A stretch of DNA of 64,000 nucleotides from Hemerocallis citrina (lineage: Eukaryota > Streptophyta > Magnoliopsida > Asparagales > Asphodelaceae), in NCBI GenBank assembly GCA_017893485.1, contig CM030364.1, forward strand, positions 45,374,754-45,438,753, read 5' to 3'. A program made the position numbers and the translations under genes. Positions within the stretch are counted from its first letter, which is position 1, and the number at the start of each line of letters is the position of its first letter. The notes beneath the pieces were generated by a model. That model was given only the letters and a program-made list of their open reading frames with translations, did not search any database and was not told the origin of the DNA. Of this stretch, positions 1-64,000 are shown piece by piece.

Positions 1-1060
1 CTGCTAGTGAACCTGATTTCAAGCACCTGATTGTCTTCTTGGCATGTATGTTTTTATACCACAAATGGGTTCACTGTGAACTGAGGATATTGTATAGGTA
101 CGTATGCCAAAATTCTCCGGCCGGATATGCACCACACTTGGGTTTTGCGATATAGTTGGGCTAAAAAAGTAGTAGAGCAACATATAAGCTCAGATAATGG
201 AGAAATTTTCATTTTCAGACACTGTCAATGTAACCTGCTTGCAATCTTTGGCATGGTTTTTTTAACACAAAATGGGTTCACTTCCAAAATGAGTATGCTG
301 CATAGCATCCCCAGTTTCTTTCACTGTTAGTGAAGCTTATTTCACAAACCTGATGGTCTTCTTAAGCTATTTTATGGTCCCATTTTCACTAACTGCTAGT
401 GAACCTGATTTCAAGCACCTGATTGTCTTCTTGGCATGTATGTTTTTATACCAAAAATGGGTTCACTGTGAACTGAGGATATTATATAGGTACGTATGCC
501 AAAATCCTCCGGCCGGATATGCACAACACTTGGGTTTTGCGATATAGTTGGGCTGAAAAAGTAGTAGAGCAACATATAAGCTCAGATAATGGAGAAATTT
601 TCATTTTCAGATACTGTCAATGTAACCTGATTGTTTAACACAAAATGGGTTCACTTCCAAACTAAGTATGCTGCATAGCATCCTCAGTTCTTCTTTTGTT
701 GTTAGTGAAGCTTATTTTCATGCATCTGATTGTGATCTTGGCACGTTTTTTTGACCAAAACGGGTTTACTGTGAACTGAGGATGCTATAGGTACGTATGC
801 CAAAATCCTCCGGATACACACAACAATTGGGTTTTAGATTTAGCTGGGCACAGTGAATTAGTAGAGCAACATATAAGCTCAGTTAATGGAAATTTTCATT
901 TTCAGATACTGTTAATGAAGCTGATTGCCATCTTTGGCATGATTTTTTAACAAAAAATGGGTTCACTTCCAAACTAAGTATGCTGCTAGCATCCTCATTT
1001 TCTTTCACTGTTAATGAAGCGTATTTCATTAAGATCCAGGATGGCAAATTTTGACTGGGC
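1..1060. repeat. Diverged tandem repeat, about three copies
   Basis: A unit starting near 1 (CTGCTAGTGAACCTGATTTC) recurs almost unchanged near 391 and in shorter, more diverged form near 700. The landmark AGTAGAGCAACATATAAGCTC appears near 170, 561 and 858, giving periods of about 391 and 297 bases; the third unit has lost roughly 90 bases. No credible reading frame crosses the repeats. They may be internal repeats of the CACTA element whose right end lies at 2859, or an independent minisatellite; its left edge is outside the window. Confidence 0.75.
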
Positions 1061-2274
1061 TATGATTGGATTGTTTAGTGGATGTTGTCTATGTTCTTAA
1101 TTGGGCTGTGATTAGAAAGAGTAGGCTCGAGTGGAGATCTGGAAACCCATATAGAGACATCTTGTTCATAATAATTTATTATTATTGTTGTTCTTGTCGC
1201 TCTTAAGGTGGTTGCTGATGTCTCTTTCTGTTCGTGTGCTGAAGGGAAATAAGGGATGAGAGAGAGATGAGGAAAATGCCGCTATGGTAGCCTGGTGTAT
1301 CCAAAGTCTCTATCTTTCTTCTTTCTGTTTCCATTTCTAGCTTCTATATATATTTGGTTTCCTTCCACGATGACAGCTTCCTAAAAATACACTTGATATG
1401 AGCCCTATCTTATTTTTCTTATTTTCTTATATTTGGTTTCCGTCCACGATGACAGTTTCATGGATTGTCTGAACAATCCATGAAGGACACGCTTAGATAC
1501 TGAATTTTCATTTGTTTTATTGTTTTAGATAGTGGATATTCCCAATCAGAGGAGAATATAAAGGTTTCAAGTTAGATACTGAATTTTCATTTGTTTTGTT
1601 ATTTTAGATATATTTAAAAACAAAATTAAGTACGGAATTTTTAGCATTGCAATGTAATTATTTTACCTCTGTATATATCATTAACAATTTCATTTGCAGT
1701 TGGCACTTTGATCTTATAATTCGAGACACAGGTAGTTCTTTTTGCAAGTTCCAAAAATATGTATATTCTGTATTGTGATCTACTGTTCAATTAAACTATT
1801 GTTTTTTTTTTCACAGAGCGGTCGTCAAGATGAAGGAAATTCTGATGATCAGAGCTGAAGCTACTCGAGGGGTATGAATCTGCGGTCCTCCTTGCTGTTC
1901 TTATGTCCTCCTTGCTGTATGGTTGTTGTTCTTATGTCCTCCTCCTTGCTGTTGTTATGTCAGACTGGTTTTTTTTATGAGAGTTATGTCATACTTTGAA
2001 TTTGGGATATTTTGGATATTTGTCAGACTGGTTTGTTTGGATATTTTGGATGTTAGTCTCTATATTAATTTGTTAATTATGACACTGTTAATTAATCAAT
2101 GAATTTGGACGTTGATATGACACGTGTGAAACTTGATTATCTTTAATTATTCTTTTGTTTGGTTGTGGTTTGCGCAGTAGTATGCAACGAAATTGATTGA
2201 ATCAGTTGTGAGAATTAGTTTACAGGTTTTGTAAATGAAACTGTGAATTGAAATCGAACGGAAAAGCGGAGTAT
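1061..2274. other. Non-coding stretch with one possible terminal exon
   Basis: AT-rich sequence with no long reading frame. A pyrimidine-rich tract followed by CACAG at 1811-1816 looks like a splice acceptor. The next 14 codons (1817-1858) encode a short acidic tail ending in TGA, so this could be the last exon of a gene inside the CACTA element. Short repeats of CTCCTTGCTGTT lie near 1890-1960. The exon idea rests only on splice-like sequence and is weak. Confidence 0.25.
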
Positions 2275-2859
2275 CGAAAATAAACGGGCATAGCCAGAAC
2301 GGCGTTTTAAAAAACGGCGGTCTATATAATTTAATTGTTGGAGTGTGTGATACACCGGCATTTCAACGCACGCCGGTGAAAGTTATCAGCTGTAACGGCA
2401 CAGGCGTACACCGGCGTTTTATAAACGCCGGCGTATATAACTGCACCGGCGTTTTTTGGTCGCGCCGGTGTTAGTAAACAGGGAAAAGCAGGCGCTCATA
2501 AACGCACATACACCGGCGTTTCTTGACCGCCGGTATACTTTCGATCTACACCGACGTTTTCATTTACGCCGGTGAATGGATAAATACCGGCGGTTTACGA
2601 CCGCCGGTGTATGTATATAGGTGCACAAGAACGGCACCCAGAAACTGATATACACCGGCGTTTGATGACCGCCGGTGTAGTCCTAACATTTACCGGCGTC
2701 CACCAAAAATGCCGGTGTAGACCCCTTCGTTTCAGCGACGCCCGCTTCGGCGGCAGTTGGACCGGCATTATTGTAAACGCCGGTGAAAGTTTTCCCGGCG
2801 TAAAAAAATGCCGGTATAGACTGAAAAAAGTGCCGGGAAAGCTACTTTCTTTTGTAGTG
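2275..2859 (+). mobile_element. Right end of a CACTA (En/Spm-type) DNA transposon
   Basis: On the minus strand the sequence begins CACTACAAAAG at 2859, the signature terminus of CACTA elements. About 580 bases inside it are packed with direct and inverted copies of ACCGGCGTTT/AAACGCCGGT. Dense subterminal repeats of this kind are where CACTA transposases bind. No matching left end was found in bases 1-2274, so the element either starts before the window or is truncated. The short frames in this stretch come from the repeats and are not genes. Confidence 0.85.
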
Positions 2860-3097
2860 TGAGGGGTTGGTTTTATAATACCATGTGTCAAAGATTGACT
2901 CAAGCAACACAATCTAAATATCACAGCATGCACATAAAACACACAATTATCATAGCAAAAATATTTTAGTTGATTTACCATTCATTTCCATTGTTCACAT
3001 ATCCATCCATCATAACAGTTCCCAAAAGTACAAAAAAAACATTTAGAATGATTTTTCAAATGAAGCATTAATACAAAAAATGAAAAGATAATCAGCC

Positions 3098-3754
3098 CTA
3101 CTGGGCCCGCTGCCTTCCGCGAGGTTGGGGTTGGGGTTGGGCCTGCAACTGGGCCACCTGAGCCCTCAAGAGCTCCATCCCCGCCTCAAGGCGCACAATC
3201 TTTTCTTGGTGTCGGGCCTTCAGCTTCTTAATTTTTCAAGTGGCCTTGACTTTGAATCGCTCAACCCTGCCCACGGCCTCCACAAGGTCCAACAGCTCAA
3301 AGTAGTCTTTGATGAGCTGGGTTATTCGAGATCGATCAACTAGGATCAGATCTCACACCCACTTTTCAGTGATCAAGAAAATGTAGTTGTTGTCTTAGCA
3401 GAACGAGATGACCCACCCGCTTATGTGTTTTGTCACAGGTCTGCTCCACGGCTTTGGAGTCGGTCCTCCAACATGCCATGACTGAAACGATAGGTAGGGA
3501 ACTCCCGTAAGACTCGATCCATTGTACGCTAGATTGTGTCCGGCTGGGGAGGTTGTGGTGGAAGCTGCTCAGCTACGAGGCGATCTTCGCATTGGAAAGA
3601 TATCTGCCCTCAACATCAACAATCGTTATGGGATCCTCGCCCACGTCCTCTGCTCCCACCTCGGGCTCCTCGCCCTCCATCATCAGATCCTCCTCATCCG
3701 ATGCGTTCCTATCTCGAACCACAAGTTTTGCTCTGGGAAGTCGCCGTCAGCCAT
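3098..3754 (-). pseudogene. Degraded gag-like reading frame of a gypsy element
   Basis: Reading leftward from an ATG at 3754, coding-like sequence can be followed through several frameshifts and stops to a TAG at 3098-3100. The last ~65 residues look like a coiled coil rich in K, E, R and L, followed by a Q/P-rich basic tail. It lies between a minus-strand primer binding site (3920-3931) and a deletion to the left, which is where gag is expected. I do not recognise a specific gag family, and no zinc knuckle, protease or polymerase follows. It could instead be the private frame of a non-autonomous LTR element. Confidence 0.4.
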
Positions 3755-3919
3755 CCTGCGAGAGAAAACAAGGGCATTAGTACAGATATAGAAAATCATA
3801 AGACATAAGTTGAAAGTGCAACATTATGAATTATGATTTATCGTATATCCATACTAAACTGACTCCACTGAAGCATCCAAGTCTAATCTCCTGTGGTGTT
3901 AGACTAAAATTTAAAGTAA

Positions 3920-3931
3920 GCTCTGATACCA
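3920..3931 (-). promoter_or_regulatory. Primer binding site (initiator tRNA-Met)
   Basis: The minus strand reads TGGTATCAGAGC, the standard plant primer binding site complementary to the 3' end of initiator methionine tRNA. It lies five bases from the LTR boundary at 3937, which fixes the orientation of the outer gypsy element as minus and identifies the LTR to its right as the 5' LTR. Confidence 0.85.
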
Positions 3932-4544
3932 ACTTCCGTAATGCCCCGAATCCCTAACCTAGGGACTCGTGACATTACTCCAGAATCTTCCTTCAAATGA
4001 GTCACAACACACACAAAAATCACAGGAAATTAAAAATTTTTATTATATCAAATGTTATTACAATGCCAATTTAAATTACAACAGTTACAAATAATAATAT
4101 TATATCAATTTTACAATAGATGGACAATGTCTTGACTTGGATGCTTTAATCAACTTGAGTCTTTCGCGCCTCCAATACAATGGATGGTCCTCCAACTGAA
4201 GAGTGGGCACGTCAGTTGAATACAACTGACCCATTGCTATATACAGATATCCTCTCTATGCCATACTATAGCGATTCTAAACCTTAACAACCATAATATT
4301 TGATGACAAAGAAAATGTGAGCAAGCACAACAGCCGGTGTATCGCATGACCTAGAACTAATGCACACGATGCTCTTAGTCTAATGCACGCTTGGTTGGAG
4401 AGATATGTATCCCATACTACACATTCCCCAAGTAAAATGACGTCCTCCACATTATTGGGGTTTGATCCCTCGCCATGCAACCTATCTTGTGCTCTATCCC
4501 TTCTCTGATACTCTAGTGATGTCAGGGCTGCAGTTGTCCGGTTC

Positions 4545-7500
4545 TATCACGGCCCACTTCCCAAAAGAAATACGAAATATGGTACGTGACTAAGCCCAGT
4601 GGATAGTTTTCGCCACCCATACGCTGTACGGATCTACTTGACTCATCATAATAGTAAATATAACAATATACTCAACCAGACAAGCATAAACAATTATAAT
4701 TCAACAGTATTTATTCGCAACAGTAATAAATATCCCAAACAAATACGAGATCTGAAACAAAATGATATCCTGAGACTACAAGCCCAAATACAAGTATCAA
4801 TACAGTAGCATGAATAAAATAGTTCAACACAAAATATTTAAGAAAATTTTTCCAATGCGCAGCTCAAAACTTTTGCTCACCAACTCCAGTAGGCAAGCGA
4901 TCACCAAAACATGCTCATATAGAAATCACAAGGAAAATAGGAAGATAGGAAAACATAATGCCCGTTAGACGCAAGTTCCTGGCCGCAAGTAGTACAAGCA
5001 AGAAAATGGAAAGGAAAATAACTAAAATAAAACAGAAAGTACTGACATGGGGATAAGCAACAAAGGTGACAGTCTACGAATAACAGAGATGGAATGATAA
5101 CAGTAAAGAGCTTAGTAATAATAGTAACAGTGAAGTCAATGGTAACAGTAATAGGATGTGACAGTAAAAACAGTTGTTCTTATGTCTATTGTTCATTACT
5201 ATCTAGGTAGCACTTCATGCGTCCCAAATTATACCACATGATTGCTACATTAAACAGTTTTGTTTTAAGATTTCGTAGTGGAACCTATAGAGCAGTATAT
5301 TCAGACAAACAGTAACAGTAACAGTAATAACAAACAGTGTCATGGATCATGCCCTCATGCATCCAGAGATAAACAGCGGGTACCACAGTAAACATTGGGG
5401 AAAACAAGTTCCCTTCTAAATACGCATTTCTATATTGTCCACTACAAGATCTTTTCCCTTAAAAACCCTGGATTGATTATTTTTCATTACTAAACAGATG
5501 TGAATGAATAAAAACAGGGCTAAAGACATGCTAAGATCAAATGATAAGTCTAAGATGAATAGGCACACAAACGGGTGACAAAACAACTTCTAATAGTCAA
5601 AACAACGAAACTTTCAGTTCTGGAAAGGAAGATAGTACTGTACCAAAATTTGAGATTCCCGTTGCTACAGAACTACAAATCTAGATCCGTAAGAAAATCT
5701 AGAAACTAGACTCTTCGCTGAATCCAACACATATATACAAGGCATACATCAGCCACAGAAAACAGGGTTGAAAACAGCGTTTAACACAGAAGTTATGTTC
5801 AACCAGAAAATACAAAATCTTGTTTATAAGCATGAAAAGAGTTTAAAATCATCATAATTAAATCTGAAAAAAAATCTGGAAGATTTCCTAACATATTTAG
5901 TCTCAAAATATAAAATATCATGAATTTATATTACAGATAGTATAGTCAATAAAATAGGGAAAACAGAGTAATGCAACAAAACTTCGAATATGAAAGTTCA
6001 GACACAGTAGTACCAAAACAGAGATAATTCACAAAATACAATTCAGAACCCAGATCCGTCAAAAGGGTGATAAAATAGATAAATCAGGCTACAGTTTATA
6101 TTCACAAATTTTCATCAATAATGAATAGAATCAGGTTGAAAATATAAATCTTACTTAACAGCATGCAGTTTGGAAATATAACGATTGGTTTCATAAGCAT
6201 GAAATGAGATACAAAAGTCATTAATTAATTCCACAATAATTTGGGATTAATCCCAGTCATGTCCAAACATACTCAGCAAAATATAGAGTTCATATTATAT
6301 TTTTAATATCAGTTTTAAAATAATATTTTATACAGAAATCATATAGTTCAGAATCTGGAATAGACGATATGACAGCGGTAAATTGCAATAACTCATGCAT
6401 CGAAAATCGGAATTCAGATCCGTCGAAAGTTCTGAAAACTAGAAAGCGAAGGCTACAAATCATGTTCAGAAATTTATTTATTTTACTTATTTTAACAGGG
6501 TCAAAACTACTGTACAAAAGTAGGGCAGTAGTTAAACAAAAGTTCTTTTATGCATTTTATCGAATAATTTAGTTACAAATGGTCCAATCTATGATGGCAT
6601 ATAAAGCATGGCATATGGGTCACTCAAACCAATATGACATGTGTATTAATGGTCTAAAATGAGATGACACAATCAACAAGCATTCATGTAGCAATCATAT
6701 ACAACATACTATATGTGCCACAACAACCATACAATCAAGATGTCCATCTAATCTAATTATTTTCATGCAACCGGTGTCAACTACTTTGAACTACTCATGA
6801 TCAAGAGATGAAGGAATGGATCAACTAACAAATATGGTCATCATGAGGGTACTAACAATTTCACGCGAGACTACTTACGATATTTAACTTGTATGACAAA
6901 AAAACACATACAAGCTACTTGCCTGAAAACGACGACGAACATGAAGATTAGAGTAACGGGAATGGATCCCGAACAACGAACACAACGAACAAGAAAACGC
7001 ACGAACAAGGAGCGAGATCCAACACCAACCAAAATACGTGTTGTGTACGTGCTCACACGCACACAACAAAATAGCGACAACAGCAATCGAAGAGCGGCAG
7101 CAGCACAGTGTTCGCCTCGGCAAGAGACGGTGACGACAGCGGCTAGGATTGGGTGGCGACTGTCGACCACAGTGGAAAATGTCGACAGCAAAGATTGGGT
7201 CGCTGCGGCTCGAACGGGGACAGGGACAGCGGGGGTGTGCAACGGAGAGGGGAAAGGGAGAAGGGGTCTACGGTGGGGTCTGCCGGTGTCGGGGGTAGGA
7301 CGACGACAGCGAAGGAGGAGAGAGGGGTCGGGAGTAGGGTTAGATGACGGCTAGGTGAGAGAGGAAGTATTAGGGTTTTGGTAATTAGGTTTAGGGAGTT
7401 TAGTGGGGTTTAAATAGAGTCAATATGGGTTTGGGTGAACTAGGTAGTATCCAATAGGAAGAAAAAAGTTTAGTAATAAACAAATAGGCCATGAAATAGG

Positions 7501-7705
7501 TTTAAACAATAAACAATGACAAGAAAAAATTTGTAGATCAATCAAATAAGAATGAAAAGGCTGAATCAAACATAAATGAATCACAAGGAGAACAACAACA
7601 TACAATTCAAGGGACGAAAATCAACAAAAATCAAAAATAAAATAAAATTCCCATGAATTTAATTAAATACAAATAAAAATACAAAAATGAGTAATAGGGG
7701 TTATA
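4545..7705 (-). repeat. 3' LTR of the gypsy element (left copy)
   Basis: This copy aligns with 11684-14859 over its full length with scattered substitutions; in one 118-base sample (from 4808 against 11943) I counted about eight differences. The outer plus-strand edge is TATCAC instead of TGTCAC, and the inner edge is GGGGTTATA instead of GGGGTTACA, so both terminal bases have drifted. A purine-rich tract on the minus strand just right of 7705 fits the polypurine tract. The open frames at 6893-7354 and 7831-8013 run through LTR or antisense sequence and are not genes. Confidence 0.9.
7408..7417 (-). promoter_or_regulatory. Putative TATA box in LTR promoter (left copy)
   Basis: The minus strand reads CTATTTAAAC, preceded by AT-rich sequence and followed by C-rich sequence, about 290 bases from the start of the LTR. 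The same motif is conserved at 14562-14571 in the other LTR. The position suits the U3 promoter, but no transcription start can be seen from sequence. Confidence 0.4.
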
Positions 7706-7825
7706 AATCCTACCCACCTAACTAGAAGAATTTCTTCATCGAAATTCAACAAGAAGTACATAGGGTAACCCCGAGAAGAAAAGAAAATAACAATAAAACA
7801 AAAACAACAAAACAAGAGCTACACA

Positions 7826-8951
7826 AACAAATGAGGAAACCTCCGCTGAATATCCTCCTCCAGCTCCCAAGTCGACTCACCTGGCGAGTGAGGATTCCAA
7901 AAAACACGAACAAGCTTGATCACCTTGTTCTTCAAAACCATCTCCCACCGGTCCAAGATAGCACTAGCGAAATTTCACAAGACAAATCCGGCCTAATAGA
8001 TAACTCAGAGTAGTCAATCATGTGGCTCTCATCATGGATATACTTCCTCAGTTGCGAGATATGGAAGACGTCGTGCACTCCAGATAAAGCCGGTGACAAT
8101 GCTAGACGATAGGCCACCTTGCCTACTCGTTCCACGATGTCAAACGGTCCGATGAACCTAGGGCTCAACTTGCCTCTGCCACCATAACGAATGACACCCC
8201 ACCACGTCGATATCTTACAGAAAGCATGGTCTCCCACCTAAAACTCCTAGGCTTTCCGATGAACATCAGCCCAACTCTTCTGTCTGTCTTGTGCGGCTTG
8301 AAGATGCTTCCTGATTTAAATCACTGCATCCACCGTCCTGGTGATCAACTCCGGGCCCAACAATTTCCTCTCGCCAATGTCATCCCAGCACACTGGCGAC
8401 CGACACTTATGACCATATAGTGCCTCGAACGGAGCAGCTTTAAGATTGGCCTGAAAGCTGTTATTGTACGAGAAATCTATAAGATGCAAGTGGTCCTCCA
8501 AAGAACCTCCAAATTGCAGCATATAGGACCTCAACATGTCCTCTAGAGTCTAGATGGTACTCTATGACTGTCCATCTGTCTTAGGGTGAAAAGTTGTGCT
8601 GTACTTCAACTTACTCCCCAAACTACTCCGAAGACTCTCCCAAAACTACGACCTGAACCTCGTGTCCCTATCGGATACAATACTGACTGGAACACCATGA
8701 AGTCTGACAATATCTTGCATGTACTTCTCAGCTAGGCTCTCAGTAGATTGTCCAACTCTGAAGGGAATGAAGTGAGCACTCTTGGTCAACCTGTCCACAA
8801 TCACCCAAATGGCATTGTGACCCTTAGGACTCCTCGGTAAAGCAGTCACAAAATCCATGGTGATATGCTCCCACTTCCACTCCAGAATGGTAAGAGGCTG
8901 AAGAAGTCCGGCGGTCCTCTGATGATCTGCCTTCACCTGCTGGCAGATCAA
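7826..8951 (-). pseudogene. Gypsy integrase and chromodomain-like tail, broken
   Basis: Reading leftward from 8951, the integrase core is recognisable ([15 protein letters not shown], then [15 protein letters not shown] and VSDRDTRF). It continues after a stop-rich gap at 8537-8316 and then into the C-terminal domain (GKLSPRFIGPF, VGKVAYRLALP-like, VHDVFHISQLRKY). After a frameshift near 7960 the sequence resembles the group II chromodomain tail of Tekay/Del elements (pattern LDRW...KNKV.KL...W..PHSP..STWELE). The first two acidic catalytic residues are in visible motifs, but stops around 8310 and 8540-8645 break the frame. In intact elements the protein inserts cDNA and steers it to chromatin. 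Confidence 0.8.
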
Positions 8952-9093
8952 GCACTACGACACAAATCTCGCCACAGCCCTCTTCATTCCATTACACCAA
9001 AAGTGAAGCTTCAAGTCCCGGTACATCTTAGTACCACCAGGATGAATAGAGTACGACGATTGGTGGGCTTACTCAAGCAACTTCTGATGAACC

Positions 9094-10002
9094 TCACCCT
9101 TCGGAACACACAACCTGGACCCAAAACGAAGAGATCCATTTGAGTGAACAACCATATAGGGTCCTCGTACCCGCTTCAACTTCGGCTCTGAACCCTTGCA
9201 ATTGCTCATCACTTGCCTGAGCCTCTTTAATCTGCTCAACAAAAGACGACTGCAACTGAAGCACCATGTAACTCCGATCAGAACCTGGCAAGATCACATC
9301 CAAATCCAACCTCCTCATCTGCTTAACAAGCTCTCTCTGCTGAGTTAGGAACTTGGCAACTGGTCTCCTGCTTAAAGCATCTGGCACCAAGTGCAATCTA
9401 CCAGGATGGTATTGCAAACTGATGTCATAGTCAACCATCAACTCCAACCATTGCCTCTGCCTCATGTGCAGTTCCTTCTGAGTGAAGACATACTTGAGAC
9501 TTTTGTTGTCCGTAAAGATTTCCACTCGGTCACCAAGCAGATAGTGTTTCCACAACTTCAAAGCAAAGATCATTGCAACCAACTCCAAATCATGGGTAGG
9601 GTAGTTCTTCTCGTGTGGTATCAACTATCTGGACACATAAGTAACAACTCAACCCTTCTGCATCAACACTGCACCTAGGCCCTTGCCAGAAGTATCATAG
9701 TGAACCACAAAACCACCCGAACCATCCGGAATAGTCAACATTGGTGCTGATGTCAACTGGCTCTTCAACTCTGCAAAAGCTCCACTGCAAGCTCCATCCC
9801 AGACGAACTTCTAATCTTTCCCAGTCAGCTTAGTCAACGGACCAGCTATCTTCAAAAAGTCTTGAACGAACTTCCGATAATACCTGGCCAACCCAAGGAA
9901 ACTTCTCACTTCTAAAACTGACTTAGGAACAAGCCAATCCTTGACCACAGAAATCTTGGTTGGATCAACAGAGATACCATCGCCTGAGATAATGTGCCCC
10001 AA
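9094..10002 (-). pseudogene. Gypsy RNase H region, broken
   Basis: The right part (10002-9811) carries the RT-thumb/connection sequence [10 protein letters not shown]...KDWLVPKS...[13 protein letters not shown] typical of Ty3/gypsy Pol. The left part (9624-9094) carries the RNase H core, with YPTHDLELVAMIFALKLW.HYL followed by EIFTDNKSLKYVFTQKEL. A stop and frame change separate the two near 9625-9810. The DLELVA glutamate and TDNKSL aspartate of the RNase H site are still present. Confidence 0.85.
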
Positions 10003-11115
10003 AAAGGCAACTTGATCAAGCCAGAACTCACACTTGCTGAGTTTCCCATAGAGCTAATTATCCCTCAAGGTTTGCAGAACCAACTTCAGATGATCAGCAT
10101 GATCCTCCCGATTTTGAGAATACACCAAAATTTCGTCCATAAAGACCACCACAAATCTGTCTAGAAATGGAGAGAAAACTCTGTTCATCAGACTCATGAA
10201 CACTGCTAGCGCATTCGTGACTCCGAAAGGCATCACTAGGAACTCATAGTGCCCGTATCTGGTCCTGAACACAGTCTTCTCCACATCAGCTGCCTTCACC
10301 TTCACTTGATGATAACCAGAGCGAAGTTCCAACTTCGAAAAGACAGCAGCTCCACCCAGTTGATCAAACAAATCATCGATCCTGGGTAGCGGATACCGGT
10401 TCTTCACTGTAACACTGTTCAGCTCATGGTAATCCACGTACAGACGACGACTCCCATCCTTCTTGCTGACAAAAAATATAGGAGCACCCCATGGGGACAC
10501 ACTGGGCCTGATGAAACCCAAATCCAGCAATCCTTGGATCTGCACCTTCAGCTCTACTAGCTCAAGTGGAGCCATCCTATAAGGACTCTTCGATATCAGC
10601 GCAGTACCTGACTGAACCTCAATACCGAATTCCACTTCCCTCTCCGGGGGTAGTCCAAGCAACTCCTCTAGAAACACATCTAGAAATTCCTGCACTACAA
10701 GAGGCGCAGGCTCACAGCCTGAGTTCAACTCCATTGCACAACCTGCATCGACAACTACTTCCTGACCACGCCCAAGGGGTAACTCCCCAGCATGGAATTC
10801 AAACTCCGCACGGCCTGGCATCCTGAAAACAACCTTTTTCGCTCGATAATCAATGATCGCGTGGGTCTCACCGAGCCAATCCATGTCGAGAATCACATCA
10901 AACCCTGAACTACCGATCATAATCAGATCTGCTCTGAAATCAGCACTTCAATCACCATGGGACTCTACTTGCACTCCCGGGAACAGACGACAACACCACT
11001 ACCTGTGGTGATGTTCCAAGCTACTGGTATCACACTGCACTCCAACTGGTGCAGATCCAGAAAGCGAGAGGAGACGAAAGAATGGGTTGCCCCCGAACCA
11101 AAAAGAACACAAGCA
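10003..11115 (-). pseudogene. Gypsy protease and reverse transcriptase with lost catalytic residues
   Basis: The protease motif near 11097 reads FGSGATHSF where family members have DSGATHSF, so the catalytic aspartate is gone. After a frame change, a 288-codon frame (10920-10054) holds the end of protease ([10 protein letters not shown]) and the RT fingers and palm. Two palm aspartates are altered: the motif A site reads [10 protein letters not shown] instead of KIDLRSGYHQ, and the box usually FIDDILVYS reads FMDEILVYS (glutamate codon at 10132-10134). Length and order are otherwise normal for gypsy RT. The enzyme could not be active. Confidence 0.88.
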
Positions 11116-11683
11116 GGAATGGAATGAACAAGAATAACACCTAAGATAGAGTCAAAACAAGGGAAAAGATGAATAGACAAACATATGAAAGATAACCAAG
11201 GAATATGGAAAGATGGTGCAGGAAAGACAACATGAATGAAAGATTCAAAAATAAAATAAAAACCAAATAACAGAACAACAAATGAAAACATAAACGAATA
11301 CCAGAATCAAAGGAATATGGGTACAAAAAGAAATTAATTCATACTCAATAAGGAATCAGCAATGAGGACAATTGCAAGCGACGGTAGAAGCAAGGAATCA
11401 AGGAAAGGATCAAAATGGATGGAATGAGACAAGTATCCAGATCAAGTTGATTATCAATTGTTTATGCAATGCATGGCCTGTTGGTAGTTAAGTAAATTCC
11501 GATCGAGTCAAGTCTGTCTAATGTATTAGTCAAACTAACATATTAACCAAACCTGAGGCTCTGATACAACTAAAAATCTTGTCACACCCTGCTTCCTAAA
11601 AGAAATACGGTATTAGTCAAACTAACATATTAGCCAAACTAACATATTAGCCAAACCTGAGGCTCTGATACAACTAAAAACCT
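11116..11683 (-). other. Leader of the gypsy element, gag missing, PBS region duplicated
   Basis: Between protease and the 5' LTR only ~570 bases remain and no gag or zinc knuckle is readable, so gag was lost. A primer-binding-like sequence (TTGTATCAGAGCCTC on the minus strand) occurs twice, near 11563-11577 and 11660-11674. Each copy is followed by a start-of-LTR sequence (TGTCACACC.CGCTTCCTAAAAGAAATACGG, interrupted here by a dot). The first copy is a ~110-base duplication of the PBS/LTR junction. Confidence 0.7.
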
Positions 11684-14600
11684 TGTCACACCCCGCTTCC
11701 TAAAAGAAATACGGAATACGGTACGCGATTAAGCCCGGTGGATAGTTTTCACCACCCATACGCTGTACGGATCTACTTGACTCATCACAACAGTAAATAT
11801 AACAATATACTCAACCAGGCATGCATAAATAATTATAATTCAACTATATTTATTCGCAACAATAATGAATATCCAAAACAAATATGAGATCTGAAACAAA
11901 ATAATATCCTGGGACTACAAGACCAAATACAAGTCTCAATATAGTAGCATGAATAAAATAGTTCAACACAAAAACATTTAAGCAAATTTTTTCAATGCGC
12001 AGCTCAAAACTTTTGCTCACCAACTTCAGTAGGCAAGTGATCACCAAAACCTGCTCATATAGCAATCACAAGGAAAATAGGAAAACAGAAAAACATAATG
12101 CCCGTTAGATGCAAGTTCCGGACCGCAAGCAATACAACCAAGAAAATGGAAAGGGAAATAAATAAAATAAAACAGAAAGTACTGACATGGGGATAAGCAA
12201 CAAAGGTGACAGTCTACGAATAACAAAGATGGAAGGATAACAGTAAAGAGTGTAGTAATAACATAACAGTGAAGGCAACGGTAACAGTAACAGGATGTGA
12301 CAGTGAAAGTAGTTGTTCTTATGTTTAATGTTCATTACTATCTACGTAGCACTTCATGCATTCCAAATTATACCACATGGTTGCTACATCAAAAAGTTTC
12401 GTTTTAAGATTTCGTAGTTGAACCTATAGGGAAGTATATTCAGACAAACAGTAACAGTAACAGTAATAATAAATAGTGTCATGGATCATGCCCTCATGCA
12501 TCCTGAGATAAACAGTGGGTACCATAGTAACATTGGGGGAAACAAGTTCCCTTCTGAATACACATTTCTATATTGTCCCCTACAAGATCTTTTCCCTTAA
12601 AAACCCCAGCTTGATTATTTTTCATTATTAAACAGATGTGAAAGAATACAAACAGGGCTAAAGACCTGGAAAGATCAAAGGATAAGTCTAAGATGAATAG
12701 GCACACAAACGGGTGACAAAACAACTTCTAATAGTCAAAACAACGAAACTTTCAGTTCTGGACAGCAAGACACTACTGTACCAAATTTGAGATTTCCGTT
12801 GCAACAGAATTGCAAATCTAGATCCGTTAGAAAATCTGGAAACTAGACTCTCCGCCGAATCCAGTGCATATATACAAGTCATACATCAGCCACAGAAAAC
12901 AGGATTGAAAACAGCATTTAATGCAGAAATTATGTTCAGCCAGAAAATACAAAATCTTGTTTATAAGCATGAAAAGAGTTTAAAATTATCATAATTAAAT
13001 CTGAGAAAAATCTGGAAGATTCCCTAACATATTTAGTCTCAAAATATAAAATATCATGAATTTATATTATATATATATAGTCAATAAAATTGGAAAAACA
13101 GAGTAATGCAACAAAACTTCGAATCTGAAAGTTCAGACACAGCAGTACCAATACAGAGATATTCACAAAATACAATTCGGAATCCAGATCCGTCAAAAGG
13201 ATGATAAAATAGATAAATCAGGCTACAATTTATATTCACAAAGTTTTCATCAATAATGAATAGAATCAGATTGAAAATATAATTCTTTACTTAACAGCAT
13301 GCAGTTTGGAAATATAACGATTGGTATGATAAGCATGAAATGAGATACAAAATTCATTAATTAATTCCATAAGAATTTGGGATTGATCCCAGTCATGTCC
13401 AAACATACTCAGCAAAATATAGATTTCATGTTCTACTTTTAATATCAGTTTTAAAATAATATTTCATACAGAAATCATATAATTTAGAATCTGGAATAGA
13501 CGATATGACTGCTATAAAACTACAATAACTCATGCATCGAAAATCGGAATTTAGATCCGTCTAAAGTTCTGAAAATGGCTACAAATCATGTTCACAAATT
13601 TATTTATTATACTGATATTAATAGGGTCAAAATTACTGTACAAAAGTAGGACAACAGTGAAACAAAAGTTGTTTTATGCATTTTATCGAATAGTTTAGTT
13701 ACAAACGATCCAATCTAAGATGGCATACAAAGAATGGCATATGGGTCACTCAAATCAGTATGTCTTGTGTATTAATGGTCTAAAATGAGATGGCACTCAA
13801 CAAACATTCATGCAGCAATCATCTACAACATACAATATGTGTCATAACAACCATACAATCAAGATGTCCATCTAATCTAATTGTTTACATGCAACGGATG
13901 TCAACTACTGTGAACTACTCATGATCAAGAGATGAAGGAACGGATAAACTAACAAAATATGGTCATCATGAGGGTAATAACAATTTCATGGGAGACTACT
14001 TACGGTATTTAACTTATGACAAAAAGACACATACAAGTTACTTGCCTAAAAACAACGACGAAGATGAAGATTAGAATAACGGAAACGGATCCCGAACAAC
14101 GAACACAACGAACAAGAAAACGCATGAACAAGGAGCGAGATCCAACACCAACCAAAACCCGTGCTGTGTATGTGCTCACACGCACACAACAAAATAGCGG
14201 AAACATCAACAGCAATCGAAGAGCGATGGCAGCACAACGTCAGCCTCGGCAAGAGACGGCGACGACAGCGACTAGGACCGGGCGGCGACCGTCGACCACA
14301 GTAGAAGATGTCGACAGCGAAGAAGACTAGGTGGCACTGCGAGGGACTAGGTCGTTGTGGCTCGAATGGGGACAGGGACAGCAGGGGTGTGCAACAAAGA
14401 GGGAAAGAGGAGAGGGGGTCTGCGGTGGGGTTTGCTGGCATCAGGGGTAGGACGACGATAGTGAAGGAGGAGAGAGAGGGATCGGAAGTAGGGTTAGATG
14501 ACGGCTGGGAGAGAAAGGAAGTATTAGGGTTTTGGTAATTTTGTTTAGGGAGTTTAGTGGGGTTTAAATAGAGTCAATATGGATTTGGGTGAACTGGGTA

Positions 14601-14859
14601 GTATCCAACAGGAAGAAAAGAGTCCAATAAAAGACAAATAGGCTATGAAATAGGTTTAAACAATAAACAATGACAAGAACAAATTTGTAGATCAATCAAA
14701 TGAGAATAAAATGGCTAAATCAAATAGAAATGAATCACAAGGAGAACAACAACATACAATTCAAGGGACGAAAATCAACAAAAATCAGAAATAAAATAAA
14801 ATACCCATGAATTTAATTAAATACAAATAAAAATACAAAAATGAGTAACAGGGGTTACA
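11684..14859 (-). repeat. 5' LTR of the gypsy element (right copy)
   Basis: Begins TGTCACACC at the plus-strand left edge and ends GGGGTTACA at 14859, so on the element's own strand it reads TGTAACCCC...GGTGTGACA with canonical TG/CA ends. It matches the left LTR at 4545-7705. The target duplication GGTTC follows directly at 14860-14864. A conserved CTATTTAAAC box on the minus strand lies at 14562-14571. Confidence 0.92.
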
Positions 14860-17722
14860 GGTTCACTCTCGTCGCTGCTGTAGTAGTGGTGGCCATTACC
14901 TTTTGTTTTACCCACTATGTCCGGAATCGCAATCGTCCGGTTCACTCCCGTCGCTGTCCAAATAAATGGAGATACAGTAATTCTGCCTTCTGAACCTCAC
15001 CAAAAGCTGATGTATAGACACTAGGGCCCCTTCCCGAAGGACGTAGAGCCTTTCCCGTAGAGTCTCGCTCACAGGGCCTTCCTCTAAGCCTCCTGCTCGC
15101 ATTGATCAACATAGGACCTGACGGATATAGGGTTTCCCCAAATCCGTTATCCTTGTCCTTACACTAGACTAGAATTTGCAGTCGAGACGACATCGTCCCA
15201 CTAGTCCTCATCAAAAGTTGTTACGGGCTTTTAGGCACGCATGCCGAGAGTCGCAGAGCCTTACTCCTTCCCCAAGAGTCTTGTTCGGCGCTCCCTGCCC
15301 ATGTTAAATGGAACTTAGGACTTGGCTAGGCGTGACGACGCCATGCGTCCCCCCGACAGACGAACACAACACCCACTAATGCCTATCCTTAATCAATTAG
15401 TTAGGCGATCTAGTTTTACACGACTAATCAATTAGTTAGGCGATCCATCAACTAGTCTCTCACCTAACTTAAGTGTCACAACTTGATGTTTTATAACCAC
15501 TAATTAAGTTCTAGTTGTAGGTATCTTTTATTCAACCTAACTCATCTCTTCTTGAACTTAACCCAACCTACGCTAGGGTCTAAACTTGGCTCTCAAGCCC
15601 TGCCGACAATAAGGGCCCACAAAAACTTGCGAATCGACCACGTCGATCGCCACCGCCCGTCACGTTTGGATTCACACACCACCTCGGCCCGAAACAAATC
15701 GCTGCTACTGCTAATCATCGCGCTCCATGTCCTCTCAACAAGTGGTAGTTCCTACGATGCTAGATTTTCACCTTAGACGGCAAGCACATAAGTGCCCGAG
15801 TCGTCACTCCAACACGTACGGGGTCTCAGGTCTCTAAACTACCCGCCACAAAGTCTCATCCAATACGGGCCTAGTTCTAGGGTCTCAATATTCTATCAAG
15901 ATGATCCTAAAATTTATTCATAGTGTAAGTCCTAAACTAAGACATCATGAATGGGAGAAATCTATCCCAATTCCAATAACAATCACACATCCACATATCC
16001 CAACTCTATTCTAGTCCATCACTAAGGACTAAGAAATAACCATAACATAGCTAAGATGACCTAAATCAGTCTAAAATTATTTCACATCAGTACCCAAGCA
16101 AAATATGGCTTATAAATAACATCCACAACACCCAATTAGTCATACAAGGCCCAATCACATCATTGTCACTTCAAACAGTAAATTCAGGGTGGGATCTGAC
16201 AGAATTAGTCTACAATAAAAATCATATAAAATAGCACACCAAATTTTACATTCTTAGGCTTTCTGGACAGATCTAGGTGTTCTCTACACCTTCTTAGGTA
16301 AACATTTTCACTAATTTGATATTTAACATGCTCAAAATCTTGATTATTTAACATGCAGTAAAATCATTTCCAGAACAGAGCACTTAGCGTATAGTGTTAA
16401 AAAAAATTATCTTATATATCAAATGATACTCGATTGACATGAAATTTACGAATCAAACACATAACATGCATTCACAACACATATACAAAAATCAGATGAT
16501 TCTACTAAATGGATCTTGAGTTATACCTCTTTGAACATTAGCTAAAAACAGAGCAATAACAGCAATAGTTTTATTCTGTTCAAACCGTATGTTAAGTTGC
16601 ATGATTTTTTGGCTATATCTACACATATCCAAACACAGTGAAATTTGAAACTTAAGCTCTAGACAGGCATTAGAACATCATAATTTCATTTTAAGTCATT
16701 CTCATGAGAAAATAATGAGAAAGTCTTTTATGCTACGAAAGTAACATGCAGCCTATTCTATTCTGCTTCAAACCGGCATGCAACGATGTATTTTTGATTA
16801 ATTATAACAAAAATAAAATATATCTAGAAAAATCACTGAAGGTGTACGACACATGTATGATCCTCTCATAAAAATTTCAGGTTAATATATCAATTTGATT
16901 TCAAGTCATCGACTTCGTACTGACAGACAAATTTTAGCTTTTTAATTAGTGTTACTGGTTTGACTTCTTTTAGTAAGAATCTAGCCATTAGACTTCTAAT
17001 CTTTTGCATGCAATAAATTTTAGACATCATGCACGAATTTAAACTAACATCCAACCATTTCACAACAATAAAAACAACCACAAGTCTAGAAACACCCACC
17101 TTGATTTTGTGATGAAAGTGATGTTCTACAAGCTCCTAGCTTCAATGTTGACCCTCTTGCTCCTAGCTCCTTGCCTTCTTGGCTCCTTGGCTCCTTGCCT
17201 TCTTGGCTCCTTGGCTCCTCTTCCTTGGTTTCTCTTCTTCCAAATCAGTAGCTATCAACAAAAGGTCCCTCTTTCTCTCTTGTTCTTTTTTTTTCTTTTC
17301 TCTTGAATAGTGGAAGAAGTATGAAGTGAAAATGAGAAGTAGAGTTAGGGTAAGATTGTAATATCCCGGTCGGATATATATACCAGTCTGTATACATCTG
17401 TATTGTATCAAATTGGTACTGTAATCTTTCGAGCCGTTAATAAAATTATTTTTAGTATTATTTCTGAATTAAAATATTTTTGGTAGCTATTATTCGTTTT
17501 AAATAATAAAAATTATCTGTATAGACAGATATATGTACGTATATGCATCGTATCGATTTTGTACGTTTGTACGAAATCATGTAGTATGTGATTATTGAAA
17601 ATTATATCTCATTTTTGATCAATCATGGTCAAATAGAAGGTTAGGATTGGATTAGGGTGTCGATTGCAATTTAAAATTTGCAAGTGGCTTCATTCTCCAC
17701 CACAAACCCTCTCCCCTTCTCC

Positions 17723-17729
17723 TATAAAA
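17723..17729 (+). promoter_or_regulatory. Putative LTR TATA box
   Basis: TATAAAA lies in a C-rich context (CTTCTCCTATAAAACCCC), about 370 bases from the LTR start, followed by a purine-rich leader-like stretch. It is the best promoter candidate in this solo LTR and supports plus orientation. Confidence 0.5.
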
Positions 17730-18983
17730 CCCCACCAACCCTCCATGGCCGGCCAACACTCTCAAAGGGCAAGAAAGCCCTCTTTTCATTTGTGTTTTTC
17801 TTCATCTCTTCTCATCTCATCCTTCTTCTTGCTTGTTTTATTTTTTTAGAAAAATAATTGAGAAGAAAAGAAAGGAAAAGAGAGATCAAAATCAAAAGAA
17901 AACATTGGGTTCTCTTTTCATGAAGAGCAAGAACAAGGAGCAAGAACAAGGAAGGAGAGGAAAGAGCTGGCAAGTCCTTCCAATGATTTTTGGGTGGGGG
18001 TTCTCAACTTTTGATGGTTATTATTATTGTTATTCGCTTATTATGTGAAGTTCTTGGACTAATTTCATGTGCATATGAGTAGTATAGATAGAAAGGGTTT
18101 AAATGCCAAGATTAAAGTAGTAGAACTAAAGCAAAAACCCTAAAGATTCAATCTTTTAGGTTTGATGGTTAGAATTAATTTGTTATGCTAAATTTGAAAT
18201 CTTGTGCCTAAATTAATTACAGAGGTTCTTATATGTGTTATTATCATGTTCTAATTTTTATAGAATTTTCTGAGTTGATTTGATGGGCGAAACAAATTGT
18301 TTTCCCAAAACAGCGAGCATTAAAAAGAAATCACTGTTTTGGTTGATTCGACTTGTATTCAAGGGACTGGATTTTGAGTTTCTTATGGAATTTGGAAAAG
18401 TGATCAACTAGAAAGTTTTAGTAGATGTTCTCCCTTTCCAAAATTTTCTATTTGGTTAGATTCCGATAAGTATTGCAAAAGTTATGAGCTTTACAAATCT
18501 CAGCAGCCAGTTTTTTGGCTAAAGCTCGCTGTTTGGATTCATCGAAGTTTTTGTACCTTTTAATGACTGAATCTGAGAAGTTCATCAACTAGAGAACTGT
18601 ATTAGAGTCTCTCACCTTTCCAAAATATCCTATTTGGTTAGATTCTGATAAGCGAAGCAAGAATTATGATCCTTACAAAATCTCAGCGGCAGGCCTTTTG
18701 GCTGAAAGCTCACTGTTTGGATTGTTCGAAGTTTTTGGACCTCTTACTTAATAAATTTGGAAAAGTGATCAACTAGAGAGTTGTAGTATAGTTTCTCATC
18801 TTTCCAAAATGCCTTATTTGGTTAGATTTCGATAAGCGGAGCAAGAGTTATGACCCTTTCAAAATTACAGCAACTGGCCTTTTGGCTGAAAGCTCGCTGT
18901 TTGGATTGTTCGAAGTTTTTGTACCTTTTAATGACTGAATCTGAGAAGTTCAAAAACTAGAGAATTGTAGTAGAGTCTCTCAC

Positions 18984-21974
18984 TGTAACACCCCGAATTC
19001 CAAAATACAACTGAATTCGAGTTCCACAGGATCTTTACACTTCTTTCGTACAATTTTACAAGGAAATAAAAACTTTTCTTTCATCAGAGTCATTACACTT
19101 GTACATTATCACAGCAGAAGCAATATTACAATAAATTACATGAAACAACATTAAAATAGTCCTGCGCAGCATGTATACTTCAATTGTGTCAATCATCTTT
19201 ACCCTGCATATAAAACTATGGGCGCGTCAGTTCATTCAACTGACGAAATATTATACACAGCCATCCTCTCTATGCCGAAAACAGTATAACGATTCTCATT
19301 TCTTAGTAAACCACAAACTTGTCACAAACAAAGCTAAAGGGACTATCCTATTGATGTCGTGTTGTGAATGTGCCCTTAGTCCTTAATGCAATTATTTATA
19401 TTATATGACACTAATGCGCACTTGTTCAGAGTCTATGCAGCCCATACTACATAGGTCCGAGGGCAAGCCCTTAATCGTTCTTCTTCTTGTAGGGTTCAAT
19501 CCCTCGCCATGACTTAATCTACTACTGTAATTACGGTAAGTATCCTAGATGTTTTCTGACCTACGAACTCATGTCTAGGCGCCCTGGAGGGAATCCCAAC
19601 GCACTGACACATGACTCATCATGTAGGCATCCTGTGGTAATTCAGCTCCTACCATATAAATGACACCACCCGCAGTCGTCAAACACCCCACGAGCGTCGC
19701 CACCGGGACGGTACTCTGGAGCAGTATCCACATCCTATCATGACTCATCATGGGACATCCTGTGAATACTCTCATGCCGCCAATCCAATGGCCCTCATAC
19801 TCAATGTTTTTCTCTTACTTTCATCATGTTTTTACTATGTATCTAGTCCTTAATTTAATTGAATCATGAATAAAATCAATCTCTTAGAATGTAGCACTTC
19901 CACTATACCGGTCTTATTCATTTAATTTCACATGACCCAACCTTGGTCTTCTCATTTCAAAATATCATTTCACAATTCTTTCATTGCCGGTATAAGGCTT
20001 GGCTATACCCTAATTCTCAATTTCAACTCACAATTACAATATCGAGCTTTCATACTCGTAAGATCTTTTCATGATTAATCACAATTCATGTTTCATAACC
20101 ATAGCATTCATGTTCATAAAACCTTTCATAATCATCAGGATATTTCGATTCACTTCATATACAATTTCATGCGAAAGACAAATAAAGTTCACTTTTCTAA
20201 TTTGTCAGATTCAATCTTCATTCTTTCCAAAAACTCTTTTTCAAGTTCTTTCAAACAGCATATTTATTTTTTATTTCGAGGCAATTTAAAATCTGAGAAG
20301 TCAAAATAGTCTGAACAGTCGACTCTTGGAGCATAGTCGGTGACTGTTCAGCAAAAGATTAAAAGACTCAAGAAAAATGGTCGGGACAGTCGACTGTTAA
20401 CTTAGCCAGTCGGCTGTTCTGCAAAGATTTAAAAACTCAAAAATAAAAGATCAGGGCAGTCGACTGTTACATTATGATCGGTCGACTGTTCAGCAAAGAT
20501 TAATAGCTCGAAAAATAAATACTCAGAGCAGTCGACCGTTTTAGCCTAACGGTCGACTGACACTGCTAGGTTTTTCAGATTCCCAAAATATTTTAGTTCT
20601 TTCTCTTCTCTTTTGAAAACAAAAAATTTCCAGAATTAAAATACATTCAATTCTACAGTAACCAGTATTTTTAAAGTTATTTTTCTCTCTTTTAAAACAT
20701 GTATTTAGCCTTAGATTGCATATTATGAACACTATTTCGACATTTGAAAAACTATTATATAATTGGTCATAAATAAAGATAATTTCTCCCACAAAATTCG
20801 CTACTATGATATTTGCTTACTCATTGATAACTAGGATATTTTGAGAGCACAAAATCAACTCTATAAGTGAGTAACTTCCATTTTCACTAATTAATCTACA
20901 CATGGTGCATTCGATTATTTGTATGCAAAAGAACATTCTTTTTCATTTATTCTAATTTTCACATGATGTATATAGCCTAGGAAATTTCATTACATCTATT
21001 AACAATCATTTCAATCAACTCAGCTTTAACACACTAATCTACTCTAGCATTTTTAATCAATCAACATGGTTCTAACTCCTTACTAACGAATTTCACATAA
21101 AACATAATTAGCATGCATTCTAATGTTTATAACAATGAGAAACATACACTTTTACTCCTAGTTAATACCTCTAGTAATCAATCAACACACATTTGCTAAT
21201 TAACAATTCTCTTCTAGTTAGGCAAGCATGCATTTTATTTCAACTAGTAGCTTACAATAACAATTCAATTTCATTCCCTAGCATGATTTCTACTCTAGAA
21301 GTCATGAGAAATACCCACCTTTTGAAGAAAACCAATGAGAAATCTCCTAGAGCCTCCTAGAAAGCGAGCGAGTGCCTTCTCCTCCTAGATTGCAATGCAC
21401 GAACTCCTTCCCTTGCTCCTTGCCAAAAACCGAGAGCTCCTAGTAGTGACGGCCGGCCTCCAATGGGGGTACACACATACACTCACTCACACTAATATAT
21501 CTCCTATATAATGTCTTCTTTCAATATTTGCTTTAGTGTAGAATACAAGTATGAAGGGGGGTATTTATACTAATTTTAGAATAGATTGGAAGGCTAGGAT
21601 TTGTTGGATAGTTATAGAATGGAGGGCTAGGATAGGAGAGGAAGTTGTAGCAAAATATTCACAGTTTGTCTCTACATGACAAATGTGACCTTTTAATTGA
21701 TTTATTAAATTTGTGGGTTTCACAATTAGTGGGCTTATGCTTGTAGGCCAAGACAATAAATTAATAATTTATTAAAGTGGGCTTAAACAAATAAAATATT
21801 ATTTTAGGCTTTAGAAATAGGCTTTTAGAAAAAAAAAGGAAAATAATTGTTCATACTAAAAATGAAATTTTACATATAAAATAAAATAAATAAATAATAT
21901 ACACATGAAATTTGCACGTGCGTAACACATGAAAAAATCAATATTTTATTAAAATAAAAGTTTAGGGTATTACA
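18984..21974 (-). mobile_element. Solo LTR (2,991 bp) with CTCAC target duplication
   Basis: The ends are TGTAACACCCCG and GGGTATTACA, and CTCAC occurs at both 18979-18983 and 21975-21979. Landmarks shared with the LTRs at 3937 and 53016 (a CGTCAGT...ACTGACG pair, CCCATACTACA, CCCTCGCCATG) place it in the same family and orientation. A GTATAAATAC box on the minus strand at 21561-21570 fits the promoter. No internal region remains. The insertion separates two halves of the repeat sequence in the host LTR. Confidence 0.9.
20303..20575. repeat. Tandem ~70 bp repeats centred on CAGTCGACTG
   Basis: About four units each carry one or two copies of the palindrome CAGTCGACTGTT or a close variant, separated by AT-rich spacers containing TTCAGCAAAGATTA-like sequence. 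They lie inside the solo LTR at 18984-21974. Similar GTCGACTG palindromes occur in the unrelated copia LTR near 25385-25475 and 26210-26320. Confidence 0.8.
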
Positions 21975-24459
21975 CTCACCTTTTCAAAAAGTCCTATTTC
22001 GTTAAATTTCGATAAGTATAGCAAAAGTTATGAGCTTGGAAAGTTTCAGCTTTTGGCTGCACTGTTATTGTTTGAAATGGTGTTTAACGGACCGGATCTT
22101 GAGTTTCTTACCGAATCTGAAAAAGTGTTCAACTAGAAAGATGTAGTAGATGTTCTCACCTTTTTAAAAATGTCTAATTTTGTCGAATTCCGTTAAGCGC
22201 TGCACTGTTTGCTTCTAGGTTGTTAGAAGGCTTTTTATGTCTATTTTGTGTACTCATTAGTAGTATGCATATATTAGGTTGTTAGAAGATTCTTCTGTTG
22301 CTTCTAATTATAAAAGATCAAGTTTTACTAGTGAGCATATTATTTTGCTTCTCGGGTATTAGAAAACTTTTATGTTGCTTTTGTGTATAAAAGATCAAGT
22401 TTTGCTAGTAGCATGTTATTTTGCTTCTAGGTTGTTAGAAGACTTTTATAGTTGCTTGTATATGATTCATTTGTCGCATACACAGCCATTTGGCTCGTAT
22501 GTAATTCATTGGCTCATTCGTAGCTAGTTGGCTCGTATGTAAGTTGTTTTACTCGTATGTAGCTTATTAGCTAGTACACATTTGTTGTGCTCGTCTAGAG
22601 TGATATCATTCCCCTAAGAGCCAGCGACCATCAAGACGTGTATTTATTTTACTCCTCATTGGACTGTGGATGAGTCACCCCTTGTGCACCGTCAGATCAA
22701 AACCTATCTAGGTTGATAGTGGATCGGGAGTGTAGACGGAATCCAAGTTCAGGGCAGTAGCATGCGAATACGTTTGTATTGCCGGGGTCTTGGATCGATA
22801 GGCTATGAACAGGATACTTTGAGATTCTGGTAAGTTTAGGTTAGGCACCTAGTAGAATTATCTTGCGAAGTCTAACTTAAGCCCTAGAATGTTGTGTTAG
22901 TACTGTTGTCATCCCTCGGATTGTTTAGGGTTAGTGACATCGTTAGGGTCGTAACTTATGGCTATTACTACTTAACCTTTATTTATTATCATTTTCTCGC
23001 CGAAGGAAAAGAGTTGGTTTTAAGGGTGATATCTTATGATCCGACCTATTCTATAGGCCAACACTAGGTGGTGTTATTGGTTGTACCCTTCCTGTCAAAG
23101 GGTACGGTCTGTGCCTTCTCACGAGTTGGGAGCACGGGATCCGTATCTCGTCTGTTAATTCTGAAGTACCATGATAAGGGTGGGAGTAATTCCTGTCGGA
23201 GCTAGGAATGGACCCCCGAAACTCCGTCATGCACTATATCATGAAGGGCGAACAAGCTATAGACTACGGTCTATCTGCTAGGGGGCTACAGGGGATGCTT
23301 CGAGCTAACCTGTGCTATCCGATACCCTACGTTCATCAGATTTTTGAGTGAGGTCCACTACACTGGGTAGTAGTGGCAAATATAGACACCATGAGCTGAC
23401 TGCATTGGTGGAACTTGACCACGTCTGCGACCTCATCAGTCACGTTGTATCTTCAGAAATATGTTGAGCACAAGAGTAGAATTCATGGTGCGGGTTCAAA
23501 TCCCTATATATGAATAAACGGCTTGTTATGGGCATATGTGGTATGGGACGCATACTGTTTCGGAGACTCGCTTGCATTAGAATAAGAGTATCCTTGCATT
23601 AGAGAATAAGTCATAGCATACACCGACACATCAATTATATATATACATGTTTCTCTTTTCATCAATCTGTTTGTTTAAAGTTGAGAATCGCTGCTAGTCA
23701 TCAGCCTTAAAGCGTCAGTATATATACTGACGTTCCTATTTCAATAGGTACTGGATAGTAAAATTACAGGTAGTGGATTGCAAAGCTACAGGTACAGTAT
23801 TCAGAAGGATGCAAGGCAAAATAAGCAAAGTGTTGCTTTATTTCAATTGTAATATATGTTGGTTACCATTGTAACATCTATTGTAATTTATTTATGTTGA
23901 GAAGCATCCAAGTGAAGTACCAAGTATTATATATTATTCATTATACTCTGATGTAATTCTTATTGAAAGTTTGTAACACTTGGGCTTGTATGGCATTATT
24001 GTAATACTGATGTAATGTATTGCAGTTTTATAACATTTGGACTTGTAATACATTTGTGTTGAATAAAAAATTTTAAAATTTCCTGTTTTTCTGTGTATTG
24101 TGGCTAATTGAAGGGAAACATTCTGGCTTATGTCACAGTTTTCCAGTGTATGGAAATCGGGGCGTTACTGAGATGAGGGGAGTTAAATGGAGAGTGGGGG
24201 ATGGATGTGGCCAGGATTTCATGCAAGGGGGAGGGAGAGGATGGAGCTTCATGCATTGGGTGAGAGTGAAGGTAGAGTGTAGGAGTGGAGAAGGTCTCTT
24301 GGGTTTTCACAATTCATCATGATCGGGAATATTTTCAAATGAGCTCCAAAACCCTATCTTTTCCCTCCTTCTCTATGCATGGCCAGCCAATCTCATGGGC
24401 CATTTCATTTCTTTATTATTATTATTTTAGATCAAATCCTATTGGGCTTCTCAGGCCCA

Positions 24460-24469
<10 letters not shown>

Positions 24470-24515
<46 letters not shown>

Positions 24516-24615
24516 GGGGTTTTTACAGTATCATCCGGGGTCAAGATGAAAAAGTCATATGAACAAAAAAATACTATATTTTTAATTTTGAGTAAAACTA
24601 GATGAGAAAATCTTC

Positions 24616-24664
<49 letters not shown>
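24470..24664. repeat. Two AT dinucleotide microsatellites
   Basis: Runs of (TA)n at about 24470-24511 and 24618-24664, separated by ~105 bases that include the end of the outer LTR at 24527. The hydrophobic Tyr/Ile frames across them are artefacts of the repeat. Confidence 0.95.
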
Positions 24665-24666
<2 letters not shown>

Positions 24667-24966
24667 CCGTGCCCTCGAGCATATCGGAGCCAAGCACCCG
24701 GATATCAACCTTCAGAGGCTTTCCTTCTTGATGAGGATAGATGAGCCCCCCTAGCCAACTAGAATAAAGACTCCGGGTCTAGAGATTTTGGCAAACCAAG
24801 AGCCCCTCGGCTCAATCGCCTAGGCCGAGGAGGCTCTCCCCATCCCCGTCGTCGAGAGGGGGTATTCATCCAAGCATTAGGTTTTTGGCTTCTTATTTTT
24901 ATCCATCCTTGTTGCAGACTGCCACCCCTTTTCTGTTGTAATATGATATTTTGAAATGAACAAAAC
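24665..24966. other. Unassigned GC-richer fragment
   Basis: A ~270-base stretch between the AT tract and the copia LTR. It contains an inverted pair around CCTCGGCTC...GAGG and no readable gene. The composition resembles the GC-rich gypsy sequence at 60-64 kb, so it may be a scrap of such an element, but I could not align it to any feature here. Confidence 0.2.
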
Positions 24967-26408
24967 TGTTGATTCTTAGTTTTGATGACTACAACGCAAT
25001 ACAAAGTTTGTCTATCACATCTCTTGCAGAGTGTATCACAGTCAATACCATGGTGAAATACACAAAGGCAAAACAATCCAATGAAGCTTTCAAGAGTAAT
25101 TGATCAACCCATAAATATTTAAGCTCAAGCCACATTGATCAAGCAAGCTTCAAGACAAAAAGACAAAGGCTCAAGCTCAAGTCAAAGACTCAAGTTCAAG
25201 ACAAGATTCAAGTGCTTCAAATGTTTTGTAAAAAGTGTCTTGTAATATTGTAATTTTCATTCTTTGAGTCTTAGAAACTTGTAATAGCCTTGTCACACAC
25301 ACACTCACACATACTTTAAATAATCTGAGTGTTTTACAAAATTAAAAGGTCAAAACAAGCCTGAATAAGTTCAACTGTTGAGTACCAGTCGACCTTTCCT
25401 TGCAACCACTCGACTGTCATAGTACGAAACTGTCTGAACTCATACAAGCTCTGACCAGTCGACTCATTATGGCAACCCAATCGAATGTTCAAACTGTTTC
25501 AATAGTTTTCTGATTTTAAAACTTGTTTTTCAAAATCAAATCTTTTTACTGCCGTTGTATGGCAGTTGGGATTCAACCTCCTAGCGTTCAAACATCTCTA
25601 ACTCTATAAAAAGAGTATAGAGGTCATTTGGCAAAGGTTCACAACATTTCCAAGCATTTCTTTAAGTTTCAAGCTTTTCGTTTTCAACAAGAACAAGTCT
25701 TTCAAAAGCATACAAACTCTAAGTCTTGGTTCTCTGAAATTCAGTCTAGTATAACATCGAATTCATTTTAGACTGATTTCAGAGGTTAACCTAATAGCCA
25801 CTATACAAAAACACAAATCACAAACAAGGCTATAGGTTATTGTAAACTCCTTTTGTTGTTGTTTTTCACTCTCGGGTTGTGAGAGTTGTCCTCTCGGTTG
25901 GAGAGTAGGGCTCTTAGTTGTAGAGTCGGTTTTTCACTCTTGGGTGTAGAGTGGGTTTGCTCTCTCTAGTGGTGAGAGAGGTCTACAGGTTTGGCATAGT
26001 TGTTGTCAAAATACCGTAGGGTATTCTTGTACTTTTTTCAAGAATAGTGGAAAATCTCAAGTGGGTTGCTTGGGGAATGGATGTAGGTCGGGGGGACCGA
26101 ATCAGGATACATCGCTGTGTACTTTGTGATTGACTCTCTGTGGTTGTATTTTCTCAACTTGCAATTTCAATTTTTCTGTGTTTTATTTCAAAAACTTGTC
26201 TGGTAAGTCGATTGGATTTCTGCACTAAGTCGACTGATCAGACTAGTAACTCTTCAATAAGATACTCTTCTACTCTGACGCAACAGTCGACTGCATCTCT
26301 TATTTTAGTCGACTGAACAGTACTAAAAGTTCAAGTTTTGATTTAATTTTTATACAACAATATTCACCCCCCCTCTAATGTTATTTACTTTTCCTACAGG
26401 ATCCAGCA
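24967..26408 (+). repeat. 5' LTR of a SIRE-like Ty1/copia element
   Basis: Begins TGTTGATTCTTAGTTTTGAT and ends in C-rich sequence (ATTCACCCCCCCTCTAATG) followed by ...CCAGCA just before the primer binding site. The length of ~1.4 kb and the pre-PBS C-rich stretch fit the SIRE/Maximus group. It contains several GTCGACTG palindromes and direct repeats of CTCTCGGTTGGAGAGTAGG type near 25860-25990. The exact right end is uncertain by about ten bases (26398 or 26408). No 3' LTR is present in the window. Confidence 0.75.
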
Positions 26409-26410
26409 GT

Positions 26411-26422
26411 TGGTATCAGAGC
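26411..26422 (+). promoter_or_regulatory. Primer binding site (initiator tRNA-Met)
   Basis: TGGTATCAGAGC, complementary to the 3' end of initiator methionine tRNA, directly after the copia LTR and 13 bases before the gag start codon. Confidence 0.92.
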
Positions 26423-26435
26423 CTGGTTGAGTGCA

Positions 26436-27389
26436 ATGGCATCTACTTCAAATGCAAGCCAATACCATGAAGGCCAATCCATACAAAGGCCACCCCTATT
26501 CGATGGAACAAACTATAACTATTGGAAGTGTAGAATGAAGATCTGCCTTCAGTCCATCAACTATGAGATTTGGAACATGACGGAGATAGAATTCATCGCT
26601 CCTACAGTTCCCTATGCACAATGGAACGATGACATGAAAAGCAACACAATGAACAATGCAAAGGCAATGAATGCTTTATTCTGTGCACTTACCAAAGATG
26701 GGTTCAATCGTGTGTCAAATGTAACAACAGCTCATCAAATTTGGCACACACTCGAGGTAACTCATGAAAGTACTAATAAGGTTAAAGAATCTAAGATATC
26801 TGTTCTTGTTCACAGGTTTGAGATGTTCCGTATGAAGGAGAACGAGAATGGGTCGGACATGATAACACGGTTCACGGACATTACAAACTCTCTTGTGGCC
26901 CTTGGAAAGACGTACTCGCAAGCGGAAATGGTGAGGAAAGTTGTTCGTGCCCTAACTCCCGAATGGGAGAAGAAGACCACCACCATAGAAGAAGACAACA
27001 ATTTATTACAACTCTCTCTTGAGAATCTTGTGGGAAATCTTATGGCATATGAAGTACAACTTGAAAAACGCAAAAAGGATCTAAAACCTCAACAAGCAAA
27101 GAAGAAGACACTCACTTTCAAGGCCATGTCGAACTCCGAAGATGAAGAAGAAGATGTAGAAGAGATAGCCATGTTCACTAGAAAGTTCATGAAGTTTCTT
27201 AGAAAAAGTAAATTTAATTCCAAATTTAAAGATACTAATGAACTTTCCACTTGTTTCAAGTGCAACAAAACAGGTCATATGAAGAAGGATTGTCCACTAG
27301 AAAATGCCAAATCAAAAGGAAAGGCTCCTAACTTAAAGAAGGACAAGTACACAAAGAACAAGTATATGAAAAACAAGAAGGCATATTAA
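26436..27389 (+). CDS. Copia gag polyprotein segment (capsid and zinc knuckle)
   Basis: From the ATG at 26436 there are 317 codons to a TAA. The N-terminal part begins MASTSNASQ and contains PPLFDGTNYNYWKCRM, the conserved start of copia Gag (DUF4219/UBN2 type). The mid region is helical with LVHRFEMFRMKENE. The C-terminal part has a CCHC zinc knuckle, CFKCNKTGHMKKDC, that binds genomic RNA, and then a lysine-rich tail. The TAA at 27387-27389 interrupts a frame that continues for ~60 codons, so this is a premature stop. Codons upstream of 26436 (from 26427) lack an ATG. Role in intact elements: particle assembly and RNA packaging. Confidence 0.85.
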   Translation: MASTSNASQYHEGQSIQRPPLFDGTNYNYWKCRMKICLQSINYEIWNMTEIEFIAPTVPYAQWNDDMKSNTMNNAKAMNALFCALTKDGFNRVSNVTTAHQIWHTLEVTHESTNKVKESKISVLVHRFEMFRMKENENGSDMITRFTDITNSLVALGKTYSQAEMVRKVVRALTPEWEKKTTTIEEDNNLLQLSLENLVGNLMAYEVQLEKRKKDLKPQQAKKKTLTFKAMSNSEDEEEDVEEIAMFTRKFMKFLRKSKFNSKFKDTNELSTCFKCNKTGHMKKDCPLENAKSKGKAPNLKKDKYTKNKYMKNKKAY

Positions 27390-27571
27390 GCAACTTGGGA
27401 CGATTGCAACTCTTCATCGGAAGAAGAGAATGTGGAGTCAAACAAAATTGCGAACGTATGTTTCATGGCCACACAAAACAAAGTAAGTGATAACTTTGAT
27501 TCAAAAGATTTATTAGATGCTTTCAATGATAGATCTCATGCACACACAAAATTCAAGTCAGCAAAAAACTG
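27390..27571 (+). pseudogene. Continuation of copia gag-pol after a stop, then truncated
   Basis: The same frame resumes after the TAA with an acidic segment (DDCNSSSEEEN) and the motif ANVCFMA seen at the Gag/protease junction of SIRE-type elements. It ends at TGA 27569-27571 and all of pol is absent. The 14 bases GCACACACAAAATT occur at 27540-27553 and again at 27582-27595, suggesting rearrangement at a short repeat. Confidence 0.7.
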
Positions 27572-28271
27572 AGTAATCCCCTGCACACACAAAATTAAAA
27601 ATTAGAATGAGAGTTCGGTTAATTACAGTCATCGCATTGCATATAAAGACTCTCAATTCGGTGGTGGGGAGTCGCTTGATATTCGCATTCGATTTAGTGG
27701 AAGGGAGTCACCGATACAGAATCACTAGCGGATCAGATATTGGCGACGACCTCTTGATTGGGGTTCGACACTGGATTTGGATTTGGATTTGCTTTGAGAT
27801 TCACATTTGAGAGGACGATGGAGGCTTCTCCAATGAAAAGGAAGCAAAAGGTTTAAGAAAATGGTTTTAGAGATTTGGAGTTAGCGGCTTAAAAACCATA
27901 GGAGAGAGAGAGAGAAAAATTGGAGCTCTTTGGTTTGGGAAATAGAGGGAGCAAACTGATCTGAATTGGAGAGAGAGAAAGAGAGTTAAATAATTAAATA
28001 AATAAAGGAGTTGTTTGGGGGGGGGGGGATTTCTTTTGGGAGCTTAGATCTGGACATTGATTTCCTTACTATTGAAGGAGAGCCACTTGATAGCTTTTCT
28101 TTGTGTTTTATTATATAGACTAGATTTTCCAGTGGGCACATGCCTACGGCACGTCTTCAGAACGATACAGCATATGAAAAGCCTTATAAATAGTAAATCA
28201 ACAATTATGTAGCTCAAGTTTGAATAGTATGACAATAATTACTTGTAAATAAAAGTCCATGTTTCCATACA
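27572..28271. other. Non-coding stretch with GA and poly-G tracts
   Basis: No gene recognised. Contains a GA microsatellite near 27901-27922, a second GAGA tract near 27970, and a run of ~12 G at 28017-28028. A short frame beginning ATGGAGGCTTCTCCAATG at 27819 stops after about 12 codons. The composition resembles an upstream or leader region of a plant gene, but nothing supports a specific one. Confidence 0.3.
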
Positions 28272-28277
28272 AGTGTG

Positions 28278-28344
<67 letters not shown>
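28272..28344. repeat. Compound (GT)n-(AT)n microsatellite
   Basis: GTGTGTGTGTGTGT at 28272-28286 followed by AT dinucleotides to about 28344, where the small LTR element begins. Confidence 0.95.
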
Positions 28345-28349
<5 letters not shown>

Positions 28350-28535
28350 ATTAGGGACAGAAAAATATTCTTTTATTGATTGAATAAACTGAATACAATT
28401 GGCTCTGATATATAGGAGATTTGATTGAATAAACTGAATACAATTAGCTCCGATATATAGGAGAGAATGGAAGACTAAACTGATACATAACCAATATGGG
28501 ACTAAACCAACATCTAATATAATATAATATCTAAC

Positions 28536-29137
<602 letters not shown>

Positions 29138-29489
29138 CTAACACCCCCTCTCAAACTTAAGTTGGTTCAAACAACAAGAGTTTGGAATACTGACGATGTT
29201 CATATGGAAGGAACGGCAAACTGTAATGCAGAAATGGCGCTTGATGGCACATGTGACGGAATTGAGAAGTAGAGTGTTGCGCAAGAAAGTAGTAGTGGCG
29301 CACTGTTGAGATCTCACCGTGAACGGTGGCGGGATCTCCTTATCCTGATCTGTGATCGGATCTCACCCCTGACTTGAGACATAGTCGATGATGGGATCTT
29401 ACCCCAGTCTTGAGAATTGTCGATAATGGTGGGATATCATCCCTGAACTGAGAACTGGATGCTGATAACACCCCTCTCAAACTCACAAT

Positions 29490-29700
29490 CGATAAACCAG
29501 AGTAAGTTGACGACCTAGATGTAGAAGCACAAAAAACGATCGATCAACCGGAGTGAGTTAATGATCACAATCGATCAACCGGAGTGAGTTGACGATCTGG
29601 ATATAGAAGAACAAGAAACGATTGATCAACCGGAGTAAGTTGACGATCACAATCGATCAACCGGAGTGAGTTGACGATCTAGATGTAGAAGCAAAAGAAC
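29490..29700. repeat. Tandem repeats around GATCAACCGGAGTGAGTT
   Basis: Five imperfect copies of CGATCAACCGGAGTGAGTTGACGATC alternate with a spacer GATGTAGAAGCACAAGAAACG, giving alternating short and long intervals inside the small LTR element. Confidence 0.85.
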
Positions 29701-30647
29701 CTACAATAAAGTTGTTGTTATTGTTGTTGTTTTGTTTTGTTTTGTTTTGTTCTGTTTTGTTTTGTTTTTTTTTGTTTTTTTTTGTGGTAAACTTCTCAAA
29801 GTATGATACCATATTCTCAAAATCCAAAATAAAAATACCAATTATCTTTTAAAGGACTGATCTTTTGCTTTCTTCCCAAAATCTGAAAATGGCGCCAGCC
29901 CGTTCCCTATTTCTAATCCCCGAAATAGAAGGGATCACCAAAATCTGACGTGGTAGGGACGGCGGCAGGCAGAGGTTGAAGAAGATGATCGGAGGTCGAC
30001 AACGGTGGTCGAGCTCGACGAGAGCAGCTCGACGGGGGATGAGGACTGACTTGCGATGGTGATGAGGATGGTCGGGATGACGACGGTGGCGATGTCGATG
30101 GTGAAGACCAGGGAAAAGGGCGATGAAGGGATGACGATGATCTGGCACGGACGGTGGTGGATCTTAGGTTGCAGAATGTGTACTTGAAGGCATGGATTGG
30201 GGATTTGAGAGAGGAGCATGGTAAATCTAGTAATGGAAGAAGGGAAGACGGAAAGGAAGTAAAGGAGTTGGGAAGAGGAGGATGCGGCCTCTTTGATGGG
30301 TTTGTTGTTGTTGTTTCCAGTGGGAGGATGTCGGAAGAGGTTGTAGTGATGGTGTCGCCGGAGTAGGGGATGGAAGTTGATGTTGTTGTTGATGATGGCG
30401 GCCAGGGTTTGGTAGAGGTAGTTGATGATGGCTAGGGTTTTGGATCTTGTTGTTTCATGACAGCTAGGGTTTTTAGGATTTTGTTGTTAGATGGTGGCTA
30501 GGGTTTTGGTGGAGATTAAGGTTTTGATCAAGATCAGGAGAGGAATGTCGGGAGGTGGAGTGATACTGATGAAGACGAGAACCATCCCACCTCGATGATG
30601 AGAATCAAATTAGTATACTCCTTATAGGACGATAGGCTCTGATACCA

Positions 30648-30792
30648 TGTGAGGATTTGGGAAAGGAAAATATTCTTTTATTGATTGAATAAACTAAATA
30701 TAATTGGCTCTTATATATAGGAGAGAATGGAAGACTAAACTGATACATAACCAATATGGGACTAAACCAATATCTAATCTAATATAATATCT

Positions 30793-30796
<4 letters not shown>
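30648..30796 (-). repeat. 149 bp LTR (5' LTR of small element)
   Basis: On the minus strand it reads TGTTAGATATT...AAATCCTCACA. It matches 28350-28535 of the left LTR, which carries an extra ~48-base tandem duplication (TTGATTGAATAAACTGAATAC twice). An AT tract separates it from the large TIR transposon starting at 30864. Confidence 0.85.
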
Positions 30797-30863
<67 letters not shown>

Positions 30864-30866
<3 letters not shown>

Positions 30867-33700
30867 CGTTCTTCGGTTGCAAACGGGCCTGAACGGGTCG
30901 GTTTGCACGGACCCGTGCGAACTTCGGTCTGGACCGTTGGATCAAAGATCCAACGGTCTAGATTTTTTTTATAAAATCTTGCCTTAACCCGTCGTTGGCA
31001 AGAACGGGTTAAGGCAAAATTTTATTTAAAAAAATGACCTTAACCCGTTATTCCCAAGAACGGGTTAAGGCTATATTTTTTCATTTTCGTCGACATACAG
31101 TTCGTCTTCTTTCTTCTATCCCAACTCCAACGACGAACCCAAACCCAACGACGGAAAAAAAAACCCTAAAAATTTCTAGCTCCGACGATCGAAACCCTCG
31201 AACTCTCTCTTCTCTCCCCACTCCGAAGATCGAAACCCTCGAACTCCGATGATCGAAACCCTAGCTTCTCTTCCCTTCTTCGACATGAATTTGGAACCCT
31301 AGTTCTCTTCCAAAACCGTTTCCTTGGCTTGATTTCGACTTATTCCGTAAGGTATACACTATTTCTTTACCCCAATAATCTACATTTGTAATTTTTTGAT
31401 TGAATTTGTGTGTAGTAATTTATTTAGAAATTTGGGAAAAAATTAAATGTGTTAGTAGATTTTAGATGTAGAATCGGGGAGACTCTCAAGTATATTCAAT
31501 TGCCGAATTATGTTGCTTGCATTAGTAACTTGTAGAATTAGAATTGTATATACAAAATTAGTTAGAAACTTTTCAGTGCGGTTATGGTTGAAAACCCTGC
31601 GAACGACCGTAAAAAAATACGAAACTTTGCGAGTAGGTTTGTCTCACATAGTACAAGCCACACCAACTTGTAGAAGCGAGTTTCGACTCACGGTTCGAGA
31701 GATACGGCCGCGTATCGCTTTCGGTTGGAAAAAACCAAGTATAGCGGTGCACGAGCGTATATCGCAAACCGTGACACGAAACTCGCTTCTACAAGTTCAG
31801 CTAGCTTCCCCTACGTGAATCCGACCAAGTCGGTAAGTTTTATAATTTTCAGATGCCGTTTGCGCGGTTTTCTCAACTTCCTCGCTTTACAAGTTTTAGA
31901 CTTAGAATTTTGTAAGTGCGGGTAGGTTAGAAAACCCTTCAAACGACCTCTAAAAAATACGAAACTTTGCAATTTGGTTGGTGTCACCCACGAGAAGCCA
32001 AACCAACTTGTAGAAGTGAGTTTCGACTCACGGTTCGAGAGATACGGCCGCGTACCGCTTACGGTTGGGAAAAAACCGTGTAAAGCGGTAGACGGCCGTA
32101 TCTCGCGAACCGTGACTCGAAACTCGCCACTACAAATTCAGGTGGCTTGCCCTACGTGAATCCGACCAAGTCGGAAAGTTTTATAATTTTCGGGTGCCGT
32201 TTGCGCGGTTTTCTCAACTTCCTCGCAGTACAAGTTTTAGACTTAGAATTTTCTAAGTGCGAGTAGGTTAGAAAACCCTTCAAACGGCCTCCAAAAAATA
32301 CGAAACTTTGCGGGCTGGTTGGTGTCACCTACAAGAAGTGACCCGAAGTTGTAGAAGTGAATTTTGACTCACGGTCCGAGAGATACGGCCGCGTATCGGT
32401 TTTGGTTGGAAAAAAACTATTATAAAGCGGTATACGGTCGTATCTAGCAAACCGTGAGTCGAAACTTGCTTCTACAAGTTCAGGTGGCTTGCCCTACGTG
32501 AATCCGGCCTAGTCGGAAAGTTTTAAAATTTTCGGGTGCCGTTTGCGCGGTTTTCTCAACTTATTCGCACTACAAGTTTTAAACTTAGAATTTTCTAAGT
32601 GCGGGTAGATTAGAAAACCCTTCAAACGGCCTCCAAAAAATACGAAACTTTGCGATTAGGTTGGTGTCACCTACGAGAAGCCAAAAGAACTTGTAGAAGT
32701 GAGTTTCGACTCACGGTTCGAGATATACGGTCGCGTATCGCTTTCGGTTGAAAAAAACTATTATAAAGCGGTATACGGTCGTATCTCGCAAACCGTGAGT
32801 CGAAACTCGCTTCTACAAGTTCGGGTGGCTTGCCCTATGTGAACCCGACCAATTGGGAAAGTTTTAAAATTTTTGGGTGCCGTTTGCGCGGTTTTCTCAA
32901 CTTCCTCGCATTACAAGTTTTAGCCTTAGAATTTTCTAAGTGCGGGTAGCTTAGAAAACCCTTCAAACGGCCTTCAAAAAATACGAAACTTTGCTGTTTG
33001 GTTGGTGTCACCTACGAGAAGTGAACCGAAGTTGTAGAAGTGAATTTCGACTTACGGTCCGAGAGATACGGCCGCGTATCGGTTTTGCTTGGAAAAAAAC
33101 TATTATAAAGCGGTATACGGTCGTATCTGGCAAACCGTGAGTCGAAACTCGCTTCTACAAGTTCGGGTGGCTTGCCCTACGTGAATCCGGCCTAGTCGGA
33201 ATGATTTAAAATTTTCAGGTGCCGTTTGCGCGGTTTTCTCAACTTATTCGCACTACAAGTTTTAAACTTAGAATTTTCTAAGTGAGAGTAGATTAGAAAA
33301 CCCTTCAAACGGCCTCCAAAAAATACGAAACTTTGCGCTTAGGTTGGTGTCCCCTATGAGAAGCCACCCGAACTTGTAGAAGTGATTTTCGACTCCAGAT
33401 TCGAGAGATACGGCCGCGTATCGCTTTCGGTTGAAAAAAACTATTATAAAGCGGTATACGGTCGTATCTCGCAAACCGTGAGTCGAAACTCGCTTCTACA
33501 AGTTCGGGTGGCTTGCCCTACGTGAACCCGACCTAGACGGAAATTTTTAAAATTTTCGGATGCCGTTTGTGCGGTATTGCTCTATTTCCTCCCATTATAA
33601 GTTTTAGAATTAGAATTTTCTAAGTGCGGGCCGTTTATAAAACACTTCAAACCACCTCCAAAAAATACGAAACTTTTCTCCTTTTCAAGTTGTGGTGGCT
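30864..33700. repeat. Left terminal inverted repeat with six ~341 bp units
   Basis: The outer ~490 bases hold the terminus, a pair of TTAACCCGT...ACGGGTTAA hairpins (30979-31070) and a leader rich in GATCGAAACCCT. From about 31610 six tandem units follow, with ACTTGTAGAAG or its variants at 31666, 32006, 32347, 32689, 33030 and 33372. Every unit has inner dyad symmetry: the ACTTGTAGAAGYGAGTTTCG end returns inverted ~130 bases later, around a GATACGGCCGCGTATCG core. Inverted counterparts make up the right TIR. The last left unit is the most diverged. Confidence 0.9.
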
Positions 33701-33773
33701 TGCGCACTTATAAAAATACCAAATACAATGGTTTAGTACCCCTAACTATTCTCCTCTTCACAGTTTCTTAGGT
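31352..33773 (+). promoter_or_regulatory. Putative leader intron of the transposase inside the TIR
   Basis: A donor-like CGTAAG|GTATAC occurs at 31347-31357, after a pyrimidine-rich, untranslated-looking stretch. Acceptor-like sites lie just before the transposase ATG (TCTTCACAG and TTCTTAG|GT). The same donor occurs inverted at 47161-47170, upstream of the PMD gene, whose own acceptor TTTTTTTGTCAG sits seven bases before its ATG. This suggests that each gene begins in its TIR and splices out the satellite array. Inference from splice sequences only. Confidence 0.4.
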
Positions 33774-36111
33774 ATGGACAGTTTCGAAGGAAGTTCTGTT
33801 GCCGGGGATAAATTTGTTCGTACACAACAACTTGGCGAGTATCTTCCTCATGTTGACGAGCACCTAAAACCGAAGATTGGTATGACATTTTCTACCCTTG
33901 AGGATGCAGAAAAATTTTATTCATCATATTGCAAATGTGCGGGATTCGCTATGCGTAAGGGTGGAAATAAATATAAGGAAAACGACGTAGTGGATAAATC
34001 ATACGTCTGTAATAAAGCTGGGGAGTCACCGAATAGCTATAATGAAACCAGACGAGGTACAACTTCTAGAACTGGTTGCAAAGCTTTCGTCCGTGTGAAA
34101 ATAAACCCACATAGTACTTCACAAAGTAATTCGTGGATTATTTATTCGTTAAATAAAGCACACAATCACGAATTTACTTCACCCGGTAGACGTCACTTGC
34201 TACCTCGAAACCGTGAATTGACTAAGACAGATAAAAATGTAATTGGTCAACTTACCGAGGCTAATGTCCCTGTATGCAAACAAATGCTATTCTTTGAAGG
34301 TGCAAGTGGAGGTAATGAGAAAATTGGATTCACTGAAACCGATGTAAGAAATCTTAGGAGAGACGAGATGGAAGGTTTAAAAGGACACGACGGACAAATG
34401 CTACTTGAGGTTTTTGAATCGAAAAAGGCGACCGATCCCTTATTCTATTTTGATTACCAATGTGACCCCGAAGGGCGATTGACACATTGTGTCTGGGTGG
34501 ACGGTATCGCCAGAAATAATTACAAAGTATTTGCGGATGTTCTCTGCTTTGACGCTACCTACAACACAAACCGATACGGGATGTTGTTCGTACCATTTGT
34601 TGGATTCAACCATCATTGGCAATCAATATTCCTAGGTTGTGGGTTCATCCCCAATGAGAAGACATCCTCATTTGAGTGGTTCTTTGAAAAGTGGCGTGCT
34701 GCAATGCCATATGATCCGATCAACATCGTGACAGATGAGGATCACGGGATAACTTCTGCAATTTCCAAAGTTTTCCCAATCACGTCACATAGATATTGCA
34801 TTTGGCATATTTTGGATAAGCTACCGCATGAAGTTCGAATGTCGAATAACGTTGATGAGTTCAGGGATGCTTTGAAGACTATTATTTATACGGCGGAATT
34901 TAAAACAGAATTCGAACAGAAGTGGAAAAATTTGATCTCTCAGTACAAATTAGAAAATAACAAATGGTTGAAGGAAAAATTTGAGATCCGTGAAAAATGG
35001 GCCCCTGTGTACGCAAGAGACTCATTTTGGGGGGGCATGTTGAGTACCCAACGTAGTGAATCGCTACATTCATCCTTGAAGCACCATACTCATAAAAAGT
35101 ACTCACTACATGAATTTGCTATCATCTTTGACCAACTCTTAGTAAAACAAAGACACGATGAACTTAAAGAAACACATCGTAATCGCGAGGAGCGGCCAAA
35201 ATTGAAGACCGAGTGGGCATTGGAGTCACAAATGGCAGGAACATACACTTTGAAGATTTTCTACAAATTTCAAGAAGAAGTGGTCAAAAGCTTATTACTT
35301 AATGTGAGTTTAATTGCGAGTATGGATACACCGGATAGTGCAGCTTATTCTGTAACAGTTTGTGGAAATTCAGAACCGAGGAGGGTGATTTCTTATTGTA
35401 AAATCAGTAAAATTGCTAAATGCCCTTGTTCCATGTACTACTTCGTAGGCATTCCCTGCAAACATCTACTTGCAGTTATTCGGTTCACAGATCACACCGC
35501 ACTACCCGAACAATATATTTGTAGGCGATGGACCAGGGATCAAATGAGGAGAAGCAGTATACCGGTTCCCAATAATATGGACGACAATTTTGCTTCGCAT
35601 TATTGTGAACTGAGTATGTACTCAAGACATATAGTCGATCTTGGTTGTTCTTCAGAGCGAGGATACAAGTACATGCTCGACCACATGCTGAAGGGAATTG
35701 AAGGCTTTGCTAAGATTGAGTCAGTGAACAGCACACCACACGAAGGTAGCGCACAACCTGAGAGTGGTGGACAAGCACATGCACATGCACATGTAGGTGA
35801 CCCTGTACAGTGCACCACAAAGGGGAGGCCTAAAGGGAAACGGTTGAAGTCGGTAAGAGAAGGTCAAAAAATGAAGAGGCCAAGACTTTGCAGGACATGT
35901 CTTCGTGTCGTAGGCCACGATTCACGGAATTGCCCAAAAAATTTAGCAAGGTATTATATCAGAGATTTGGTATTTGTTAATTGGACTCAAACTTTGTTAT
36001 TTTGGTCAGTACTAACTCATTCTTCTTCCTTTTTTTAGTGGATCGGTGGGCAATGAAGAAGCTCCAAACGCTGTACAGAGTGATGATGACGAAGGCGAAG
36101 GTTCGTGCTAA
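33774..36111 (+). CDS. FAR1-type MULE transposase, two exons
   Basis: Exon 1 33774-35950 and exon 2 36039-36111 give 749 residues; the intron is GT (35951) to a poly-T tract plus AG (36038). Without splicing the frame runs to 36038 with an unlikely hydrophobic end, whereas splicing gives a short acidic tail. N-terminal FAR1/WRKY-GCM1-type zinc-binding domain ~30-135 (FYSSYCKCAGFAMRKG, HNHE). MULE transposase core ~210-440 with candidate DDE residues D260 (CFDATYNTNRYG), D321 (IVTDEDHG) and E429 (QRSES). SWIM zinc finger at 550-564 (CPC...IPCKH) and a CCHC knuckle at 706-720 (CRTCLRVVGHDSRNC). All key residues are present. Role: binds TIRs and catalyses cut-and-paste transposition. Domesticated FHY3/FAR1 proteins share this layout, but the TIR context says transposon. 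Confidence 0.9.
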
Positions 36112-36661
36112 GGGGGGCTTTAAGAAATTTATTAATATGTATGTCATATCAAAATTTCAAATTAATCACCGAATAATTGCCGAATTTTATATTGATTCGT
36201 GCAGATTTTTATGAATTTCGACTGGATTGTTAACTTTGTTTTTTTTTTTTCCTGGTATAGGTCCGGAATGAAACAAGTATAACGCGCCAAAATGGAAAGA
36301 CGCAATACCGCGCTGAAAAATTGTGTTATTTTTGGATTGTATATATGTGTGGATAATTGCCGTATGCTTGTTTGGTACAAGTAAATTAATGATGTTTTTA
36401 ATTATAATGTAATTTCTGTATGTCAGTTTATTTTGTGTATTTGTGAACAAAGATATGTTACTATGGATTTTGACCAGGCATTTTGGTTGTGAATGCTTAT
36501 TGCTGTCGGAAAATATGAAATTGGTAGATGTGTACAATTTGGGGAACTCGTTCTGTTTGTGAATTTTGTGTTAACGAAAATTGTCTGCATGCCATGTGAA
36601 CAGATTTTTTATTTGTGTTGGAGATTGTGTATTTTGTGCATAACCAATACTTCACATGTAA
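36112..36661. other. 3' flank of the transposase, no gene seen
   Basis: AT-rich, with poly-T at 36238-36250 and no credible frame. Probably the 3' untranslated region and intergenic sequence. Confidence 0.4.
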
Positions 36662-37415
36662 GTTCGGCCAATATCTCTTTTCTTAACCCGTTCTTGGCGT
36701 TAACGTTTTAATACAATCTAACCCGATATCATAAATAACGGGTTAAGGAGATAGATATTGGCAGTACTTTGGTTCAATACTTCACATATAGGGGTTTTAG
36801 TTCGGCCAATATCTCTCTACTTAACCCGTTCTTGGCGTTAACGGTTTAATACAATCTAACCCGTTATCAGAAATAACGGGTTAAGGAGATAGATATTGGC
36901 AGTACTTTAGTTCAATACTTCACATATAGGGGCTTTAGTTCGGCCAATATCTCTCTACTTAACCCGTTCTTGGCGTTAACGGTTTAATACAATCTAACCC
37001 GTTATCAGAAATAACGGGTTAAGGAGATAGATATTGACAGTACTTTAGTTCAATACTTCACATATAGGGGTTTTAGTTCGGCCAATATCTCTCTACTTAA
37101 CCCGTTCTTGGCGTTAACGGTTTAATACAATCTAACCCGTTATCAGAAATAACGGACTAAGGAGATAGATATTGGCAGTACTTTGGTTCAATACTTCACA
37201 TATAGGGGTTTTAGCTCGGCCAATATCTCTCTACTTAATCCGTTGTTGACGTTAACGGTTTATTTAACCTAACCCGTTATCAGCAATAACGGGTTAAAGA
37301 GATAGATATTCGCAGTACTTTGGTTCCAACACTTTCACATATAGTGGCTGAAGCTCGGCCAATATCTCTCCACTTAGCCCGTTATTGGGAATAACGGGTT
37401 AGGTTAAGAATTCCT
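36662..37415. repeat. Six tandem ~138 bp foldback units
   Basis: Each unit runs GGCCAATATCTCTCTACTTA, then ACCCGTT, a short loop, AACGG, a second hairpin TCTAACCCGTTATC...ATAACGGGTTAAGG, and ends GATAGATATTGGC. The outer arms pair with each other, so one unit can fold as a ~95-base hairpin enclosing two smaller ones. Units begin near 36662, 36801, 36940, 37076, 37214 and 37352; the last two are more diverged. Single modules of the same design occur at 41430-41885. Confidence 0.88.
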
Positions 37416-37736
37416 TACATTGCTTTCAACTTCGTGCTATCTTCTTGCCCTGATACATATACATATTTGTGCATTCTCCGCTTAAAAATATTATCAGATT
37501 AACTTTAACGGGTGTTGGACATATTTTCGTTTGTTGATACATATACAAGATATTGCATTCACAACAAGCCATTTGCAAAACAAAATTTATTCATATAAAG
37601 GAATATTACAAACTGGCACTAACATAATGTTTGAAGAAACAGAAAATTGACACGCGATATTAATTTAGTACACAAGTGCATGCTCGCTTTCTTCTCGGAA
37701 GTGGAAGGAAGGACTGTTGACTCTGCCTTTTTTTGA

Positions 37737-38064
37737 TTGCATAAGTAGCCAGTTATACCCCCTGCATACAGTTTCGTTCTCTACTGTTATACAGAATGTA
37801 AAAATCCTCGGCTTCCTTCGAAACTTAGTAGTAGTGGGTGTAACCGTATATTAAAGGTACTTAACGACTTCTTGACACGCACTCCTCATATTCGTACCAT
37901 TTGTGGTACGATTGTGAGGTGTGCATGCCAAGAAGTCGAAAAGTACCATGAATACACCGTGACACCCACCACTACTCCGTCCGACGAAAGCCGAGAATTT
38001 CTACATTCTGTGTAACAATAGAGAACGAATGTGTATGAAAGGCGTACAGTTGCTACATATGCAA
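37737..38064. repeat. ~330 bp foldback, copy 1
   Basis: Two ~155-base arms pair around a centre CGTACCATTTGTGGTACG near 37893-37910. By eye the arms agree at roughly three quarters of positions, with shared blocks such as GTTCTCTA.TGTTA.ACAGAATGTA and GACTTCTTG. No frame of interest. Such a hairpin could be transcribed into a stem that feeds small-RNA production. Sequence at 37416-37736 to its left shows nothing else recognisable. Confidence 0.8.
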
Positions 38065-38258
38065 ACACACCTGTTCTTGCTAAAAAAATAGAAGATTAAG
38101 GAAAACACTGTGGGAAAAAAGGGCAGAGCTAGCGGCCCTCCCTACCGCTTGAGAGAAACCGAGCATGCACTTGTACACTGAAACAAGTCTCTCTTCTCCT
38201 ACAACTCCATACACAAGAACAATTGTAGGCGACCATCCTTGAACTCAAGAGGTCTTGA

Positions 38259-38584
38259 ATGCATAAATAGCCAGTTGCACCCCCTGCATACAAGACCCGT
38301 TCTCTACTGTTATACAGAATGTAAGAATCCTCTGCTTCGTCGGCCGGAGTAGTAGTGGGTGTAACCGTATATTAAAGGTACTTAACGACTTCTTGACACG
38401 CACTCCTCATATTCGTACTATTTGTGGTACGATTGTGAGGTGTGCATGCCAAGAAGTCGAAAAGTACCATGAATACACCGTGATACCCACCACTACTTCG
38501 TCCGACGAAAGCAGAGAATTCTTACATTCTGTGTAACAATAGAGAACGAATGTGTATGAAAGGCGTACAAATGCTACTTATGCT
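38259..38584. repeat. ~330 bp foldback, copy 2
   Basis: A second copy of the hairpin at 37737-38064, offset by ~521 bases, with the centre CGTACTATTTGTGGTACG near 38414. Both arms are retained. The intervening 38065-38258 and the following sequence (AGCTAAAAAAAATAGAAGA, ACACTGTGG) are also duplicated, so the whole ~520-base segment was copied in tandem. Confidence 0.8.
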
Positions 38585-39199
38585 AACACATATAAAAGCT
38601 AAAAAAAATAGAAGACTAATAGAAACACTGTGGAAAAATGGGTTGAGCCGGCAGCCCTTCTCTAATCTTGCCATTCTTCATACACAAGCACAATTGTAGG
38701 GGTCTTGAAGAGAAGAAGAGAACATTGATTACACCTCAATTTTCTTCTACAACTTCAGCTTTGTCTTCCCTATTGGGAAGAAAAGAGGGGTCTTGAAGAG
38801 AAGAGGAGAACATTAATTACACCTGGTTTCAAACAGGTAGAAGAGAAGAGGAGACCACTTATGAAGAATGAGGAGACTCCATTTGAGTTCTCCTGAAGAG
38901 AAGGAGAGGAGACTCCTTCTTGAAGTGAAGAAGATCAAAGGTCCCTCATATAGGCTAGAAAATTCAGTGGGGAGCATGATAGGACCAAAGAATGTAGAAA
39001 GGGCTGTTTCTAAATAGAGAAGGGATAAGCACAAAACGGAATGGACAAGGATGGATTAAACATAAAGAAAAGTTCACAAGATGAAATTAGCAGTTAGTCA
39101 ACCATGTTATGAGCCAATTTTCGGAAAGGAGCAGCAAGGAAAACAATTGTCCCCACCAAATTGATACACATCTCAACTTGTACAGTGTCTGTAAAATTC
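38585..39199. other. Purine-rich stretch, no gene
   Basis: Direct repeats of TCTTGAAGAGAAGAGGAGAACATTAATTACACCT (interrupted in places) fill 38700-38935. The minus-strand frame here is a by-product of the purine bias. Nothing else is visible. Confidence 0.4.
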
Positions 39200-39277
39200 A
39201 TAACACTTAACCCGTTCTTGGCGACAACGGGTTAAGTGTACTTAACCCGTTGTCGCCAAGAACGGGTTAAGTGTTAT
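39200..39277. repeat. Near-perfect 78 bp palindrome
   Basis: Arms 39200-39237 and 39240-39277 are exact reverse complements of 38 bases with a two-base spacer. Each arm itself contains the hairpin motif TTAACCCGTT...AACGGGTTAA. Two weaker versions follow at 39300-39365. Perfect palindromes of this size extrude easily and are usually unstable, so conservation of the arms suggests recent origin or constraint. Confidence 0.92.
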
Positions 39278-39795
39278 TGGTTTCTGCCAGAGTACTTTAA
39301 CTTAACACGTTAATGATGATAACAGGTTAGGTACTTGTACCCGTCATCGCCAGTAACAGGTTAGGTGTAGCTAAATCATTTATACTCATAATTTTTAAAT
39401 CGCATGTAAAAAAAATGTTACCAATGTGGAGGTAATAGGTAATAAGTTAATATTTGTAATAGGTATAGGTAATCATTTATGATAAACTACAAATATTAAA
39501 TACGTTAATATTTGTAGCTTGGAGGTAATAGGTAATAAGTTACCAATGTGGAGTTTATAGATATTTAAGTTCTATCATTAATCACATACGCCTCTCCACT
39601 CTTTACGTACATTTCCTTCTGAACTCTACAAAATAGACAGTCATATGTATGTGGTTTGTTTTTTTATATTTTTTTTTAATTTCTTGGCTAGCCACGTAAC
39701 TAACCAATATAAAATTGATCACATCAAACGGATATTAAAATTAACACAAATTTATTTGTATTTTGGTTCATAAAAAACAATATAAAAAATATTGT
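39278..39795. other. AT-rich stretch with short GGTAATA repeats
   Basis: Repeats of GGAGGTAATAGGTAATAAGTTA near 39428 and 39523 and of ATATTTGTA. No gene or RNA recognised. Confidence 0.4.
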
Positions 39796-39857
39796 AGGTT
39801 AGGGTTAGGGTTAGTCTAGGGTTAGTAGGGTTACAGTTAGGGTTAGGGTTAGGGTTG
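39796..39857 (+). repeat. TTAGGG-type telomere-like tract
   Basis: Nearly continuous GGGTTA repeats with a few interruptions (TAGTCTAGGGTTAGTAGGG). The six-base TTAGGG form is seen, not the seven-base TTTAGGG usual in plants. An opposed tract lies at 41148-41214. Confidence 0.85.
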
Positions 39858-40058
39858 GAGTATCCACTTCTTTTCTCTTCGTAGCAGACACTTTAATAAT
39901 ACGAAAAACCTAAAGTGCATATACAAAAGTAGATCGCCACATGTAACCTATATATTGGCTACATCCACCTGTATATCCCCAAATGTAGAGTCTCCACTCA
40001 TTTGGCTTTTAATAGTGTCTGCTTTGAGATTGAGTTCTACTTGTTTAGCTTGTTGTGG

Positions 40059-40740
40059 GGGAAAAACCACATGTAGATCCCACATGTACCCTATATGAGG
40101 GAAAAACCACATGTAGATCCCACATGTACCCTATACAGGGGACAAAACCACATGTAGATTCCACATGTAGTCTTTATGGGGGAAAAACCAAATGTAGATC
40201 CCCACATGTAGTCTATGTATGGGAAAAACCATATGTAGATTCCCGAACGTGTGTACATAAGGAATGCACTTATTGTGAAAGGACTGATAAGAATCATTTT
40301 AGGCTGTCTTGCTGGCCCTCATTCTAATTTGCGGTGCTGAGATCCCTAATGGAAAGGCCTAACCAGATGCGTCACGTGATCCGCATCTCGTCATCAGATG
40401 AGATTAATTGGCTATCAAGAACTGGATCTGTACATGGGATCCGAATTTCCAAAGTTTTAAATAGTGTCTGCGATAATAGTAGGCGGGTGCTGAGTTATGC
40501 TTGTTTAGCTTGGTGCTTTTTCCCACTTAGGTGTATGTTCAAATTTTTCTGGGTTGTGGTGGTCACTTGGCTTAGATGACAACACCACTTCTTGTGTGAA
40601 GACCACATGTAGATTCCCACATGTAGTCTATATGGGGAAAAACCACATGTAGAATCTCACATGTAGCTTATACAGGCAAAAAACCATATGTAGATCCCAC
40701 ATGTAGCCCATATGGGAGAAAAACCACATGTAGATCCCCA
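40059..40740. repeat. ~40 bp tandem repeats around CCACATGTAGAT
   Basis: Five copies of GGGGGAAAAACCACATGTAG plus ATCCCACATGTA-like sequence at 40059-40240, and four more at 40600-40740, with a non-repeated segment between. Each contains CACATG/CATGTG palindromes. The repeats read open in both directions over ~70-90 codons (40055-40327 plus, 40297-40091 minus), but the translation is pure repeat. Confidence 0.85.
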
Positions 40741-41147
40741 CATCCACGTACAGAAAGACCAATAACGGGTTCGGAACAACTGTAATGATGAGGGTATTCC
40801 TAATGGAAAAGCCCCTCTGTGTTATTAGTGCGCAGTGCCACCAGATCTAATATGGATGGCTAACAAAAACTGGATCGGATCACATTTGTCAGCACGAGTT
40901 CACATGTAGTAGTACAATAAAGACATGTGGGAGTAGATATATTTGATTGACTGATGGATCGATGGATTCATTAGTGTGGGAATTTAGAATGGCCTGTTAA
41001 TGTACTACAAGTTAACGACTCGTGCCACAAATTAAGATACTTGCCATGTTTAACATGTGGTTCCACATGTTGCGAAGTCAAATATAGATGTGGGGATCCA
41101 CAAATATGAACCGAATTAACAAAAACAAAACACATGCACTCAGCAAT

Positions 41148-41214
41148 AACCCTATCTTAACCTAACCCTAACCCTAACCCGACACTAACCCTACCTTAAC
41201 CTAACCTTAACCCT
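41148..41214 (-). repeat. CCCTAA telomere-like tract, opposed to 39796-39857
   Basis: AACCCTAACCCTAACCC and degenerate continuation (CCTACCTTAACCTAACCTTAACCC). It is the reverse strand of the TTAGGG-type tract 1.3 kb to the left, so the two face each other across the ACATGTAG repeats. Confidence 0.8.
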
Positions 41215-41429
41215 CGGTACCAAAAAACGACTTCATCAAATTTTTTTACCTTCACAAAACTTATTATGGTAACAAATTTAGAGTGGTTAGCTATGGGAGA
41301 ATAAATGGAAATTAATAAAAATAATAAACAATTTATGGGCATATTAATGTCACCTTACACAGTTCAGGAGACAGTTCTCGCAAAGAGTGAGGAGAAATTT
41401 TTAGAAAACCCAAAATTTATTCAACACCT

Positions 41430-41885
41430 TAAACTGTTATTCACGAGAACGGGTTAAGTAACCTTTACCCGTTATTCCCAAGAACGGGTTAAGTACTTCG
41501 ATTTTTGGCAGTATAATTTGAAAACTTGGATAGGGCCCTGGCAATAACACTCTACATAACCCGTTCTTGCAAAGGACGGGTTAAGTTAAGTTAATACGTT
41601 ACCATCAAGAACGGGTTAAGTACAGTGATATTGGCAGTACTTTGATCTGTAGGAATTAAATGTCTGCCAATATCGCTATACCTAAGCCGTTGTCGTGAAG
41701 AACGGGTTAAGGCAATATAACCCATTGTTAGAAGTGACGGGTTAAGTAGATCCATATTAGCAGAACTATACCAAGACTTGGTCTGTATGCTTCCAAACCA
41801 CTGTCAATATTTCTCTACCTTACCCGTCCTTCCTGATAACGGGTTAAGCTAATTAACCCGTTATCGTGAATAACGGGTTAAGAAT
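41430..41885. repeat. Four diverged foldback modules with AACGGGTTAAG
   Basis: Modules at ~41430-41495, 41525-41640, 41655-41765 and 41800-41895 have the design of the 138 bp array: CTGCCAATAT-like left arm, two ACCCGTT...AACGGGTT hairpins, and ATATTGGCAG-like right arm. They are single, diverged copies and not a neat array. The stretch 41896-42286 after them has no gene. Confidence 0.8.
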
Positions 41886-42286
41886 ATACATTTGTGCAGC
41901 AATTAAGTTCTTGTTTTGGGTGGTGTACATTTTTCCTGATACAGAAACGACTTCATCAAATGTTCTTCACAAATTCACAAATCAACGCGCAGCACAGTAA
42001 ATAATACAACAGCTATCTTCAGAAGAAAGTTGACGGCGTACAAATGTCCAATAACGACCAACCACTTAATTACTTTAAATAAATTTAATATTCAAAAATT
42101 TACATATCAGGTTACACATGGTCAAAAGACTATTAATTACAAATGAAGGCGTTCTCGACTTTGGCTTGCATACCACGCCCCAAAATTCACCTACAACAGT
42201 TTATCAACGTAGAAACAAACAATACGTTAGTTACTGCAGCAACAAAATCACCAACCAAAAGATACGCTATTACAGAGTTTTATAGA

Positions 42287-44521
42287 TTACCGTCTACGGC
42301 CATCCCGCTTGCGACCGCTTGGTGTGAATTGATTGGGAGGTTGCCGTGTCCTTTTAGGATTTCGCCGTGCGCCTTGTTTTTGGGGAGAATCACAATCATC
42401 CGACGACTGTTCCTCGTCAGTCCCTTCGGGATTTGGCTCTTCTCGTGCTTGTTGTCGCTCGCGGATTAGAATTCCCCTACTAACAGTTTGTTTTCGCCTC
42501 TTACTTATTGGCGGCACGTTGGCGCTCAAATAGGCCTCAACCTGTGGACCTTCACCCGCGTCCTCCAGAGTACGACGGCACGGGGCTAACATCTCCCGGA
42601 TTACCGTTTTGAAGCTGTCGGGTATCCTAGTCTTCAGGACGCGAGCAGCTGTTCGGAAAACCTCCCATGCGTTTTCAATCTACAGTTGGTGAAAAATTCC
42701 AATTTAAACATCATTCAAAATTAGTGTACATCAATTAAACACAGTACATGCGTACAAACTATATAAAATTTGACTGACCGCTTTTCGATGTGCCTCAGCC
42801 CTTGGTTGGTACATCGGCTGGGAGGAGGAATATGCTGGAGGTGGATCTACCTGGGTGGGGGGAATCGGAAGTTGCACCCCAGATGGTACGGCGGCCGTTG
42901 GAGAAACGAACAACCGGGTTATTCGCTTGTACCACATCATGTATGCCTGCTGGAGGGAGCCATCGTATGGAATCGCGACATACATCAAATTCGGTGTCAT
43001 TTGACGCCGCATGGTGTTCCAGTTGGCTACATGATAACGATGAAAATCAGCCCAATCGAAGTTGGGCATCCGTCCCGTTCCCCTGACCTCGTGTAACTTT
43101 TTATCATAAGACCTGACATCGGGAATCTTTTGTTGATATCCGAATTGGCGCAGGACCTTGTCAGGATACTGGAACTCCACAACCGAAAAGTTCACAAGAG
43201 GTGCAGCCGTCAACCAAAGGGATCTGTCTAGGCAGACTGGAGGAACGCGTTGCAACCTATCGGCCGAGTACGGTTCCCAGTTGACGAACTCGTCCCGCAG
43301 GTTGTCCAACTCATCTCTGTAGTAGGTCAGCGATTGGCGTGGGTTATCGACCCACGTGTGTCGGCCGGCCCAATATGCTCCTAAAGAAGGTAACAACTCT
43401 GCTGCCCCCGGGTCGGCTAAAAATTCCGGTGTAGGCTTAATAATACGGGGACGTCCGATGTGGATGCGTTCCCAACTCCATATCTGCATCAGCACCATGG
43501 GGCCACCCATCTGTACGCCACCTAAAGAACATGTGTACAAATTCCTGTATAGTAGCGCCAGTGCTGCACTCCCCCAACTTAAGCGACCCGCATACCGGAA
43601 ATCTTCCAACAACCGTAGGTACATCAGCGGCACGGTTGATCTGGATGAGTTCGGGAAGAGAAGTTCCCCTATCAAACTAAAAATGTATGCACGTGCATAG
43701 TATGTCAGGTCATCCTCACCCGACTCGGGGTTCAAATATTCCTCCTCGAACTGAAATTTTAACCAGGTGATGTAAAGTGATTTACCCTTGAAAGCGTCAT
43801 CCATCACCTCTTGCTCTGCTTTAAGTTTCGCAGCTTCTATATGTTCATTCAATACATCTTCATCAGAATCTGCGGGGGCATTTTTGCGGATATTTTTTTC
43901 GGCGGCCTCTTGCATTTGGAGAACTACCAACTGCAGGTCGATACCGAGTAAGTCCCGAACAACTTCAACTCGATCGAAGTCCATGTTCCCCGTCACGGCA
44001 AACCCATCGACTGGTAGTCCTGTTATCATTGCCACATCCTGTAGGGTCACAGTCATCTCACCCACAGGCAGGTGGAATGTGTGGGTCTCCGGCCTCCATC
44101 GCTCGACTAGAGCTGTAAGGAGTGGCCGATCTAGCTTCACAGAGTGAATGAATCTTGCTCCGTAGAAACCGGCATCTACCACATACGGCGTGATACGGTC
44201 ATTCCAAGGAAGAACTGTGTGCTTCCGGAAATTTAATTTTTTATCGGACCCATTCCACACGGCTTCCGATCGGTGTTTGGGTTGCAGGGTGAGTATGCTT
44301 GTGTCCACGGGTCCGGGTGATGTAACCGAGAACGACGGACCTGCCTCAGCCGATGTGGATTGACGGCCACCAACCTGCACGAATAAATATAACAAATGTT
44401 ATTGTTGAGATAATGTTACATGTTTGTATTTAAAACCTATAATAGTAATCGATCTTACCTCAGTAGTTGGTGCGCCACTAGTGTTACCGGACTCGATTCT
44501 CGGTTTCCTGGTTCTAGCCAT
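42287..44521 (-). CDS. Plant mobile domain (PMD) protein, three exons
   Basis: Spliced model: exon 1 44521-44459 (starts MARTRKPR), exon 2 44374-42779, exon 3 42679-42287, all in phase 0 with GT-AG introns (donors GTAAGA and GTCAGT; acceptors TCGTGCAG and AACTGTAG), giving ~683 residues. Exon 2 carries the PMD: ARFIHSVKLDRPLLTALVER, WRPETHTFHLPVGEMTVTLQ and MITGLPVDGFAVTG at ~94-150, then a long helical part with LSWGSAALALLYRNLY. Exon 3 gives an acidic patch (EGTDEEQSSDD) and a basic Arg/Lys tail. PMD occurs in plant transposons and in the domesticated MAIN/MAIL1 genes, which act in silencing and development. Its job here is unknown; regulation of the transposon or DNA binding are possibilities. 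No stop or frameshift is seen. Confidence 0.88.
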
Positions 44522-44609
44522 TTAGCTACCTGACAAAAAAATTAAAATATTGTTGATAAAGATGACAACAAAACAAACATACCGAGATTATACTGAAAAA
44601 TGCACGAAC

Positions 44610-47600
44610 GAAAACAAATAAATCTATAAAACTTTCGTAAATAGGTCGGATTCACGTAGGGCAAGCGACACCAACTTGTACAAGTGAGTTTCGACTCATG
44701 GTTTGCGAGATACGACCGTATACCGCTTTATTAGGTTTTTTTCCAACCTTCAACCGATACGCGGCCGTATGTCTCGGACCGTGAGTCGAAATTCACTTCT
44801 ACAACTTCGGGTCACTTCTCATAGGGAACACCTTACAACTCGCCAAGTTTCGTATTTTTTGGATATGGTTCGTATCACTTTCTAATCGGCCCGTTTTAAA
44901 AAAATTCTAAGTCAAAAACTTCTCACTTGAGGAATTGACGCAATACCGCGCAAACGGCATCCGAAAATTTTAAAACTTTCTGTCTAGGTGGAATTCATGT
45001 AGGGCAAGCCACCCGAACTTGTAGAAGCGAGTTTCGAGTCACGGTTCGCGAGATACGGCCGTCTACCGCTTTACTTGGTTTTTTCCCAACCATAAGCGAT
45101 ACGCGACCGTATCTCACGAACCGTGAGTCAAAACTCAATTCTACAAGATGGTTTGGCTTCTCGTGGGTGACACCAACCAAATCGCAAAGTTTCGTATTTT
45201 TTGGAGGTCGTTTGAAGGGTTTTCTAACCTACCCGCACTTACAAAATTCTAAGTCTAAAACTTCTCATTTGAGGAAGTTGAGAAAACTGCACAAACGGCA
45301 TCCAAAAATTTTAAAACTTTCCGAGTTGGTCGGATTCACGTAGGGCAAGCCACCCGAACTTGTAGAAGCGAGTTTCGAGTCACAGTTTGCGAGATACGGC
45401 CGTCTATCGCTTTACTAGGTTTTTTCCCAACCGTAAGCGATATGCGGCCGTATCTCACGAACCGTGAGTCGAAACTCACTTTTACAAGTTGGTTTGGCTT
45501 CTCGTAGGTGACACCAACCAAATAGCAAAGTTTCGTATTTTTTGGAGGCCGTTTGAAGGGTTTTCTAAGCTACCCGCACTTAGAAAATTCTAAGGCTAAA
45601 ACTTGTAATGCGAGAAAGTTGAGAAAACCACACAAACGGCATCCAAAAATTTTAAAACTTTCAGAGTTGGTCGGGTTCACGTAGGGCAAGCCACCCGAAC
45701 TTGTAGAAGCGAGTTTCGACTCACGGTTTGCGAGATACGATCGTATACCGCTTTATAATAGTTTTTTTCAACCGAAAGCGATACGCGACCGTATCTCTCG
45801 AACCGTGAGTCGAAACTCACCTCTACAAGTTCGTTTGGCTTCTCGTAGGTGACACCAACCAATTTACAAAGTTTCGTATTTTTTAGAGGCCGTTTGAAGG
45901 GTTTTCTAATCTACCCGCACTTAGAAAATTCTAAGTCTAAAACTTGTAGTGCAAGAAAGTTGAGAAAACCGCGCAAATGGCACCCGAAAATTATAAATCT
46001 TTCCGACTAGGTCGGATTCACGTAGGGCAAGCCACCCGAACTTGTAGAAGCGAGTTTCAACTCACGGTTCGGAAGATACGGCCGTGTACCGGCTTTAGTT
46101 TTTTTTTCCAACCAAAACCGATACGCGGCCGTATCTCTCCGACCGTGAGTCGAAATTCACTTCTACAACTTTGGGTCACTTCTCGTACGTGTCACCAACC
46201 AAATCGCAAAGTTTCGTATTTTTTGGAGGCCGTTTGGAGGGTTTTCTAATCTACCCGCACTTAAAAAATTCTAAGTCTAAAACTTATAATGCGAGGAAGT
46301 TGAGAAAACCGCACAAACGGCATCTGAAAATTTTAAAACTTTCATAGTTGGTCAGGTTCACGTAGGGCAAGCCACCCGAACTTGTAGAAGCGAGTTTCGA
46401 CTCACGGTTTGCGAGATACGACCATATACCGCTTTATAATAGTTTTTTCAACCGAAAGCGATACGCGACCGTATCTCTTGAACCGTGAGTCGAAACTCAC
46501 TTCTACAAGTTCGGGTGGCTTCTCCTTGGGGACACCAACCAGCCCGCAAAGTTTCGTATTTTTGGGAGGTCGTTCGAAGGGTTTTCTAATCTAATCTAAC
46601 CGCACTTACAAAATTCTAAGTCAAAAATTCACATGCAGGGAAGTTGAGAAAACTGCACAAACGGCATCCGAAAATTTTAAAATTTTCTGACTTGGTCGAA
46701 TTCACGTAGGGCAAGCCACCCGAACTTGTAGAAGCGAGTTTCGAGTCACGGTTTGCGATATATGGCCGTGCACCGCTATACTTGGTTTTTTCCAACCGAA
46801 AGCAATACGCGGCCGTAACTCTCGAACCGTAAGTCGAAACTCGCTTCTACAAGTGGGTTTGGCTTGTACTACGTGAGACGAACCTACTCGGAAAGTTTCG
46901 TATTTTTTTACGGTCGTTCGCAGGGTTTTCAACCATAACCGCACTGAAAAGTTTATAACTAATTTCGTATATACAATTCTAATTCTACTAGTTACTAATG
47001 CAAGCAACGTAATTCGGCAATTGAATATACTTAAGGTCAACCCGAATCTACATCCAAAATCTACTAACGCATTTAAATTTTTTCCCAATTTCTAAATAAA
47101 TTACTAAACACAAATTCAAAAAAAAATACAAATGTAGATTATTGGGTTAAAGAAATAGTGTATACCTTACGGAATAGGTCGAAATCAAGCCAAGCAATGG
47201 GTTTTGGAAGAGAACTAGGGTTCCGATTTCGTACCGAAGAGGGGAAGAGAATCTAGGGTTTCGATCGTCGGAGTTCGAGGGTTTCGATCTTCGGAGTTGG
47301 GAGAGAAGAGGGAGTTCGAGGGTTTCGACCGTCGGAGCTAGGGTTTTTTAGGGTTTTTTTCCGTCGTTTGGGTTTGGGTTCGTCGAAGAAAGAAGAAGAG
47401 AGCGGAAGAAGAAGACGAACTGTATGTCAACGAAAATGAAAAAAGATAGCCTTAACCCGTTCTTGGGAAGGACGGGTTAAGGCCATTTTTTTAATAAAAT
47501 TTTGCTTAACCCGTTCTTTCCAACGACGAGTTAAGGCAAGATTTTATTAAAAAAATCTGGATGATCGAGGTTCGCACGGGTCCGTGCGAACCGACCCGTT

Positions 47601-47628
47601 CCGGCCCGTTTGCAACCGAAGAACGCTC
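44610..47628. repeat. Right terminal inverted repeat with seven ~341 bp units
   Basis: Inverted counterpart of 30864-33700. Units carry ACTTGTAGAAG or variants at 44674, 45017, 45358, 45699, 46040, 46380 and 46724. There is one unit more than on the left. The outer part has the leader (GGGTTTCGATCGTCGGAG), two TTAACCCGTTCTT...ACGGGTTAA hairpins (47450-47530) and the terminal block. The minus-strand frames of ~61 codons at 44995, 45336 and 45677 recur with the unit and are not genes. Confidence 0.9.
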
Positions 47629-47652
47629 TATATATATATATATATATATATA

Positions 47653-48076
47653 AGTGGGATATGGCAGGATACTCTTTATGGGTAATAAACTTGTGAGTGT
47701 GAAATGAGGCCGTTTCTAGGAGAATGAAGAGATGCTACATTCTCCAAGTTCACTCACAATTAACCAGGGTTGTTCAAGGCCAAAATGAACACAACAAGAG
47801 AACCTAGTTCTATGAGGAGATGAAACTGTGTGATAGTTATTATCTAGGTTCACATCAAAGCCCAGGTAGTTCAAGACATCATGTTCACTACTTGGTCAAG
47901 TGAATCTGATGGCTACTCACTAAGGGTGGTTCAAAGTTGAAAAATTACTACCATTCCTGATACAGTTATTTTCCGATTGTACTCTCAGAGTCTTTTCTGT
48001 CATGTCTTTTTCTGTCATGTCTTTTTCTGTCGTGTCTGGATTACATGGTCTGGTCATTTCCATTCATGTGGGAGAT
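47653..48076 (+). mobile_element. 3' internal tail of an upstream copia copy
   Basis: Nearly identical to 56751-57170, the sequence between RNase H and the 3' LTR of the downstream copia (GTGGGATATGGCAGGATACT to CATTCATGTGGGAGAT). It directly abuts the LTR at 48077, so that LTR serves as 3' LTR for this remnant and 5' LTR for the next copy. Its left side is cut at the AT tract next to the TIR transposon. Confidence 0.85.
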
Positions 48077-49042
48077 TGTTGGAAATAGTTTTGGCATATT
48101 TTCCGGGCTGGATTCCGGTGCGCTCTGGCCACCGGCGGCACCGCAAAATTGATTGGATTACGTTCCTCTCGTCGAGTACTATTCCGTAATGTACTCACTT
48201 GCCAAAAATGGTTTTCGTATGGATGAGAAATATAGGTCCAAAGTTGGGTACTCGAAATGTACTAACTTGGGCAGTTGGAATGGATAGTCCCACATCAGAA
48301 GATGGGAAATATTTTCTCTAGTATATAAGCTAAAGAAATGGACTAAAGGGCGCAGCCCTGGGGTTACCACTAATGTGTACTGGAGAGAGGACCTAGCCAA
48401 AATAACAAACCCACATGCGCGCGCACGCGCCCGGCCCGGCCCCGGTCCCGGCTCGGCTCGGTTTGGTCGGGTCTGGTCTGGTCTGACTGGTTTGGTTTGG
48501 CTTGGCTTGGCTCTGGCCTATATTTTTTTGCCCCGCTCCAAAATTTTCCCCAGTTACTGTTGAGGCTTTTTAAATTCTGAAACTGGTACCATTACTCTAT
48601 AACAGCAGAGTAATGGCTCACCAGTTACATTTTTGAACTATTACTCTACTGTTACAGAGTAATGGAACCTTCAGTTACTCCACTTCTCTTATAAGACCAG
48701 TAATTTTTATCTGCCAGTACACAGAGTTTTAAACATTCCGAATCTCCTTCTTCTTCTTTTTCTTCCTCCTCTGAGTCAGAGTCTGAGAGTAGAGCACAGC
48801 TACTGGTTCGCTGAGATCCCTGAAGCTAGGGTGTTGCTCTTTAGGGAAAAGAAATAAAGTTGTATCCTGAGAGGCAATTCGTTAACCACCGTCACACTAC
48901 AGAGTGCATTTTCCTTTAAGGACATAGATCTTAATCTCGACTCTGTATTAAAGTATCTGTTTTGTTCATTTATTTCCTGAAATTGTATTTCTTCACAAAT
49001 ATTGTTAGCATTTTCCTATTTTATGAAATTCAAGTTCTAACA
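48077..49042 (+). repeat. Copia 5' LTR (966 bp)
   Basis: TGTTGGAAATAG...AAGTTCTAACA. A TATATAAG box lies at 48322-48329. It matches the 3' LTR (57171-58105), with a ~60-base insertion/deletion difference near 48800-48870. A (CG)-rich GCGCGCACGCGC segment near 48417-48430 follows the leader. Confidence 0.88.
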
Positions 49043-49158
49043 ATCTTAAAGAAAAATTTTTCCTCTAGTCAACAGTTTTTGTAAAGATTATTTACAGGTA
49101 CTGTTATCATTTCGGAAAAACAAAACAACTAAAAATTCTATTTAAACTATTTCAGAAC

Positions 49159-50098
49159 ATGGAAAACACACAAAACGATAATGTCAGTGGACTTATCAGT
49201 GCACAAACACCAGTGACCCAAAATGTGACTGCATAATCGGTTGCGGCACAAACGGTCGTTCTACCCACACATATAACTATGGGAGAAAAACCAGAAAAGT
49301 TTAGTGGAAATGGATTCAAGAAGTGACAAGGGAAGATGTAGTTCTACCTGACAACCTTGAAGCTCGACAGGTTTCTCACTGAAACTGCCCCTATGCTGGC
49401 ACCTATGGATGCGCACTCTGTTGCTGCGGTTGATGCATGGACTCAGGGTGATTATCTCTGCAGTAACTACATCCTGAACGACTTGGTAGACCCACTCTAC
49501 AATGTCTACTGTGTCTTCAAGACTTCCAAACTTCTGTGAGGGTCTTTGGAGAAGAAGTACAAAACAGAAGACACCTGCTCTAAGAAGTTTCTAGTTGGCA
49601 AATTTCTGAACTACAAGATGGTTGATTCCAAGAAAGTTATGAGTCAAATTCAGGAACTGCAGGTGATAATACACGAAATCACTACAAAGAACATGACGTT
49701 GTGTGAACCATTCCAGGTTGCAGCGTTCATTGAGAAACTTCCACCTGGATGGAAGGAATTTAAGAACTACCTCAAGCACAAGAGAAAGGAGATGTCTCTT
49801 GAAGACCTGATAGTCAGGTTGCAGATTGAAGAAGAAAATCGCAAGGCTGGTAGGTCCTATGGAAATCAGTCAATAGAAAAGGCCAACATGGTGGAACACG
49901 AACAGAAGGGCAAAAAGAGGAAGTTCTTGCCACAGGCCTCGAACAAAAAAACCTACCGCAAAAAGGTTTGCTGGAAAATGCCACAAGTGTTGTAAGCTGG
50001 GGCACAAAAATTCTGACTGCCACAGCAAGGACAACAACCGTGCTGGAACTGGGCAGGCAAAAGGGAATGACAAATCTCATGCACACGTAGCTGAGAAC
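49159..50098 (+). pseudogene. Copia gag, multiple stops
   Basis: Begins MENTQNDN at 49159. Gag-type sequence (GEKPEKFSGNGFKK, then LDRFLTETAPML, IHEITTKNM, PPGWKEFKNYLKHKRKEMSL) is interrupted by stops near 49235, 49325, 49340 and 49539. At least two of these are TGA where related Gag proteins have tryptophan. A frameshift near 49985 precedes a zinc knuckle reading [15 protein letters not shown]. The frame 49546-49995 is the longest surviving piece. Confidence 0.85.
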
Positions 50099-52999
50099 TT
50101 GTCCACTAGTCTCTCTGACTTGGATCTCTGTGCTATTGTATCGGAGGTAAATCTGGTGGGGAGCAATTCTCGTGAGTGGTGGTACGATATTCGGGCCACC
50201 AAGCACATCTGCTCGGATAAGGAGATGTTCACTTCATACCAGAAGTGCAACAAGAATGAACAGTTATTCATGGGGAATTCTTCCACCTCCAAAATTGCAG
50301 GAACAGGGAAGATAGTGCTGAAGATGACTTCAGGCAAGCAACTAACACTCACCAATGTGTTACACGTTCCAAATATTAGAAAGAACCTGGTCTCGGGATC
50401 TTTGCTAAGCAAGAATGGATTTAAGGTTGTTGCTTCTGATAATTTTGTACTTTCTAAGAATGGGGTGTACTTGGGAAAAGAGTATGTAAAGGATGGACTG
50501 TTCAAATTCAATGTAATGACAGTCATCCCAAAATCTATTGTTCCTGTTGTTCCCAAAATTAATGAAATTAATCATATTGCTTATTGTTGAGTCTTCTTCT
50601 TTTTGGTATGAAAGACTAGGCCATATTAATTTCAATTCTCTGCGTAGATTAATTAACATGAATTTACTACCAAAATTTAAGGTAGGCAACTGCGCAAAAT
50701 GTGAAGTTTGCACAGAGGCCAAACTCACTAAAACTCCATTCCGTTTTGTAGAAAGAAACACTGAAACTCTAGGTCTAATTCACACGGATCTGTATGAATT
50801 GAAATACGTGCAGACCAGAGGCGGCAAAAAGTATTTTGTGACATTCATAGACGATTGCAAAAAGTTCTGTTATGTATACTTGTTACATAGCAAAAATGAG
50901 GCCTTGGATAAATTCAAGGAATATAAGATTAAGGTTGAGAATGAACTTGGAAAAATGATTAAAATCGTTAGGAGTGATAGAGTAGGGGAATATGATGCAC
51001 TATTTAATATGTTCTGCTCTGAATATGGAATAGTTCATCAGAAAACTGCTCCTTACTCACCTGAATCAAACGGTATTGCCGAGCGCAAGAACCGAACTCT
51101 AAAGGAGATGATGAATGCCTTGTTGATGAATTCTGGGTTACCCCAAAACATGTGGGGAGAAGCGTTGCTGACTGCCAACTATATTCTCAATAAAATACCT
51201 CACAAGAAAACTGGTAAGAGACTATACGAACTGTGGAAAGGCAATGTACCTTCCTATAAATACCTCAAAGTGTGGGGGAGTCTAGAAAAAGTGACAGTAC
51301 CTAATCCAAAACAGGTCACAATAAGACCTAAGACCATTGATTGCATATTCATAGGCTATGCACACAACATTAGTGCATATCGGTTCTTGATATATAAATT
51401 AGATATACCGGACATCCATGTGAATACAATAATAGAATCATGGAATACTTCCTTTTTTGAACACGTGTTTTCGTGCAAGGATGCTATGTATCCCAAACGT
51501 ACACGTGAACAAGGAAATGCAAGCACCTCAGTTGATGAACCAAGACATGATAATGATGAGCCCAGACGAAGTAAACGGGCTAAAACATCAAAGATTTGGT
51601 CCTGACTTTGTAACAGCCTTTCTGTTAGAGAATGAGCCCAGAAAATTCAAGGAAGCCATGTCTACGCCTGATGATCCTATGTGGAAGGAAGCAATAAAAA
51701 GTGAAATAGACTCTATTATGCAAAATCATACATGAGAGTCGGTCGATTTGCCTTCTGGGTGTAAAGCTTTAGGAAGCAAATGGATTTTCAAGCAAAAATT
51801 GAAACCAAATGGTTCAATAGAGAAACATAAGGAGAGACTTGTGGTACAAGGATTTAGGCAAAAGGAAGGCCTAGACTTCTTTGATACTTATTCTCCAGTC
51901 ACAAGAATAACTTTCATAAGAATGCTGATAGCAATTGCAGTTCTACGTAACCTCGAAATACATCAGATGGATGTCAAAACCGCATTTCTAAGTAGGGATT
52001 TAGAAGAGGAAATATACATGAAACAACCTGAGGGTTACGTAGTTCCTGGACAGGAAAACAAGGTGTGCAGGCTTGTAAAATCCTTGTACGGACTGAAACA
52101 AGCTCCAAAGCAGTGGCATGCAAAATTTGACAATGTTATGATGTCAAATGGTTTCAAAATAAATGAATGTGATAAGTATATCTACATCAAAGATACTCAA
52201 AATAGATACATTCTGGTGTGTCTGTATGTAGATGACATGCTCGCTATAATGAGCATTATCAAACAAACTAAGAATATGCTTAGTGGCAAGTTTGATATGA
52301 AAGATTTAGGAGTTGCAGATGTCATACTAGGAATCAAAGTTTCAGGACATCTGAGGGAATTACTCTATCTCAAGCTCATTACGCTGAGAAAGTACTTGAA
52401 AGATTCAAGAATTACTCAAATGAGACTGCCAAACTCCTGTGGATCCCAGTCTTCACTTGTTGAAAAATATGGGTGACAGTATATCACAATTGGAATATGC
52501 ATGTGTAATCGGTAGTCCAATGTACTTAACAAATTGTACAAGTCCGAACTTGGCACATTCAGTAAATGTTCTGATCCGCTACACAAGTAATCCAGGACGA
52601 AGTCACTGGAAAGGAATAACTAGAGTATTGAACTACTTGCGACATACTCAGAGTTATGGGCTGCATTACACCAGATATCCAGCAGTACTAGAAGGCTACA
52701 GTGATGCCAACTGGATATCGGACTCCAAGAACTCGAAATCCACAAGTGGGTATGTCTTCACTCTTGGTGGTGCAGCTGTGTCATGGAAATCCTCTAACGT
52801 TACTGGCCAGATCCACCATGGAATCTGAGTTTATTGCTTTAGACAAAGCGGCAGAGGAAGCAGAGTGACTTCGAAACTTTTTAGAGGATATTCTCATGTG
52901 GGAAAAACTAGTGCCTGCTATATGTGTACACTGTGACAGCCAATCGGCTATAGCAAGAGCGCTGAGTTGTATGTATAATGGTATGTCTCGTCATATCAG
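50099..52999 (+). pseudogene. Copia pol (protease, integrase, RT, RNase H), broken
   Basis: Protease at ~50170 reads [12 protein letters not shown], so the D-[ST]-G-A catalytic motif is lost. Integrase 50538-51605 keeps the HHCC-like start (WYERLGHINF...CEVC), D (LIHTDLYEL), D (RSDRVGEYD) and E (SPESNGIAERKNRTL). RT spans 51610-52476 with KWIFKQKL, QMDVKTAFL, GLKQAPKQWHAKFD and an intact LYVDDML box; a TGA at 51733-51735 replaces the tryptophan of the TWELV-like motif. RNase H from 52439 includes [20 protein letters not shown], then is out of frame after ~52815 and is cut by the solo LTR at 53016. Confidence 0.88.
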
Positions 53000-53015
53000 A
53001 AGGTGACACAAAACC

Positions 53016-56000
53016 TGTAACGCCCCGGATCCCCGTTACCGGACATCCATGATGCAACCAGAATCTTTGCCTTCAAATACATCTCAACACAGTAATAATA
53101 CGGAAATTTAAAAACTTTTTATTGCCAAATAAAATCATTACATCATTGATTACAACCAATATCTTGTTCTTGAACAAGAATACAAATTACATTAACTCAT
53201 TACATCTTATTACAAAATATTTACCAACTCCTCTTGTAAAGCTATCAGCTGTCTTCCGGAATGGTAATCAAATGATCACCGTCAAAGCCCCGCTGAGTAG
53301 TCAATCTGCTTCCCTAGGGCTTGCTCCTCAGCTTGAGTCTTCTGCTGCGCAACTCTGATACTTCTGCACCTGCTCGAAAAGTAGGACCAGTACCTAAAAT
53401 GTGGGGAACGTCAGTACTTTGACTGACGCAATGCTGATAAGAAACAGTGATCTCCAAACTGGCAATCACAAACCATTTTGAATGGAAAAAGAAACATGCA
53501 TCCTAATTCCCTAGTGTTCGTATATGCCATGATTCTACAGCTAGATGCATCAATCACATGCCTACTGCTAATGCAAGCAAGACTTTGGAGAACACATGCA
53601 TCCCATACTACATATGTCCCCAAATCTAGCTGTCTTTCTCCATATTTCAGGAATTCAAACCCTCGCCATGCATCCTACTCTTGTACTCAACCTGTTCCCA
53701 ATAGATTTCCGTATCTTAGGAGATTGCATTCATTCGGTCTAATTCTGCGCTGCATTCCCTAAAAGTGGTGGTCGTGTTTTCCACTTAGTATCCGCGTACG
53801 GACCTCACTCAAAAAGCCGTGAAAACCTTCCGGTACGAAACCTTGTACCCAATAACCTTCCGGTACAGGCCATGCACCCAATGACGTCAATGATTTATAT
53901 ATAGAACAAACCCATGCGCATAGGAACATGATGGCTTCAAGGGTCAAATCCCCCTATCCGATAGGAGCACATCCCGTTCCTTACTCCGGCTCTTTGGGAA
54001 TTAACAGATCAAGATACGAGACCGCAAACTCAAAACCTAAGAACCAAATCCGCATCCCTACGATAGAAAAAGTACAACACCCGACTATGGTCTGCTAGTA
54101 CTAATGCAATGTACAAAACCCTAATACATCCCTCTCATCCAAGACTCACTCTAACCATTCAGGTAAAAGATTATTGCTTCCAAAACTCTTCCCATCGACT
54201 ACTAGTCCCAGCGATACAAGTCTTGCTCGCCACTTCTCCTAGCTTGGAGTCGTCCTTCACCATGGCCCGCGTTCATCCTTAACCGGCATGAAATACAATT
54301 TGATGGCACCACTAGGACATCCAATGCCTCGGTGAAAGTTCACATCTAGGTCGATAGACGTAGGGTATCACCCTACCCTAGTGACTAACTCGAGTCACAA
54401 CAAACCTCCACAGGATTCAAACCAATAAGACCATCAAGACACAATTCATTTCCGAACAGCGATTCATCAACTCTTAGGTACACAAGGGGAACAGTTATCC
54501 CAATACTTAGCCAAAACCATGACTAAACAACTAATGGTGTTCTGCCTGAAACTTAAAAAGATCATAACTCCCACAATACAACTCAAATTCTAGTGTTCAA
54601 GCCTAATCTAGAAAGGTAAAGACCTAGGCTAAAACTCTCTAGTTGATCATCACCTCAGATTCAGTCATCTAAATCCTCAAATTTGCTTCACAAGCCTCAG
54701 CCTGTGTACTTCCTATACACTGGCTGCACCTTACCGATAGCATAAGATCCTACCTGCTCATCGGAACGCTACCAATCCACGTTCTATGAAAAGGTGTAAA
54801 TGTCCTTTACAACTTCCTAGTTGATCACCAATCCAAATTATGTCATTTGATCACCCTAAAACAGACATTACTCTCAGGTATACAGAACCTCTAAGCCTTA
54901 CTCAAACAGAGCCTTCAGCTCAAACCTGGTTTCTATCTAATCTTGCAAAAATCATATTTAATAATCTACTCACAAAAATTTCTTCAAAGAAGGCTTGTTT
55001 GAAAGCTCTAGCTGTCTAATACAAATTCCTAGTAGTACACTTCCTCGAATTTTGCTCTTACAGAGCCTCAACTGTATCATATTATCAAAGTGTTCATTCT
55101 GACTGAGTTAAGCACAGTACATGCTATAAAATTCATCATAAATCATATACTTATCAAATGATCACCAAATTTGTATTACAGAAACTAGACATTATTATGA
55201 ACAATATGAAAAAAGATTCATACTAAAATTCCAAGTATTCACTGAGTTTTATCTGCTTCAAATAAGCATAAAAATCATACTGTTCTTCAGTTACAGTCTT
55301 AACTTTTGTTGATAGATTAATTTTGAATATGCATGTAACTTCATCCAATTAATTTCATGAATTTTTCGTAGTGTCTAAATACATGTAAGAAAACATGGTA
55401 AAATTTTTAGCCATAGATCATATGCCAATTAATTATAAGAATTCCATCAATCTCAGGTATCACAGTAAACAGATCATGCTTCTGCCTTACGGCTCTGTCC
55501 CAAAAATGGATTTTATTAAAATACTAAACATCATCAGAAAATTCCGAAACAATTCATGCACCATATAGACATGTATGAGATCAATCTGTGGAAGTTTCAT
55601 CATCAGATTCCAAGTAGTTTGTTCTCGGGAAAATCTAGAAAATGACAGGCAGATCAAGATTTTCTGTTCTAGTTTCAGATTACTAACAATCTACTCTTAG
55701 ACAATCATTCTAAGGATACCACTACTCATGCATGCAAGAAAATCAAAAAGAATGAACAAGAATGAGATTAGAAAACTCCCCATCCTGAGTTGCTTGAGAA
55801 GTTGTCTTGAGTTGTTCCTCCAAAGATTCTTTTCCAAGTGAGAACTTCTCTCAAATTTCTCCTTTATTTTTCTCCTTCTCTTTTCTTTTTCTTGTTCTGA
55901 AAATTCCAGAGCTCTAGAGTGGGAGGGGGGAGGGGGGGTTTAATGAAAAGGGAGTGAGGAAGAGAGGGGGAGGTCGGACCATAGGGGTAGGGAGGTGTAA

Positions 56001-56398
56001 GGTGGTGAGGTGGCAAGTGGTTTTGCCAAAAACCAAGTCCTTTAGCCCATTGTTTTGAGTTGGAACTTGACTGAAATTTTTGATCCTTGATCAAGCCTTA
56101 AATGAGATGTGAGAGGTTAGATTTGTGTGTATGCAAAGTATACCCATTGTAGCTTCATACAATTGCATATTTGCATACATACCGTACTCAAAACTAGTGC
56201 ATGTACCAATATTGGTCCGTCTCATTCTCGTGCATTGTCAAGAATGCAATCATCCACACTAACCGCCCCGCAAACAACAAATAAATGCACCTCACATCAA
56301 TTATACGTATATAATCAAACAACACTGCAATATATACATACATACAGACAAATAATATATACATATATATAAAAGCATTATATTTCCGAGGTATTACA
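53016..56398 (-). mobile_element. Solo LTR (3,383 bp) with AAACC target duplication
   Basis: TGTAACGCCCCGGATCC at the left and GAGGTATTACA at the right, with AAACC at 53011-53015 and 56399-56403. It shares the CCCATACTACAT and CCCTCGCCATGCAT landmarks with the LTRs at 3937 and 18984, placing it in the same gypsy family on the minus strand. Copia RNase H coding resumes exactly after the right duplication. It contains a G-rich run at 55920-55938 and no gene. Confidence 0.92.
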
Positions 56399-56403
56399 AA
56401 ACC

Positions 56404-57170
56404 ATTAAACAACTGCTCTCTAATGGAATAATCTCTATAGAGTATATAAAATCGGCCGACAACCTAGCGGATCTATTTACTAAAGGTTTTTCACGAGAGC
56501 AAGTTGTGAGATCATCAAGAGGAATGGGTTTAAAGTCTATGACGAAAGAGGATACTTGATGGAAACCCTACCTAGGAATTGGAGATCCCAAGATCTAGGT
56601 TCAAGGGGACGACTAAATCTTGTTAAATCGACGTGAGCACTGAGATATTAAAATATCATACCCACTCTTAGGATGATAAAACAGTGCTACCTGCAAAGGG
56701 TTAGGATAAGCTTGGCTTTTAATGATTCCCATAGCTTTGAAATAAAAGTGGGATATGGCAGGATACTCTTTATGGGAAATAAACTTGTGAGTGTGAAATG
56801 AGGCCGTTTCTAAGAGAATAAAGATATGCTACATTCTCCAAGTTGACTCACGATTAACATGGGTTGTTCAAGGCCAAAATGAACACAACAAGAGAACCTA
56901 GTTCTGTGAGGAGATGAAACTACGTGATAGTTATTGTCTATGTTCACATCAAAGCCCGGGTAGTTCAAGACATCATGTTCACTACCTGGTCAAGTGAATT
57001 CGATGGCTACTCACTAAGGGTGGTTCAAAGTTGAAAAATTACTATCATTCCTGATACAGTTGTTTTCCAATTGTACTCTCAGAGTCTTTTCTGTCATGTG
57101 TTTTTCTGTCATGTCTTTTTCTGTTGTGTCTGGATTACATGGTCTGGTCATTTCCATTCATGTGAGGGAT
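56404..57170 (+). pseudogene. End of copia RNase H and 3' untranslated part
   Basis: After the solo LTR the frame reads IKQLLSNG...EYIKSADNLADLFTKGFS, the conserved C-terminal end of copia Pol, stopping at TGA 56558-56560. The rest is the 3' non-coding part up to a short purine tract (GTGAGGGAT, 57162-57170) before the 3' LTR. Confidence 0.85.
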
Positions 57171-58105
57171 TGTTGGAAATAGTTTTGTCATATTTTTCGG
57201 GCTGAATTCCGGTGGGCTCCGGCCACTGGCGGCGCTGCAAAATTGATTGGATTATGTTCCTCTCGTCGAGTACTATTCCGTAATGTACTCACTTGCCAAA
57301 AATGGTTTTCGTATGAATGAGAAATATAGGTCCAAAGTTGGGTACTCAAAATGTACTAACTTGGGGAGTTGGAATGGATAGTCCCACATCAGAAGATGGA
57401 AAATATTTTCTCTAGTATATAGGCTAAAGAAATGGACTAAAGGGCGTAGCCCTGGGGTTACCACTAACGTGTAGTGGAGAGAGGACCTAGCCAAAATAAC
57501 AATCCCACACACGCGCGCGCACGCGCCTGGCCCGACCCGGCCCTGGTCCCCGCTCGGCTCAGTTTGGTCTGGTCTGATTTGGTCTGACTGATTTGGTTTG
57601 GTTTGGCTTGGCTCTGGCCTATATTATTTTTTGCCCCGCTCCAAAATTTTTCCCAGTTTACTGTTGAGGCTTTTCAAATTCTGTAACTGGTACCATTACT
57701 CTGTAACAGCAAAGTAATGGCTCATCAGTTACATTTTTGAACCATTACTTTACTATTACAGACTAATGGACCATTACTCTGCTGTTGCAGAGTAATGGTC
57801 CCTTCACTTAATCCTCTTCTCCTATAAGACCAGTAATTTTTGTCTGCCAGTACACAGAATTTTAAACACTCCGAATCTCCTTCTTCTTCTTCTTCTTCCT
57901 CTGAGTCAGAGTCTGAAAGTACAACACAGCTACTAGGCAATTCGTCAGCTATCGTCACACTATGGGGCAAACTTTGCTTTAAGGAAAGAGATCTTAATCT
58001 TGACTCTGTATTGAAGTGTCTGCTTTGTTCTTTTATTTCTTGTAATTGTATTTCTTCACAAATATTGTTAGCATTTTTCTATTTTATGAAATTCAAGTTC
58101 TAACC
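57171..58105 (+). repeat. Copia 3' LTR (935 bp)
   Basis: TGTTGGAAATAG...AAGTTCTAACC. It matches 48077-49042. The TATA box has drifted to TATATAGG at 57415. The acidic minus-strand frame at 57725-57970 comes from a CTTCTTCTT tract in the LTR and is not a gene. The LTR ends about 20 bases from the stop codon of the candidate host gene remnant. Confidence 0.88.
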
Positions 58106-58126
58106 GCATTTTGCCATTTCCCTACA

Positions 58127-58686
58127 TTAATAGTTGAGATCAAACAACTTGGTTTTCTTCTTAGTTGGAGTTGGCATGTCCAAGGCAGAATTTGGGCACT
58201 TAGGCTCCGCTTTTGGTACCAAGACACACAGAGAACAACCAGGACAAAGATTTATCATCATCGACTCAGCATAGATCTCATCCGAACCAACCTAATCAAT
58301 CACTTCCTTCTCCTTGCTCTTACCCGGTTGCTTCATCACCGATAGAGATCATCCATGTTTCGGATCTAGGTTCATGTTAAATTCATATGATTTGCTTTCA
58401 CCTGCAAGGGTGGATATGAATTTTCGGACATCGGGGCTGAGGCCACGCTAAGGCCTCCAGGAAAAGTGAACTTCTGCAGCTGTAAAGAAAAGAGAAAAAA
58501 CAAATAGTGAGTTATTATTATTCTTTAAGAAATAATAGTATGACTGAAATTTGAAAAAAACAAAAAAACAAAAGACTTAAAACTTTTTTCTTGCTCTCTG
58601 TCATCACCATTGCCACCAATAAAATTTGTAGTGACCAATTCTTCCATTTCTCGCTTCCTCCCATCCTGGTTCAAATAGTTGGTCAT
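58127..58686 (-). pseudogene. Candidate remnant of a small host gene (zinc-ribbon-like, DLN tail)
   Basis: Three coding-like blocks on the minus strand. (1) ATG at 58686, with MTNYLNQDGRKREMEELVTT, to about 58590. (2) 58479-58402, open in phase 0, preceded by a strong poly-pyrimidine TTTACAG acceptor and followed by CAG|GTGAAA. (3) 58291-58127, 54 codons with INLCPGCSLCVLVPK, EPKCPNS and the end KLFDLNY before TAA. The C-x2-C...C-P pattern resembles short plant zinc-ribbon proteins, with the fourth cysteine replaced by serine; the DLN end recalls EAR-type repressor motifs. No clear donor ends block 1, and the acceptor for block 3 is poor, so it may be decayed. Function not assigned. Confidence 0.4.
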
Positions 58687-58713
58687 TCTGGTTAGAGTTT
58701 AGGACAATGGGGA

Positions 58714-59597
58714 TAGACCTGGCAATCTTGACCCGTGACCCGTGGGTACCCACGGGTGTACCCGTACGGGCCGGGTACGGGTAAGGAAAATTTTGAAAAA
58801 AAATGAGCGGTTACTTTTTTACCCGGCCCGTGAACCCGCGGGTCGGGTCGGTTATACCCACGGGTACCCGTGGGTACCCATGTATTTAAATAAATTAAAT
58901 TAAATTAAATACTCATCAACTTGAGTTGTAATTTATTTGAGTGTGTTAAGTTTGAATTTTATTTGGTTTCATTGTTTTTAATGTAATTAATTTCAAGACT
59001 TTAGAAACTTGTCATATGGTTTCATTGTTTTGATTTTGCAATTGTATTTTTGATTATGTTTAAATTTTGTTTAGACTCAATTATGTCTGTATACTTTGAA
59101 AAATAATTGCTCTTTCTTTTCATGATTGGACAAATTATTGCTCTTTTGTCGTTGTTGATGAAATGATAAATTGAAATGCTAGTTGGATTTTGAATGTTGA
59201 TATATATATTTATTTGAACAAGAAGCATAAAAAAACAACAAACAACAAGCTTATTAAATTATCGTTCTTGATTCCTGATTACATTTGTTGTTGTTTCAGT
59301 TATTCAATTTTATATTTTACATTTTTAAAAAAAATGATAGCATGTTGCTAATGTTTTTAATCAATTATTCAATTAAAATAAATTTTAATTTTTTTTAAAA
59401 AACCCCAAAACAAACTCAAAATAAACAATGAAATATTGCCGGGTACCCATGAGTACTTGTGGGTACCCGCGGGCCGGGTCCGGGTTGGAAAAAAACTTTA
59501 AAAAAAGTTGCGGTTACTTTTCGACCCGGCCCGTTGGACCCGTGGGTCAAGCAACCCGCACCCATGGGTACCCGACCCGGCCCGTTTGCCAGGTCTA
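58714..59597. mobile_element. 884 bp non-autonomous hAT element (MITE)
   Basis: Inverted ends TAGACCTGGCAA...TTGCCAGGTCTA, with AATGGGGA duplicated at 58706-58713 and 59598-59605. Eight-base duplications and such ends are typical of hAT elements. The ~190-base ends are dense in GGGTACCC/CCCGTGGG/GGCCCG motifs and pair with each other as a long stem; the middle 500 bases are AT-rich and non-coding. It carries no transposase. Confidence 0.92.
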
Positions 59598-59721
59598 AAT
59601 GGGGAGGTAATGTCCATCAATTTAATTTTTTGTAAATTTAGATTTTAATTGTAGATGTATATAATATGTTCGAGTTTATTTGCTTCCTAACCGAAATGAA
59701 AAGTAGTAACTTTTGACTTCA

Positions 59722-60308
59722 TGTGATATGGGTTGGGAACGACGTGGTTCATCTTGGGCCACAGGATCCTCTCAGGATGCGTGCACCTCCTGATCCTCCA
59801 GATCCGCCACGTCAGCGTCGAAAAATCGCCCGGACCACTGCCACGTCAGCCCGAGAACCGCTCGGGCATCTGCCACGTCAGCCCTAAACCGTCCGGGTTT
59901 CCACTGCTTCAGCCACACGGGCAACCGGGTCCAGACCCGGTCCCAAACGGGTCCAGACCCGGTTGGCATCTTCTATAAATACCAGACCCTTACTCCTTCT
60001 CCAGGTAATCAATCTTTTTCCACCAAAACCCTAGTTACTGTTACTCTCTCTTAGTGACTAACTAGATTGTCGGAGGGTCTGCCACCGGGACCAACTCCGG
60101 TGTTCCGAGACCGTCTGCAGGTACACAAGACCCTCGGATCCGAGCCTCAAAGATCCGAGCCGAGCATCAGCCTCCACCTCACTACCGCCTACCTCTGTAC
60201 CGTTCGTCCAGTCGAGGGCCGTCTGCATAGGAGCTTCCTCCATCAATACAAATCGAGTAAGAACTCACGCCTGGTGCATCCACACGTTCTCCAAAAAAAA
60301 CCGCATCA
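59722..60308 (+). repeat. 5' LTR of the Tat-type element
   Basis: Starts about TGTGATATGGG (start not exact) and ends ...CCGCATCA just before the PBS. A TATAAATA box at 59974-59981 lies in a C-rich context. Two copies of CGGGTCCAGACCCGG sit upstream of it at 59926-59960, and CTGCCACGTCAG-like repeats lie at 59800-59880. Confidence 0.7.
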
Positions 60309-60311
60309 GGA

Positions 60312-60328
60312 TGGCGCCGTCTGTGGGA
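60312..60328 (+). promoter_or_regulatory. Primer binding site (non-Met type)
   Basis: TGGCGCCGTCTGTGGGA, the type of primer binding site found in Tat/Athila/Ogre gypsy elements and distinct from the initiator-Met site elsewhere in this window. It directly follows the LTR. Confidence 0.75.
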
Positions 60329-60433
60329 AATTGCCTATCGTAGACACCAATCCGAGCCTCGCTTCCAATGGTACCCTCGTAGACGCCGACCTGAGCTTCG
60401 CCCTCGTCGGCGTTCCCGTCGATCCGAGCTCAC

Positions 60434-62472
60434 ATGGCGCCTAAAGCCGCAAAAGCTGTTACCTCCGCACGCCGACACGACGTGCCTCCGCAAGGCATCG
60501 ATGCCGATGCTCAGGGACCAAACAACCAACGGGTCAGTCACGGGCCCCAGCCGAACGCTTCCCGCCCGGTCCAGGGCAACCTACGGGGGGTAATCTCGAA
60601 CCGCCAGGCCAGCCGTGGCAGGGGAGGAGCCGCTTCCAACTCGGCTCCGAACTATCCCAGACCCCCATCCCAAGGGCGGGAGCCTATGCTCAGCCGGGTC
60701 GATCGGCAACAGTCTGCCCAACCAAACCAGACCGGAGGAGCCCCGGTTACCCACCAGGAATTCCAGGACTTCCGAAGGGAAATCTTGGGTGCCATCCGAG
60801 GGGTCCCCGTCAACGAGAACGCCCGCCGTTCCCACACACGGTCACAGGCTGAGGCTACCGTGTCTCGCCACTCAACAGTCCCCCAGAGTATGATGGCGAC
60901 ATTTTGAAGCGCCTCCAAGAAATGGAGAAGCGCCTCGACCACGTTGGTAACGGCGACCCAAGAGCAACTCAGGGGTACAGGCCGGTTCGTCCTCCCTTCT
61001 CCGCCCTCATCCTGCAGGTGGAGATACCCCACAATTTTCGTCTGCCTCAGTTCGAGACATATGACGGCGAGGGTGATCCTGCTGATCACATGGAGGGCTT
61101 CAAAATCCTCATGATGATTCACAGCGCATCGGATCCCCTCCTGTGCTGAGCCTTCCCCGCAACACTCCGGGGTCCAGCTCGGGAATGGTTCTCCAAGATC
61201 ACCCCCGGCTCCATCTATTCTTTCGACCAGCTAGAGGGCAGCTTCCTTGCCCACTTCGTAACCAGCCGAAAGGCCGAAAGAACGAGTGCATCACTACTTG
61301 GACTCCGACAAAAGGAGGGGGAGCCCCTCCGAGTGTTTTTCCGAAGATTCACCGCCGAGGCGAGGTCAGTCTCATCCCTCGACCCCGGCGTTGCCTCGGC
61401 AGCCTTCCACCACAATGTCCGACATGGACAGCTGAAGGCCTCCCTGGCAAAGAAGCCGCCGATAGACTTCCCCGACCTCCTCAACCGGGTCAAAAAATAT
61501 ATCCGAGCCGAGGAGGCCCTCAATCCCGAGGACCAGAAGGAAGCTCCCGGGAAGGGGAAGCACAAGGCCGACGAGATTGAGCTGGCGAAAAAAGCTCCAA
61601 GAGACGGGGGCTCCGCAAAGAAGGTTCCGCCGATCCCCCGCTTCGAGAGGTACACCCCACTGACACAGAACGTGTCGACAATCCTCTTAGCGATTGAAGA
61701 CAGCAAACTCGTCCAGTACCCTCCTCGACCGTCCAACAACAACAGCAAGAAAAGGGATCAACGGTTCTATTGCCGTTTTCACCGAAACCACGGGCACGAC
61801 ACAGATCACTGCCGCGCCCTGAAGGACGAAATTGAGGTCCTCATCCAACGAGGGTACCTCCGAGAGTTCAAACGAGAAGGCATCCGGGAACAGAGGGACA
61901 ACAGAAACAGGAGGGATTCCCCTCCTCCTCGAGGGCACCGACAGCGTCCCGAGCGGGATCCGAATTTGGAGGAGCCTGAGGGTCAAGCGATCCTGCATTG
62001 CTTCCACGGAGGGCCTATGGGAGGCGAATCCAACACTTCCCGCAAGGCCTTCATTCGGGATGTCAATACCGTCCAGGGCCCTCACTCCCTGCCGATCCAG
62101 CAACTCCCTGTCTCCTTCTCAGGAGAGGATCTGGAGGGGGTTCAGCTCCCTCACTGTGATGCCCTCGTCATCAACCTCAGCAGGGCGAACTTCGACGCCC
62201 GGAGAATCCTCGTAGACAACGGGAGCTCGGTCAACATTCTGTTCCTCGAAGCATTCGAGAACCTAAAGCTCTCCCAAGAGAAACTAAAGCCAGCCGGGTA
62301 TACCCTACACGGGTTTTCTGGTGTCCCCATGACGATAGAGAGGATCGTCACCCTGGACGTCACGACAGGCACAAAGCCCAACAGAAGGACCGAGTCCATG
62401 GATTTCATGGTTATGAATGTAAAGGCAGCTTACAATGCCATCCTCGGCCGCCCGGGGCTCTGCTCCCTCTAG
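60434..62472 (+). pseudogene. Tat-type gag and protease, lightly broken
   Basis: Starts MAPKAAKAV at 60434. The frame shifts near 60890, resumes as LKRLQEMEKRLDHV and continues to 62472, with one TGA at 61147-61149 in the LLC*AFPATLRGPAREWF segment. Gag landmarks are FRLPQFETYDGEGDPADHME, FVTSRKAERTSASLLGLRQK and a CCHC-like FYCRFHRNHGHDTDHC at ~61765. The protease site DNGSSVNILF at ~62215 keeps the catalytic aspartate. A TAG at 62470-62472 ends the frame before RT. The remaining breaks are few, so the copy is relatively young. Confidence 0.88.
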
Positions 62473-63966
62473 GCGGTTTCCTCGGCCTACCATCAGAAAA
62501 TGAAATTTCCTACCAATACTGGCGTCGGAGTTGTCCGCGGGAATCAGGAAGCAACACGTTCGTGCTACATGACGACGATCGGAAGCGGTGTGTTTCCCCT
62601 CGACGCCATCGAGCTGGAGACCGAAAGGACCCAGCCAGAGCCAGAGCCGGCGGACGAGCTGCAAGATGTCTCGTTCGAGACAGGGGATGCGTCGAAGCAC
62701 TTTGGCGTAAGCCGCTCCCTCGCCCCCGACCTCAAGTCCGCCTTAATCGCCTGCATTCGGTGCAATGTCGACCTCTTTGCCTAGAAGCCCTCTGACATGC
62801 TCGGTATCTCCGAAGATCTCATCATGCACAAACTCAGCATGATTCCCGGGTCGAAGCCAGTCATCCAAAAGCGGCGCAAGTTCGCTCCTGAGCAACAACA
62901 GGCAGTAAACGCAGAAGTGGACAAGCTCTTGTCCGTGCATTTTGTACAAGAGGTCAGCTATCCAGTGTGGCTGGCGAACGTCGTCATGGTGAAGAAGGCG
63001 AGCGGGAGTTGGAGGATCTGCATAGATTTTACCGACCTCAACAAATCATGCCCCAAGGATCCGTTTCCTCTCCCCAGCATTGATGCCCTGATCGATGCTA
63101 CCTCGGGTCATGAGCTCCTCTCCTTCATGGATGCCTTCTCAGGCTATAACCAAATCCAGATGTTTCCTCCGAACATCGCCAAGACGTCCTTCGTCACAGA
63201 CCAGGGACTGTATTGCTACCGGGTCATGCCCTTCGGGCTGAAGAACGCCAGTGCCACCTACCAGAGGCTCGTCAACCGAGTCTCTAAAGATCAAATCCGA
63301 CGTAACATGGAGGTATACGTCGATGACATGCTCGTCAAAAGTCAACAAGGACAGCACCACGTCGCCGACCTGGAAGAAGCCTTTGGGGTCCTTCGAATCC
63401 ACAACATGAGGCTCAATCCGGCGAAGTGCGCCTTTGGCGTCTCCTCGAAGAAGTTCTTAGGATTCATTGTCAGCCAGCGCGGTATCGAGGCGAACCCCGA
63501 AAAAATCCAGGCCATAGTAGACATGGCCCCTCCCAGGAATGTCAAAGAAGTCCAGAGGCTAACAGGGCGACTGGCGGCCATCAGCCGTTTCCTCTCCAAA
63601 TCCGGAGAGAAGTCCCTCCTGTTCTTCAAGGCACTGTGCAGCACTGGAAGGTTCGAGTGGGGTACTCAACAGCAAGAGGCCTTCGCACAGTTGAAGGAGT
63701 ACCTTGCCAACCCTCCTCTCCTCAGCAAGCCCGAACCAGGAGAGCCACTCTGGCTCTACCTTTCCGCTTCAGAGAACGTGCTCAGCGCCGTCCCTGTCCG
63801 AGAAGAGGAAGGGGTTCAAAAGCCCCTCTACTATGTGAGTAAGGTCCTGCTCGACGCCGAGACCTGGCATTCCAGGATGGAAAAGGTGGCGTACGCCTTG
63901 GTCATAGCTGCGAGAAAGCTCCGCCCTTACTTTCAGGCGCATTTGATCCAGGTGCTCACGGATCAA
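62473..63966 (+). pseudogene. Tat-type reverse transcriptase/RNase H, one stop and one deletion
   Basis: The frame continues (YHQKMKFPTNTGVGVVRG) through a TAG at 62782-62784, where relatives have tryptophan in the DVFAW motif. It then runs open to 63966. RT motifs are KKASGSWRICIDFTDLNKSC, SFMDAFSGYNQI, VMPFGLKNASATYQ and an intact VYVDDMLVKS at ~63313-63340. RNase H follows (YYVSKVLLDAE...RMEKVAYALV, LTDQPL). Just after TDQPL the sequence jumps in another frame to AEFITECT, the connection motif expected ~25-30 residues later, so a small deletion with a frameshift is present. Continues off the window. Confidence 0.88.
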
Positions 63967-64000
63967 CCCTTGCCGAATTCATCACAGAATGCACCATCTC

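Follow-up and report, generated by a model that had tools for sequence, protein, structure and literature searches.

The window analysed here, a stretch of 64,000 nucleotides of Hemerocallis citrina DNA, contains a TIR transposon of 16.8 kb that spans positions 30864-47628 and carries two genes. Its terminal sequence, GAGCGTTCTTCGGTTGC, is found at 30864 on the plus strand and at 47628 on the minus strand. Alignment of the left and right stretches between element end and start codon gave 87% identity over 2,872 columns; per block of 300 columns the identity was 85–95% up to around column 2,700 and only 58% in the last block, a drop that sets the TIR length at ~2.7 kb. Terminal sequence, tandem repeats and alignment together place the left TIR at 30864–33560 (plus strand) and the right TIR at 44930–47628 (minus strand), each of them holding most of a 341-bp tandem array (31575–33676 on the left, 44644–46950 on the right). 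The TIRs are common to other copies, as in MULEs. The insertion is bounded by an (AT)34 microsatellite on the left (30796–30863) and by a (TA)n microsatellite on the right (47629–47650, the end being approximate). Because both flanks are (AT)n, a target site duplication of 8–11 bp is unprovable for this copy. AT runs were present at all 8 ends examined in 6 copies of the family, two of them reached through an adjoining (GA)n and one consisting only of ~(TA)5, which corresponds to a TA-microsatellite-targeting, MuTAnT-like behaviour.

The first gene (33774–36111, plus strand), located by Pfam matches and a splice model, has two exons (33774–35950 and 36039–36111) and a predicted product of 749 aa. 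Pfam matches of this product include MULE (1.6e-27), FAR1 (5.2e-16) and Transposase_mut, together with a ZSWIM1-3 RNaseH-like match that sits at the cut-off. Its DDE-like residues lie, by pattern, within FDATYNT, TDEDHG and QRSESLH. The N-terminal FAR1 domain is, as far as the domain goes, that of the Jittery/FAR1-type MULE group, and DBD_Tnp_Mut, the mark of the MuDR group, gave no match at E 0.001. Judged by its domains, the window transposase is thus FAR1-type and not mudrA-type, a correction to an earlier note on this DNA, which had presented the element as MuDR-like. The same note had credited the transposase with DDE, SWIM and zinc-knuckle residues. The DDE-like residues and the FAR1 type hold; the SWIM-like CPC..CKH was detected by pattern alone, Pfam SWIM giving no match at E 0.001. 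As for the knuckle, the Cys/His cluster near the C-terminus is spaced CX2CX5HX4C and exceeds the usual zinc knuckle by one residue.

The second gene (42287–44521, minus strand) runs towards the first and encodes a plant mobile domain (PMD) protein (PF10536, 4.9e-74). Its splice model joins three exons (44521–44459, 44374–42779 and 42679–42287) through GT-AG introns into an intact frame of 683 aa. Ends and TIRs of the element and the places of the two genes were all as the earlier note had them. A Pfam search of the protein up to E 10 gave PMD alone, which speaks against a mudrB-like second protein. MuDR itself has two convergent genes, mudrA and mudrB, that start beside the TIRs, and the layout of the window element is alike; the differences are that FAR1 replaces DBD_Tnp_Mut in the transposase and that the second protein is a PMD protein. 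Between the genes, no Rfam RNA was found at the gathering threshold in 36000–42300.

The top database matches of the window PMD, at 40% identity or less, are named MAIN/MAIL or 'PP7 long form', and a database search with three MULE PMDs did not find closer relatives. In trees that contained no Arabidopsis MAIN or MAIL sequence, the element PMD groups with proteins named 'PP7 long form' or MAIN-LIKE, apart from the host loci that we take to be PMD-B. For the first tree we took the window PMD, 67 of the 120 proteins listed and 4 host loci; for the second, 18 of these rows plus candidates were dropped as long branches or near duplicates, and 5 transcripts came in. Host PMD proteins share the Pfam domain of the element PMD; unlike them, the latter is encoded in a MULE and carries a C-terminal R.ML..CR motif that is missing from 120/120 listed homologues.

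Do the two genes belong together? In the host genome, 25 of the 59 scored transposase matches have a PMD match within 25 kb, and every one of these 25 pairs is convergent, against 0.06 pairs expected, so the pairing exceeds chance. Further copies match the window element in left end, gene order and spacing. When the expected place was read in 13 of them, the missing gene(s) or their remains were present in 12, and in copy A (on C2) the two ends are present along with the two genes; copies with a broken PMD or a broken transposase also occur in the family. Two separate insertions lying side by side by chance would hardly agree in order, orientation and spacing from locus to locus, as the pairs do at many of them. 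Nothing was found in favour of this scarcely credible explanation, and we reject it on the strength of the 25 convergent pairs and the 12 copies with the missing gene(s) or remains. These data support a single element to which transposase and PMD both belong, with PMD as its genuine second gene. The two-gene element of the earlier note therefore survives both a search for another copy with the same TIRs and both genes and a comparison of gene order and spacing among copies. For other FAR1-type families the result was a weak null: 73 scored matches to an Asparagus homologue had no PMD within 40 kb among the matches listed, the PMD places compared numbering 60, 57 of 117 and 78; the last two sets (57 and 78 places) likewise showed no mudrA-type match within 25 kb among the matches listed.

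A mudrA-type MULE family of the same genome, with DBD_Tnp_Mut present in L060/L064, carries a related PMD in the same position, which makes the PMD a standing second gene of two transposase types and bears out the second-gene position claimed for it. Here 28 of 60 PMD matches are paired, all 28 convergently, with 0.08 expected. The PMDs of the two families share a three-exon layout and 41% identity over 671 aa, indicating full-length homology, and form a joint clade (SH-aLRT 99). A cousin in the same position on another MULE type suggests a working part and not a chance passenger.

Selection gives a less uniform picture. Between the two sister PMD lineages, exon 2 has a dN/dS of 0.13–0.16 in 12 of 12 pairs. 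Among 21 recent window-family PMD copies, from which L025 and L027 were excluded as duplicates of L014 and L017, the shared variants were 37 nonsynonymous to 22 synonymous, with no departure from neutrality (p 0.40) in a test that spans ~3% divergence and has low power; the transposase of recent copies does show constraint. Pairwise dN/dS values among window-family copies (PMD 0.43, transposase 0.34) were discarded since these copies had been chosen by protein similarity. Gene capture by MULEs is known (PMC13317346), and the undetected constraint would agree with a captured host gene that merely rides along and today does little or nothing for the window family. We regard this as quite unlikely, given the intact 683-aa gene, the strong long-term constraint between sister lineages and the constant place of the PMD as second gene beside two types of transposase; besides, the test has low power, and its outcome would fit fast evolution of the PMD as well.

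The noncoding part of the element contains a further feature. We counted 26 AACCCGTT-N9-AACGGGTT dyads, none of them coding and with 0 expected; N9 is the correct spacing, and N10 gave 0 matches. Eleven lie at 36685–37400 in a 138-bp tandem array (36661–37400) downstream of the transposase gene, three in the spacer (39209–39328) and eight downstream of the PMD gene (41431–41879), so that 22 of the 26 are internal; dyads are also found at both TIR ends. Noncoding arrays of short motifs are likewise a feature of the VANDAL/VANC system, where tandem noncoding motifs are the targets of VANC (PMC5735166). The Arabidopsis 'DOWN' motif CATGCAGTTT (PMC9899485) gave, at up to 1 mismatch, 5 matches in the window versus 5.1 expected. 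Dyads are retained in copies A and B, and a TA-flanked MITE-like sequence carries two.

The occurrence of dyads at the TIR ends and in the MITE-like sequence is also compatible with putative transposase binding. MudrB has been proposed as a transposition or reinsertion cofactor, and the PMD protein might similarly assist the transposase at the TIRs and leave silencing untouched, an alternative that the convergent two-gene layout shared with MuDR would also suit. We find it unlikely, though well worth weighing: most dyads are internal, a single PMD lineage accompanies both types of transposase, and no dyads occur in those mudrA-type pieces that were read.

What, then, might the PMD do? The reading we prefer, with slightly less than even confidence, is that the element, potentially autonomous, belongs to a MULE family of high copy number that inserts into TA microsatellites, and that its PMD protein would weaken host silencing. 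The two genes, which begin beside long matching TIRs and run towards each other, encode a FAR1-type transposase and, as a standing family component, the PMD protein. With its basic C-terminus this protein would act in the nucleus, where it might serve as a decoy for MAIN/MAIL-PP7L complexes of the host or be recruited to the dyad arrays, as VANC is to VANDAL arrays. Together with PP7L, PMD proteins of the host take part in TE silencing (PMC7156037). Anti-silencing by the element PMD is what we infer, and the sign of the effect is assumed, for in Arabidopsis silencing is promoted by host PMD proteins. The idea itself is already in print, as are PMD-bearing MULEs (Ikeda 2017, PMC5418596).

A broader reading, rather unlikely in our estimate, is that this lineage of PMDs, related to silencing proteins of the host, is an anti-silencing gene passed between FAR1- and mudrA-type MULEs, which in the FAR1-type family would act through the AACCCGTT-N9-AACGGGTT arrays as an independent counterpart of VANC. 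If true, such a counterpart would have been built from a relative of the host silencing machinery. Transposon escape from silencing via PMD has so far been speculation in print; a recently multiplied, high-copy element whose PMD has a gene of its own, together with a parallel family that has another transposase, broken copies and a defined candidate binding array, makes it directly testable.

The abbreviation PMD, not spelled out by Dupeyron and colleagues, is taken here to mean plant mobile domain in their work too. Their Table 1 lists antisense PMD for several plant MULE groups and gives the FAR1-bearing Jittery group without PMD (Dupeyron 2019, PMC6446971). The PMD-bearing MULEs described in PMC5418596 and PMC6446971 combine a MULE with a PMD of the host-gene clade, to which the window PMD probably belongs as well; in those of Ikeda (PMC5418596) the PMD is fused to the transposase, whereas here it is a separate spliced gene. 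We did not find in the literature the pairing of a FAR1-type transposase with PMD, nor the sharing of PMD between two MULE types. VANDAL/VANC, as described in PMC5735166, also places a second gene beside a MULE transposase together with short-motif arrays, but the window element has another protein domain, long TIRs and a FAR1-type transposase. The MuTAnT/AutoMuTAnT elements of Medicago (PMC4486113) resemble it in that their transposase is Jittery-like and that they insert into TA microsatellites; AutoMuTAnT is a single-gene element of 4.9 kb, whereas the window element reaches 16.8 kb, with a PMD gene and TIRs of 2.7 kb.

Our analysis revealed a single element (window 30864-47628) that carries two co-travelling convergent genes together with noncoding dyad arrays, and whose plant-mobile-domain (PMD) gene has a relative on another MULE type. 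Its boundaries, 30864 and 47628, are identical terminal sequences in inverted orientation, both adjoined by (AT)n. The stretches from each end to the start codon are 87% identical over 2,872 columns and, because identity drops to 58% in the last block of the alignment, we set the length of the TIRs at about 2.7 kb. Each TIR contains the greater part of a tandem array with a 341-bp period (6.2 units in one, 6.8 in the other). These arrays end around 100 bp ahead of the transposase start codon and around 120 bp ahead of the PMD start codon; therefore, each gene begins adjoining a TIR. AT runs were present at all 8 ends inspected in 6 copies of the family, two of them with an interposed (GA)n run and one where the run is merely about (TA)5. 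MuTAnT of Medicago likewise inserts at TA repeats and has a Jittery-like transposase, but it contains one gene instead of two (PMC4486113).

The transposase (33774-35950 plus 36039-36111, 749 aa) matches the Pfam domains MULE (1.6e-27) and FAR1 (5.2e-16). The earlier note had also read apparent DDE, SWIM and zinc-knuckle residues in it. By pattern, the sequence has DDE-like residues and a SWIM-like stretch, although no Pfam SWIM match passes E 0.001; its Cys/His cluster, at the C-terminus, has the spacing CX2CX5HX4C. The PMD gene, on the minus strand, has three exons and encodes 683 aa with PMD as its sole Pfam domain (4.9e-74).

Do both genes travel together? The host genome searched comprises 3.78 Gb and only the best candidates were scored, so that all copy counts are lower bounds. 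The 78 best of 24,321 first-look PMD candidates were 92-100% identical to the window PMD, and the 59 best of 15,622 transposase candidates 94-100% identical to its transposase. For at least 25 of these 59, a PMD match lies no more than 25 kb away (0.06 expected), in convergent orientation in 25/25. Together with the inverted shared ends and both gene models, these pairs bear out the proposal of the earlier note of one TIR element with two convergent genes. The further copy with both ends and both genes that it called for exists on contig C2 (copy A, full sequence; collinear pieces 92-95% identical). Copy B, on C3, is represented by a right part starting at the position corresponding to 38606, and no left part was found in the approximately 9.9 kb beyond it. 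Judged by the gene matches listed, the left-end copies scored (40 best of 2,573 candidates) comprised 6 with both genes, 6 with the transposase only, 6 with the PMD only and 22 with neither, the distance from left end to transposase being 2,904-2,919 bp in 10 of 12 copies and about 2,560-2,575 bp in 2. Direct inspection of the expected gene place in 13 left-end copies revealed PMD or part of it in 5/6 'transposase only' copies (none was found there in L047), transposase or its remains in 6/6 'PMD only' copies, and both genes, each interrupted, in the one copy inspected from the 22 with neither. Also abundant in the genome are other FAR1-type MULE transposases that share 55-62% identity with an Asparagus protein.

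Within the element we counted 35 half-sites (AACCCGT/ACGGGTT) versus 2.9 in first-order resamples, with none in coding sequence; the window outside the element has 3. Allowing up to 2 mismatches, all 26 dyads AACCCGTT-N9-AACGGGTT of the window lie within the element (0 expected). Each end has two of them close by, spaced 54 and 56 bp, and the other 22 are internal, 20 of which form 10 pairs with 34-35 bp spacing. Copy A has 26 dyads and none in its flanks, and 13 were counted in the right part of copy B; L060 and L064, from a second, mudrA-type family, lack them. A further 17 loci (73,191 bases) yielded 2 dyads, 57 bp apart and both in L006 (3600-3790); the sequence that holds them is short and MITE-like, adjoins (AT)n and has a host PMD gene nearby. 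This pair links the dyad to TA-targeting elements in general and makes a PMD-only reading of the dyads less likely. The spacer also contains repeats of 40 bp (ACCACATGTAGAT...) and runs of GGTTAG/CCTAAC that resemble telomere sequence (40058-40243, 40602-40743, 39797-39856, 41161-41214), as well as two direct copies of a palindromic stretch of about 400 bp (37733-38139 and 38255-38658), found in copy A too, which has no Rfam match and might be a hairpin RNA source or a nested foldback element.

Searching with a wheat PMD protein (P0034; 60 best of 20,125 candidates scored) identified loci L057-L063, 44-46% identical to the window PMD; L057 and L060 have its three-exon layout. Facing the L060 PMD gene is a transposase of mudrA type, which has the domains DBD_Tnp_Mut and MULE and whose 3′ part appears cut short there. 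When its first 422 residues were used as query (99 best of 13,512 scored), at least 28 of the 60 PMD places had a mudrA-type match within 25 kb (0.08 expected), convergent in 28/28; L060-L063 are among the 28 and L056-L059 are not. This second family is recognised from its genes, transposase and PMD. The window and L060 PMDs are 41% identical over 671 aa, from the MARTR start through a C-terminal motif, R.ML..CR, present in 0/120 listed database homologues. The window PMD, unplaced in an earlier tree lacking L056, L057, L058, L060 and L061, groups with these five in a tree of 64 proteins (SH-aLRT 99; 75 for the group without L056). The simplest reading of these comparisons is a single PMD lineage common to two transposase types; two separate captures of one host gene are a possible explanation for PMD on both. 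L056 (C2:294843135-294844445) has its PMD in a 641-aa frame with an N-terminus similar to that of the mudrA-type transposase, a fusion that is possibly gene-like. On C496, three mudrA-type/PMD copies (289811, 304353, 319123) lie in the same orientation 14.5-14.8 kb apart, like a tandem array. Many contigs hold numerous further PMD frames, full-length at about 510-522 aa and in several cases tied in score; Ty3/gypsy elements are known to carry PMDs, and these are perhaps such cases.

PMD is under constraint between the sister lineages L057-L059 and L060-L063, with exon 2 dN/dS of 0.13-0.16 at dS 0.44-0.51 in 12/12 pairs; window PMD versus L060 is saturated (pN 0.35, pS 0.76). Within the window family, variants in at least two copies are 26 N : 33 S for the transposase (18 copies, p 1.6e-5 versus neutral) and 37 N : 22 S for PMD (21 copies, p 0.40). 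Smaller sets, in which the gene itself did not serve to choose the copies, give 9 : 9 shared variants for the transposase (n=9, p 0.06) and 17 : 6 for PMD (n=7, p 0.66). Recent PMD copies of this family thus show no detectable constraint, which may reflect relaxed selection, rapid change or limited power.

What might the second protein do? The transposase would carry the element into TA repeats, and the PMD protein would counteract the silencing of family members, either as a decoy or through being recruited to the dyads. Host PMD proteins silence TEs with PP7L, partly via MORC1 (PMC7156037, PMC9899485); we infer an anti-silencing role for their kin on the element. Ikeda et al. 2017 describe PMD-C encoded by MULEs as transposase fusions, deduce that capture took place twice and propose anti-silencing (PMC5418596), the last an idea restated in a review (PMC8616336). 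Table 1 of Dupeyron et al. 2019 gives 'PMD', in many cases antisense, in several groups of plant MULEs and none for the FAR1-bearing Jittery group (PMC6446971). In the literature within reach, most subscription papers lying outside it, we found no FAR1-type MULE whose PMD is a gene of its own, and no single PMD lineage on two MULE types. PMD-bearing MULEs and the anti-silencing idea are already published, while the FAR1-type pairing and the lineage on two MULE types are apparently new. Among the listed homologues, PMD is joined to MULE and SWIM in Heliosperma P0103 and Vitis P0112, and to SWIM in Vitis P0118.
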